This document shows positions 1 to 52,577 of a DNA stretch of 52,577 nucleotides, one piece after another. The DNA comes from Caulobacteraceae bacterium (GTDB lineage Bacteria; Pseudomonadota; Alphaproteobacteria; Caulobacterales; Caulobacteraceae). The notes below the pieces were generated by a model. It was not told the origin of the DNA. It worked only from the letters and a program-made list of their open reading frames with translations, and ran no database searches. The position numbers were made by a program, and so were the translations under genes. Within the stretch, counting starts at the first letter, position 1, and every line of letters begins with the position of its first letter. The stretch lies in NCBI GenBank assembly GCA_947452365.1, contig CANGCO010000009.1, positions 1-52,577 of the forward strand, given 5' to 3'.

Positions 1-190
1 ACATATAATTGAAATTGCCATAATATGACGCTTCATTTTGGGGCTCCCTAATTACAGTTTGATACGTGACCGAAGGATACATAATTCATTAAAAAGGGTC
101 TTTTCGGCACCTGTACTTGCGCAAAACTAAAATGCCGATTTCAATAATACCGAAATGTACCATTGCACATAGCGGCGGTTTCTCGCCAAT

Positions 191-445
191 TTAATTCAAA
201 GAACGAGCGCCACCCCAAGCACCAACGCCCAAAATGAAACCGAAATCATACCAACCTCCGCTATTTGGAAAGGCGTAGATACGGATGCTGTTATCAAAAA
301 TATGAGCAAAAAGTGCGAACGGGGCGACAACCCCGTGCCATAGCCCCCAAAAGAAGCCTGGCGCTTCGTAAGCCTCGGGCATGGGTTGACTAGCACAACC
401 CAGCAAACCAATCGCTAGTGCTGCAATTAATAAGACCCGTTTCAT
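191..445 (-). CDS. small lipoprotein, function unknown
   Basis: An 84-residue protein that starts with a lipoprotein signal: Lys-Arg at residues 2-3, a hydrophobic stretch, then the lipobox LLGC with the modified Cys at position 17. The mature part is short, rich in Trp, Gly and Phe (GGWYDFGF near the end), with one possible hydrophobic helix around residues 33-50. It resembles the short membrane-anchored envelope proteins often left unnamed in alphaproteobacteria. No Shine-Dalgarno stands out beyond a G-rich stretch. It sits alone in an AT-richer edge beside tRNA-Arg. I do not recognise a family; the lipoprotein prediction is firm, any role is not. Confidence 0.6.
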   Translation of the reverse strand: MKRVLLIAALAIGLLGCASQPMPEAYEAPGFFWGLWHGVVAPFALFAHIFDNSIRIYAFPNSGGWYDFGFILGVGAWGGARSLN

Positions 446-780
446 TACGCCCGCCCCGCTTTGAATAACCCTAACATCAAAGCATCAGGTTCCGGCAACA
501 CCCATACCGACGGAAGAAAATATCAACGCACTGGCTCGCAGATCGAAGGCCCCTCCCTATCAGTCGGACAAATCATAAACCCATTTCAACCGCCCCATTT
601 GCATGGCCGATCCATATCGATAGCGATACCCCCCAACCGGGTTCGATGGGGGCGTGGGGGGCGCGCATTAATCGCCTCAGGCGTACCAGAATAAATCACC
701 CCGGAACGTCCTCGTGCTACCCCGGTGCTACCCCGAGCGTTTAGGCGCGTCGCGGAAACAAGCTAACCCATTGAAATCAT
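446..780. other. intergenic stretch without a convincing gene
   Basis: This 335-bp stretch lies between the lipoprotein gene and tRNA-Arg. A 77-codon open frame at 461-694 on the plus strand has low-complexity, atypical translation and no ribosome site, so I do not call it. A short tandem duplication (GTGCTACCCCG twice, near 714-735) is the only repeat noticed. I see no integrase, no terminator and no second copy of the tRNA end. Confidence 0.5.
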
Positions 781-857
781 TGGCGCACCCGACACGATTC
801 GAACGTGTGACCTTTGCCTTCGGAGGGCAACGCTCTATCCAGCTGAGCTACGGGTGC
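781..857 (-). tRNA. tRNA-Arg (anticodon CCG)
   Basis: Read on the minus strand this is a full cloverleaf of 77 nt with encoded CCA. The acceptor arm GCACCCG pairs with CGGGTGC, the D arm holds TAGCTCAGCTGGATAGAGC, the anticodon stem TTGCC/GGCAA encloses the loop CTCCGAA with anticodon CCG (codon CGG), and the T arm contains GTTCGAATC. The discriminator base is G. The gene stands alone, followed by about 330 bp without a clear gene. Confidence 0.96.
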
Positions 858-971
858 GATTGGGCGGGGGATGGGCCGCCGGGTTTGTTGGGGTGTGTTA
901 GCCTAAAGGCGGGCGGGGCGCAATCTGAACTGATGGCCCACCTTGGCCGCGATCTTGCCCTCGCCCCTTGC

Positions 972-1934
972 CTAGTCCTTGGTCGGGTCGGCGGCGGTGG
1001 GGTCAGCATAGGTTAGGGACATAAACACGTCTTCGAGGTCCGGCTCCTCGGTCGAGAGGTCCTTAATGCCCACCCCGGCCTGGCGCACAATCGCCAACAC
1101 GTCTTCAACCCCGGCCTGACCGGTCTTAAAGGTCACGGCTAGGCGGCCATCGGGGCGCAGGCGGCCCTCAAATCCGCCAAGATCGGGCACGGCGCTCAAG
1201 GCTGTGCGCGGGGTGATGATCACAGCGCGGGTATCGAGGCGCTTAAGCAGCTTGGCCGTCGGCTCACAGGCCACGACCTTGCCGCGATTGACAATGGCAA
1301 TCGTATCGCAAAGCTCTTGCGCTTCTTCTAGATAATGGGTGGTCAGGACAATGGTCACGCCTAGGGCATTGAGCCCTTTGACATAGGCCCAGAGCTGGCG
1401 GCGCAGTTCGACATCGACCCCGGCGGTCGGCTCGTCCAGGATCAGGACCGGCGGGCGGTGGACCATGGCTTTTGCCACCATTAAGCGGCGCTTCATGCCG
1501 CCAGACAGGGACCGGACATAGGCATCGGCCTTGTCGCTGAGGCCAAGCGCGGCGAGCAGGGCATCGGTCTGGCGCTCACGCGGCGGCACGCCATAGAGGC
1601 CGGCCTGAACCTCAAGCGATTCGCGCGGCGTGAAGAAGACATCGGCGGCTAATTCTTGCGGCACCACGCCAATCGCGGCGCGGGCATCGCGCGGGCGCTG
1701 ATCAATATCGCGGCCCCAGATCTTGACCGTGCCGGCGGTCTTTTGCGTAAGGCCGGCCAATATATTGATAAAGGTCGATTTTCCAGCGCCATTAGGCCCC
1801 AATAGGCCAAAGATCGAGCCCCTGGGCACGGCTAGGTCAATATGTTCAAGCGCCGTCTTGGCGCCATTGCCGCGGCTGGCTGCATAGGTTTTGACAAGGC
1901 CCTTGGCCTCAATGGCATAGTCGGGAAGGTCCAT
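972..1934 (-). CDS. ABC transporter ATP-binding protein (DrrA/CcmA-like export type)
   Basis: A 320-residue ATPase with all ABC motifs: Walker [10 protein letters not shown] (residues 46-54), a Q-loop near VPQE (91-94), signature LSGGMKRR (143-150), Walker B VLILDEP (163-169) and the H-loop histidine in TTHYLEEAQ. The C-terminal 90 residues form the extra regulatory domain typical of COG1131 ATPases, which power exporters of drugs, lipids or polysaccharides together with a separate membrane protein. No permease gene follows: downstream lies only tRNA-Arg. The partner must be elsewhere or lost. It is divergent from the small zinc-finger gene at 2072. Substrate cannot be inferred. Confidence 0.9.
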
Positions 1935-2071
1935 GGGTCAGATCGATCCGGGGCGGAGCGGCAGATCCGCAAGGATTGGAGGTGTTTGCCGAATTGACGC
2001 CTTGCGGCGCTGGTCTTAGGTATGCCGCATTGGCCCGCCTGCCAAGCCGTTTGCCCAAAGGATTGTCTGTT

Positions 2072-2329
2072 ATGAGCGCCAAATCGGTAAAGACCCCCGC
2101 CCAAGCGACCGCCGCAGCGGTTGGACCTCAGGCCGAGATCGTGCTGGTACACGGCCACCGCATTGCCTGTGATGGGGTTGGCGGCGCGCTGGGCCATCCG
2201 CGCGTATTTCTAGAAATGGGCGACGAGGCCTTTGTCGAATGCCCCTATTGCGACCGCCGCTTTGTCCATGCCGACCAGGCTCAGGCAAGCCAAGCGCCGG
2301 GCGTCTATGAGGTTGGCGGCGGCCATTAG
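2072..2329 (+). CDS. zinc-finger CHCC-type protein (NDUFS6-like domain)
   Basis: An 85-residue protein carrying the zf-CHCC pattern: Cys33, His42, Cys57 and Cys60 (C-x8-H-x14-C-x2-C, ending in ECPYCDRRF). This fold binds one zinc and is shared with the NDUFS6/13-kDa subunit of mitochondrial complex I; in alphaproteobacteria it is usually a free-standing small protein that may associate with NADH dehydrogenase. The open frame extends upstream to 1976, but ATG 2072 follows an AAAGGATT ribosome site at about 9 nt, and the 32 upstream residues look non-native, so I use the internal start. The complex I link is inference from the family. Confidence 0.85.
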   Translation: MSAKSVKTPAQATAAAVGPQAEIVLVHGHRIACDGVGGALGHPRVFLEMGDEAFVECPYCDRRFVHADQAQASQAPGVYEVGGGH

Positions 2330-2362
2330 GGGTTCAGACCTCTGGCCTCGGTTTGGGCCGGA

Positions 2363-2674
2363 TCAGTCGAAAATATCAAACAGGTCAAAGCGCTTTTTGC
2401 GGCCCTTGTGACTGCCAGGGCGGCGATAATCGTCATCACCGTCGTCATCATCGCGATAGGCCCGCGGCGGCGGCGCAGGGCGATAGCTGGCCTCTGGCAC
2501 GGATGGCGGCGCGGGCGCGCGGGCCGGGCCATCGCTTGCCCCCGCCACGAGTTTTTCCAACTCACCGCGATCGAGCCAGACGCCGCGACAGGCCGGACAC
2601 ATGTCAAATTCGACGCCCTGGCGGCTCACCGCCGTCATGGACGTATTGCAATTGGGGCAGAGTAGCAGCGGCAT
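2363..2674 (-). CDS. zf-TFIIB domain zinc-ribbon protein
   Basis: A 103-residue protein. The N-terminal 45 residues form a zinc ribbon (Cys6, Cys9, Cys26, Cys29; CPNC and CPAC pairs) followed by GVWLDRGELEKL, the hallmark of the bacterial zf-TFIIB family (COG3809). The rest is a Pro/Ala linker, a run of Asp (DDDDGDDD) and a basic Lys/Arg patch, likely disordered, ending in FDLFDIFD. An AGGAGG ribosome site lies just upstream of the ATG at 2674. Function is not established for the family. Its upstream region is the place where the 107-bp repeat and the restriction-modification module have been inserted. Confidence 0.85.
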   Translation of the reverse strand: MPLLLCPNCNTSMTAVSRQGVEFDMCPACRGVWLDRGELEKLVAGASDGPARAPAPPSVPEASYRPAPPPRAYRDDDDGDDDYRRPGSHKGRKKRFDLFDIFD

Positions 2675-2759
2675 GAGACCTCCTGATCAAAACGGGGGCC
2701 GGGCGCGACCGGCGCAGGCAGACCAGGTGGGGGGAGGACCTTGGACCCAGACACCGGGC

Positions 2760-2866
2760 GCACCCGACGCGGTCCGACATCACGCATGACTGTTTTTCAG
2801 CCACTAACGCCAGAGGGGCCCGGCCCGCAGGAATTATCTGGGGTGGCGACGAGCGGGTTTCAAGGG
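2760..2866. repeat. 107-bp direct repeat, copy A (flanks restriction-modification module)
   Basis: This block matches 4876-4982 at 104 of 107 positions in the same orientation; the differences are at 2787, 2849 and 2852. It ends one base before the stop codon of the endonuclease gene (2868-2870). Together the two copies bracket 2,009 bp holding both restriction-modification genes. No transposase or terminal inverted repeat is visible. It also lies in the leader of the zf-TFIIB gene and contains a promoter-like pair on the minus strand. Confidence 0.93.
2833..2863 (-). promoter_or_regulatory. candidate promoter in repeat copy A
   Basis: On the minus strand TTGAAA (2863-2858) and GATAAT (2838-2833) are separated by 19 bp, each one base off the sigma70 consensus. 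The spacer is longer than ideal. It would transcribe the zf-TFIIB gene at 2674. The same pair exists in copy B. Confidence 0.4.
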
Positions 2867-2867
2867 G

Positions 2868-3746
2868 TTAGGGGCGATCCAAAAGCCCGGCGTCTTGCAA
2901 CAGCCTAGATTGATCATCGGTCGACGGACGATAAGAGATAAACTCATCAAGCTTGATCGTCTGAAGACCCAACCGCTTGATCAGGTCTCGGTCATAATTG
3001 CCCGACAATATGACAATGCCCTTGGGGCGCAAAACGTCTCGGGCCCCGCCATTGTTTCGAAGACGCTTCATCGAGTCCAGTTGCTGGGCCAAGCCAAGGA
3101 TTTGGGTGCGGCCTATGGGCCGGTTTTGCAGCCGCTCGAACAAGGCCGCCAAACGCTTGGTTGCACCGCCCGCCGACTGGATGGCCATGCGGTCGGCAAG
3201 GCCTAATTCCAGCCAAAAGTTTTTCGGATAGGGATGATCTTTTAAAAGCCACCAAACATTGGTCAGTGACTGTGCCGTCAGGGTCGTCTTCAGGTCCCGG
3301 TTTCTGCCAAGATTGAGATAGTCGTGACGCACCAGGATCAGGCCAAGATCGCAAAGGGCGCTGTTTTCGTTGGACCTTAACAGAAGCGCAATATGGCCAA
3401 AACATTCCTGTGGAATGGTCCAGGCGCGGCCCATCGTGTTTTTGATATCGACCTCGACACCGGCAATATTGAGGTCCAGCACCTGTCCCTTGGGAAATTG
3501 CAGATAATTGCGCAGCAAGATTTCCATCTTGGTGCCGAGATAGGTCTTTTCGGTCTTTTCAATCTCTTCGATCGTAAAACGGTTGGAGCGCGGGGTATCA
3601 ATCACCTCGTCAATGCCCAAGCGAAACAGGTCGGGGACCTTTGATGCAAGGCCCTCCCACCCGCCCGCACGGCGCAATAGGGCATCTACCACGGGCCAAA
3701 GGGCGTCATGGTCTGGGTGATTAACCGGCAAGCGCGCATGCGTCAT
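2868..3746 (-). CDS. NaeI-like type II restriction endonuclease
   Basis: A 292-residue protein resembling the NaeI family. The block EKTEKTYLGTKMEILLR followed by LDLNIAGVEVDIK gives candidate catalytic residues Glu75, Asp91, Asp100 and Lys102. Their spacing (16, 9 and 2) equals that known for NaeI Glu70, Asp86, Asp95 and Lys97. NaeI cleaves GCCGGC, is type IIE and needs a second site; whether this enzyme shares that specificity is inference. The C-terminal half corresponds to the NaeI winged-helix DNA-binding part. It lies 46 bp downstream of the C5 methyltransferase on the same strand, the usual protective arrangement. The stop codon abuts repeat copy A. The gene appears intact. Confidence 0.85.
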   Translation of the reverse strand: MTHARLPVNHPDHDALWPVVDALLRRAGGWEGLASKVPDLFRLGIDEVIDTPRSNRFTIEEIEKTEKTYLGTKMEILLRNYLQFPKGQVLDLNIAGVEVDIKNTMGRAWTIPQECFGHIALLLRSNENSALCDLGLILVRHDYLNLGRNRDLKTTLTAQSLTNVWWLLKDHPYPKNFWLELGLADRMAIQSAGGATKRLAALFERLQNRPIGRTQILGLAQQLDSMKRLRNNGGARDVLRPKGIVILSGNYDRDLIKRLGLQTIKLDEFISYRPSTDDQSRLLQDAGLLDRP

Positions 3747-3792
3747 ACCGGACCATAGGCATCAGGGCCGGTTAAAAAATCCAAAACCTGGA

Positions 3793-4755
3793 CTAGGCAA
3801 AAGCGCGATAAAGTGTGCGTTTTTGCATTGCCGCTGCCAGTTGCGCCGCCACGGCTTGGGCGACGGGCGGCGGAAAAGCATTGCCGACCTGGCGATAGGC
3901 GGCGGTCTTGCGACCATGAAACACCCAAGCATCGTCAAAGCCCTGGATGCGCGCCGCCATACGAACGGTCAGCCTAGGCATGCCGACAAAATCGCGGTCC
4001 GGCGCTTCATCGGCCAAGGTCTTGCCGTTGACGCCCAAGGACGCCCAGGCCAGCTTCGCGCGGGTTGGTCCAAGGTCCGGACCACCATGCTTTTTAGAGC
4101 CGCCAACTAGGGTTGGAGCAATATCATCGGCGCGTGCGGCCCAGGCCTTTGCCCCAAGCCAGCCGCGCGCCGCCATCAAGTCCAACAAGGTCTCACCAAC
4201 CGTTGGCGCATTGACCAAGGACGGGGCTGGCCAGGTAAAATCGTCCTTTAAATCATCCCGAATTGCGACAATGACCACGCGAGGCCGAAGCTGTGGCACC
4301 CCGTAATCAGAGGCGTTTAACAAGCGCCACTGGGCCTCATAGCCAAGCTTTTTCAGCTCACCCCGGATAAAGCCGCGATAATCTTCGAACACGGCCCCCA
4401 AAAAGCCGCGCACATTCTCTATCATTACGGCCTTGGGGCGGGTCTCATCGACCAGACGAATGGCGGCGGGAAAAAGGTTGCGCTCATCGTCCTTACCCAG
4501 CTGTTTTCCCGCCACCGAAAACGGCGGACAGGGAAGCCCGCCGGCCAGAAGGTCAATGCCGCGATAGGCGGACGCGTCAAAAAGGTTCAGGTCTTGCTCA
4601 TGAATCTGCCAGCCCGGGCGGTTTAGGGCCAGGGTCTTGCAGCAATCGGTATCGATCTCGACCACCCCCGCATGATCAAATCCCGCCCGCTCCAAACCCC
4701 GCGCCTGACCCCCGGCCCCGGCGCAAACTTCCAGCGATGTTAGACTTGTGGCCAC
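3793..4755 (-). CDS. C5-cytosine DNA methyltransferase of the restriction-modification module
   Basis: About 320 residues with the ordered C5-methyltransferase motifs: motif I EVCAGAGG (residues 9-16, SAM binding), motif IV GLPCPPFS with the nucleophile Cys76, motif VI ENV (113-115), motif VIII QLRPRVVIVA, and C-terminal motifs IX/X ending YRQVGNAFPPPVA. It should methylate the same site that the neighbouring endonuclease cuts. The reading frame continues upstream to a GTG at 4920 inside repeat copy B, but the conserved domain begins only at 4755, GGAA precedes that GTG, and a promoter-like pair (TTGCGG, 18 bp, TATACT at 4826-4797) lies between, so I choose 4755. A longer form from the repeat remains possible. 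Confidence 0.88.
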   Translation of the reverse strand: MATSLTSLEVCAGAGGQARGLERAGFDHAGVVEIDTDCCKTLALNRPGWQIHEQDLNLFDASAYRGIDLLAGGLPCPPFSVAGKQLGKDDERNLFPAAIRLVDETRPKAVMIENVRGFLGAVFEDYRGFIRGELKKLGYEAQWRLLNASDYGVPQLRPRVVIVAIRDDLKDDFTWPAPSLVNAPTVGETLLDLMAARGWLGAKAWAARADDIAPTLVGGSKKHGGPDLGPTRAKLAWASLGVNGKTLADEAPDRDFVGMPRLTVRMAARIQGFDDAWVFHGRKTAAYRQVGNAFPPPVAQAVAAQLAAAMQKRTLYRAFA

Positions 4756-4796
4756 GTTCGCGATTCCAAGACTTCGTTCAAGAACATTTAGTGAAC

Positions 4797-4826
4797 AGTA
4801 TAAGCGTGTTTGCGCAGTGGCCGCAA
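4797..4826 (-). promoter_or_regulatory. candidate promoter of the methyltransferase gene
   Basis: Minus-strand TTGCGG (4826-4821) and TATACT (4802-4797) are spaced 18 bp. Transcription would start near 4790, about 35 nt before GTG 4755. Just downstream lies GTTC-TT-GAAC (4784-4775) next to another GTTC, which could serve autoregulation. Predicted by eye only. Confidence 0.4.
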
Positions 4827-4875
4827 GACCAGAGGAGGTGGTTTTTTGAGGCAAGTCACGGGCAGGGCAAACGCT

Positions 4876-4982
4876 GCACCCGACGCGGTCCGACATCACG
4901 CAGGACTGTTTTTCAGCCACTAACGCCAGAGGGGCCCGGCCCGCAGGAATTATCTGGGGTGGCGGCGGGCGGGTTTCAAGGG
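4876..4982. repeat. 107-bp direct repeat, copy B (flanks restriction-modification module)
   Basis: Second copy of the block at 2760-2866, offset exactly 2,116 bp with no gaps and three substitutions. It includes the same minus-strand TTGAAA/GATAAT pair (4979-4949) and the same GTG-led frame whose translation starts MAEKQSCVMSDRVGC. Here that frame runs into the methyltransferase; in copy A it runs into the leader of the zf-TFIIB gene. Beyond 4982 the sequence no longer matches. Confidence 0.93.
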
Positions 4983-5172
4983 CGGCGGCGCAGTCTAGCC
5001 GCGCGCACGCCTAAAACAAAAGGCGGGAATTAAACTACTCATAAATATCAATAATTTGATATAGGCTGCATTGTAAAAATTTCACGCAAAAGGCGAAATT
5101 TATATTGACTCCAGATTGTATAAAATAAATTCTCCCTCATGGGTAAATTGTCCCAGTTTATGGAGAAACGTC

Positions 5173-5541
5173 ATGTCTAACCTCTATGCCGAATTTGAAG
5201 CCGACAAGGCCGCAGTTGCCGATGCGGGCTTTTGTTCGCTTTGGCCAACTGCAGTGCCAATTCTTACGACCTTGGCAGGCCTGATCTCCAACCCGATTGC
5301 TAAGTTTGCCATCAAAACAGTCATTGCGGCCGGAAATACCTATTGCGACAGTTCCGTTTCCCTGACCTCGCAAGCCACAGAGCGGCTAAGCAAGGCCGGT
5401 CTGGAGGGTTTCGACAATCTTTCACCGGCTCAGCTTGATGCCCTCGAGGGCATGAGCGACAGCGAGCTCCACACGCTGGCCAAGTATCAAAAAGCAGTTA
5501 ATGGCGTTCCCCCCCAAGACTTTGGCCACAATTTTTTCTAA
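5173..5541 (+). CDS. 122-residue candidate precursor peptide of a RiPP-like cassette
   Basis: A 122-residue protein that I do not recognise. ATG 5173 follows GGAG at 5162-5165; an in-frame ATG at 5116 lacks a ribosome site. Layout: an acidic amphipathic N-terminus (1-20), Cys21, a long hydrophobic Gly/Ala/Ile segment (about 24-53) like that of membrane-active peptides, Cys58 in GNTYCDSS, a Ser/Thr-rich stretch, then a charged helical C-terminus (80-110) and the tail NGVPPQDFGHNFF. There is no standard signal peptide or double-Gly site. It heads a tight operon with a haem-oxygenase-fold enzyme and a radical SAM enzyme, so it may be their substrate. It could instead be an unrelated small membrane protein. 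About 140 bp of AT-rich leader precede it. Confidence 0.6.
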   Translation: MSNLYAEFEADKAAVADAGFCSLWPTAVPILTTLAGLISNPIAKFAIKTVIAAGNTYCDSSVSLTSQATERLSKAGLEGFDNLSPAQLDALEGMSDSELHTLAKYQKAVNGVPPQDFGHNFF

Positions 5542-5552
5542 ATTTAGCCATT

Positions 5553-6257
5553 ATGCTGTTCGCTCATAATGGCGATGCTCTTGGCTCGGCTGCGGAATCC
5601 ATTACGCCATGGGTGGGGTCCGCAGCCAGTCTAGGGCTTCGCGCAAAACTGTCCCTCTGTTGGCCAGATAACAGCCCGCCGTTCCGGCCTAGGAGCCTTA
5701 AGCGATATATCCGCTATCTGCACCTGATGCATGATGTCATACGCGCCAGTATTCCCTTGATGGAACTGGCCCTGACCCGGTGCGATGACCAGACCGAGCA
5801 GGGCGCGCGGCTAGCGGACTATTATCGCCACCATATTGTCGAGGAAAGCGGCCATGTCGAACTGGTGCTTGAGGACCTAGACGAGCTTGGGGTTTCTAAT
5901 GCCCAGGCCTTGGCCCGCATTCCCGACCTGACCATAGTGGCCATGACCGGTTCGCAATATTACTGGTTGGAGCATGTCTCACCCCTGCCCCTGCTCGGCT
6001 ATATTGCCTTTCTTGAGGGACGGCCGCCGACCTCTGAAACCCTAGACGCGGTCAAGGCGATCTTGCCCGAGGGATCAAAGGCCTATCGCGCCTTGGCGGT
6101 CCATGCCGAGGCCGATCCCCACCATAGCCGAGAAATGGACGCCCTCCTCGACGGCCTTAACCTGACCCACGAACAGGCCAGCTTGATTGGGGCCAGCGCC
6201 ATACAATCGGCGCGCCTGAGCTTGGAGGCCTTTATCGCGATGAACGCAAATCCATGA
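5553..6257 (+). CDS. haem-oxygenase-fold diiron enzyme (iron-containing redox enzyme family)
   Basis: A 234-residue, mostly helical protein of the Haem_oxygenas_2 type. The blocks HHIVEESGHVELVLEDLD and HAEADPHHSREMDALLD are typical and supply likely iron ligands Glu98 and His101, Glu155 (in FLEG), and His184, Asp188, His191. The E-x2-H, E, H-x3-D-x2-H layout resembles that known from haem-oxygenase-like diiron oxidases such as UndA and CADD, which oxidise amino acids or fatty acids with O2. PqqC of PQQ synthesis shares the fold. The gene begins 11 nt after the small peptide gene, with no clear ribosome site, and its stop overlaps the radical SAM start by ATGA, so translation is probably coupled. 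The substrate is unknown; the peptide is the obvious candidate. Confidence 0.8.
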   Translation: MLFAHNGDALGSAAESITPWVGSAASLGLRAKLSLCWPDNSPPFRPRSLKRYIRYLHLMHDVIRASIPLMELALTRCDDQTEQGARLADYYRHHIVEESGHVELVLEDLDELGVSNAQALARIPDLTIVAMTGSQYYWLEHVSPLPLLGYIAFLEGRPPTSETLDAVKAILPEGSKAYRALAVHAEADPHHSREMDALLDGLNLTHEQASLIGASAIQSARLSLEAFIAMNANP

Positions 6258-7306
6258 GCGCCGCGCCACCAGACCGTATTCAAGGCCATTACGCCACTTT
6301 TCGCGGCATATTGAGCCTTTATCTGACCAATCAGTGCAACCTGACCTGTGATCACTGCGGCACAGGCAGTGGTCCGAAGATGAAGACAGCCTTGGCCATA
6401 AATTCCGAACTGGAGGCTCAGATCCGGCGCGCCATCCAATCAGGCGGCATCAAGGCCATCCATCTTAGCGGCGGTGAGCCGTTTTTGCGTCGTCGCGATC
6501 TGGTGACCCTATCGACCCTCGCCCAGGAAGAGAAGGTGCCCTTGGCGGTCAATACCAACGGCTATTGGGCGTTTTCGGTCGCGCGCGGTGAAGCGGTCTT
6601 AAACACCCTTCCTGGCCTGTCCCATATCCTGCTGAGCACCGATATTTATCACGCGCGCGAATTGCCGATTGAGCGGGTAGTCGATGCGGCGCAGGCCGCG
6701 CTTCTGTGCGAACGTCAGGTGGAAATCGGCACTGTCACCCCCTTTGGACGGGCCGATGCGTTTACTGAGCGACTGGACGCGCTTTTGCGCGCACGGGGGC
6801 TCTTGGACCGGGTCAATCGGGTGATGAGCGTGCTGGACAAGGCCGACCGACCCGTCCCGCTGGATGAGTCCCTGCTCTCGCCTTGGGTAACGGGGCCCGA
6901 CCCGCGCCCCTGCGCGCTTGTTAACCGCCCCACGATCTTGGAAAATCGCTCCGTCCTGGCCTGTTGTAACACCACCATTGCAAGCCAGGTGGCCCAAGGC
7001 CCACTGATCCTTGGCCATGTCGATCAGACCCCGCTCGACCAGATTCTTTCCCACGACAAGATCGACCCGCTGATTCAGGCCCTGAGGGTGGCCGGGCCAG
7101 CCTTTTTGGCGAGCTTTTTGGGACAGAAGGGCGAAGATCTGTTGAACGCCCCCTATCGCCAAGGCGATATTTGCGGCGTCTGCGTTGCCGTAATGGGCGA
7201 TCCAGAACGGGTCAGTCGCGCGCGGGCGCAGCTTGCCGACCACCCCCATAGCCGGGCCATCGCCATGGCTTTTGAATTGACCACAGGCCGCCCGCAACTC
7301 CCCTAA
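6254..7306 (+). CDS. radical SAM protein with Cys-rich C-terminus
   Basis: A 350-residue enzyme with the radical SAM cluster motif CNLTCDHC (Cys28, Cys32, Cys35), the SAM-binding HLSGGEP block near residue 75 and NTNGYW further on. The C-terminal third has extra cysteines: one in RPCALVN, a CC pair in VLACCNTT, and CGVC in the last 50 residues. This suggests an auxiliary iron-sulfur cluster as in SPASM or twitch proteins that modify peptides, though the spacing is not canonical SPASM. It overlaps the diiron enzyme gene by ATGA and ends within TAATG where the polA frame opens. With the upstream peptide gene it makes a peptide / haem-oxygenase-fold / radical SAM set that resembles the PqqA/PqqC/PqqE toolkit. 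Confidence 0.85.
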   Translation: MSAAPPDRIQGHYATFRGILSLYLTNQCNLTCDHCGTGSGPKMKTALAINSELEAQIRRAIQSGGIKAIHLSGGEPFLRRRDLVTLSTLAQEEKVPLAVNTNGYWAFSVARGEAVLNTLPGLSHILLSTDIYHARELPIERVVDAAQAALLCERQVEIGTVTPFGRADAFTERLDALLRARGLLDRVNRVMSVLDKADRPVPLDESLLSPWVTGPDPRPCALVNRPTILENRSVLACCNTTIASQVAQGPLILGHVDQTPLDQILSHDKIDPLIQALRVAGPAFLASFLGQKGEDLLNAPYRQGDICGVCVAVMGDPERVSRARAQLADHPHSRAIAMAFELTTGRPQLP

Positions 7307-7341
7307 TGACCTGTCGGCCTTCCGCGCTTATGATTGCGGCC

Positions 7342-10248
7342 ATGAGCGAGTCTGAACACACACCAGCATCCGACCCGGCCGCTCGCGGTCATCCGCCTGT
7401 GCGGCTCTATCTTGTCGATGGGTCGGGTTATATTTTTCGCGCCTATCACGCCTTGCCGCCCTTGACGCGCAAGTCAGATGGCATGCCGGTTGGGGCGGTG
7501 CAGGGCTTTTGCAATATGCTCTGGAAGCTGCTCGTAGAGATGCGCACCGCGCCGGACGGGCCGACCCATTTGGCGGTGATTTTTGACGCCTCGGGCAAGA
7601 CCTTCCGCAATGATCTTTACCCCGCCTATAAGGCCCATCGCCCGCCTGCGCCCGAAGACCTAGTGCCACAATTTGCCCTGGTGCGCGAGGCCACACGCGC
7701 CTTTGGTGTGCCCGCGATCGAATTGGCTAATTATGAGGCTGATGACCTGATTGCCGCCTATGCCTGCCATGTGCGCGATCTGGGCGGCGAGGCGGTGATT
7801 GTCTCGTCCGATAAGGACCTGATGCAATTGGTTGGCGACCGGGTCTCCATGCTTGATACCATGAAGAACCTGAAGATTGGCCGCGATCAGGTGTTTGAGA
7901 AATTTGGCGTAACCCCCGAACAGGTGGTCGATCTTCAGGCCCTGACCGGCGATCCGGTCGATAATGTGCCGGGCGCGCCCGGGATTGGCGTCAAGACCGC
8001 GGCGCTTTTGCTCAATGAATATGGCGATCTGGATTCGGTACTGGCTAGGGCTGGCGAGATCAAGCAGGACAAGCGTCGCCAGACCCTGATCGATTATGCC
8101 GACCAGATCCGCCTATCGCGCGAACTGGTTAGGCTGGATGTGGCCACGCCCATGCCAGTGGCGCTCGACGCCTTGGCGGTTGATGACCCACATGGCCCGT
8201 CCTTGAATGCGTTTTTGGAAGAGATGGAATTTCGCTCGCTGGCCCGGCGGGTCGGGGACGGCGGCGCCGATGCCCGCGCCGCCTCGAATAATGGCAATAG
8301 CGCGCGTGGCGGTAATGGTGCCGAGGCCAAGGCCCCGAGCATGGCGCCGCGCCCCTATACACAACAAGATACGGCAGCCGCGCCGGTCGTCGCCCAAAGC
8401 GTCGATACCAGCGCCTATGTTTGCGTGCGCGATCTGGCGACGCTCGATGCCTGGATTGCGCGGGCGACCGAGGCCGGGGTGATTGCTTTTGATACTGAAA
8501 CCGATGCCCTGTCCTCAGCCAATGCGGGCCTGGTGGGCGTGTCGCTCGCCGTCGCAGCCGGAGAGGCCTGTTATATTCCGCTAGCCCACCGTCAGGCCGA
8601 TGGGCTCTTGCTAGATGGCCCTGCTAGCCTTGACCAGATCCCGATGGATGCGGCCTTGGCCAGGCTAAGGCCGCTCTTAGAAAACCCAGCCGTGCTCAAG
8701 GTTGGCCAGAATGTGAAATATGATCTGGGCGTGCTGTCGCGCTATGGCATCCAGGTTGCCCCCATCGATGACACCATGCTGATCTCCTATGTGTTGGAGG
8801 CGGGCCTGCACGGCCATGGCATGGATGAGCTATCCCAGCTTTGGCTTGGCCATAGCCCGATCAGTTTCAAGACCGTGGCCGGGGCCGGCAAGGCGCAAAA
8901 AAGCTTTGACCAGATTGATCTGGTGGCGGCGACCGCCTATGCCGCAGAAGACGCTGATGTCACGCTGCGACTGCACCAGGTCCTGCGCCCACGCCTAGCC
9001 GCCGAGGGCTTGCTGAGTGTTTATGAGACCCTAGAGCGGCCCCTGCCTGCGGTTCTTGCAGCAATGGAATGTGCTGGCATCAAGGTGGATCAAGAGCGCC
9101 TACGCCAATTATCGCACGAATTTGCGCTGCGCATGAGCGATCTGGAAACCAAGGCGCAAGCGCTTGTTGGCCATCCGTTCAATCTGGCCAGCCCAAAACA
9201 GATTGGCGATATCCTGTTTGGCGAGCTTGGCCTGCCCGGCGGCAAAAAGACCGCGACGGGTGCCTGGAGCACAGATGCCGCCGTGCTGGACGATCTGGCC
9301 TTAACCGGTCACGCCCTGCCAAAAGTGCTTTTGGACTGGCGACAATTGGCCAAGCTGCGCGGCACCTATACGGAGGCCCTGGGTGCAGCCATCTCACCGC
9401 GCACCGGGCGGGTGCATACTTCGTTTTCGCTGGCGGCAACCACAACCGGACGCCTGTCCTCATCCGACCCCAATTTGCAAAACATTCCGGTGCGCACCGA
9501 AGAGGGGCGCAAGATCCGCCAGGCCTTTATTGCCGAGCCCGGCCATGTCTTGATCAGTGCTGACTATAGCCAGATTGAGCTGCGGCTCTTGGCGCATATG
9601 GGCGATATACCGCAGCTGAAAAAGGCCTTTGCCGAGGGGCTGGATATTCACGCCATGACCGCCTCGGAAATGTTTGGCGTACCGATCGAGGGTATGGACC
9701 CCATGATCCGGCGTCAGGCCAAGGCGATCAATTTTGGTATCATCTATGGCATATCGGGCTTTGGCTTGGCCAATCAGCTCTCGATCCCGCAGGATCAGGC
9801 CTCGGCCTATATCCGCACCTATTTCGAACGCTTTCCCGGCATCCGCGCCTATATGGACAAGACCAAGGCTGAGGTGCACGCCAAGGGCTATGTCACCAGC
9901 CTGTTTGGCCGTAAGATCAATATTCCCGATATTCGCGCCAAGGCCGCTGGCATGCGCCAATTTGCCGAACGCGCCGCGATTAATGCGCCCTTGCAAGGCA
10001 CAGCCGCCGACATTATCCGCCGCGCCATGGCCCGAATGCCCGCAGCGCTTGCCACGGCCGGGCTCAAGAGTCGCATGCTGTTACAGGTGCATGACGAACT
10101 GGTGTTTGAAGCCCCGCTAGAAGAGGCCGACGCCGTCTGTGCCTTGGCCAAGGCGGTGATGGAAAAGGCCGCCGAGCCCGCCGCCCAGATCAGTGTACCC
10201 CTGATTGTTGAGGCCAGGGCCGCAAACAATTGGGACGAGGCGCACTAA
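7342..10248 (+). CDS. polA: DNA polymerase I
   Basis: A 968-residue three-domain polymerase that fills gaps and removes primers. The N-terminal 5'-3' exonuclease begins LYLVDGSGYIFRAYHAL; a low-complexity Ala/Gly linker separates it from a 3'-5' proofreading domain with the DTE motif in IAFDTETDA; the polymerase domain carries motif A DYSQIELRLL, motif B RRQAKAINFGIIYG and motif C QVHDELVFE. All catalytic residues look intact. The frame is open from ATG 7306, which overlaps the radical SAM stop codon, but the residues before ATG 7342 look like leader sequence and neither start has a strong ribosome site, so the start is uncertain. Read-through from the upstream cassette is possible. Confidence 0.97.
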   Translation: MSESEHTPASDPAARGHPPVRLYLVDGSGYIFRAYHALPPLTRKSDGMPVGAVQGFCNMLWKLLVEMRTAPDGPTHLAVIFDASGKTFRNDLYPAYKAHRPPAPEDLVPQFALVREATRAFGVPAIELANYEADDLIAAYACHVRDLGGEAVIVSSDKDLMQLVGDRVSMLDTMKNLKIGRDQVFEKFGVTPEQVVDLQALTGDPVDNVPGAPGIGVKTAALLLNEYGDLDSVLARAGEIKQDKRRQTLIDYADQIRLSRELVRLDVATPMPVALDALAVDDPHGPSLNAFLEEMEFRSLARRVGDGGADARAASNNGNSARGGNGAEAKAPSMAPRPYTQQDTAAAPVVAQSVDTSAYVCVRDLATLDAWIARATEAGVIAFDTETDALSSANAGLVGVSLAVAAGEACYIPLAHRQADGLLLDGPASLDQIPMDAALARLRPLLENPAVLKVGQNVKYDLGVLSRYGIQVAPIDDTMLISYVLEAGLHGHGMDELSQLWLGHSPISFKTVAGAGKAQKSFDQIDLVAATAYAAEDADVTLRLHQVLRPRLAAEGLLSVYETLERPLPAVLAAMECAGIKVDQERLRQLSHEFALRMSDLETKAQALVGHPFNLASPKQIGDILFGELGLPGGKKTATGAWSTDAAVLDDLALTGHALPKVLLDWRQLAKLRGTYTEALGAAISPRTGRVHTSFSLAATTTGRLSSSDPNLQNIPVRTEEGRKIRQAFIAEPGHVLISADYSQIELRLLAHMGDIPQLKKAFAEGLDIHAMTASEMFGVPIEGMDPMIRRQAKAINFGIIYGISGFGLANQLSIPQDQASAYIRTYFERFPGIRAYMDKTKAEVHAKGYVTSLFGRKINIPDIRAKAAGMRQFAERAAINAPLQGTAADIIRRAMARMPAALATAGLKSRMLLQVHDELVFEAPLEEADAVCALAKAVMEKAAEPAAQISVPLIVEARAANNWDEAH

Positions 10249-10380
10249 TTGACACAGGACAGCCGAAAACCGCATGAACAAGATTTTGCCGCATAGGCCT
10301 GTGATTGAAGGTATTGGGTTTCGTAACTAGGGTTCCAACCGGTGGGGTTAACTTAAAGGCCCGGCCTAACCAGGTGCAGA

Positions 10381-11082
10381 ATGGCGAAAATTACGCTTGT
10401 TGATGATGACGAAAACATCGTGACCTCAGTGTCTCTGGCCTTGGAAAGCCACGGCCATGTGATCAAGGCCTATTATGATGGCGCGGCGGGCCTCGCGGCC
10501 TTGGAAAACGATCCACCTGACCTTGCCATATTGGACGTCAAGATGCCGCGCCTCGATGGGATGGAAGTCCTGCGCCGTCTGCGCCAGACCTCGAACCTGC
10601 CGGTGATTATACTGACCTCCAAGGACGAGGAGATTGACGAGATCCTAGGCTTTAATCTCGGGGCGGACGACTATATCCACAAACCCTTTAGCCAGAGGCT
10701 GTTGATCGAACGGGTCAAGGCTATTTTGCGCAGGACCAGTGATGATTTGGATGAGGCCCCAGCCACGGCGGGATCATCGCGGCTGATCAAGCGCGGCAGG
10801 CTATCGCTCGATACGGCCCGCCATGATTGTCACTGGGACGGCCATGCGGTCAAGCTGACCGTGACCGAGTTCTTGCTTCTCCAGGCCCTGGCCCAGCGCC
10901 CCGGATTTGTGAAGAGCCGCGACAATCTGATGGATGCGGCCTATGAGGATCAAGTCTATGTCGATGACCGCACCATAGACAGCCATATCAAACGTATGCG
11001 GCGCAAATTTCGTCAGATTGACGACCAGTTTGATGCCATAGAAACCCTGTATGGCGTTGGCTACCGATATCGCGAATCCTGA
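10381..11082 (+). CDS. chvI: response regulator ChvI
   Basis: A 233-residue OmpR/PhoB-type regulator. The receiver has the acidic pair Asp8/Asp9, phospho-acceptor Asp52 in LDVKMP, and Lys101 in HKPF; the C-terminal winged helix ends [10 protein letters not shown]. The sequence and its position before a ChvG-type kinase, hprK and PTS genes match ChvI of rhizobia and Caulobacter, which responds to acid or envelope stress. The kinase gene starts 32 nt before the chvI stop, so the two are translated together. The 132-bp gap after polA should hold the promoter; none was identified. Confidence 0.93.
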
Positions 11083-12646
11083 TCGTCTAGCGCGCTGGCG
11101 CAGGCGTGGCAGGCGGCTTTTACCCGGCTCGCGTCTGGGCCAGCTGATCATTGGCTTGAACCTTTTGGGGCTGGCCATTCTGATTGGCGGCGCACTTGTG
11201 CTCAATGAGCTGCGCCGGGGGCTTGTAAATGCACGCATAGACAGCCTGACCACCCAGGGCGAATTTATCGCCAATGTGATTGATCGCGCCGCTACCCGGG
11301 GCGAGCCTGTGCCCCTATTGGAAACCGATCGGGCGGCTGAGACCCTGCAGCTGCTCTTCATTCCCCACTCGCAGCGCGCGCGCCTATTTGATGCCCGGGG
11401 CCGTTTGATCGCCGATAGCTATGTCGCCGCTGACCGGGTCGAACGCCGCGCCCTGCCCCCGGCCCGGCGCCCTAGCGACCCACCACCCAAGCCGCATGGC
11501 CTCAATGCCAAGCCCGCAATCGAACAGGCCGCCAGAACCGCCTTATGGCAGGAGGTTTCCATTGCCATGAAGGGCCGGGCCGTGGCCGGCATGCGCGTCG
11601 GCGCGAATGGCCAGCGTCTGGTCTCGGTCTCGATCCCGCTTCGCCATGTCGAGGCGGTACTGGGAGTCTTGACCCTCGAGGCCGGGGATGTCGACCAGAT
11701 CATTGCCGCCGAGCGCCGCGCCTTGATGCCGTTTATTCTAATGGCCATAGCCGTCTCCTTGGCCTCGTCCTTCTTTTTGATCCGCATGATTGCCCAGCCG
11801 GTGCGGCGCCTCGCGCGGGCCGCCGACCGGGTTAGACTATCTCGAGCGCGGGCCATATCCTTGCCTGACCTGTCTGACCGTGATGACGAGCTTGGCGATC
11901 TTAGCCGCGCGCTTGAGGCCATGACGGCCGCCCAGTCTGTACGCATGGACGCCATTGAGCGGTTTGCCGCCGATGTGGCGCATGAGATTCGCAACCCCTT
12001 AACCTCGATCCGCTCAGCCACCGAAACGCTTGACCTGGTGAGCGACCCCAAGGCGCGCGAGCGGTTAATGGCGATCTTGAAGCAGGATGCCAGTCGCCTG
12101 GATCGGCTGATTACCGATATTTCCAATGCCTCGCGGCTGGATGCCGAACTGTCGCGCGATGCGCCGCGGCCGATTGATCTCAACCTCTTGATCGGCGACC
12201 TCGTCCGGCTCTATGCCGAAGCGGCTGGCCCCGCTGAGGTGCCGGTGAGCTATCAGGCCCCGGAAAGCCCTGAACCCCTGATGATTAGTGGCCGCGAAGG
12301 CCCCTTGAGCCAGGTCCTACGCAATCTGGTCGATAATGCGCGCTCCTTTGCCAGGCTTGGCCCGCTCGGCGATGCGGGTCAGGTGAGGGTGCGCACCCAG
12401 AAGGATGGGGCCCAGGTCCTGGTCACGGTCGAGGATGACGGCCCCGGTATTCCGCCTGAAAACCTCGAAACCGTGTTTGAGCGCTTTTATACGGCCCGGC
12501 CCAAGGGGGCGGCATTTGGCGGCAATTCCGGGCTTGGCCTATCGATTGCGCGGCAAATCATCGAGGCGCATGGCGGCAAGATCTGGGCTGAGAACCATGG
12601 GAGTGGCGCGCGGTTTTGTCTGCAGCTTCCAAACCTTCAGCCATGA
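11051..12646 (+). CDS. chvG: sensor histidine kinase ChvG
   Basis: A 531-residue membrane kinase: basic N-terminus, transmembrane helix about 32-52, a periplasmic sensor domain about 53-225, second helix about 226-246, HAMP linker, then DHp domain with the H-box [11 protein letters not shown] (His311), N-box LVDNARSFA and catalytic motifs DDGPGIP and GLGLSIA. It phosphorylates ChvI. In related species the periplasmic part is inhibited by ExoR, which is not in this window. The 32-nt overlap with chvI and the ATGA junction with hprK place it in one operon with the PTS genes. A Pro-rich insertion sits near residues 136-150 of the sensor region. Confidence 0.92.
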
Positions 12647-13092
12647 GCGGCGAGGCCATATTACATGCCAGCCTGATCGCCCGGCAATATCGTCATCACT
12701 GGCATGGCGTGCTATTGTTTGGGCCTTCAGGCGCCGGAAAGAGCCATTTGGCGCTCAAGGCGGTGCAGGCCGGCTGGCGGCTGGTGGCCGATGACCGGGT
12801 CCTGGTCTGGACCGAGCAGGCTTCGGCATACGGCCGCGCGCCAGACCCATTGTCGGGCTTGATCGAGGTGCGGGGCCTTGGCGTTATCAAGGCCCCCGCA
12901 CCCGTGTTGGCATTTTGCCAGATCCGGCTTACCGCGCTTTTGAGCCCCGCCAAGGCTGCTGAGCGTTGGCCGGATGCGCGCTATGAGACGGTTGCGGGGC
13001 TGAAGATTGCGGCCCTGACCCTGGATCCATTTTGCGAACTTTCACTGTCAAAACTCAGCTTGGCACTGGAACATCTTCCCGTTGGCGAATAA
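12643..13092 (+). CDS. hprK: short HPr kinase/phosphorylase
   Basis: A 149-residue protein matching only the catalytic half of HprK, as is usual in alphaproteobacteria, with Walker A GPSGAGKS (27-34), then ADDRV and a basic region after it. It phosphorylates HPr on a serine and so ties carbon and nitrogen state to regulation. ATG 12643 overlaps the chvG stop (ATGA), so I prefer it over the in-frame ATG at 12616. The N-terminal domain of firmicute HprK is absent. In many alphaproteobacteria rapZ follows next, but here a 68-bp gap leads directly to the EIIA gene. Confidence 0.9.
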   Translation: MSGEAILHASLIARQYRHHWHGVLLFGPSGAGKSHLALKAVQAGWRLVADDRVLVWTEQASAYGRAPDPLSGLIEVRGLGVIKAPAPVLAFCQIRLTALLSPAKAAERWPDARYETVAGLKIAALTLDPFCELSLSKLSLALEHLPVGE

Positions 13093-13160
13093 GCAGCGTA
13101 TCAAGCGGACCGCGACGGCAAAATGGCCGCGCTCGGGAGGGGTCCCGTGAGAGGCAAGGC

Positions 13161-13565
13161 ATGATCGGGCTGGTAATTGTCACCCACGGGCGACTGGCAC
13201 TAGAATTTGTCCAGGCCATGGAACACGTGGTCGGGCCCCAGGCCGGGGTGGTGTCGGTCTGTATCGGTCCCGATGACGATATGGAACAGCGCAGACGCGA
13301 TATCTTGCAGGCTGCAGCTCATGTCGATACGGGCGCGGGCGTCATACTCTTGACCGACATGTTTGGCGGCACGCCCTCCAACCTGGCTATTTCGGTCATG
13401 GAACAAACGCGCGCCGAAGTGATTGCGGGCCTAAACCTGCCCATGCTGATCAAGTTGGCCAGTGTTCGCGGCCGCGAAAGTCTCGAAGCCTGCGTGGCTC
13501 ATGCCCAGGAAGCCGGGCGCAAATACATCTCCGTGGCCTCCTATGTTCTGGCAGGGGAAAAGTGA
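13161..13565 (+). CDS. PTS EIIA component, mannose family (regulatory PTS)
   Basis: A 134-residue EIIA of the mannose class. The phospho-accepting His9 lies in IVTHGRLA, and the LTDMFGGTPSN block is typical of the fold. It receives phosphate from HPr. No EIIB or EIIC is nearby, so this is part of a regulatory PTS rather than a sugar importer. ATG 13161 is preceded by GAGGCAAGG; an upstream in-frame ATG at 13032 would overlap hprK and adds non-homologous residues. Its TGA overlaps the GTG of the HPr gene (GTGA). Confidence 0.92.
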   Translation: MIGLVIVTHGRLALEFVQAMEHVVGPQAGVVSVCIGPDDDMEQRRRDILQAAAHVDTGAGVILLTDMFGGTPSNLAISVMEQTRAEVIAGLNLPMLIKLASVRGRESLEACVAHAQEAGRKYISVASYVLAGEK

Positions 13566-13834
13566 GCCTAAGTCGCACAGTCGAGATTGTGAATGAGCGC
13601 GGCCTGCATGCTCGCGCCTCGGCCAAGTTCGTCAAGCTGGCCTCAGGTTTTGACGCCGAGATTAAGGTCAGCAGGGACGGCCAGAGCGTCGATGCCCGCT
13701 CAATCATGGGCCTGATGATGCTGGCCGCAGGCATTGGTTCTAGCATTGATATCTCAGCCGAGGGGCCACAGGCCGCCGAGGCCCTGGACGCGCTCGTGGC
13801 CCTGGTAGCCGCGCGCTTTGACGAAGAGCGATAG
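13562..13834 (+). CDS. ptsH: HPr phosphocarrier protein
   Basis: A 90-residue HPr with the EI-dependent phosphorylation site His16 in RGLHARASAKF and the HprK target Ser47 in ARSIMGLMML. Both regulatory sites are present, consistent with HprK upstream. It starts at GTG 13562, overlapping the EIIA stop. It is the last gene of the chvI-chvG-hprK-EIIA-HPr run; the EI gene (ptsP or ptsI) is not in the window. About 115 bp follow before the convergent monooxygenase gene. Confidence 0.94.
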   Translation: MSLSRTVEIVNERGLHARASAKFVKLASGFDAEIKVSRDGQSVDARSIMGLMMLAAGIGSSIDISAEGPQAAEALDALVALVAARFDEER

Positions 13835-13949
13835 CCCCCGCCATAGCTACAAAGCTGGCGCCATCATGATAGGCGAAGCGCGGAATTTGCTCTGACAAGA
13901 CCTATTGAAGATAGCCGGAGCAGCCTGTTCGGGCATGCCTGCGAAAGCC

Positions 13950-15575
13950 TCAGGTCACCGCGAATCCAGCATAGCCGCTATCGTGATAAGCATCACAGGC
14001 CGCCCGGTACTGTACCAGCCCGCCCATATAGGCGATTAGCTCGCGCTTCTGGCCGCCGTCCCGTGGCAAGCGATACCAGGAATTGCGGTTCTGGCCGATC
14101 AGGGTGGGCTCGGAGATTTCCTCATGGTGGGCCATCCAGGCGGCTTCAATCTCGGCCGTGGGCTCGATCGTCTTCAGACCCCGGGACCGTGCGAAGGCGA
14201 TGGTGTCGCTGATCCAGCCCACCTGCTGATCGGTGCAGACTGGCACGTTGCAGATGGCCGCGGCCGGCGCGAAGGGCGCCATGGTCATGAACAGGTTGGG
14301 GAAGCCGTGCACCTGCATGCCGACCGTTGTGCGGACCGAGGTCTTCCACTGGTCGCGTAGGGACACATTGCCCCGCCCACGAATGTCCACCTGGTTGACC
14401 GCGCCGACGCCAGCGTCGAAGCCGGTGGCCGTGACGATCACATCGAGGTCGATGTGGCCTGAATTGGTGTTGATACCTGTAGCGTCCACAGAGCTGATGG
14501 GATCCTCCCGCAGGTCCACCAGGCTCACATTGTCCCGGTTGAACACGTCGAAATAGCCATTCTCCAGGGGCACGCGCCGGGTGCCGAACTGGTAGTCCTT
14601 AGGCACCAGCTTCTCAGCGATCGCCGGGTCCTTGATACGCGCACGGATCTTGCCCCGCACGAACTCGGAGATGAATTCGGCGGCTTCCGGATTCATGAAG
14701 GCGTCGGCGAATGTGTTGCCCCACATCTTCAGCGAACCGTTGGCCCAGATGCTCTCCAGATAGGGTGTGCGCTGTTCCTCAGGCATGTCGTCGAACATCG
14801 GTGGTTCGTCGTCATAGACAAAGCCGCCGAAGGACTGGTGTACCCGCGCATTCAGGTCCTCATAGGAGGCCCGCATAGCCGTCAGGTCCTGCTCGGTGAT
14901 GCGGTCATTGCGCATCCTCACCGCATAGTTGGGCGTGCGCTGGAACACGGTCAGATGACCAACCTGGGCGGCGATGGACTGGATCACCTGGATGCCGGTG
15001 GCAGCGGTGCCGATGACACCGACGCGCTTGCCTGCCAGGTCGACTCCGCCCTTGGGCCAGCGGCTAGTGTGGACCGCCACGCCCTTGAAGGTCTCGAACC
15101 CCGGATAAGGCGGCGCCTTGGCCACGGACAGGCCGCCGGAATTGAACACTAGGAACTGGGCGCTCACCGTCTCGCCCGTATCCGTCGACACAATCCAGCG
15201 ACCGGTCGCTTCGTCAAATACAGCGGCGGTGACGCGGGTCTTGAAGGTGATATGGCGCTTAAGGTCGAACTTGTCGCAAACCTGGTTGAAATAGGCCTCT
15301 ATATCCGCCTGACCCGGAAAGCGTTCCTTCCAGTCGGCCTCGTTCCACAATTCCTTGGAGAACCAGTATTGGTAGAAGGGAAAGTGGCTGTCGCAGCGCG
15401 CGCCCGGATAACGGTTCCAGAACCAGACCCCGCCTACGCCGTCGCCGGCCTCGAAGGCCCGGATGTTCAGGCCCTGCTGAACCAGTCGATAGATCTGGTA
15501 GATTCCATTGAGCCCGGCACCGACGACCACGGCGTCAACCTGTTCGAGCTCTTGGATCGATGTGGACTGCGTCAT
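13950..15575 (-). CDS. Baeyer-Villiger flavin monooxygenase (cyclohexanone monooxygenase-like)
   Basis: A 541-residue type I Baeyer-Villiger monooxygenase. It has the FAD Rossmann motif GAGLNG (19-24), the diagnostic fingerprint F-x-G-x3-H-x3-W-P (Phe163, Gly165, His169, Trp173, Pro174), and a second NADPH Rossmann motif IGTAATGIQ. Such enzymes insert oxygen next to a ketone to make esters or lactones. Compared with neighbours it favours C-ending codons and uses ATT, TTG and TAT less, suggesting acquisition. It is divergent from an AraC-type regulator 118 bp away, which probably controls it. The natural substrate (cyclic or linear ketone, steroid) cannot be told from sequence. Confidence 0.9.
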   Translation of the reverse strand: MTQSTSIQELEQVDAVVVGAGLNGIYQIYRLVQQGLNIRAFEAGDGVGGVWFWNRYPGARCDSHFPFYQYWFSKELWNEADWKERFPGQADIEAYFNQVCDKFDLKRHITFKTRVTAAVFDEATGRWIVSTDTGETVSAQFLVFNSGGLSVAKAPPYPGFETFKGVAVHTSRWPKGGVDLAGKRVGVIGTAATGIQVIQSIAAQVGHLTVFQRTPNYAVRMRNDRITEQDLTAMRASYEDLNARVHQSFGGFVYDDEPPMFDDMPEEQRTPYLESIWANGSLKMWGNTFADAFMNPEAAEFISEFVRGKIRARIKDPAIAEKLVPKDYQFGTRRVPLENGYFDVFNRDNVSLVDLREDPISSVDATGINTNSGHIDLDVIVTATGFDAGVGAVNQVDIRGRGNVSLRDQWKTSVRTTVGMQVHGFPNLFMTMAPFAPAAAICNVPVCTDQQVGWISDTIAFARSRGLKTIEPTAEIEAAWMAHHEEISEPTLIGQNRNSWYRLPRDGGQKRELIAYMGGLVQYRAACDAYHDSGYAGFAVT

Positions 15576-15598
15576 GCCATGCTTCCCCTAAGCGATTA

Positions 15599-15668
15599 TT
15601 TTTGTCGGTGATCATGCCGGAACGCTGCTGAAATGCCGTGGCGGATTACGACAATGGCTTGACAAAAA
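15599..15668. promoter_or_regulatory. divergent promoter region with spaced inverted repeat
   Basis: TTTTTGTC (15599-15606) and GACAAAAA (15661-15668) form an 8-bp inverted repeat around the 118-bp gap between the monooxygenase and regulator genes. A TTGACA (15659-15664) overlaps the right arm. CGACA/TGTCG words recur between. These are plausible operator half-sites for the AraC-type protein, by inference only. Confidence 0.35.
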
Positions 15669-15693
15669 GCGACAGGTATAGACCGTTCAGATC

Positions 15694-16692
15694 ATGGAAC
15701 TCATCGCCAGCGCCGCATCCGCCCGACAGATTCTTGCCCATATGGACGGGCTTGGCGTGGATGTTCGCACCCTGAATGTCGGCTATGTCGACCCTGCCTT
15801 GCAGCGATCTAGCGCGCCGGTGCAGGTGTCGGCGCGACTGAGTTTTGACCTGTTGGAGGCTGCAGCGCGTCATCTCCACCAACCGGACTTTGGGCTGCGC
15901 CATGGCCTATGGCTGAACCTGAGGGGGCTCGACTCCATCAGCCTCCTTTGGGATCACGCTGGCTCGGTGGCGGAATGGTACAGCCTGGCCCGGAAATATG
16001 TACATCTCGAGAATAATGCGGTGGGCTATGAGGTCGTCCATGAGGGCGAGGATGTAGCGTTGGTCCACGATGTGTTGGCCGTGCTGCGCCCCGGTGCCAC
16101 GCAAGGGACATTCGCCTTCGTGACCATGTCCGCGCGCGTGTTCCGGGAAATGGTCGGCCCGGCCTGGACGCCGGTGCGGGTCGAGTTCATGGGACCAAGG
16201 CCTGCGGACACAACCCTGTTTCGTAGCTTCTATCGCTGCCGGGTCGAGTTCGATGCTCCGCGCAATGCGCTGGTGGTCAAGAGGTCGGATTTTGAACAGC
16301 CCTTGCCCCGGCACAATCCAGAGCTCGTGACGTTCTTCGAGCAACAGCTGAGGCGGCAGGTCGCGACGCATTCAACGCAGCCCGAGGATCTAGTCACCGG
16401 TCTTTTCATGTCGAATATGGCGGGATCCCCGCCGTCTCTCGACGCCGTCGCAGGGCAACTGGGCACGACAGGCCGCACGCTGCAGCGGCGCCTGCGGTCC
16501 AAGCAAACCAGCTATGGCCGCCTTCTTGCCAAGGCTCGGGACGACATCGCTGCTGCTCACCTGCGCCGGACGCCGCCAACCCCATTGTCGCGCCTCGCCT
16601 ACGAACTCGGCTTCTCCGACGCCACAGCCGCAAGTCGGTTTCTGCGGAATTCGCGGGCAAACGCTGTATCGTCAGAGGAAACGGGCGAGTGA
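15694..16692 (+). CDS. AraC-family regulator, OruR-like, with possibly frameshifted C-terminus
   Basis: A 332-residue protein: the first 200 residues match the arabinose-binding-like domain of OruR-type regulators, and residues about 235-320 form the AraC double helix-turn-helix (LDAVAGQLGTTGRTLQRRL and LSRLAYELGFSDATAASRF). After RFLR the normal ending (a GxTPxxYR-like stretch) is missing and replaced by NSRANAVSSEETGE. In a shifted frame from 16649 the DNA reads IRGQTLYRQRKRASE, which resembles the expected ending, so a small indel near 16645-16650 is likely. The protein may still bind DNA, since both recognition helices precede the break. It probably regulates the divergent monooxygenase. 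Confidence 0.82.
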   Translation: MELIASAASARQILAHMDGLGVDVRTLNVGYVDPALQRSSAPVQVSARLSFDLLEAAARHLHQPDFGLRHGLWLNLRGLDSISLLWDHAGSVAEWYSLARKYVHLENNAVGYEVVHEGEDVALVHDVLAVLRPGATQGTFAFVTMSARVFREMVGPAWTPVRVEFMGPRPADTTLFRSFYRCRVEFDAPRNALVVKRSDFEQPLPRHNPELVTFFEQQLRRQVATHSTQPEDLVTGLFMSNMAGSPPSLDAVAGQLGTTGRTLQRRLRSKQTSYGRLLAKARDDIAAAHLRRTPPTPLSRLAYELGFSDATAASRFLRNSRANAVSSEETGE

Positions 16693-17034
16693 GGACACAG
16701 AAATGAGCGCGCGGGAAACTGGGCCAATACCGAAGGCGTGCAGGATGCTCCGGTACCGTTGCCTCGTCGTCTCGGTCCAAGTCTTGTAGCCCAGCGCGTG
16801 GTGTAACTGAAAGACAAGTCCCGACGATTGGTAGATGAGCCTGATTGGATTGAACACTTCAGATTTTCGGGGCCTCGGGATGAAACGCAATGGCCCCAAG
16901 GGGGCGCTCGAATAACTAGCTCTTGAGGGTCCAGGCCATAATCAAATTCATATAAAGATATGTTTATGTCTTTATTGCCGTATTAAGCCTGAGCGGCTAT
17001 AGACGGGCATAGAAATTCCCGCCAGGAGCCCGAC
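16693..17034. other. intergenic stretch: decayed sequence then ahcY leader
   Basis: The first 220 bp look like coding remnant: a minus-strand frame of 75 codons (16672-16899) overlaps the regulator end, has no ribosome site and resembles nothing I can name, and the base use matches the foreign monooxygenase block. From about 16940 the sequence turns AT-rich and carries the inverted repeat and leader of ahcY. No transposase motif was recognisable. Confidence 0.5.
16952..16975. promoter_or_regulatory. inverted repeat upstream of ahcY, candidate SahR-type operator
   Basis: ATAAAGA (16952-16958) and TCTTTAT (16969-16975) form a perfect 7-bp inverted repeat with a 10-bp spacer, and CATAT/ATATG (16949-16962) is nested over the left half. 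It lies 60-83 bp before the ahcY start. ArsR-type SahR regulators are known to control ahcY and methionine genes in proteobacteria through AT-rich dyads; the assignment here is inference. Confidence 0.45.
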
Positions 17035-18426
17035 GTGCCCGATTATATCGTAAAAGACATCAGCCTTGCCGCCTTTGGCCGCAAGGAAATCGCCATTGCC
17101 GAGACCGAAATGCCAGGCCTGATGGCGACGCGCGAGGAATATGGTCAGGCCCAGCCGCTTAAGGGCGCACGGATTGCAGGGTCCCTGCACATGACCATCC
17201 AGACCGCGGTTCTGATCGAGACCTTGCAGGCCCTTGGCGCCGATGTCCGCTGGGCGTCTTGCAACATCTTTTCAACCCAGGACCATGCGGCAGCTGCGAT
17301 TGCCGCCGCAGGGACGCCGGTCTTTGCCTTTAAGGGCGAGAACCTAGTTGAATATTGGGACTATGCGCACAAGATTTTTGAATGGTCGGACGGCGGCTAT
17401 CCCAACCTAATCCTCGATGATGGCGGCGATGCCACCTTGCTCTGCGTGCTTGGCCCCAAGGCGGAAAAGGACCCCAGCGTCCTGAACAATCCGCAAAATG
17501 AGGAAGAAGAAGCGCTCTATTCGGTGATGAAGCGCTATTTGAAGGAAAAGCCCGGCTTTTATTCGGCTATCCGCGATGCCATCAAGGGCGTGTCGGAAGA
17601 AACCACCACGGGCGTGCACCGCCTCTATCAAATGGCGACCAAGGGCGAACTGCCCTTCCCCGCTATTAATGTGAATGACAGCGTCACCAAGTCCAAGTTC
17701 GATAACCTCTATGGCTGCCGCGAAAGCCTGGTCGATGCCATTCGCCGCGGCACCGATGTGATGCTCGCTGGCAAGGTGGCTGTAGTTTGCGGCTATGGTG
17801 ATGTTGGCAAGGGCTCAGCCGCCAGCCTGCGCAATGGCGGCGCCCGCGTCGTGGTCACCGAGATCGACCCCATCTGCGCCCTGCAAGCGGCCATGGAAGG
17901 CTATGATGTCCAGACCCTGGACGAATTGGCTGGCAAGGCCGATATCTTTGTTACCGCCACCGGCAATAAGGATGTGATCACGGTCGATCATATGCGGGCC
18001 ATGAAGAACAATGCCATTGTCTGCAATATTGGCCATTTCGATTCCGAGATCCAGGTCGCTGGCCTGCGCAATTTCAAATGGGACGAGATCAAGCCCCAGG
18101 TCCATCATGTCGAGTTTCCAGATGGCAAGAAGATCATTCTTCTGTCCGAAGGCCGCCTGGTCAATCTGGGCAATGCCACCGGTCACCCATCCTTTGTGAT
18201 GAGTGCCAGCTTTACCAACCAGACCCTGGCCCAGATCGAGCTTTGGACCAATGGCAAGGCCTATGACAACCAGGTCTATACACTGCCCAAGGCCCTGGAT
18301 GAGAAGGTTGCGCTTTTACACCTGGCCAAGCTGGGTGCAAACCTGACCGTCCTGACCAAGGACCAGGCCGATTATATTGACGTGCCCCAGGCCGGACCCT
18401 TCAAGCCTGAGCATTATCGCTACTAG
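17035..18426 (+). CDS. ahcY: S-adenosylhomocysteine hydrolase
   Basis: A 463-residue adenosylhomocysteinase, which splits SAH into adenosine and homocysteine and so keeps SAM-dependent methylation going. The substrate-domain blocks ([30 protein letters not shown]) and the NAD-binding motif [10 protein letters not shown] are intact, as is the C-terminal KPEHYRY that closes over the neighbouring subunit's cofactor. Length matches the long proteobacterial form, including the 40-residue insert. It starts at GTG 17035 with AGGAG about 8 nt upstream. The pyridoxal kinase gene follows after 53 bp on the same strand. Confidence 0.97.
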
Positions 18427-18479
18427 GCCGCGATAAGAAACCATAGCCAAGACAGGGCGATCAGGGGCATAAATACGCC

Positions 18480-19319
18480 ATGTCCCGCGCCCTGATCCTG
18501 TCCAGCTTTGTTGCCGCCAGCCTCGTTGGCGGCGGGGCTCAGAGCCTTGCGCTTAGCGTACTGGGCATTGAGCCCGTATTGGTGCCGACCGTGCTGTTTG
18601 GTCGCCATCCGGGGCTCGGTGCGCCCGGCGGCGGCGCGGTTGGTGCGGACCTGTTCCACAATATATTGGGCGGGATTAAAGCCAAGGGCGAGTATGCGCG
18701 GTTTGACCTCGTCCTGACGGGGTATTTTTCGCACCCCGACCAGGTCTTGGCCGCGGCAGGGGCCATTGATCAGATCCGAGCGGCACGGGCGCAAGCCGGC
18801 GCCGTCCCGCCCCTGGTCCTTATCGACCCGGTCATGGGCGATGAGGGCAAGGGGCTTTATGTTCAGCAGGCCGTTGCGGATGCTCTTGCTGAACATCTCT
18901 TAACCCGCGCCGATATTCTGGCCCCCAATGCCTGGGAGTTGGCCTATTTGACCGGTATGGCGGTGACTGACCCCCAAAGCGCCTGTCTGGCCGCCCGCTC
19001 ACTCAAGACCACGGTCATGGTCTCTTCCGTGCCCAGTGAGGACCAGATTGGGGCGGTCTTGGCCATGGCAGGCGAGGCGTGGCTGGCCTGTCATCCCCAT
19101 TTGCCCAAGGCCCCAAACGGGGTTGGCGACCTGTTAAGCGCCCTGATGGGGGCGGCTTGTCTTGAGGGCCTAGCGCCGCACCATGCCCTGGCCCAGGCCG
19201 TCGGCGGGGTCTATGAGGCCTTAAAGGCTGCGATTGGCGATGATGACCTGCCGCTGGTGGCCATGGGCCGCGCCCTGTCCGACGGCAGTGATCAGGTCAG
19301 CCTGATCTTGCTGGACTAG
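18480..19319 (+). CDS. pdxY: pyridoxal kinase (PdxY/PdxK-like)
   Basis: A 279-residue ribokinase-fold enzyme that phosphorylates pyridoxal to make the cofactor PLP. Evidence is the blocks VGGGAQSLALSVLGIEP near the N-terminus, LTGYFSHPDQ, the DPVMGDEGKGLY ATP-site segment, and the catalytic anion-hole PNGVGDLLSAL with the general base Asp in GVGD. The usual TQFSNH substrate segment of enterobacterial PdxY is replaced by LFGRHPG, so the exact vitamer preference is open. The serine hydrolase gene starts 4 bp after the stop, so these two genes are probably co-transcribed, perhaps with ahcY. Confidence 0.85.
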   Translation: MSRALILSSFVAASLVGGGAQSLALSVLGIEPVLVPTVLFGRHPGLGAPGGGAVGADLFHNILGGIKAKGEYARFDLVLTGYFSHPDQVLAAAGAIDQIRAARAQAGAVPPLVLIDPVMGDEGKGLYVQQAVADALAEHLLTRADILAPNAWELAYLTGMAVTDPQSACLAARSLKTTVMVSSVPSEDQIGAVLAMAGEAWLACHPHLPKAPNGVGDLLSALMGAACLEGLAPHHALAQAVGGVYEALKAAIGDDDLPLVAMGRALSDGSDQVSLILLD

Positions 19320-19323
19320 GGGC

Positions 19324-20460
19324 ATGAGCCAGGCCGTCGAGATCCATGGCACCTGCCCTGCGCGCCTGGACGCGGTTCGCACCGTCTTCGAAGGCCATTT
19401 TCGGGCCGGCGAGGAGATTGGCGCGGGATTTGCCCTGGCCCAGCACGGGGAGATTCTGGTTGATCTCTATGCCGGTCACAGCGATCTGGCGCGAACCTGC
19501 GCCTTTGACGCCCAGACCCTGACCCCGATCTTTTCCTGCACCAAGGCCATTGCCAGCCTGATGATCGCCCGCCTAGTGGACCAAGGCCTGATTGCCTATG
19601 ACCAGGCGGTGGCAACAATCTGGCCAGAGTTTGGCGCGGCCGGTAAGGCTGCCATAACCCTGGAACAGGTCTTGTCGCATCAAGCCGGATTGTGCGGGCT
19701 GGAGGGGCCTTTTGACCCACAGCTTTGGTACGATCCAGAGGCCATATGCGCGCGGCTAGCGGCCATGGCACCGCTCTGGCCACCGGGTGGCGCCAGCGGC
19801 TATCACCCCATCACGGTCGGCTATCTAGTGGGCGAGGTTTTTCGGCGGTTGGATGGACGCAGTCTGGGAACGGCCCTGCGCCAGGACCTGAGCCAGCCTT
19901 TGGGTCTGGATCTTTGGATTGGGCTGCCCGCACATGAACATGGCCGCTGCGCCCAGATGCAAAGGCCAAAAACCCTGCCCAAGCTTGGGCCCATGACCGA
20001 GCCGAGACGCCTGGCCTTTGGCACGGCCTGGGCCGCACCGAGTGGGCGTGAAAGCCCAGACTGGCGCAGTATGGAAATTCCGTCGGCCAATGGCCATGCC
20101 ACAGCCCCGGCCTTGGCGCGGCTGATGAGCGTGCTGGCCTGTCATGGCCAGCTAGATGGCCGCACTGTGCTGTCCGACGCCATGGCCAAGGCGGTCATGC
20201 GTGAGCGCATAAGCGGCAATGATCTGGTTCTACCGCGCCATGTCAGCTGGGGTGCAGGCCTGATGCGCAATGATGTGACTGAGATCTATGGCCCAGGTGT
20301 AAACACGGTCGGCCATTATGGATGGGGTGGTTCCTGTGTCTTTGCCGACCCGGATACAGGCTTGTCTGGGGCCTATGTGATGAATCGGCAATCGGCCCAT
20401 CTGGTTGGCGATCCACGCGCCATGGCCCTGATTACGGCGGCTTATCGCGCCCTGGTCTAG
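19324..20460 (+). CDS. serine hydrolase of the beta-lactamase/class C esterase family
   Basis: A 378-residue protein with the S-x-x-K nucleophile motif SCTK (Ser71, Lys74) and the second catalytic Tyr in GYHPITVGYLVGE (Tyr160). It belongs to the EstB/LpqF-like beta-lactamase superfamily, mainly esterases and peptidases. No signal peptide is visible, so it is likely cytoplasmic and not a true beta-lactamase. A late HYGWGGS segment occupies the position of the KTG-like third motif. The stop codon overlaps that of the convergent 98-residue gene within CTAG (20457-20460). Substrate unknown. Confidence 0.85.
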   Translation: MSQAVEIHGTCPARLDAVRTVFEGHFRAGEEIGAGFALAQHGEILVDLYAGHSDLARTCAFDAQTLTPIFSCTKAIASLMIARLVDQGLIAYDQAVATIWPEFGAAGKAAITLEQVLSHQAGLCGLEGPFDPQLWYDPEAICARLAAMAPLWPPGGASGYHPITVGYLVGEVFRRLDGRSLGTALRQDLSQPLGLDLWIGLPAHEHGRCAQMQRPKTLPKLGPMTEPRRLAFGTAWAAPSGRESPDWRSMEIPSANGHATAPALARLMSVLACHGQLDGRTVLSDAMAKAVMRERISGNDLVLPRHVSWGAGLMRNDVTEIYGPGVNTVGHYGWGGSCVFADPDTGLSGAYVMNRQSAHLVGDPRAMALITAAYRALV

Positions 20461-20753
20461 TCTTCAGACACCCCTACACGTCGAAAACAGTCCAGAATCA
20501 GACGCGCCTCATCGCGCATAATATCCAGCAAGGTTACAGCATTGGCATGCCGCGATCGCGCATCCACCTCGTTTGGCAGGGCGGAAAACAACTCGCCCTT
20601 ATCGATCGCCTCCAACAGGGCCAAGACCCGCAAGGTATGGGTCCTCGCTAGTGTCAAAGGATCACGGCCAAAAAATGAAACCCGCTCGTCCCTCGCCTCA
20701 ATCTCCCGATATCGATCGGCAATGCTGATAATGTCGGGATCATTAGGGTTCAT
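20457..20753 (-). CDS. 98-residue helical protein downstream of luxI
   Basis: A 98-residue protein without a family name that I recognise. It looks mostly alpha-helical, with charged segments IADRYREIEARDERVSFFG and a LARTHTLRVLALLEAIDKG stretch; it has no signal peptide, helix-turn-helix or cysteine pairs. It begins 62 bp after the luxI stop on the same strand, so it is probably in the quorum-sensing transcript and could modulate the synthase or the receptor. That role is inference from position. Its stop codon overlaps that of the convergent serine hydrolase gene. Confidence 0.6.
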   Translation of the reverse strand: MNPNDPDIISIADRYREIEARDERVSFFGRDPLTLARTHTLRVLALLEAIDKGELFSALPNEVDARSRHANAVTLLDIMRDEARLILDCFRRVGVSED

Positions 20754-20815
20754 GATTGCACTCCTAAAATGGGAAGCATATCTGCTGCAGCTGAGTTGGG
20801 ATTATCTGGGTTTAG

Positions 20816-21433
20816 CTAGGCGGCTTGGGCCTGATCACTCAAGGCAATCAAGGGGCGCTTGAGACCCAAGGATTTTCGAAAATGGCTGAGGGACTCAGCA
20901 CTAACCTCAATAGCAATCGCACCGATTTCTTCCCCATTGACCATTTGCGGCAGTCCCAAGGGTTCGCAATTCCAGCCAACCGCCAGAACCTGGGCCAAGA
21001 ACGCCATGTGGGTAACGGAAACATAGCGGCGAATGCCGTGCAGCAGGCCATATTCCATCAAGGCTGTGCAAAGGTGACGCCGAACCGTCGACGGGTCTGC
21101 GACCTTGGGCGCGGTACACAGGCGCGTAATCTCCCAAACATCCTCCGAATTGGGGGGGGCGCCATCACATAGAAATGGAAAGATCTCGCTCATGAGATGC
21201 GGGCATTGGGTCGGCAACAAACGTACTGAACCGAGGTGCGCGCGGGTCTGCGGATCGGAAACCATCAAATAGACCGCATCATCATTATCGAACTGATCAA
21301 TTTCGTACTGACCATCGATAACGGGTATGTCCCATTTCAGAAAATCAACAAAGACCTGCTTTCGATGCCTGTGCATCGATTGCAACTCGGGGGCAAGCGC
21401 CTCACGGTTTTTTGCACCAACAATCCTGATCAT
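20816..21433 (-). CDS. luxI: acyl-homoserine-lactone synthase (LuxI family)
   Basis: A 205-residue autoinducer synthase. The invariant LuxI residues are in place: Arg24, Phe28, Trp34, Asp46, Asp49, Arg71, Phe85, Glu101 and Arg104 (in VWEITRLC). It joins SAM with an acyl group to give an N-acyl-homoserine lactone; chain length cannot be read from the sequence. It lies 82 bp downstream of a LuxR-type gene on the same strand, with a 16-bp G/C dyad between them. The unnamed 98-residue gene follows. The locus therefore is a self-contained luxR-luxI quorum-sensing pair. Confidence 0.94.
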   Translation of the reverse strand: MIRIVGAKNREALAPELQSMHRHRKQVFVDFLKWDIPVIDGQYEIDQFDNDDAVYLMVSDPQTRAHLGSVRLLPTQCPHLMSEIFPFLCDGAPPNSEDVWEITRLCTAPKVADPSTVRRHLCTALMEYGLLHGIRRYVSVTHMAFLAQVLAVGWNCEPLGLPQMVNGEEIGAIAIEVSAESLSHFRKSLGLKRPLIALSDQAQAA

Positions 21434-21492
21434 TACACACCTCTATTGGATGAAGTGTCGCGACCCTAAGGGAGGGCATGATCTGCGCATAT

Positions 21493-21508
21493 TCCCCCAT
21501 TCGGGGGA
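21493..21508. promoter_or_regulatory. G/C dyad between luxR and luxI, candidate lux-type box
   Basis: TCCCCC-ATTC-GGGGGA is a 6-bp inverted repeat with a 4-base centre, centred about 67 bp upstream of the luxI start. There is no T tract after it, so a terminator is less likely than an operator for the adjacent LuxR protein. Its sequence differs from the classical lux box. Confidence 0.45.
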
Positions 21509-21515
21509 TAGGCTC

Positions 21516-22271
21516 CTACTGGATGATGTCAGAAAAGGTCAGTTGGCTATTATAAAGGGCGCGGACCACGAGTTGTGTCCGCGAGGCCACGCCAAATCTA
21601 CGCTTGGCCTCCTCAACATGTTGATGAACGGTTTGATCGCTAATGCCAAGCAAACGCGAAATATCCCAGTCGCTCTTTCCGCGCCCGACAAGCACAACGC
21701 AATCGAGCTGACGCTGGGTTAGGTTGCGCACCTTGGTTGATGGCGTTAGTTTTTCGGTGCCACCCCGTGCAATCCGGCGCGCAGCCTCAAAGGTGAAGCA
21801 TGCGACATACTGTGCAGCGGGCAGTGACGCTTCCGGCAAGCTTGCCCCCCGGCCAACACTCATAGAACATGAACCCATGATCTCGCCGGGGACGTGCATC
21901 GGCACGGTAAAGCCCTCGCCAAATCCCATCCTGTTCCACTCGTCTAGGCTTTCCTTCTGGCGAGCACTTAAGTTGAGTAGACTTGGCAGCTGCGACCAAA
22001 TGAAACCTACCGAGCGCTTTTGACAGGCCATTATAACAGGATTGTCTGCAAAATAATTGCGCGCCCGCATAATGTCACGCCAAGCTTCAGGATAATTGCT
22101 GAGGCGAACAACACTTTCAGGAACAACGGATCCAGGAACATGATGAACGAAAGCATAAAGGTCAAAGCCTAGGCTTTGCATGATGCTGGCTAATGCTGGT
22201 TCTAACTCCGCCATCTCGGTTACCCGATTAGCCTCGCGGACAAAGGCTTGAACATCGTGAAACTGGCCCAT
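21516..22271 (-). CDS. luxR: LuxR-family quorum-sensing regulator
   Basis: A 251-residue protein with an N-terminal autoinducer-binding domain (the Trp/Asp pocket residues lie in YPEAWRDIMRARNYFADNPV and the following FIWSQLP) and a C-terminal GerE helix-turn-helix (LTQRQLDCVVLVGRGKSDWDIS then ISDQTVHQHVEEAKRRFG). It should bind the acyl-homoserine lactone made by the LuxI protein next door. ATG 22271 is chosen because GGGGA lies 6 nt before it; the ATG at 22277 would touch that site. It is followed by luxI on the same strand. Confidence 0.93.
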   Translation of the reverse strand: MGQFHDVQAFVREANRVTEMAELEPALASIMQSLGFDLYAFVHHVPGSVVPESVVRLSNYPEAWRDIMRARNYFADNPVIMACQKRSVGFIWSQLPSLLNLSARQKESLDEWNRMGFGEGFTVPMHVPGEIMGSCSMSVGRGASLPEASLPAAQYVACFTFEAARRIARGGTEKLTPSTKVRNLTQRQLDCVVLVGRGKSDWDISRLLGISDQTVHQHVEEAKRRFGVASRTQLVVRALYNSQLTFSDIIQ

Positions 22272-22443
22272 GATCATTCCCCGCGCCCGAGGAACAACTA
22301 CCTATATATGTAAATATTTCAAGGCCTCCATGGGTCGAAATTGAGGCGTGTCAATTTTGGCTTGAGTCCGCAACACGCGCCCTGGATCTGATTATTGCAA
22401 GGAGAGAGGGGTGTTTGACCCTTAAGGCCGCGTCGGACCGCGT

Positions 22444-22857
22444 CTAACCGGCCGCGCGATTATGGTCCAGCTCGTCTTCGCGTGCGAGTTCTTGGGCGAT
22501 ATTGACGATCACGCGCCGGCGGCCCGCCGACAAGATGGAGGAATAGGCCTTGATCAATTCCACAGCGCCAGTTTCCTTTAATTGAACGGCCTCGATCGCC
22601 ACTTGGTCCGACACATCGCCCTCAACATCCAGATCGCCAATTAGGTCCTGCACGCGGCATTTTAGGGTCCGGGCAATATCGACCAGACGCGAGAAACTAA
22701 CCCGGTTGGCCCCGCGTTCGTATTTTTGAATCTGCTGAAAGGTCAGGCCAATCTGGCTCGCCAAGTCATCCTGGGACAGCCCCAAGGTCTTGCGGCGAAT
22801 CCGGATCCGAGCGCCGAGCGCGATATCAAGCGGATGGGATACATGCTCAGCAATCAT
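22444..22857 (-). CDS. XRE-family helix-turn-helix regulator
   Basis: A 137-residue regulator with a Cro/CI helix-turn-helix near residues 16-70 (RIRRKTLGLSQDDLASQIGL, then QQIQKYERGANRVSFSRL) and a C-terminal helical tail of about 60 residues. This is the short alphaproteobacterial type that often regulates developmental or cell-cycle genes. The start at 22857 has AGG 7 nt upstream; the open frame reaches 22893. A perfect 6+6 palindrome (22890-22903) lies about 40 bp before the start and could be an autoregulatory site. It follows the quorum-sensing locus but is separated from it by 172 bp. Confidence 0.87.
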   Translation of the reverse strand: MIAEHVSHPLDIALGARIRIRRKTLGLSQDDLASQIGLTFQQIQKYERGANRVSFSRLVDIARTLKCRVQDLIGDLDVEGDVSDQVAIEAVQLKETGAVELIKAYSSILSAGRRRVIVNIAQELAREDELDHNRAAG

Positions 22858-22889
22858 AGTAATCCTCATTAGGCAACCCCGCGTTGCGA

Positions 22890-22903
22890 GCATACCCGTA
22901 TGC
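22890..22903. promoter_or_regulatory. palindrome upstream of the XRE gene, candidate operator
   Basis: GCATAC-CC-GTATGC is a perfect 6-bp inverted repeat with a 2-base centre. Its location just before the regulator gene suits autoregulation, as is common for XRE proteins. Not tested against other sites in the genome. Confidence 0.45.
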
Positions 22904-23207
22904 TAAAAAATGACATTCTGTCCAATAAAAAATACAGTCTTTTATAGTTATCGCTGATAATACCATTTATAGGCGCAATTAGTTGATAAATTTCTAGTGA
23001 TACGCGCCGAGCGCATAATTGAACCAACGAATGTCGCACATTCTACAGTACTGATAGAATGGTAAATATAAAATAGGAGTATTATTTGACGTTAATTCAA
23101 TACAATTAACTATTTGAAAACTCTGCGGCGATAACTGCATATGTGCTAAAGCTGGAAAAATTGATATGGATACCTATGATTACCAATATATCCACTTATC
23201 CGTAAAA
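22904..23207. other. AT-rich intergenic stretch with nested palindromes
   Basis: About 300 bp with no open frame on either strand. It contains TTATC-GCT-GATAA (22948-22960) and a nested dyad at 23039-23061 (CATTCTA and TAGAATG around the 8-bp palindrome CAGTACTG). A TTGACG occurs near 23087 and leads towards the terminator at 23208-23238, so a plus-strand transcript of about 120 nt is conceivable. Confidence 0.4.
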
Positions 23208-23238
23208 AAAACAGCCGAGCTATGCGCCCGGCTGTTTT
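23208..23238. terminator. bidirectional intrinsic terminator downstream of typA
   Basis: AAAACAGCCG (23208-23217) pairs with CGGCTGTTTT (23229-23238) over an 11-nt loop. On the minus strand the stem is followed by eight T residues, about 100 nt past the typA stop; on the plus strand by TTTTATTTTT. It can work in both directions. Confidence 0.85.
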
Positions 23239-23339
23239 ATTTTTGGTATAGACGTCAAGAGTTTGGCCAAAATCAAACAGGGCACATAAGCCCAAGAGTC
23301 AATCCATGATCAACCGCCCCATCTGTGCTTGGATAAACC

Positions 23340-25187
23340 CTAGTCCTCGCGCATGCGCTTCTTGCGGAAGGATGGGTTAAGCACTTCCTTGCGCAGACGG
23401 ATCGATTTTGGCGTCACCTCTACCAGCTCGTCTTCTTCAATATAAGCAATGGCCTGTTCCAGGGTCATACGACGCGCTGGCGTAAGGCGAATCGCCTCAT
23501 CCTTGCCCGAGGCGCGCACATTGGTCAGTTGCTTGGCCTTGAGCGGATTGACGTCCATATCGTCAGAGCGGCTGTTTTCGCCAATAATCATGCCCTGATA
23601 GGTCTTTTCGCCGCCACCGACAAACATGATGCCGCGCGCTTCTAGGTTCCACAGCGCATAGGTCGCGGTTTCACCCTCGGAATTAGAGATCAAGACCCCA
23701 TTGCGGCGCCCTTCAATCGCGCCCTTATGCGGCTCATAATGCGAAAACACCCGGTTCAGAACGCCCGAGCCGCGCGTATCGGTCAAGAACTCGCCCTGAT
23801 AGCCAATCAAGGACCGCGAGGGGGCCATCAAGGCGATACGGGTCTTGCCCGCACCCGATGGGCGCATATCGGTCATTTCGGCCTTACGCGCCGACAGCTT
23901 TTCAATGACGATACCGGAATATTCCTCATCGACATCGATAAACACTTCCTCGATCGGCTCCATGCGCTTGCCGGTCTCTTCGTCCTTGCGATAAACCACG
24001 CGTGGCCGCGAGATCGAAACCTCAAAGCCTTCACGGCGCATGTTTTCGATCAGAACGCCGAGTTGCAATTCGCCGCGACCGGCGACTTCATAGGCATCCT
24101 TGTCCGAGGTCTCAATAACCTTGATCGCGACATTGGATTCAGCTTCGCGCAAAAGGCGGTCACGAATAACCCGGCTTTGCACCTTGTCGCCTTCGCGGCC
24201 AGCCAAGGGGCTATTATTCACAGAAACCGTGATCGAGATGGTTGGTGGATCGATCGGCTGGGCGGGTAGGGCCTCGGTCAGGACCAGGTCGCAGAGCGTA
24301 TCGGCCACGGTGGCCTTGGACAGGCCGGCAATGGCGACAATATCGCCCGCTTCTGCCTCATCAATCGGTTGGCGCTTCAAGCCGCGGAAGGCAAGAATCT
24401 TGGTGACGCGCCCGCGCTCGATTTCAACGCCTTCGCGCGACAGGGCCTTGATCGCCATGCCGGGCTTGATCTTGCCTGCTGCGACCCGGCCCGTCAGAAG
24501 ACGGCCAAGGAAGGGATCATTTTCCACAAGAACCGCCAGCATTTGGCCCGGCTCGTCCATACGGGTCACGGCCTGAGGTTCAGGCACATGCTTGACAACC
24601 AGGTCATAGAGCGGGGCCAGGGTCTCGCGCGGCGCGGTCATATCCATGGCCGCCCAGCCTTCCTTGCCCGAGGCATAGATGTGCGGGAAGTCCAGTTGCT
24701 CATCTGACGCACCCAAGGCCGCGAACAGGTCAAAGGTTTCGTTCAGCACCCGGTCAGGATCAGCATGGGGCCGATCGACCTTGTTCAGCACCAGGATGGG
24801 GCGCAGGCCAAGCTTTAGCGCCTTGCCAAGCACGAACTTGGTCTGGGGCATGACGCCCTCTTCGGCATCGACCAGCAAGAGACAGCCATCGACCATGCCC
24901 AAGATGCGCTCAACCTCGCCGCCGAAATCGGCGTGGCCGGGGGTGTCGATAATATTGATCCGGGTCTCGCCCGCCTCGCCGTTCCAAAGCACGCTGGTGC
25001 ACTTGGCGAGGATGGTAATGCCACGCTCACGCTCCTGATCATTGGAGTCCATGGCCCGTTCGACCGTGGCTTCATTGGCTCGGAAAACCCCGGATTGGGC
25101 GAGCAATTGGTCAACCAGTGTGGTCTTGCCATGGTCAACGTGGGCGATGATTGCGATGTTACGCAGGGATTGGATCGAGCTGGACAT
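23340..25187 (-). CDS. typA: translational GTPase TypA/BipA
   Basis: A 615-residue ribosome-binding GTPase involved in stress and late ribosome assembly. The G domain has AHVDHGKTT (G1), DTPGHADF (G3) and NKVD (G4), followed by elongation-factor-like domains and the TypA-specific C-terminus with the [12 protein letters not shown]-like block (here [14 protein letters not shown]). ATG 25187 begins [20 protein letters not shown], the standard TypA start; the frame extends to 25265 but those residues lack similarity. A strong terminator lies about 100 bp downstream. It stands as a single-gene unit. Confidence 0.96.
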
Positions 25188-25500
25188 GATATGAGGCCGA
25201 TTTTGTGCAGGTGCGAAATGAATGAAAGCGCACGGCTTGTACGCGACTGTGGGCAACAAAGCCACCCCAGTGACGATGAAACTCGCAACACGGATGCAAG
25301 ATCATAATCTGACGGCCGATTCCAGGGTGCAGAGGGCCCGGTCCGGAAAAAAATATTGCGCTGCAGCAAAAATACTTTTTGGCCCTAAGCCTTGATGGGA
25401 TTGGAAAATTTCTAAGTTCCGGTGCTGCATTACAAATTTTTCATGCAAAGCGCTTGGCCGAGGGCTTGAACATTGTGCGCCGCAATGTATGTATCCGCTT
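25188..25500. other. typA leader and upstream region of a candidate small RNA
   Basis: No gene is seen in these 313 bp. The left part is the typA leader. Near the right end TTGAAC (25466-25471) and ATGTAT (25489-25494) with a 17-bp spacer form a plus-strand promoter-like pair just before the stem-loop series at 25501-25582. Confidence 0.4.
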
Positions 25501-25582
25501 GTGAGGCGTCCTTGACGCCTCTGCCCTTCCTGGGCGTTTCCTCCCTAATGACTTGCCACGCCCCCGGGCGTGGCTTTTTTTT
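25501..25582 (+). ncRNA. candidate small RNA with three hairpins and an anti-Shine-Dalgarno segment
   Basis: Three stem-loops occur in 82 nt on the plus strand with no open frame. Stem 1 is GAGGCGTC/GACGCCTC (25503-25510 and 25514-25521) with a CTT loop. Stem 2 is GCCC/GGGC (25523-25535). Then comes unpaired TTTCCTCCCTAATG, which is complementary to ribosome-binding sites, then the terminator stem at 25555-25574 with eight T residues. A promoter-like pair ends 7 nt upstream. The design recalls CcsR and cuckoo RNAs of other alphaproteobacteria, which display CCUCC in single-stranded loops. I assign no named family. Confidence 0.6.
25555..25582 (+). terminator. intrinsic terminator of the candidate small RNA
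   Basis: A 9-bp stem GCCACGCCC/GGGCGTGGC with a two-base centre is followed by eight T residues (25575-25582). It works on the plus strand only and ends 5 bp before the stop codon of the convergent amidohydrolase gene. No plus-strand protein gene precedes it, which is the main reason to suspect a small RNA. Confidence 0.88.
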
Positions 25583-25587
25583 GATCT

Positions 25588-26463
25588 CTAGGCTAGGGCC
25601 CGGCGCCCCTGCCCCAAGACCAAAGCCCAGTCCGTCTGGCCCATGACCTGGATCAAACGGGCCAGCGCCCTTTGCAGGGGCAAGAACCCAGGGCCGGGCA
25701 GGATTTGGGTCTCATCCAGATAGAGCGCGCGATTAATCTCTATCTGCAGGGCATGCACGCCATCCATCGGGCGGCCATAATGCTCGGTCGTATAGCCGCC
25801 CGCATAGGGCACATTGCGCGCCACAGCAAACCCCATGCCGGTTAAGGTCTGGTCCACCAGCCGGGTCAGGACCGGCGAACAGGCCGAGCCATAGCGGTCG
25901 CCAAGCACAAAATCACACCCCGCCTTGGCGATCGAGGCTGAGGGCATGGAGTGCCAGTCGATCAATAGGGCATGGCCGTGCTGGTCCAAGGCCTGGTCCA
26001 GCAGCCCAGACAGGGCCTGATGATAGGGCTGATGCACCTGGCTGATCCGCCCGGCCGCCTCGGCCAGGCTCAGCTTGCGGTCATAGATTTCGCGGCCCTC
26101 AGCGACAATCTTGGCAATTGTGCCAAGACCCGCCGCAATCCTGGCCGCGCCCGCGCCCTGCACTGGGGCAAAGGCCTCATCAAACATGCCAGGATCAAGC
26201 TCATTGGCGGCGCGGTTAAGATCGACATAGGCCCGGCCATAGGTCGCACAGATCAGGCCTATGCCTTGGCCAGGCGCCGAGCCAATCAGCTCATCGACAT
26301 AGGCGTCTTCAGACAAGCGAATGCTCAGAGAATCCAGCCGCGAGGCCTGCATCAGGCTCTGCGGATAATGCCGCCCCGAATGCGGCGAGGAAAACACCAA
26401 GGGCCCGCTTCGGTCTGGACGGGTAAGCACAAAGGGCGGCGGATCAATTATCGGCTCAGACAT
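25588..26463 (-). CDS. N-formylglutamate amidohydrolase (HutG-type)
   Basis: A 291-residue protein of the N-formylglutamate amidohydrolase family. The N-terminal block VFSSPHSGRHYP, the EDAYVDEL segment, ATYGRAYVDLNR, and the later LLIDWHSMPS with its metal-binding His are characteristic. The enzyme hydrolyses N-formylglutamate to glutamate and formate, the last step of one histidine-degradation route; no other hut genes are here, so it may act on other N-formyl or succinyl compounds. I chose ATG 26463 (MSEPIIDPPPF); the frame extends to 26499. It is divergent from cpdR with 169 bp between. Confidence 0.88.
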   Translation of the reverse strand: MSEPIIDPPPFVLTRPDRSGPLVFSSPHSGRHYPQSLMQASRLDSLSIRLSEDAYVDELIGSAPGQGIGLICATYGRAYVDLNRAANELDPGMFDEAFAPVQGAGAARIAAGLGTIAKIVAEGREIYDRKLSLAEAAGRISQVHQPYHQALSGLLDQALDQHGHALLIDWHSMPSASIAKAGCDFVLGDRYGSACSPVLTRLVDQTLTGMGFAVARNVPYAGGYTTEHYGRPMDGVHALQIEINRALYLDETQILPGPGFLPLQRALARLIQVMGQTDWALVLGQGRRALA

Positions 26464-26632
26464 TGCCCCCATCATCAAGGCCAGGCCTGACCGGGTCAAA
26501 CACTTTGCCGCCCCCAGATCCTGCGCCCGAAAAGTTTATCCTGTTCATTGCTATTATTGCCTGTATTTTAAAAATTGCGATTATCAATCATCAAAGACGG
26601 CCCGGCACCCCGGGTGCAGACATGATCAAACC

Positions 26633-26989
26633 ATGACCCGCATATTGCTTGCCGAAGACGATGATGACTTAAGACGCTTTTTGGCCAAGGCCCTAGAGCG
26701 TGCGGGCTATCAGGTGCGCGCCTGCGCCGATGGCGATGAGGCCTTGGCGGCCCTGGATAGCGACTATGACCTCTTGCTGACCGATATTGTCATGCCGGGC
26801 ACAGACGGGATTGAGCTTGCCCGCCAGGCCGCCGCCCGGCAGCCGCGCCTGCGGATCGTGTTTATTACCGGCTTTGCCGCCGTGGCCCTGTCGCCAAATA
26901 GTGGCGCGCCGCAGGGGGCCAAGGTCCTGTCCAAACCCATCCATCTGCGCGACATTGTTGCCGAGGTCGAAAAACTAATGGCCGCCTAA
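26633..26989 (+). CDS. cpdR: single-domain response regulator CpdR
   Basis: A 118-residue receiver with no output domain. The acidic pocket is in LLAEDDDDL, the phospho-site is Asp51 in LLTDIVMPG, and Lys101 is in LSKP. Length, Asp51 and sequence match Caulobacter CpdR, which in its unphosphorylated form primes ClpXP for degrading cell-cycle proteins and lets RcdA join. The link is supported by an rcdA homologue at 40358-40870. Its placement between the amidohydrolase gene and tRNA-Val is common in alphaproteobacteria. Confidence 0.92.
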   Translation: MTRILLAEDDDDLRRFLAKALERAGYQVRACADGDEALAALDSDYDLLLTDIVMPGTDGIELARQAAARQPRLRIVFITGFAAVALSPNSGAPQGAKVLSKPIHLRDIVAEVEKLMAA

Positions 26990-27059
26990 CGCACGCCGCT
27001 TGCCTTGCGCGCACAAGACCGATATATCCCCGCTTCCCGCTCCTAATCGGAGCCGGTTC

Positions 27060-27134
27060 GGACGCGTAGCTCAGCGGGAGAGCACCTCGTTGACATCGAG
27101 GGGGTCACAGGTTCAATCCCTGTCGCGTCCACCA
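27060..27134 (+). tRNA. tRNA-Val (anticodon GAC)
   Basis: A 75-nt cloverleaf with encoded CCA. GGACGCG pairs with CGCGTCC; the D arm is TAGCTCAGCGGGAGAGC; the anticodon stem CCTCG/CGAGG encloses TTGACAT with anticodon GAC; the T arm has GGTTCAATCC. The discriminator is A. A T-rich stretch follows at once. The next 2.5 kb are AT-richer than the chromosome on either side, so the site may have served as an integration point, but I found no second copy of the tRNA end. Confidence 0.97.
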
Positions 27135-27168
27135 TTTTTATTAAATATAATCAGACCCTTGTTCGGTG

Positions 27169-28059
27169 TTAAAAGGGCAATAACTCGCCCCATAAAATTC
27201 CCCGATACCACATCGATACCAAGGTGCTTGTAACGAAGCTTCCAGCACCATCGTAAGCTTGTTGTGGGGGCTGCGGCAAATTCTCTAGCTGAAACTTATC
27301 AAAGTCAACTTTAGCGGAGCCGGGGGAAATTGTGCTTCTGTTCAGAGCTATGCCTGCGATCGGCTCGCCATTTTGTTGCACAGCAACGGTTTTAAGTACT
27401 GTTGCTTCTAACTTTTCTGTGGGCATCGACGCCTGTTGCGAAGCGCTTGGTGGCGGCGCGTTTACTGGCCCAGATTGGGCTAAGAATGGCTTCGTTGTGG
27501 GACCTGAATCGGTGCGCGCCTTGCTGTTTTTGCTCTTCTTCGCAGGCACTTTCGGCTTACATAGCCGCATGGCCTGTTCCGCCATATCGATGCGGCTAGC
27601 AAGCAGCGCGATGGTTTTTGCGTCCTCGCAACGCCCCCCTAAGACGGCTGTAGACACTTGGGTCCGTAGTTCCTGCTCCGCTTGTCGCGCGGCCTCCCGC
27701 TCCTGTTGAGCGTTCGCTTGTTGCTGCGCAATCGCCTCAACGCGGGAACGCTCCGTTTCGGCATTTTGTCGCTCGATCGCGACGAGCTCATCCCTGCGCG
27801 CGCTTTCAGCCGCCAAACGTTCCGCTTCATCGTCCGCAGCCTGCTTTTTTGCCGCGTCGTCTTTGATGCTTTGCAAGACTCCAACCAATTGGTTGATAGC
27901 ATCAAAATTATTGGGTGCGCGCTGGTTACATGCGACACCTCCTGCCGTTTTATAACAGTCAGTTATTGTATTTTGAGCGACGCTGGGGCTAGCCAACATC
28001 ATTGAACAGACAAAAAATGTAAAACTTATAGTGGTTTTGATATTTAAAAACGTGCGCAT
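27169..28059 (-). CDS. exported coiled-coil protein, function unknown
   Basis: A 296-residue protein with a signal peptide (hydrophobic core in FTFFVCSMMLASPSVAQ, cleavage after AQ near residue 29). Then come two cysteines (DCYK and VACN) that may form a disulfide, a long Glu/Ala/Arg/Gln coiled coil (about residues 68-135), two more cysteines around a GGRCEDAK segment, a basic Lys-rich linker, a Pro/Ser linker, and an unnamed C-terminal domain. It resembles periplasmic structural or trafficking proteins but matches none I can name. Base use is AT-richer than neighbours. It is the first gene after tRNA-Val, pointing towards it. Confidence 0.7.
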   Translation of the reverse strand: MRTFLNIKTTISFTFFVCSMMLASPSVAQNTITDCYKTAGGVACNQRAPNNFDAINQLVGVLQSIKDDAAKKQAADDEAERLAAESARRDELVAIERQNAETERSRVEAIAQQQANAQQEREAARQAEQELRTQVSTAVLGGRCEDAKTIALLASRIDMAEQAMRLCKPKVPAKKSKNSKARTDSGPTTKPFLAQSGPVNAPPPSASQQASMPTEKLEATVLKTVAVQQNGEPIAGIALNRSTISPGSAKVDFDKFQLENLPQPPQQAYDGAGSFVTSTLVSMWYRGILWGELLPF

Positions 28060-28257
28060 GTATTTTTCTCACACCACTGGTTATCCAAATTTTTGATAAG
28101 TTAGAAGAATAAGTCCGATCGTATCAATCTTTCCGGCGGACATAGGGTTGACGTAACCTTGAGCCACTTTTCCGCCATGGTCACTGCCCTGATTCAAGCG
28201 CCCTCGGCGGATACACCCTCTATTGTGCGGACTAACTTGCCCCGCAGACACAAAAAA

Positions 28258-28281
28258 TCCCAGCCCCGTTAAGGGCTGGGA
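28258..28281 (-). terminator. intrinsic terminator of the outer-membrane protein gene
   Basis: TCCCAGCCC and GGGCTGGGA form a 9-bp stem with a 6-nt loop. On the minus strand the stem is followed by TTTTTT. It lies 22 bp past the stop codon of the gene at 28303. A 70-codon minus-strand frame across this site is therefore not called as a gene. Confidence 0.9.
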
Positions 28282-28302
28282 CTCTCTAGGCATTAATTCG
28301 AC

Positions 28303-29208
28303 TTAAAACGCGTACTCAACGCCGATCACGCCGTTATGCAGGTTCATCGCACCATTATTGACATTCCAGTTGTCAGTTGGCGAATGGCCAACATAGCTGG
28401 TGCTGCCGAAAGTGAATTGGGTCGCATTCACGTGCACATAGCGATACTCAGCAAACGCCGAAATCCGATCCGTAAGCTTTGTACGGACGCCAACCTTCAT
28501 TTGTGCCGCAAAGGCATAATCAGAGGCGTGGGTCTTTGAATTGAAGTGGTTAACTTCTTCATGCGTGTCACTGGTCAATTCGATCGGACCACTTGGATTG
28601 GTTTGGTTGGAAACCGCATCCTTCATGTTCACAAGCGCAATCCCGACACCAGCGCCGATATAGGGCTCGAATTGCGTGCCGGTGTCATAGGTGGCAACGC
28701 CATTGGCCAAGAACAAGGTCGCGTTCATGTTCAGGCTATTTTTGAAACGGTGCTCACCTGCCCCGTAATGTTCATTCACGGCTTCAAGTAGATGGCTGTA
28801 GGATTCAGCTTCCACGTCCGTATTCGCAACAACTTCAGTGAGAGGATTTTCGAGATTGGACTTTTGGTCTGCATCTAGATATAGCCCCTCCAATTCAATA
28901 GCGGCCTTAAACTTGGACGCGGGCACCGCCCATTCATAACCGACATGAGCGCCAGCCAAGGTCGAGGTGTTGCGTTTAACGCTACCCTTAACATCAACCT
29001 TCAAATCAAAATCGCTGAAACCAGCCAGAGCATAGTCACCGCGCTTATGAGCAACACCGGTTTGCTGGACGTCTTGATTGTCAGTACGGCCCAAACCACC
29101 GAAAGCGCCGACATAGATACCGCGGCCCGTGTCAGCAGCTTGTGCAACAGAAGCTGCGCAAGCAATACCAGCAGCCAACAATAGAGACTTCATGGCAATT
29201 TTGTTCAT
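28303..29208 (-). CDS. outer-membrane beta-barrel protein (OmpA/OMP_b-brl-like)
   Basis: A 301-residue protein with a clear signal peptide (AAGIACAASVAQA, cleavage before ADTGRG) and then alternating amphipathic strands: GIYVGAFGGLG, LAGAHVGYEWAV, FEPYIGAGVGIALV, MKVGVRTKLTDRISAFAEYRY, and a final strand VIGVEYAF with the terminal Phe needed for barrel assembly. This is the small-barrel family related to the OmpA N-domain and opacity proteins. GGGGTG lies 7 nt before the ATG. A large soluble loop (about residues 110-155) is unusual. It forms a single unit with its own terminator. Confidence 0.85.
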   Translation of the reverse strand: MNKIAMKSLLLAAGIACAASVAQAADTGRGIYVGAFGGLGRTDNQDVQQTGVAHKRGDYALAGFSDFDLKVDVKGSVKRNTSTLAGAHVGYEWAVPASKFKAAIELEGLYLDADQKSNLENPLTEVVANTDVEAESYSHLLEAVNEHYGAGEHRFKNSLNMNATLFLANGVATYDTGTQFEPYIGAGVGIALVNMKDAVSNQTNPSGPIELTSDTHEEVNHFNSKTHASDYAFAAQMKVGVRTKLTDRISAFAEYRYVHVNATQFTFGSTSYVGHSPTDNWNVNNGAMNLHNGVIGVEYAF

Positions 29209-29417
29209 TTTTTAACACCCCTATATACAACCACAGATTTTTTATTAAACCTACAGCGATTTTTGATGGTATGCTCACTCGCATATATTCGGGGAAATTT
29301 CCATAGTCGAAAATTTAAATATTTACGTCGTCGGTAACCTCGACGGAGGCGATCTCCGAATCATGCTTACTTGTGGCACGAAAATAAAAATTAAATACAC
29401 GCGAAATTTTATATTAT

Positions 29418-29432
29418 AGCGTTTGCAACGCT
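29418..29432. promoter_or_regulatory. inverted repeat in the AT-rich intergenic stretch
   Basis: AGCGTT-TGC-AACGCT is a perfect 6-bp dyad about 210 bp before the outer-membrane protein gene, in a very AT-rich region. A second perfect 10-bp palindrome, GGAAATTTCC, is at 29293-29302. Both could be operators; no regulator is implied. Confidence 0.3.
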
Positions 29433-29484
29433 TACCATTCAGCCGATTTAAACAATAAAAATCAACGACGGTCTTTCTTTATGT

Positions 29485-29679
29485 TTAATTGATTATATTG
29501 AGCCGCATCCGCGCACCAAAACCCAAAATAGCGCGGTCGACCACTGCTTCTGCCTGAGCGATCAGCTCCAATTGTCGTTTGCGTGTCGGGTGCCGCGTGA
29601 ATTTAGACATACCCGCCAACTTTGCCTTGGCCTTGTCGATGCGCCTCTGCGCTCGCGCTAAAGGGCCTTCTTTGCTCAA
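29485..29679 (-). CDS. small basic protein, function unknown
   Basis: A 64-residue protein rich in Arg, Lys and Ala, with a likely helix LARAQRRIDKAKAKLAGM and another around KRQLELIAQAEAVVDRAI. No motif is recognised. It begins 15 bp after the PhoD gene on the same strand, so it may be co-transcribed. Short length and a composition that could arise by chance keep the confidence low. Confidence 0.4.
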   Translation of the reverse strand: MSKEGPLARAQRRIDKAKAKLAGMSKFTRHPTRKRQLELIAQAEAVVDRAILGFGARMRLNIIN

Positions 29680-29694
29680 GATTGAGCCGCGCGC

Positions 29695-30768
29695 CTACAG
29701 CCCCAGTTGGGCAAGGGGCACGGTCAGACCCTGAACCTCGTTGCCCGCCTCGTTTCGGATCGATAGGCGCAGGCTGCGCCCGGCCCAATCCATCTCAATC
29801 AGGCCGGAATTGTTTGGCGCATAGGCCGGGCCGATTTGCTGGCTGCTCATCTCATCATTGGTCGCGCGCATGGAGCGATTAAGCGCTGAGGCCGTCAGCT
29901 CGACCTGGGGATAATCCACCAGCCCATCTTGGCGATAAAGGGCGGCCATGTGCCGGTCGCCGGACAAGATCACCACGCCCTTGGCCTTGCTGGCCTTGAT
30001 GAGGTTAAAAAGATGGGCGCGTTCGAGCGGCAGGGTGTGCCAGGCCTCATAGCCATGGCCATCGGCCAGCACCTGGACCGAGGACACGATCAGGCGAATA
30101 TCGGCTGGTACCTTTAGCTGCTTTTCCAGCCAGGCCCACTGGACGGCGCCCAACATGGTCTTATCGGCCGAGGTGTCGGGCATATAGCGCTCCATGCCCT
30201 TGGCGCCCGGCCGCTCGCTTGGCTTTAGATCGCTGCGAAAACTGCGGGTATCGAGCAGGATAATCTGGACCCGCTGGCCCTTTGGCCCAAACACGCGCGC
30301 GCCATAGACGCCGGGATGATCCTGGCCAAGCGCGCTCTTGCCCCAGAACCCTTCAAACAGCGCCTCGGCCCGTCGCTTGCCGCCATAGGCCTCGCCCGCA
30401 TCATTGGCCCCGAAATCATGATCATCCCAGGTCGCCAGGACCGGCACGCTGGCATTTAAGGCAACAAAATCGGCATTCTGCGCCAGGTCACGATAGGCCT
30501 TGGTGAGGATCGGCAAGGCCGGGTCCGTGCCCGGATCATCGCCATAAACATTGTCGCCCATGGCTAAGAACAGGTCGGGATGACCAGCGACCACGCCGCG
30601 CAGGGCCGGGATCGGAACCGTTTCCTTCATGCAGGACCCAAAGGCAATCTTGGTCAGGACGGCGCTCTGCGGCGGCAGCGGGGCGGCTGCGGGGCGGCGA
30701 ATAACGAGTTGGGCCTGGGCGGGCTGGCTAAGCGCAAGGACGGCAACAAGGCCAAGGGCACGGATCAT
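29695..30768 (-). CDS. phoD: PhoD-like exported phosphodiesterase/alkaline phosphatase
   Basis: A 357-residue protein with a signal peptide (ALGLVAVLALSQPAQA, cleavage near residue 19) and the metallophosphatase blocks of the PhoD family: FGSCMKE, LAMGDNVYGDDPG, VLATWDDHDFG, ILLDTRSFR, and VILSGDRHMA. These bind the metal centre that hydrolyses phosphomonoesters and diesters in the periplasm. It starts directly with the catalytic domain and lacks the extra N-terminal domain of Bacillus PhoD, which suits the shorter proteobacterial subfamily. No pho-box was recognised upstream. It probably helps to scavenge phosphate. Confidence 0.9.
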   Translation of the reverse strand: MIRALGLVAVLALSQPAQAQLVIRRPAAAPLPPQSAVLTKIAFGSCMKETVPIPALRGVVAGHPDLFLAMGDNVYGDDPGTDPALPILTKAYRDLAQNADFVALNASVPVLATWDDHDFGANDAGEAYGGKRRAEALFEGFWGKSALGQDHPGVYGARVFGPKGQRVQIILLDTRSFRSDLKPSERPGAKGMERYMPDTSADKTMLGAVQWAWLEKQLKVPADIRLIVSSVQVLADGHGYEAWHTLPLERAHLFNLIKASKAKGVVILSGDRHMAALYRQDGLVDYPQVELTASALNRSMRATNDEMSSQQIGPAYAPNNSGLIEMDWAGRSLRLSIRNEAGNEVQGLTVPLAQLGL

Positions 30769-30845
30769 GGACCACCTTTTGAGATTATGGCGCGACTATC
30801 CAACCGATCCGTGACCGCGGTGTGACAGGTCCAGGGTCTAGGCCC

Positions 30846-31391
30846 CTAGACCCGCCGCGCCTGCCACTGGTCTTTGGTCTGGCCCCAGATGTCGATCGAA
30901 ATTTCGATGGGGGGCGGCATCTGGGCACGCCTTAGATTAACCGAGCCTAGGCGTGCGGCCACGGCTTGGGAGGCTTGGTTGTCTGGGTCGATACAGTGGA
31001 TGACCTCGCTCCAACCCAGATGGTCAAAGGCAAAGTCTATGGCCGCTGTCGCGGCCTCGGTCGCATAGCCCTTGCCTTGGAAGGCGGCGCCTAGGCTCCA
31101 GCCGACCTCTGTGCCCGGCCAGCCTTCAGGATGCCAAGGCCCGACCCGGCCAACCCATTGACCGCTTGCCTTTTCCACCACCGTGAAAAAGGAAAAGCCC
31201 TGCATGGACCAGGCCCCGGCCACGCTCAAAAAGCCGCGCCAGGCGACTGCCCGGGGTTGAACGCCGCCGATAAAGCGCGCCGTGGCCTCATCGGCCAGTA
31301 ATTGCGCATAGGGCTCAAAATCTTCAGCCACCGGCGGGCGCAGGATAAGCCGCTCGGTTTCAAGCGTCGGTCCAAGACGAGTGATCAACAT
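30846..31391 (-). CDS. GNAT-family N-acetyltransferase (RimJ/RimL type)
   Basis: A 181-residue acetyltransferase. The start TLETERLILRPPVAEDFEPY and the acetyl-CoA site VGWSLGAAFQGKGYATEA (with the Q/R-x-x-G-x-G/A pattern as QGKGYA) are typical of the RimJ/RimL group, followed by the conserved CIDPDNQASQAVAARLG. GGGGG lies 6 nt before ATG 31391, favouring it over ATG 31397. It follows the mdh terminator, so it likely has its own transcription. The acceptor (protein N-terminus, antibiotic or amino acid) cannot be inferred. Confidence 0.85.
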   Translation of the reverse strand: MLITRLGPTLETERLILRPPVAEDFEPYAQLLADEATARFIGGVQPRAVAWRGFLSVAGAWSMQGFSFFTVVEKASGQWVGRVGPWHPEGWPGTEVGWSLGAAFQGKGYATEAATAAIDFAFDHLGWSEVIHCIDPDNQASQAVAARLGSVNLRRAQMPPPIEISIDIWGQTKDQWQARRV

Positions 31392-31413
31392 TGTCATCCC
31401 CCAGACAGAAAAA

Positions 31414-31439
31414 GGGCCGCCGGATTGCGCCGACGGCCC
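31414..31439 (-). terminator. intrinsic terminator of mdh
   Basis: GGGCCG (31414-31419) and CGGCCC (31434-31439) pair, extended inside by CCG/CGG with one mismatch; the minus strand then reads TTTTT. It lies 25 bp past the mdh stop and overlaps the region upstream of the acetyltransferase gene. Confidence 0.75.
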
Positions 31440-31463
31440 CCAATCTAATCCAATCTAAAGGGT

Positions 31464-33667
<2,204 letters not shown>

Positions 33668-33672
33668 ACGTC

Positions 33673-34128
33673 GTGAGCCTTGGCTTTCAGCTCGATGAGG
33701 CCTTTGTCTCAACCTCGAGGGCGGTGGGCGATCTTGGACTGTGTCATGTGCGGCTACAAGACGATGCGCGCTATGCCTGGTTGGTGCTGATCCCGCGCCT
33801 TGGCGGCTTGAGCGAGCTGGAAGACCTCTGCGAGGCCGACCGCGCACGGTTCATGCAAGAGGTGGTCTTGTGCGGCAAGGCGGTGCGCGCCATGGGCCTT
33901 GCGCTGGGCCGCCCGATCGACAAGCTCAATTTTGGCGCGCTTGGCAATGTTACGACCCAGTTGCACGGCCATGTGGTGGGCAGGCGGCGGGACGACAGCG
34001 CCTGGCCAGGCCCCGTCTGGGGTCAGGGCAAGGCCATTCCCTATTTGTCACTAGACCTGCAAACCGCCATGATTGCGGCGCGCCGCGTGCTGTCCGATGT
34101 GCCCGGCTTTAGTCCCGCCCCAGACTGA
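33673..34128 (+). CDS. HIT-family protein
   Basis: A 151-residue histidine-triad protein. The active-site motif appears as QLHGHVVGR, so the first position of the His-x-His-x-His triad is Gln, as in many bacterial members of this subgroup. Such enzymes hydrolyse or transfer nucleotides. It starts at GTG 33673, 5 bp after mch, suggesting one transcript, although no metabolic link to mch is known. Its end overlaps the convergent secreted-protein gene by 20 bp. Confidence 0.8.
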   Translation: MSLGFQLDEAFVSTSRAVGDLGLCHVRLQDDARYAWLVLIPRLGGLSELEDLCEADRARFMQEVVLCGKAVRAMGLALGRPIDKLNFGALGNVTTQLHGHVVGRRRDDSAWPGPVWGQGKAIPYLSLDLQTAMIAARRVLSDVPGFSPAPD

Positions 34129-34588
34129 CGGACGATTTTTGCCCCGTCTCATCGGTCAGGGTGCCGCGCCAATGGCCTTGATCATCGGGGCTTAAGCGAA
34201 CCAGAACCGGATGGGTCTCGTCACGGACATAGAATCTTAGGCTCAAGGCCTCATCATCATGATGGATTTCGGCAATAAAGCCCGAGCTGGTCACGGTTAA
34301 ATTGCGCCTCAAATCGCGCCAAGCGCCCTCAACCGGACCATTGATCTGATCCGACAGCAAGAAGGCATATAGGGCAGTGCCCTCTGCGCTCTTCAAAGTC
34401 CAGACCCCGTCCAAGGGACCCTTATGGGCCTCGGCGGCGGCCTCATCGGCCAAGATCTTGGCATCAAACGCCCGATCCTCCGCCGTTAGGGGCGGCTGAG
34501 CGCTGAGCTCAAGGCTTTGGGCCACAGCCGCCAGCGGCAGGGCCACAAGGCCAAGGCTCACAAGCCAGACAGGCGCCTTAGGCCGCAT
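34109..34588 (-). CDS. exported hypothetical protein
   Basis: A 159-residue protein with a signal peptide (VWLVSLGLVALPLAAVAQS, cleavage after AVAQ or AQ near residue 24). The mature part begins with an acidic helical stretch (TAEDRAFDAKILADEAAAEA) and continues as a beta-rich domain. I recognise no family. ATG 34588 overlaps the stop of the mcl2-like gene by 11 bp, pointing to translational coupling; the frame extends to 34669 but that part lies inside the lyase gene. It may simply ride on the same transcript. Confidence 0.65.
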   Translation of the reverse strand: MRPKAPVWLVSLGLVALPLAAVAQSLELSAQPPLTAEDRAFDAKILADEAAAEAHKGPLDGVWTLKSAEGTALYAFLLSDQINGPVEGAWRDLRRNLTVTSSGFIAEIHHDDEALSLRFYVRDETHPVLVRLSPDDQGHWRGTLTDETGQKSSVSLGRD

Positions 34589-35477
34589 CCGCCGCCGCAA
34601 TCGCCTCGGCCACCGCGACCAGCTGCACCGCCTGAGACAGATGCAGCAATTCGGCCATCCGCCCCTCAACCCGGATCACGCCCTTATTCTGGTTTTCCGG
34701 CAATGCAAAAGCGGCGATCACAGCCTTGGCCCAGTCCACCTCGGCCGGGGACGGTGAAAACACCCGATTACAGATCTCGACCTGTTTGGGATGGATCAAG
34801 GTCTTACCATCAAAGCCAAAATCCACGCCCTGCTCGCAAATCGCGGTCAGGCCAGGCTCATTATCAATATCATTATAAACCCCGTCCAAAATGGTCAGGC
34901 CATGCATCCTTGCGGCGGCAACCGACAAGGACAGGGCCGCATGGAAGGGCGCGCGATCGGGCGTCTGGCGCGCGCGCATTTCCTTGGCCAGATCATTAGT
35001 GCCCATGACCCAGCAGCGCATCCGCGTTGAGGCGCTGGCTGCGGCAATCTGAGGCAGGGCAAACAGGCTGGCACAGGTCTCGATCATGGCCCACAAGGCC
35101 GTGGACGGGGGCGCGCTGGCAATGGCCGCATTATAGGCCTGAACCCCCGCCGCATCATTGACCTTGGGCACCAATATGGCATCGGGGCCAGCCGCCGCCG
35201 CCGCCGCCAGATCGTCGGCGCCCCAGGGCGTATCAAGACCATTACAGCGGATCACCAGTTCGCGCCGGCCAAACCCGCCAGCCTTGACGGCGGCCACCGC
35301 CTGCTCGCGCGCAGCGGCCTTGGCATCGGGGGCGACGGCATCTTCGAGGTCGAGGATTACGACATCGCAAGCCAGGGTCCTGGCCTTATCAATCGCCTTG
35401 GCATTGGAGGCGGGCATATAGAGCGCGCTGCGGCGCGGCCGGGCATGGGCGGAAGTGGGGACGGGACCAGAGGTCAT
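34578..35477 (-). CDS. mcl2: (3S)-malyl-CoA thioesterase/CitE-like protein (Mcl2 type)
   Basis: A 299-residue CitE-fold TIM barrel. The blocks RRSALYMPASNAKAIDKA, VILDLEDAVAPD, VMGTNDLAKEMRAR, and FGFDGKTLIHPKQVEI are closer to Rhodobacter Mcl2, which hydrolyses malyl-CoA to malate, than to Mcl1, the beta-methylmalyl-CoA/malyl-CoA lyase. Key acidic residues lie in DLED. Within this ethylmalonyl-CoA gene group it would release free malate for the nearby malate dehydrogenase. The lyase Mcl1 is not in this window. GGGAG lies 7 nt before the ATG at 35477. A lyase activity cannot be ruled out from sequence. Confidence 0.82.
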   Translation of the reverse strand: MTSGPVPTSAHARPRRSALYMPASNAKAIDKARTLACDVVILDLEDAVAPDAKAAAREQAVAAVKAGGFGRRELVIRCNGLDTPWGADDLAAAAAAGPDAILVPKVNDAAGVQAYNAAIASAPPSTALWAMIETCASLFALPQIAAASASTRMRCWVMGTNDLAKEMRARQTPDRAPFHAALSLSVAAARMHGLTILDGVYNDIDNEPGLTAICEQGVDFGFDGKTLIHPKQVEICNRVFSPSPAEVDWAKAVIAAFALPENQNKGVIRVEGRMAELLHLSQAVQLVAVAEAIAAADAA

Positions 35478-35544
35478 GAAAAACTCCCAGACAAGATCAA
35501 GATCAAACGCTGACTTGGCCGGTCATAACCTCTAATATGGGGTC

Positions 35545-35922
35545 ATGACCATCCGTTATGACGAGACCGCACGCAATGTTTTGGGCCAGGAGCTGATGCC
35601 CTGCTCCAATGCGCCCCTAACCGGATTTTACCGCAATGGCTGTTGTGAGACCGGCCCAGACGATACCGGCCTGCACACGGTTTGCGCGGTCATGACCGCC
35701 GCGTTTTTGGCCTTTAGCCGCTCGGTCGGAAATGACCTATCAACGCCGCGCCCAGACTTCAATTTTCCAGGCCTCAAGCCCGGCGATCGCTGGTGCCTAT
35801 GCGCGCCGCGCTGGAAAGAAGCCCTCGATGCCGGGGCCGCCCCCGGGGTGGTTTTGGAAGCCACCCACGAGGAAACCCTGGCCATCGTTACCCTAGATGT
35901 TCTGCGCGCCCATGCGGCCTAG
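35545..35922 (+). CDS. DUF2237 family protein
   Basis: A 125-residue protein with the DUF2237 pattern: NVLGQELMPCS near the N-terminus, FYRNGCCETGPDDTGLHTVCA in the middle, SVGNDLSTPRP, and PGLKPGDRWCLCAPRW. Conserved cysteines and the near-invariant TGFYRNGCC segment make the family clear; the structure is known for members but the function is not. It stands alone, divergent from the mcl2-like gene and convergent with the SDR gene 21 bp away. Confidence 0.88.
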   Translation: MTIRYDETARNVLGQELMPCSNAPLTGFYRNGCCETGPDDTGLHTVCAVMTAAFLAFSRSVGNDLSTPRPDFNFPGLKPGDRWCLCAPRWKEALDAGAAPGVVLEATHEETLAIVTLDVLRAHAA

Positions 35923-35943
35923 GTTGGCGGCCTAGGTTGGCGG

Positions 35944-36708
35944 TCAGGTAATGGTTGCACCGCCATCAATGACAATGGCCTGACCGGTCATGAAGGTGCC
36001 TGCCGCTGAGGCAAGGAAAACGGCCGCCCCGGCAATTTCATTGGCCTCACCAATCCGGCGCAGAGGGCTGCCGCTGGTCGCGCGCTTGAGCGTGTCTGGA
36101 TTGTCCCACAGCGCCTTGGCAAAATCGGTCTTGATCAGGCCCGGCGCGATGCAATTGACCCGCACATTGTCAGGGCCCAAATCGACTGCCAGATTGCGCG
36201 CTAGCTGGAAGTCAGCCGCCTTGGAAATATTATAGGCCCCAATCACGGGCGAGCCACGCAGGCCGCCGATCGACGAGACGATGATAATGGCTCCGTCCTT
36301 ACGGGCGACCATTTCGGGCGCAACCATCTGCACCATCCAGTGATTGGCAATGACATTGTTTTCCAAGATCTTGCGGAACTGATCATCCTCAATCCCGGCC
36401 ATGGGGCCGTAATAGGGATTGGAGGCGGCGTTACAGACCAGGATATCAATCTTGCCAAAGGCCTTGCGGGTCTCATCGACTAGGCGCTGCAGATCGGCCT
36501 TGGACGAGATATTGGCCGGAACCGCAATCGCATGGCCAGGATGGGCGGCATTGATTTCAGCCGCAACCTCGTCACAGGGTCCGGCCTTGCGCGATGAGAT
36601 CACCACCTTGGCCCCATGATCGGCCATGCGCTCAGCAATTGCCCGGCCAATGCCGCGCGACGAGCCGGTAATAATGGCAACCTTACCGGTCAGATCAAAC
36701 AGGTTCAT
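35944..36708 (-). CDS. short-chain dehydrogenase/reductase
   Basis: A 254-residue classical SDR. The cofactor motif TGSSRGIG is at residues 14-21, NAG appears as CNAAS, the catalytic Ser is in VSSIGG, and Tyr/Lys in YNISK; the C-terminal IDGGATIT is typical. Length is standard. ATG 36708 has AGGAAG upstream; the frame extends to 36738. It lies 84 bp downstream of ecm on the same strand, so it may belong to the acyl-CoA cluster. The substrate is not readable; an acyl-CoA or hydroxy acid is a guess from position. Confidence 0.85.
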   Translation of the reverse strand: MNLFDLTGKVAIITGSSRGIGRAIAERMADHGAKVVISSRKAGPCDEVAAEINAAHPGHAIAVPANISSKADLQRLVDETRKAFGKIDILVCNAASNPYYGPMAGIEDDQFRKILENNVIANHWMVQMVAPEMVARKDGAIIIVSSIGGLRGSPVIGAYNISKAADFQLARNLAVDLGPDNVRVNCIAPGLIKTDFAKALWDNPDTLKRATSGSPLRRIGEANEIAGAAVFLASAAGTFMTGQAIVIDGGATIT

Positions 36709-36792
36709 GAGCACTTCCTCGTCATTTTTTGATTTCAAACAGATGTTGGGGCCACCTTGGCTTTAGCCCCCGATCAGGTCAAGACAGCCGCC

Positions 36793-38793
36793 TTAAGCTT
36801 TCGAGGCCCTAGCCTGCTCGACCGCAGCCAGGGCTGTGCGGGCAACATCGCCCATCATGGGGGTAATCTTGAAGTCCTTGGGCGTATAGACCCGCCGTAC
36901 GCCCATTTGCTTGAGCATCAAGGCGTCCCCTGGCGGAATAATGCCGCCAACAATGACCGGCACATGCTCTAGCCCCTCAAGCCGCATCAAGCGCACCACC
37001 TCCTGGACCAGGTCCAGATGCGAGCCCGACAGTATGGACAGGCCAACCACATGCGCACCTGTGGCCTTGGCCCTTTGCACAATCTCGGCTGGGGTTGAGC
37101 GAATGCCGTCATAAAACACGTCCATGCCAACGGCGCGGGCGCGGGTGGCAATCTGTTCGGCGCCATTGGAATGGCCATCTAGGCCAGGCTTGCCGACCAA
37201 GAAGCGCAAGGTCTCGCCCAAAGCCTGGCTGACCCGCTCGACCTCGGCCCGGACCTCGGCCTCATCGGCATCCTCGGTGCGGCTAACCACGACTGCCACC
37301 CCGGTTGGCCCGCGATATTCGCCAAACACGCCGCGCAGGGCATCGGACCATTCGCCGGTTGTGACCCCAGCCTTGGCCGCCGCCAGCGAGGCGGGCATGA
37401 GATTGCGCCCTTCCTTGGCCGCCGATTCAAGTGCGCTCAAGGCCGCCGTAGCGGCCGGACCATTGCGGTCCGATTTCCACTGTTTCAGGCGGCCAATCAC
37501 CTCGGCCTCGAGCCTTGGATCCACCGTCTCGATCGCGCCTTCGCCCGCAGACAAGGGCGAGACCTCGGTCTCGACATAGCGATTGACGCCAATCACGGTC
37601 ATGCCGCCGGTCTCGACCCCGCGCACCCTTGCCGCATTGGAGCCAACAAGCTGGGCCTTCATATAATCAATCGCGGCGGCGGCCCCGCCCATGCCATCAA
37701 TGCGGGCCAGCTCATCAACCGCCTGGGCTTTTAGTTGAGCCACCTTGGCCGCCACCACATGCGAGCCATCAAACAGGTCTTCATATTCTAAAAGGTCAGT
37801 CTCAAAGGCCAGAATCTGCTGCATGCGCAAGGACCATTGCTGGTCCCAGGGCCTTGGCAGGCCAAGCGCCTCATTCCAGGCGGGCAATTGTAGGGCGCGG
37901 CAACGGGCATCCTTGGACAAGGTCACGGCCAGGGCCTCGATCAGGATGCGGTAAACATTGTTTTCAGGCTGCTGCTCGGTTAGGCCCAGCGAATTGACCT
38001 GGACACCATAGCGAAACCGCCGGGCCTTAGCATCGGTAATGCCATAGCGCTGTTGTAAGAGCTCGTCCCACAGCTCGGTAAAGGCGCGCATCTTGCAAAG
38101 CTCGGTAACAAACCGCACGCCCGCATTGACGAAAAAGCTGATGCGCGAGACCACGACGGAAAAATCAGCCTCGGGCACCTGGCCACCGGCCTTGACCGCA
38201 TCAAGCACGGCCACGGCTGTCGCCAGGGCATAGGCCAGCTCTTGTTCGGGCGTCGCCCCCGCCTCTTGCAAGTGATAGGAGCAGATATTGGTCGGGTTCC
38301 ATTTGGGCGTCTCGACATAGGCCCAGGCCACCATATCGCTAATAATCCGCATCGAGGGCGCGGGCGGATAAATATACGTGCCGCGCGATAGGTATTCCTT
38401 CATCAGATCGTTCTGGGTCGTGCCTTGCAGGGCCTTGGGCGAAACGCCCTGCTCCTGGGCCAGACCGACATAAAGCGATAAGAGCCAGGCCGCCGTGGCA
38501 TTAATCGTCATGGAAGTATTCATCTGATCCAGCGGGATCTGATCAAATAGGGCGCGCATATCACCCATATGGCTGACCGGAACACCCACCTTGCCGACCT
38601 CGCCGCGCGCCAAGATGTGGTCGGGATCATAGCCGGTCTGGGTCGGCAGGTCGAAGGCGACCGATAGGCCTGTCTGGCCCTTGGCCAGATTAGCCCGATA
38701 AAGCGCATTGGACTTTTGTGCCGTCGAATGGCCGGCATAGGTGCGGATGATCCAGGGGGCGTCTGGCTTGTGCTGGAACAGCGTATCGGTCAT
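36793..38793 (-). CDS. ecm: ethylmalonyl-CoA mutase (B12-dependent)
   Basis: A 666-residue mutase of the methylmalonyl-CoA family with the catalytic TIM barrel first and the cobalamin domain last. The B12 motif D-x-H-x-x-G is present in GLDGHSNG (Asp539, His541, Gly544), followed by SxL in LSILSG and GG in VIVGGIIP. The short single-chain form, the start [21 protein letters not shown], and a divergent ccr next to it favour ethylmalonyl-CoA mutase, which makes methylsuccinyl-CoA, over methylmalonyl-CoA mutase. It starts at ATG 38793. The epimerase and methylsuccinyl-CoA dehydrogenase needed for the pathway are not here. Confidence 0.92.
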
Positions 38794-38846
38794 GGCAGCT
38801 TAGATCCGTGTTTAATTGTCCGGACCTTAATAGACGCCCCGCGCAT

Positions 38847-38883
38847 CGCAAGCCACTGTCTTGCAAGGAGCCGGTGGCTTGCG
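38847..38883. promoter_or_regulatory. composite dyad between ecm and ccr
   Basis: CGCAAGCCAC (38847-38856) and GTGGCTTGCG (38874-38883) form a perfect 10-bp inverted repeat, and the 17-bp spacer contains the 8-bp palindrome CTTGCAAG (38860-38867) nearly at its centre. A further GTTGCAAA is at 38916-38923. It lies 54-90 bp from the ecm start in the divergent control region. TTGCAA-type words are known from short-chain acyl-CoA regulators (ScfR/PccR), but the match is partial. Confidence 0.5.
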
Positions 38884-39086
38884 GCTTGGCTGCACCGCAC
38901 AATTTCTTCTGCTGCGTTGCAAAAAAGCCTCTTGCCAGCCCGGTTTCCTTGTCACAGGTTAATGACCGGACATTTGAGATTTTCACGCTGATGGGGTACA
39001 ATCTTGCGCCCAACCAAGGCGGCCTCGACGATTGGGGGGAAGGTTTTGATTGCCCAAGCCAAGCTCGACCTGACCGGAACCTGACC

Positions 39087-40361
39087 ATGACCAGTGCTGC
39101 CTCCACCGCCGCCCCCTTAAAGGACCTTTATGAGATCGGCGAGATTCCGCCGGCCTTTCACGTCCCAGTCCGCATGCATGCCTGGGCGATCCGCAAGGAA
39201 CGCCATGGCCGTCCGGCCCAGGCCATGCAGATCGAGGTCGTCGATACGCCCACCATTGGCGAGGACGAGGTCTTGGTCTTGGTCATGGCCGCAGGCGTGA
39301 ATTATAATGGCGTCTGGGCCGCCCTTGGCGAGCCAATCAGCCCGCTCGATGGCCATAAACAGCCCTATCATATTGCCGGTTCAGATGCGTCGGGCGTGGT
39401 CTGGGCGGTCGGGGCCAAGGTGCGCCGCTGGAAGCCTGGCGATGAGGTGGTTATCCACTGTAATCAAGACGATGGCGATGACGAGGAATGCAATGGCGGC
39501 GATCCGATGTTTTCGCCCTCACAGCGCATCTGGGGCTATGAGACGCCGGACGGCAGTTTTGCCCAGTTCACCCGGGTCCAGTCGCGCCAACTCATGCAGC
39601 GGCCCAAGCACCTGACCTGGGAAGAAAGCGCCTGTTATACCCTGACCCTTGCCACCGCCTATCGGATGCTTTTTGGCCACAAGCCGCACGTTATTCGCCC
39701 CGGCGATAATGTCCTGGTCTGGGGTGCGTCGGGCGGGCTTGGCGTGTTTGCCACCCAACTCTGCGCCGTATCGGGTGCGAATGCGATCGGGGTGGTGTCC
39801 AGCGAGGACAAGCGCGATTTTGTCCTGTCCATGGGCGCAAAGGCGGTTTTGAACCGCAATGACTTTAATTGCTGGGGCCAATTGCCCACGGTCAATGGCC
39901 CTGAATTTTCCGATTACATGAAAGAGACCCGCAAGTTCGGCAAGGCCTTGTGGCAGATTACCGGCAATAAGGACGTCGATATGGTGTTTGAACACCCCGG
40001 CGAGGCAACCTTCCCGGTCTCGGTCTTCCTGGTCAAGCGCGGCGGCATGGTGGTGATCTGTGCGGGCACATCCGGCTTTAACCTGACCATGGATGCCCGC
40101 TTCTTATGGATGCGGCAAAAGCGGGTTCAGGGCAGCCATTTTGCCAATCTGGCCCAGGCCTCTGCCGCCAATCAGTTGGTGATTGAGCGGCGCATTGATC
40201 CTTGCCTATCCGAAGTGTTCCGCTGGGACGATATTCCAGCCGCGCATGAAAAAATGCTCGATAACAAGCACCTGCCCGGCAATATGGGCGTGCTGGTTAA
40301 TGCCCAACGCCCCGGCCTGCGCACGGTTGAAGAAGTGCTGGAAATCAGCGCCAGCCTCTAG
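39087..40361 (+). CDS. ccr: crotonyl-CoA carboxylase/reductase
   Basis: A 424-residue zinc-free MDR-family enzyme that reductively carboxylates crotonyl-CoA to ethylmalonyl-CoA with NADPH and CO2. The long N-terminus KDLYEIGEIPPAFHVPVRMHAWAI and blocks NYNGVWAALGEPIS, HCNQDDGDDEECNGGDPMFS and WGASGGLGVFATQL (NADPH site) are diagnostic for Ccr rather than for a simple enoyl reductase. ATG 39087 gives the expected length (about 430 in relatives); the upstream frame to 38808 is leader. It is divergent from ecm and its TAG overlaps that of the convergent rcdA gene within CTAG. It marks the entry into the ethylmalonyl-CoA pathway. Confidence 0.96.
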   Translation: MTSAASTAAPLKDLYEIGEIPPAFHVPVRMHAWAIRKERHGRPAQAMQIEVVDTPTIGEDEVLVLVMAAGVNYNGVWAALGEPISPLDGHKQPYHIAGSDASGVVWAVGAKVRRWKPGDEVVIHCNQDDGDDEECNGGDPMFSPSQRIWGYETPDGSFAQFTRVQSRQLMQRPKHLTWEESACYTLTLATAYRMLFGHKPHVIRPGDNVLVWGASGGLGVFATQLCAVSGANAIGVVSSEDKRDFVLSMGAKAVLNRNDFNCWGQLPTVNGPEFSDYMKETRKFGKALWQITGNKDVDMVFEHPGEATFPVSVFLVKRGGMVVICAGTSGFNLTMDARFLWMRQKRVQGSHFANLAQASAANQLVIERRIDPCLSEVFRWDDIPAAHEKMLDNKHLPGNMGVLVNAQRPGLRTVEEVLEISASL

Positions 40362-40870
40362 GCCAGTGCTTCAAACGCCTGGTGCAGGCGGTCAAATTGG
40401 GCCTGGACAGGGTTGGTCGCGTCAGACGATCCCTGGTCCAGATACATGCGGCCATCCAGATGCGCGATCCGAGCATAGAGGCGGTCGGCCAGTTCCAAAA
40501 GCCCAACCAATTTTGCTGGCAGGTCATGGCCAGCAAGGGTCAAGGGCTCAACCGGTTTTGGGTTGAGCCTATAGCGGGCTTGGCAGGCCTCAATGGCCGA
40601 CATGCCCCCCTCGCGCACGGCCTTTTGTACCAAGAGCCAGGACGCGACCTGCATCAGGCGCGTGGTCAGGTGCAGGCTTTGGCGGGCATAGGTCGCGGCC
40701 GCATTGCGCGACAACATCTTGGACTCTTGCCGCCCGCCGCCGTCCAGATAGATCGCCGTCTCATCGACCAGGGCCATACCGTCTTTAAAGGTGCGGTCAA
40801 ACAAGGTGGAGCGGGCAAAATCTCGAACGATTGCGGCTCGGTTTTCAATGCTCATCATGGCAGCCACCAT
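40358..40870 (-). CDS. rcdA: RcdA-like ClpXP adaptor (DUF1465)
   Basis: A 170-residue helical protein of the DUF1465 family, with FARSTLFDRTFKDGMALVDE, the ETAIYLDGGGR turn and YARQSLHLTTRLMQVASWLL as the recognisable core. The founding member is Caulobacter RcdA, which binds CpdR-primed ClpXP and tethers substrates such as CtrA and SpmX-type proteins. A cpdR gene lies 13 kb away in this window. The start at 40870 has GAGGG 7 nt upstream; ATG 40858 or 40855 would also be possible. It is upstream of ccr in convergent order, sharing its stop tetranucleotide. Confidence 0.88.
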   Translation of the reverse strand: MVAAMMSIENRAAIVRDFARSTLFDRTFKDGMALVDETAIYLDGGGRQESKMLSRNAAATYARQSLHLTTRLMQVASWLLVQKAVREGGMSAIEACQARYRLNPKPVEPLTLAGHDLPAKLVGLLELADRLYARIAHLDGRMYLDQGSSDATNPVQAQFDRLHQAFEALA

Positions 40871-40959
40871 CTCTAAACCCTCAAGCCGATCGCTTGAATG
40901 GCATGGATGTTGGTCAATCCAATCGTATCCGCCTTGATTAATCTCATCATGACATGGGT

Positions 40960-41172
40960 CTAGTCTGAAGACTTGATCGAGAACAAGGCATCGGCGGACG
41001 AGCGCACCTGAGACTTTTTGGCAATCTGCGCCTGCACCCGGACAATCTCGGCCTGCAAGGCCTCGATCCGGTCGGCAAGGTCTTGCTGACTATAGGGGTC
41101 TAGATCTTCGCGGCATAGCGCGCTCAAGACCTGACCTCTTAAGGGCCGAGGTTCGGCAGCATCATCGGTCAT
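40960..41172 (-). CDS. DUF1192 family small coiled-coil protein
   Basis: A 70-residue protein with the DUF1192 core: EDLDPYSQQDLADRIEALQ, then an amphipathic helix EIVRVQAQIAKKSQVRSSADALF. This is a short coiled coil of unknown function in alphaproteobacteria. ATG 41172 follows AAGGGA; the frame extends to 41202. It is the next gene upstream of rcdA on the same strand (89 bp gap), a neighbourhood seen in other alphaproteobacteria, so a shared role in cell-cycle proteolysis is possible but unproven. Confidence 0.85.
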   Translation of the reverse strand: MTDDAAEPRPLRGQVLSALCREDLDPYSQQDLADRIEALQAEIVRVQAQIAKKSQVRSSADALFSIKSSD

Positions 41173-41257
41173 GGCGCGTCCCTTTTCTTGGCTAAGATCC
41201 AAAACCTAGTCTATTGAACATATCAAACCCTGATCCGGCAAGCACCAGAGGCTTTCA

Positions 41258-42238
41258 ATGACACATATGACCGCCATCGGCATTGAAGACGGCAAGGGCC
41301 CCGCCAGTGCCCTGACCCCCGTTCAGCGCCCCCTGCCCAGCCCAGGCCCGGGCCAGATCTTGATCAAGGTCTATGCCGCCGGGGTTAATCGGCCCGACCT
41401 GTTGCAGCGCATGGGGTTTTACCCGCCGCCACCGGGCGCGCCAGACATTCTGGGTCTCGAGGCCGCAGGCGAGGTGGTTGGTCTTGGTGACGGCGTCCAT
41501 CGCTGGAAACTCGGCGATAAGGTCACAGCCCTACTTGGCGGCGGCGGCTATGCCCAATATTGCACGGTCGATGCGCGCCATGCCCTGCCCATACCGGCCG
41601 GTCTTGATCTGACACAGGCCGCCGCCCTGCCCGAGACCGTATTTACCGTTTATGCCAATGTGTTTGAGCACGGCGCCTTGAAAAGCGGTGAGACCTTGCT
41701 GGTGCACGGCGCAACCTCTGGCATTGGCGTCATGGCGATCCAGATGGCCAAGGCCGCCGGGGCACGCGTGATTGCCACGGCCAGAGGTAGCGAAAAGGCC
41801 GCGGCCGCCAAGGCCCTAGGCGCCGATATGGCCATTGATTCCACGACAGAGGACTTTGTCGCCATAACGCTGGCCAATGGCGGCGCCGATGTGGTGCTGG
41901 ACATGGTCGCTGGCCCCTTCTTTGCCCGCAATCTGGAAACGCTCAAGACGGGCGGCAGGCTGGTGCATATTGCCACCCAGGCCGGGGCCAGTGTTGAGCT
42001 GAATATTATGGCCCTGATGCAAAGGCGCTTGAGCGTGACCGGCTCGACCTTGCGCCCGCGCTCTGCCGATGAAAAGGCAAGGCTTGCCGCCGCGATTGAG
42101 ACCGTGGTCTGGCCCTGGATTGCCGCGGGCAAGATTGCCGCCGTGGTCGATAAGACCTTTGCGCTGGAAGACGCCGCCAGCGCCCATGCCTATCTGGAAT
42201 CAGGCGCCCATATTGGCAAGGTCATGCTGCTAGCCTAA
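41258..42238 (+). CDS. NAD(P)H:quinone oxidoreductase, PIG3/QOR type
   Basis: A 326-residue MDR-family enzyme without structural zinc cysteines. The start of the substrate domain VYAAGVNRPDLLQRMGFYPPP and the block PDILGLEAAGEV are typical of the PIG3-like quinone oxidoreductases; the NADPH motif is HGATSGIGVMAIQMAKAAGARVIAT. It reduces quinones or enones using NADPH, probably in the cytoplasm. It starts at ATG 41258, divergent from the DUF1192 gene. recQ follows after 44 bp on the same strand, possibly co-transcribed. Confidence 0.9.
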   Translation: MTHMTAIGIEDGKGPASALTPVQRPLPSPGPGQILIKVYAAGVNRPDLLQRMGFYPPPPGAPDILGLEAAGEVVGLGDGVHRWKLGDKVTALLGGGGYAQYCTVDARHALPIPAGLDLTQAAALPETVFTVYANVFEHGALKSGETLLVHGATSGIGVMAIQMAKAAGARVIATARGSEKAAAAKALGADMAIDSTTEDFVAITLANGGADVVLDMVAGPFFARNLETLKTGGRLVHIATQAGASVELNIMALMQRRLSVTGSTLRPRSADEKARLAAAIETVVWPWIAAGKIAAVVDKTFALEDAASAHAYLESGAHIGKVMLLA

Positions 42239-42282
42239 GCGGGCTCTGGACGCCCTCTGCCGGATCAGGTCATAGACGGGGC

Positions 42283-44145
42283 GTGACCCAGACCCGCGCC
42301 CTCGAACATGCCCCGCTTGACCTGCCCGTGCTGGATCAGGCCCGCAATGTCCTGCGCCGCACCTTTGGCCATGGCGATTTTCGCGGTCTGCAGGCTAAGG
42401 TGATTGCCGAGGTCTTGGCGGGCCAAAGCGCCCTGGCCGTCCTGCCCACCGGCGGCGGCAAGAGCCTGTGTTACCAGATCCCCAGCCTGATGCGGGCGGG
42501 GCTTGGCCTTGTCATCTCACCCCTGATTGCCCTGATGGCCGACCAGGTCGCGGGCCTGCAACAATCGGGTGTGGCGGCCGAAAGACTGGATTCCGACACC
42601 AGCCTGGATGATCGCTCGCGCATCTGGAGCCAGATTGAGGCGGGCAAGTTAGACCTGCTCTATCTGTCGCCTGAGGGCCTGATGCAGAGCCATGTGCTCG
42701 ACCGCTTGGTGCGCCTGCCCATTGCCCTGATTGCGGTTGATGAGGCCCACTGCGTCAGCCAATGGGGCCATGATTTTCGTCCCGAATACCGAACGCTTGG
42801 CCGCCTAGCGGAACTGTTCCCGCAAGTGCCGCGTCTGGCCGTAACGGCCACAGCCGATGCAAGAACCCGCGACGATATCCGCGCCGCACTCCGGCTGGGC
42901 GGGGCCGCCGAATTTGTCGATAGTTTTGCCAGGCCCGAACTGGCCTTGAGCGCCGAGCGCAAACGCGGCCGGGGCCACGCCCGGGTGATTGAACTGGTCA
43001 AGGCTAGGCGCGGCCGGGCGGGCGTGATCTATTCTGGGTCGCGCGATGGCACTGAGGTCCTGGCCCAGGCCTTAGGCGCCGAGGGCATACCAGCCCTAGC
43101 CTATCATGCGGGCCTTGACCGCAATCTGCGCCATGAGCGGCTAAACCGGTTCATGGATGAGGACGAGGCGGTGATGGTCGCCACCATTGCCTTTGGCATG
43201 GGGGTGGACAAGCCTGATGTGCGCTTTGTCATCCATGCCGATCCCCCAGCTTCAATCGAGGCCTATTGGCAAGAAATCGGCCGGGCCGGGCGCGATGGTG
43301 ATCCGGCTGAGGGCATTACCCTTTATGGCTCGGCGGATATGGCCTGGGCGCTAAAGCGGCTGGACGGCCGCGATATGGAGCCTGAGGTCAAGCAGGTCCA
43401 GGCGCGCAAGCTGCGCCAGCTCTATAGCCTGCTCGATGGCATGACCTGCCGCGCCGCGGGGGTGCGGCGCTATTTTGGCGAAGAGGGCGCGCAAGCTTGC
43501 GGGGTTTGTGATCTTTGCTTGTCGCCGCCGCGCGGGATGGATCAGACCCAGGCCGCGCAAAAGGCCCTATCGGCCGTGCATAGGCTAGGCGGACGCTATG
43601 GCCGCGGCCGGGCCATTGACCATCTGATGGGCAAGACCAAGGATCCTGATAGCCAAGAGGCGGCCATGTCGACCTTTGGCATTGGCAAGGACCTCAAGGC
43701 CACAGACTGGCGCGACCTGATGGACCAGCTCTTGTTTGAAGGCCTGCTCAAGGAAGACCCCAATGATGGCCGCCCCCTGATCGGGCTCGGCGATGGCGAG
43801 GCGGTGCGGGCCGTCTATCGCGGCGAGCGGCGCATACTGACCCGCGAGCCGACGAGTACCGACACCGACGCCTCTGATCGCCCAGCCCGACCGCGCAAGG
43901 GCGTCATGCTTGAGGTTCCGGTACATGATCGGCCCCTGTTTGAAGCCCTGCGCAATTGGCGAAAGATCGAGGCCGGGCGTCAGCATGTGCCGCCCTATGT
44001 CATATTCCACGACAAGACCTTGCTCGATATTGCCGCAGCCCGGCCGACAAGCTTGCCAAGCCTGGCCAAGACCGGCGGCGTTGGTCAGGGCAAGCTAGAG
44101 CGCTATGGCGAGGCGGTGCTGGCCGTGGTCAGAGGCCTAGATTAG
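42283..44145 (+). CDS. recQ: ATP-dependent DNA helicase RecQ
   Basis: A 620-residue 3'-5' helicase that acts in recombination and fork repair. Motifs in order: Walker A PTGGGKSLCYQIP (56-68), DEAH box in DEAHCVSQWGHDFRPEY, RecQ motif VI QEIGRAGRDG, a zinc-binding four-cysteine module (CRAAGVRRYF ... CGVCDLC), winged helix, and a C-terminal HRDC domain (residues about 540-615). The start is GTG 42283. The stop overlaps that of the convergent fpr gene within TTAG (44142-44145). The gene appears intact. Confidence 0.96.
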   Translation: MTQTRALEHAPLDLPVLDQARNVLRRTFGHGDFRGLQAKVIAEVLAGQSALAVLPTGGGKSLCYQIPSLMRAGLGLVISPLIALMADQVAGLQQSGVAAERLDSDTSLDDRSRIWSQIEAGKLDLLYLSPEGLMQSHVLDRLVRLPIALIAVDEAHCVSQWGHDFRPEYRTLGRLAELFPQVPRLAVTATADARTRDDIRAALRLGGAAEFVDSFARPELALSAERKRGRGHARVIELVKARRGRAGVIYSGSRDGTEVLAQALGAEGIPALAYHAGLDRNLRHERLNRFMDEDEAVMVATIAFGMGVDKPDVRFVIHADPPASIEAYWQEIGRAGRDGDPAEGITLYGSADMAWALKRLDGRDMEPEVKQVQARKLRQLYSLLDGMTCRAAGVRRYFGEEGAQACGVCDLCLSPPRGMDQTQAAQKALSAVHRLGGRYGRGRAIDHLMGKTKDPDSQEAAMSTFGIGKDLKATDWRDLMDQLLFEGLLKEDPNDGRPLIGLGDGEAVRAVYRGERRILTREPTSTDTDASDRPARPRKGVMLEVPVHDRPLFEALRNWRKIEAGRQHVPPYVIFHDKTLLDIAAARPTSLPSLAKTGGVGQGKLERYGEAVLAVVRGLD

Positions 44146-44945
44146 CCGACAAAGGCCCGTTCAATGACAAAATCGCCGGGCTCGGAATTGGCACCCTCGA
44201 CGAGGCCATTGGACTCCAAAAGCGCGGCAACATCCTTGATCATGGCCATGCTGCCACAAATCATGGCGCGGTCTTCAGCCGGGTCAAAATGGGTCCGATC
44301 TAGGCCCAGATCCTTGAACAGTTCGCCGCTGGTTGCCCGATCGGTAATCCGGCCCATACGCTCAAACGGCTCGCGCGTCACTGAGGGGTAATAGACCAGT
44401 TGTTTGCGGGCCTGTTCGCCGACCAGCTCATCGTCAAAAATGTCTTTTTCAAACAGGTCGCGATAGGCCAGCTCCGCCACCTCGCGCACCGTGTGCACGA
44501 CAATCACCTGTTCAAACCGCTCATAGGTCTCTGGATCGCGTGCGACGCTCAAGAAGGGCGCAAGACCCGTGCCGGTGCTGATCAGAAACAGACGCTTACC
44601 GCCCTTGAGCGCGTCCAAAACCAGGGTCCCGGTCGGCTTCTTGCCCATCAAGACCTCATCGCCCGGCTTGATATTCAAGAGGTGCGAGGTTAGCGGTCCG
44701 TCCGGTACCTTGATCGACAAGAACTCAATCTCATCGGCAAAGCCGGGGCTAGCAATCGAATAGGCGCGCAAGATTGGCTTGGGCTCCAGCGCCAAGCCAA
44801 TCATGATAAATTCACCCGAGCGGAACCTTAAGCTCGGCGGGCGGCTAATGGCAAAGCTGAACAGACGATCGGTCCAGTGTTTTACCCACAAGACCGTCTG
44901 ATGATTATAAGGCGAAGCCTTGGCCTCTGGCACGGACTGGGTCAT
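44142..44945 (-). CDS. fpr: ferredoxin-NADP reductase
   Basis: A 267-residue FAD-binding reductase. The FAD motif RAYSIASP, the SKVPDGPLTSHL-like segment (here SIKVPDGPLTSHLLNI), the NADP-binding STGTGLAPFLS and the C-terminal ERAFVG ending identify the bacterial subclass I Fpr, which passes electrons between NADPH and ferredoxin or flavodoxin and is often induced by oxidative stress. It starts at ATG 44945; gyrB ends 116 bp further up on the same strand. No SoxR-like site was recognised. Confidence 0.94.
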   Translation of the reverse strand: MTQSVPEAKASPYNHQTVLWVKHWTDRLFSFAISRPPSLRFRSGEFIMIGLALEPKPILRAYSIASPGFADEIEFLSIKVPDGPLTSHLLNIKPGDEVLMGKKPTGTLVLDALKGGKRLFLISTGTGLAPFLSVARDPETYERFEQVIVVHTVREVAELAYRDLFEKDIFDDELVGEQARKQLVYYPSVTREPFERMGRITDRATSGELFKDLGLDRTHFDPAEDRAMICGSMAMIKDVAALLESNGLVEGANSEPGDFVIERAFVG

Positions 44946-45060
44946 TCAGGGTCTTTCACGCGGATTGTGTCCCTTAGCTTGCGGCCCACAAGCCAAGGCA
45001 ATGTGCGCGTTACTTAAACGCTGGTCAGGGCGCGGACAAGGTGGGGGAGCCAGACGCCCC

Positions 45061-48686
<3,626 letters not shown>

Positions 48687-48706
48687 TGCCCAACCAGTCC
48701 CGGCGA

Positions 48707-49825
48707 TCAAACCCGCAGCGGCATCAGCACATAGCGCACGCCGTCATCGACCGGGTCGAGCACAAGCGTTGGCGAGGCGGGATCGGCAAACCGGAACTCC
48801 GCACTGGTTTCCTGAATCTGTCCGGCGACATCGAGCAGATACCGGGCATTAAACCCGATCTCAAAGCCCTCGCCCTCATAATCCACTTCCAGCTCCTCGA
48901 CCCCCTGACCGGCCTCCATATTGCGCACGGTCAGAATGATCTTACCCGGCTCGACCGCCATCTTGACCGATCGCGACTTCTCAGCCGAGATGGTCGCCAC
49001 CCGGTCAACGGCCGCGGCAAACAGGGCATTATCGACCATTAGGACGCGGTTATTATCCTTAGGAATGACCCGGGCATAATCGGGGAAGGAGCCGTCAATC
49101 ACCTTGGAGGTCAGGGCCGCGCGGCCAAAGCTAAAGCGCACCTTGGCAGGCGACAGGTGAAGCTCAACGCTTTCGCCTGCATCTTCCAACAGGCGGCGCG
49201 CTTCTTGCACCGTCTTGCGCGGCACGATGACGCCGGGTGCGCCGACTGCGCCTTCCGGCGCAAGCATTTCGGCCAGCGCCAGACGGTGACCATCTGTGGC
49301 CACGGCCCTTAGCTTGGTGACGCCGTTGTCCACCACAGTATGGAGATATAGACCATTGAGATAATAGCGGGTTTCTTCGGTTGAGATGGCAAACCGGGTC
49401 TTATCGATCAGGCGCATCAGATCGACCGTATCGACCACAAGCCTTGCGGTCAGGCCCTCGGACGACATGACCGGGAAATCACCGGCTGGCAGGACCGGCA
49501 GATTGAACCGCGAGCGGCCAGCACTAACCTGAAGGCGCGGATCATCGCCAGCAAAGCTTAGCTCAACCTCGGCCCCATCCGGCAATTTGCGGACAATTTC
49601 ATAAAGCGTATGAGCAGGCGCCGTGATCTGGCCGGGCACCTCAACGCGGGCCTCGGCCTCGTCGGTGATTTCCATATCCAGGTCGGTGGCCGAAAAGGTC
49701 AAGGTTCCGCGCTCGGCCGACAAGAGCACATTGGACAATATGGGAATGGTATTGCGCCGCTCCACGACGCTTTGCACATGCCCTAGGGCCTTTAGCAGCG
49801 CTGCCCGCTCGATGGTAAGCTTCAT
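48707..49825 (-). CDS. dnaN: DNA polymerase III beta subunit (sliding clamp)
   Basis: A 372-residue clamp with three repeated domains, starting [20 protein letters not shown] and ending [12 protein letters not shown]. It forms the ring that holds replicative polymerase on DNA and binds many partners through its C-terminal domain pocket. Length is standard. An AGGAGG-like segment precedes the ATG. It is separated from dnaA by 193 bp, in which I find a tandem GCCTTAAGG/GCCTTAAGC but no clear terminator. Confidence 0.97.
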
Positions 49826-50018
49826 CTTGTCTTCCGATCAGGAGGCCTTAAGGGCCTTAAGCAATTCCCTAACCCGGCGCAGGGGCAATCGCGAGCGATT
49901 CCTCCGACAGGGAAACCGAGATTAGCGCAAAAGACACCTTAGGGAAGGGGGTCTGGACACAGATTGCAATTTGCCTGCAATGCGCAGCGGTTCCCACCTT
50001 CACGCTGCAAATCTGCGC

Positions 50019-51473
50019 CTAGCCGCGCAGTTTACGCGTCAAGGCCTCTAGGTCCCGCACCAGCTGCGGATCGTCCGCGCGCAAGGCCTCAATCCGGCGC
50101 ACCGCGTGCAGGACGGTCGTGTGATCACGCCCGCCAAACCGGCGGCCGATATCGGGCAAGGAGCGGGTGGTCAATTGCTTGGCCAGCCACATGGCGGCCT
50201 GGCGCGGCCGGGCAATCGAGCGATTGCGCCGCTCCGAAATCAGATCGGCCTGTTTGAGGCCATAATGCTCTGACGTGGCCTTTTGGATATCATCAATCGT
50301 GATGCGCTTTTCGGCGCCGCGCAGGTGCGGCCGCAAGATCGCCTGGGCCTCATCCAGGGTCAGGCGGGTCACGCCCTCGCCCGCGCGGGCCATCAGGGTG
50401 TTCAGCGCGCCTTCAAGCTCGCGCACGCTCTCGGTGAAGCGATCGGCGAGAAACTGCAAGACCTCAGGCCGCGCAGTAATGCCAACCAGGCCCTGCTGGC
50501 GGCCAAGCATGTCGAGCTTTTTCTCCAAAATGCCCAAACGCAAGGTGCGGTCGGCTGGCTCAATGCCGCAGACCAGACCGGCCTGAAGGTGCGAACGCAG
50601 ACGCGCATCAAGCTCATCCAAGGCCGCAGGCGCCCGATCCGACGAAAACACGACCCGGCGGCCATCCTCGACCAGGGCGGTCAGGGTATGGAACAATTCT
50701 TCTTGGGTGGACTGTTTGCCACCGACAAAATGCACATCATCAATCAGCAAAAGGTCTGCCGCGCGCAGATCGTCCTTAAAGGCCGCAGTATGCTTATCCA
50801 TCACAGCGCGCACAAAGGTCGACAAGAACCGTTCGGCCGTCAGATAGACCACACGCTTTTCCGGGGCCGAACGCATGGCCTCCCAGGCAATCGCATTCAA
50901 AAGATGGGTCTTACCAAAGCCGTAAGGGCCGTGGATTAGGACGGGATTAAAATGGCCATCCGCCCAAGACGCCACGCGCCTTGCCACGGCCAGGGCAAAC
51001 TCATTGGCAGGGCCGGGCACAAAGGTGTCAAAGGTAAATCGCTCTTGCAGGCCCAGAGATCGCGGCGCCCGAGCGCCCTCGGCCGCTGCGCCCGCCATGG
51101 GCATAAGGCTTGGCATATCCGAAGACACAGGCTTGGCGACGGCAATGCGTTCGGCGTCGGTCATGGAAACCGCGCCCGCTACAGCGTCAAATTCAGCGCG
51201 AGACTTTAAATCAATCTTGCGACCCTCTGGGTCGTTCATGGCCCATAGCTCGGCAATCCGATGCCACGCATTGCGACGGATCCAGTCCCTAGCAATACCG
51301 GTGGGCGTGACGAGAACGAGGGCGCCATTCATAGCCTGGCGAACACTCGCCTGTGCCAACCATGAGCCATAGGTTGCATCGCCCAGTTCTGCCTTGAGCG
51401 CTGCGCAGGCCTTGCCCCACACGGTCCCCGCCTGACCTTGGGCTTCTACTGCGTCATAGCTCACAATCGGCAT
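50019..51473 (-). CDS. dnaA: chromosomal replication initiator DnaA
   Basis: A 484-residue initiator: domain I at the N-terminus (VWGKACAALKAELGDATYGSWL), a variable domain II, the AAA+ domain with Walker A GPYGFGKTH and Walker B LLIDDVHFVGGK, and domain IV with the DnaA signature RDHTTVLHAVRRI that reads DnaA boxes. The Walker A differs from the usual GGVGLGKTH at several non-catalytic positions but keeps GxxGxGKT. ATG 51473 follows GGGGA; the frame extends to 51545. GANTC methylation sites lie upstream, as in Caulobacter, where CcrM methylation affects dnaA transcription. Confidence 0.96.
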   Translation of the reverse strand: MPIVSYDAVEAQGQAGTVWGKACAALKAELGDATYGSWLAQASVRQAMNGALVLVTPTGIARDWIRRNAWHRIAELWAMNDPEGRKIDLKSRAEFDAVAGAVSMTDAERIAVAKPVSSDMPSLMPMAGAAAEGARAPRSLGLQERFTFDTFVPGPANEFALAVARRVASWADGHFNPVLIHGPYGFGKTHLLNAIAWEAMRSAPEKRVVYLTAERFLSTFVRAVMDKHTAAFKDDLRAADLLLIDDVHFVGGKQSTQEELFHTLTALVEDGRRVVFSSDRAPAALDELDARLRSHLQAGLVCGIEPADRTLRLGILEKKLDMLGRQQGLVGITARPEVLQFLADRFTESVRELEGALNTLMARAGEGVTRLTLDEAQAILRPHLRGAEKRITIDDIQKATSEHYGLKQADLISERRNRSIARPRQAAMWLAKQLTTRSLPDIGRRFGGRDHTTVLHAVRRIEALRADDPQLVRDLEALTRKLRG

Positions 51474-51856
51474 GCCAAATCCCCAAAACCAAACCCATGA
51501 CCTGCGGCGCGTCAAGGCCAAGGCCAAAGCGAACCGCAAAGACAAACCCGCTGCCTGCCGCTAAACGCAATCGGCACTCAAGCAAAATTGCCTCGAACCC
51601 AAGCGTAGATCTCCTCAGTCAAGCAAAGTTCGGTTCACGCAAGGCCCCTCTAGACCCTTCGCTTTTGCCGTCATCTGCTGAGATATGGATCACCCCGAGG
51701 GCCTAAGATTAGCCTTGATCAGAGACGGGTCAACGCAGATTCTTTGGTTAAAGTTCAGATATATTTGTTGACTCACAAAACATCTAAATTCGCCAATGCC
51801 ATAGCCAATAATCCTCACGAATTGGTACGAAACTTTTCCGTAGAGGAACAAAAAAA
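51474..51856. other. dnaA upstream region: promoter and GANTC sites, no DnaA boxes seen
   Basis: No gene is seen here. A minus-strand promoter-like pair is TTGACC (51733-51728) and TAATCT (51711-51706) with a 16-bp spacer. Two CcrM-type GANTC sites sit at 51738-51742 and 51770-51774, just upstream of it. I looked for TTATNCACA on both strands and found none, so I do not call an origin in this gap. Confidence 0.45.
51706..51733 (-). promoter_or_regulatory. candidate dnaA promoter
   Basis: Minus-strand TTGACC (51733-51728), 16 bp, TAATCT (51711-51706). Transcription would begin near 51699, leaving a leader of about 225 nt. The GANTC site at 51738-51742 adjoins the -35 element. By eye only. Confidence 0.35.
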
Positions 51857-51879
51857 CGGCGAGGCCAACAGCCTCGCCG
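51857..51879 (-). terminator. intrinsic terminator of rpsT
   Basis: CGGCGAGGC (51857-51865) and GCCTCGCCG (51871-51879) form a perfect 9-bp stem with a 5-nt loop; the minus strand then has TTTTTTT. It lies 60 bp past the rpsT stop and insulates rpsT from dnaA. Confidence 0.93.
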
Positions 51880-51939
51880 ATCATTTATTTTTGAGTATTA
51901 TCAATAGCTTAAGGCCGAGCCGCCAGCCTTGCCGACAAA

Positions 51940-52209
51940 TTAGGCAGCGTCAAGCTTCTTGAGTTGTGCCGCAAGGCGCGACACCTTTCGCGAGCCGGTA
52001 TTCTTGTGCACCACACCCTTGGACACAGCGCGCATCAATTCCGATTGCGCCTCAACAAAGGCACCCTTGGCTGCGGCGACATCGCCAGCCGTCAGGGCTT
52101 CTTCGAACTTGCGCAAGAATGTGCGGACGCGGGAACGGCGGGCCTTATTGACCTCTGTACGGCGCTCGATCTTACGGATCGCCTTTTTGGCGCCGGGCGT
52201 ATTGGCCAT
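51940..52209 (-). CDS. rpsT: 30S ribosomal protein S20
   Basis: An 89-residue, Lys/Arg/Ala-rich helical protein beginning [26 protein letters not shown] and containing [20 protein letters not shown], the S20 signature. It binds 16S rRNA in the body of the small subunit. It has its own terminator. The neighbourhood rpsT-dnaA on the same strand is as in Caulobacter and supports the taxonomic guess. Confidence 0.97.
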
Positions 52210-52370
52210 GGGTTTTAAAACCTTCGAATGGATAAGCGGCGGGCAAGAGGCCTGCCACCGAAATCAGGAATGGGCGCATATACTGAAAGCCAAGGCCTGC
52301 GTCAACGCGATTGAGTCATTCTGTTGGATCGGGCTGTTGGAGCGGGGTGCCGATAAGCAGACGTCAGGCC

Positions 52371-52577
52371 TTAAGGCCCTTCTACGACAAAGCCTTGGCC
52401 GCGCAATAGGGTGGGCAGGCCATCGGGCCCGATCAGGTGCCCAACCCCGACCACCACAAGCGTCGTACCGCGCCCAGCCATGCGTTTGCCAAGGGTTTGC
52501 GCCCAGTCCAGGTTCCTCTGGCGGATCAGGGTATGATAAAGGCCCGGCGTCAGGGTCCTCACCGGCGCAAGGGCCTC
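52371..52577 (-). CDS. TraB/GumN-family protein, C-terminal part only (cut by window edge)
   Basis: The frame is open to the window end, so only the last 68 residues are visible. The segment RNLDWAQTLGKRMAGRGTT and then VVVGVGHLIGPDGLPTLLRGQGF is the conserved C-terminal block of bacterial TraB/GumN proteins (NxxWA, GHLxGxxGLPxLL). These are membrane-associated or exported metalloprotease-like proteins of poorly known function. The real start lies beyond 52577. Confidence 0.8.
   Translation of the reverse strand, partial: EALAPVRTLTPGLYHTLIRQRNLDWAQTLGKRMAGRGTTLVVVGVGHLIGPDGLPTLLRGQGFVVEGP

Follow-up and report, generated by a model that had tools for sequence, protein, structure and literature searches.

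Three adjacent genes in the 52,577-nt stretch of Caulobacteraceae DNA analysed here (the window), coding for a small peptide, a radical SAM enzyme and, between the two, a haem-oxygenase-like diiron oxidase (HDO), very probably form a RiPP pathway, since the core of peptide and HDO recurs widely with partner enzymes that differ between lineages. The full reading, with the HDO acting on the C-terminal residue of the peptide and the radical SAM enzyme introducing a second modification into its core, is likely, and the peptide is in all likelihood the substrate of the enzymes. The initial annotation had proposed a candidate RiPP cassette of peptide, diiron enzyme and radical SAM enzyme, which is supported by the recurring peptide and HDO unit and its RiPP-type partners, and had found no named pathway with this set; correspondingly, none of the matched Pfam and NCBIfam models names it.

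Organisation and genomic setting of the cassette

The reading frames, their coordinates, the 11-nt gap between the peptide and HDO genes and the ATGA overlap of the HDO and radical SAM genes (6254-6257), as initially annotated, are all borne out (Table 1), and a 'ggag' sequence is located 5' of the ATG of the peptide gene, at positions 5162-5165. The arrangement is that of a RiPP locus, with a small precursor gene, comprising a leader block and a variable tail, beside genes for maturases.

Table 1. Features of the three-gene cassette in the window
Feature	Coordinates	Strand	Evidence
Candidate RiPP precursor peptide, 122 aa	5173..5541	+	Top match of the peptide profile; two paralogues in sister locus L003
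Leader-like block, peptide residues 68-104	5374..5484	+	Sub-threshold NF045560 stretch; 57% identical to L003 peptide a
Variable tail and candidate core, residues 105-122, Phe-Phe end	5485..5538	+	Low identity to L003 peptide a
Haem-oxygenase-like diiron oxidase (HDO), 234 aa	5553..6257	+	PF14518 above cut-off; invariant ligands
EpeE/YydG-related radical SAM enzyme, 350 aa, five conserved C-terminal Cys	6254..7306	+	PF04055; TIGR04078 below cut-off

The cassette is flanked in the window by restriction-modification (R-M) genes and by genes for a Zn-ribbon protein, an ABC ATPase and PolA, and no peptidase or exporter was recognised adjoining it there. The neighbouring R-M module, to which the initial annotation had drawn attention, is real, comprising a NaeI-type gene (PF09126) and a C5-cytosine methylase, but varies independently of the cassette across genus-mates and the sister genome. 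Genus-mate G001 encodes the methylase without the cassette, the sister locus L003 contains the cassette without the methylase, and G023 and G048 have neither; a functional link was rejected, and the R-M module is gained or lost independently of the cassette. The exact triad is found only in the window and one sister MAG among the genomes searched. In the latter (L003) the gene order is the same, but two peptide genes are present; the L053/G065 locus evidently duplicates this 6,646-base contig and does not represent a further occurrence. As the triad recurs in the sister MAG, and the whole set is missing at the polA-side site of three genus-mates, a chance juxtaposition of the three genes is excluded.

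A peptide and HDO unit with lineage-specific partners

The peptide has no Pfam match at E<=1, while the NCBIfam model NF045560 ('aroma_sacti_dom') aligns with residues 68-104 below threshold (21 bits against a cut-off of 30, E 2.9e-4), so that the likeness to the aroma-sacti peptides lies in the leader-like block; a full-text literature search for the name of this model found no paper. With an HMM built without Caulobacteraceae sequences, the window peptide ranks first among 635 ORFs of the window and sister locus (E 1.4e-4), and with a larger Caulobacteraceae-free profile it ranks first genome-wide (E 0.0011). The sole other listed match in the genome (C20:1647-1769, E 0.104) falls within an HTH-like protein and was rejected as a second precursor. 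Membership of a known unrelated family, for which the initial annotation had allowed, is not what was found; the peptide resembles a precursor family. Its residues 68-104 would, as a leader-like block, provide for enzyme recognition, and the variable tail of about 18 residues would be the core. The tail is 28% identical (5/18) to that of L003 peptide a, compared to 57-63% for the remainder. The window and sister peptides may be non-orthologous, as their synonymous divergence (pS 0.69) is far above the values of 0.21 and 0.26 for the two enzymes.

Same-branch HDOs were compared in 23 neighbourhoods, drawn from the window, the sister MAG, a Sinorhizobium plasmid and 18 other Pseudomonadota genomes, and a leader-block peptide is encoded within about 240 nt of the HDO in all 23. 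Among 2236 small ORFs in these loci, 24 match the peptide HMM, which was seeded with nine of those same 24, at E<1e-6, every one of them beside an HDO, with the next best at E 2.4. The peptide next to the HDO in L046 passes the NF045560 threshold (33.2 against 30 bits); a Salinivibrio match to this peptide lies inside a type VI adaptor gene and was taken as chance. Two deeper HDOs are adjacent to a peptide of a different, NHLP-like type. The partner enzymes are YcaO and TfuA in Rhizobiaceae-like genomes, and a papain-type peptidase and/or a B12 radical SAM enzyme in other lineages. YcaO and TfuA accompany the HDO relatives in L045, L112, L113 and L114, and a RiPP radical SAM C-methyltransferase (TIGR03975, 653 bits) is also found among the partners. 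The conserved unit is the peptide and HDO, the radical SAM enzyme of the window being a lineage-specific partner, and the HDO would be the ancestral partner of this type of precursor. Three more weak HDO matches (E about 1e-26) in a sample of 220 genomes of the order have no leader-block peptide nearby, as judged by eye.

It is rather improbable that the HDO and radical SAM enzyme instead build a small molecule, with the peptide as a carrier, regulator or toxin-like protein. HDO homologues do occur in annotated AMP-ligase/SDR-type small-molecule clusters on plasmids (L055 and L056), and the N-terminal part of the window peptide includes a long hydrophobic stretch. That stretch is, however, lacking in L003 peptide b and in the 56-72-aa peptides of the relatives, whose partners are RiPP enzymes. 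The AMP-ligase/SDR-type HDOs were handled as a separate branch, 14 of which, chosen by score, served as the outgroup. By eye, five of ten loci in a class sample (L059, L060, L062, L068 and L071) encode AMP-ligase-like and SDR-like ORFs and L066 an AMP-ligase-like ORF, while L058, which was left out of the second tree, has neither and L061, L063 and L069 are ambiguous.

Two reported HDOs are precedents for a link to RiPPs. In the thiovarsolin pathway (VarA, VarY, VarT and VarO), a haem-oxygenase-like protein is needed for RiPP modification, as proposed here, and the thiovarsolins with dehydro-Arg are no longer made when varO is mutated (PMC6511847). That pathway differs in its precursor type and in its use of YcaO and TfuA, neither of which is present in the window cassette, where a radical SAM enzyme is found instead; VarO is likened to the window HDO by description, not by sequence. 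TfuA-YcaO clusters that include a haem-oxygenase-like gene were reported from Sinorhizobium in 2021 (PMC8120280) and are probably loci of the L045 type, although the passage on them describes no peptide-HDO family, C-terminal rule or radical SAM variant. In the available part of a 2026 review, the VarO paper is the only example of an HDO acting on a ribosomal peptide that is cited. In the literature searched, neither the family of HDOs with adjacent peptides, nor the C-terminal rule, nor the phage branch is described.

The radical SAM enzyme

The radical SAM enzyme scores above the PF04055 cut-off and has the CX3CX2C motif at C28/C32/C35. The extra C-terminal cysteines seen by the initial annotation are real; C220, C237, C238, C307 and C310 do not vary when five relatives are aligned, although three of these are just 23-26% identical to the window protein. 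TIGR04078 is the best NCBIfam model, with 50.3 bits against a cut-off of 300, and the profile alignment to EpeE comprises two stretches, the core and the C-terminal Cys region (CC...CxxC). C220 is placed similarly to the catalytic Cys223 of EpeE, but the alignment begins past C220. By the profile comparisons the protein is nearest to the peptide epimerase YydG/EpeE, not PqqE. The epipeptide pathway (EpeX/EpeE, formerly YydF/YydG) has a precursor unlike the window peptide, and the window cassette adds an HDO. The co-occurrence check proposed initially does not refute the cassette, as the sole close homologue found (L003, 88-89% identity) lies beside both other genes. Two distant ones (23-26%; Klebsiella L007 and Streptomyces L008) have no PF14518 protein among the three neighbours scanned for each, and the superfamily branch as a whole is therefore not tied to HDOs. 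A further distant homologue (L006, 26%) has surroundings that were read as ORFs only.

The second core modification would most likely be Calpha epimerisation, an activity that is tentatively assigned to the window enzyme. A crosslink such as a thioether in place of a D-residue is a less probable outcome. Cys 21 and 58 of the window peptide are kept in L003 peptide a, both L003 peptides have a Cys close to the C-terminus and the NF045560 name includes 'sacti'. Against this, the window tail contains no Cys, the N-terminal pair of Cys is missing from L003 peptide b and the nearest characterised relative of the enzyme is an epimerase.

PqqC is cofactorless. The analogy drawn initially with PQQ-type chemistry does not hold, as the HDO, unlike PqqC, retains its diiron ligands and the radical SAM enzyme is nearest to YydG/EpeE. 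The reported absence of PqqD extends to the whole genome (97.75% complete), in which there is no match to a model that, as a control, has matches in three of 14 genomes; no PqqA or PqqC model matches the peptide or HDO at E<=1 in the NCBIfam scan. Membership of the PQQ pathway was rejected on the absence of PqqD, the full set of diiron ligands and the affinity with EpeE. A PQQ-like or viperin-like pathway is highly improbable: matches to the PqqE structure (E 6.4e-9) and to PADLOC pVip (33.8 bits) reflect generic radical SAM likeness, EpeE scores far above PqqE, and the viperin model NF038283 gives 36.3 bits against a cut-off of 180.

The HDO and the hydrophobic C-terminus

HDOs are a fast-growing enzyme family. 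The haem-oxygenase fold and diiron ligands assigned initially to the second protein are confirmed by PF14518 (35 bits, cut-off 28.9), of which it is the sole match in the genome, and by E98, H101, E155, H184, D188 and H191, a three-His/three-carboxylate set profile-aligned to MboA, which is invariant in all 25 clade members and all 14 outgroup HDOs. The enzyme is predicted on this basis to hold a dimetal site and activate O2. AlphaFold2 models of the HDO and radical SAM enzyme, made from two-sequence alignments, have a mean pLDDT of 39.9 each. The HDO profile matches the MboA and AetD structures (E 3.4e-4 and 6e-4). The first five ligands of MboA are spaced identically to those of the window HDO (E-x2-H, +54 E, +29 H, +4 D), but the spacing of the last His differs, and His94 in the window branch takes the position of Tyr82 in MboA, four residues before the first ligand. 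MboA acts on a tripeptide and AetD on a free amino acid, as opposed to the ribosomal peptide proposed for the window. The C-terminal carboxylate of the tripeptide is bound at Fe1 in MboA, and the MboA authors extend this to AetD, UndA, HrmI and PolF (PMC13185094, section 10).

The last residue is L, F, I or V in each of the 24 leader-block peptides, compared to 19% of 177 ORFs, a background that overstates the significance since a hydrophobic last residue (F/L/I/V/M/W/Y) is also seen in six of the 13 proteins encoded upstream of outgroup HDOs and the 24 peptides are related. Given this shared end and the binding of substrate carboxylates at iron 1 in structurally solved HDOs, there is an even chance that the HDO acts on the C-terminal residue of the peptide. 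The free C-terminal carboxylate would bind iron 1 of the diiron site, and the HDO would activate O2 and oxidise the hydrophobic C-terminal residue (Phe in the window), abstracting a Cbeta hydrogen on the way to its desaturation or oxidative decarboxylation. Less probably, the side chain that is desaturated or oxidised by the HDO lies within the core, and the hydrophobic C-terminus serves only in binding or processing. VarO, thought to act on Arg in thiovarsolin, is a precedent for this, and the peptides beside the intermediate HDOs L128 and L129 end in Thr, counter to the C-terminal rule. The tails, however, share little other than the hydrophobic end, aside from a Gly at -4 in 16 of 24, and no internal Arg is common to those listed.

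The same HDO branch also occurs in 13 viral contigs, where it adjoins a virion protein and directly follows a gene whose product ends in F/Y/L. The branch may be a general modifier of free hydrophobic protein C-termini, in both bacterial RiPP precursors and structural proteins of phage virions. In bacteria, the whole branch appears to be dedicated to ribosomal peptides, with partner enzymes varying by lineage and a hydrophobic free C-terminus as a simple sequence rule that would predict the site of modification. Should the wider role hold true, diiron modification of the C-terminus of a virion protein would represent a new phage protein chemistry, and one enzyme family would join the maturation of natural products and virus particles.

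Pairing of the peptide with a branch of diiron oxidases

Rechecking of frames and coordinates confirmed that the three genes of the cassette, coding for a peptide, a haem-oxygenase-like diiron oxidase (HDO) and a radical SAM enzyme, are real and arranged as described in the initial annotation. The assembly encoding them is 2.59 Mb in size and 97.75% complete. The HDO passes PF14518, as the sole match to this family in the genome, and the radical SAM enzyme passes PF04055. The peptide has no match in Pfam and a sub-threshold match to NF045560 across residues 68-104, a leader-like block.

In overlapping samples, HDO homologs were found in 34 of 398 genomes of the phylum (E<=1e-6), 18 of 385 of the class (1e-12), 4 of 220 of the order (1e-25), and 4 of 161 and 33 of 157 (both 1e-20) of the families of genomes G733 and G722, respectively. 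Scores in the G722 family are bimodal: 14 genomes contribute 16 genes at E<1e-62, two genes lie between 1e-32 and 1e-38, and the others fall at ~1e-21 to 1e-23. The high-scoring group, the HDOs of four G733-family genomes, a Sinorhizobium fredii plasmid (L045), the window and a sister MAG locus (L003) make up a branch of 23, which two intermediates (L128 and L129) extend to 25; the HDO gene of L124 is flagged for a stop within the matched stretch. Near-identity of locus L112 and the Sinorhizobium locus suggests that f162, one of the genome families in the branch, is Rhizobiaceae. The branch separates from an outgroup of 14 low-scoring HDOs at 100/99 support, with long branches flagged. The group labels in this tree mix lineage and partner type and each group is single, thus reflecting lineage structure more than partner-swap events.

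A nine-sequence peptide HMM, run over 2236 small ORFs in 23 loci, recovered 24 peptides at E<1e-6 (next best E 2.4), all adjoining a branch HDO, and at least one lies within ~240 nt of each of the 23 HDOs. Nine of the 24 are seeds of the HMM; a cleaner test is an HMM of six non-Caulobacteraceae peptides, in which the window peptide came top among 635 ORFs (E 1.4e-4), followed by L003 peptide a (0.0053) and, in third place but not significantly, L003 peptide b (2.2). The window peptide is likewise top in a profile search of its own genome (E 0.0011). A different peptide type adjoins the intermediate HDOs, that of L128 giving a sub-threshold match to the NHLP model NF038399 (25 vs 40 bits).

Precedents for an HDO in a RiPP pathway are VarO of the thiovarsolin pathway (PMC6511847) and a haem-oxygenase-like gene noted in Sinorhizobium (PMC8120280); the accessible literature leaves out most subscription journals, and absence of others from it is weak evidence. 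Separate from the branch, a recurring AMP-ligase/HDO/SDR gene set occurs in L055, L056, L059, L060, L068 and L071, preceded in two Gammaproteobacteria plasmids by a gene annotated as thermostable hemolysin.

Partner enzymes

The best model for the window radical SAM enzyme is the epipeptide epimerase YydG/EpeE (50 bits vs a cut-off of 300), and EpeE was matched in a PDB search (E 1.7e-10). Alignment of a five-sequence profile with EpeE covers two stretches, of which the second includes CC...CxxC. EpeE carries two Fe-S clusters with Cys223 proposed as catalytic (PMC8326336), and C220 of the window enzyme may be its counterpart. YydG-like enzymes are also encoded on two plasmids. That of Klebsiella sp. 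PL-2018 plasmid pmk4 (79.6 bits) looks to be part of a bacteriocin-type cluster, its neighbours being an SdpI-family gene and genes for a methyltransferase, a toxin-activating acyltransferase, HlyD and a peptidase-domain ABC transporter. That of a Streptomyces canus plasmid follows a 229-aa protein matched weakly by an NHLP-related peptide model (TIGR04509, 18.8 vs 34 bits).

Partner enzymes vary among the relatives. YcaO and TfuA domains adjoin the peptide in L045 and L113, where the HDO gene is divergently oriented, and L112 and L114 appear similar from ORF sequence. In L046 the only neighbour identified beside peptide and HDO is a cyclase/TPR regulator. Among the 14 loci of family f178, scans identified a papain-family peptidase in L047 and L120 and a TIGR03975 radical SAM in L120. 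Judged by how their ORFs begin, L115, L117, L118, L119, L122 and L125 have a similar peptidase and L115, L116, L118, L119 and L122 a TIGR03975-like ORF; L124 holds a fragment at most, and neither was seen in the ORF range viewed for L121, L123, L126 and L127. Peptide-HDO units are in tandem in L116 and L119. A TIGR03975 radical SAM also adjoins the intermediate HDO of L128 by scan; with their NHLP-like peptides and TIGR03975-type radical SAM, L128 and L129 represent another HDO-RiPP combination. An ORF of ~2,000 aa (truncated in L122), in most cases divergently oriented, flanks the unit in L047 and L115-L127. In L116, the single case scanned, it encodes a hybrid histidine kinase of the Reg_prop type that also has receiver and Hpt domains and may sense the product.

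Active site and the C-terminal residue

The six diiron ligand positions are invariant in all branch (25/25) and outgroup (14/14) HDOs, while Y90, H94 and H141 are found in 25/25 branch members vs mostly Ala, Tyr and Arg, respectively, outside. A profile built from 21 branch members matched the structures 3dde (E 3.4e-19; uncharacterised), MboA (3.4e-4) and AetD (6e-4). MboA Glu86, His89, Glu143, His172 and Asp176 share the spacing of E98, H101, E155, H184 and D188 of the window HDO, whereas the last MboA histidine (181) lies two residues further along; Tyr82, its proposed base, falls at the H94 position by spacing. Fe1 of MboA is bound by the C-terminal carboxylate of Leu-Ala-Arg, and like ligation is stated for AetD, UndA, HrmI and PolF (PMC13185094; cf. 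PMC13108848).

The last residue is L, F, I or V in each of the 24 peptides, among which 22 tails are distinct, compared to 19% of 177 ORFs of at least 200 aa, a background against which the P value ignores relatedness of the peptides. Among the start-stop junctions listed, most are TAATG or TGATG, which leaves the last codon unconstrained. Against the proposed C-terminal action, the L128 and L129 peptides end in Thr, and 6 of the 13 proteins encoded upstream of an outgroup HDO likewise have F, L, I, V, M, W or Y as their final residue.

The HDO profile also identified 13 IMG/VR contigs (L143-L155). Part of the conservation at E98, H101, H141, P144, G149 and Y150 follows from the search itself, in which stretches are picked by two motifs (EExxH and the H..P...GY region), and residues outside these motifs provide the fair test. 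H94, Y137, E155, H184, D188 and H191 occur in 13/13 and H101 in 12/13, and the non-motif residues support membership of the viral HDOs in the branch, with which they group against the outgroup at 100/100 support. Their surroundings resemble blocks of phage structural genes, phage identity resting on collection membership and neighbours. The product directly upstream ends in F/Y in 12/13 contigs and in L in one, and all three scanned match phrog_6121, a virion structural protein. Among named phages, eight records contain a related protein. The five fetched have no detectable HDO in the vicinity, and the last residues of their proteins are P, K, A, K and S. In two near-identical viral contigs lacking the HDO the protein ends in L. 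As the C-terminal domains differ, this contrast with HDO-adjacent C-termini is no more than suggestive. Two phage HDO queries matched none of 50,697 phage records (E<=1e-5), three have no PHROG, and the L145 HDO passes PF14518, with those of L150 and L155 below cut-off.

The sister locus and the polA-adjacent site

Features of the cassette loci and content of the polA-adjacent site
Locus or genome	Feature	Position	Remark
Window	NaeI-type restriction endonuclease and C5-cytosine methylase	2868-4920	near cassette
Window	peptide	5173-5541	
Window	HDO	5553-6257	
Window	radical SAM	6254-7306	
L003	peptide a	3568-3939	upstream of HDO
L003	peptide b	4203-4439	upstream of HDO
L006	99-aa ORF	2665-2964 (-)	upstream of distant radical SAM homolog
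Window	polA side		cassette + NaeI-type R-M
L003	polA side		cassette only
G001	polA side		methylase (85% identical), cassette absent
G023, G048	polA side		neither cassette nor R-M

Radical SAM homologs at E<1e-200 were restricted, in a 149-genome family sample, to the window's own genome and its sister (G065), a third match being weak (G041, E 5e-12); a scan of genome contigs, reaching close relatives only, recovered L003 and one distant match. The ORF in L006, which belongs to a different genome of the family, looks by eye like a RiPP-type peptide.

L003 has the gene order of the window, with two peptide genes before the HDO (88% identical) and radical SAM (89%) genes and polA directly after. 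Its peptide a is 56% identical (68/122) to the window peptide, with 28% (5/18) in the tail (residues 105-122) vs 57-63% in the remainder; peptide b aligns over 70 residues at 50% identity and is missing the Cys-containing module at the N-terminus. The peptide has diverged much more at synonymous sites (pS 0.69) than the enzymes (0.21 and 0.26), so the window and L003 peptides may not be simple orthologs, and its dN/dS (0.19) does not point to positive selection. With G036 and G057 omitted for lack of a polA match, the polA-adjacent spot is a variable site in the genus, at which the R-M genes and the cassette have been gained or lost independently.
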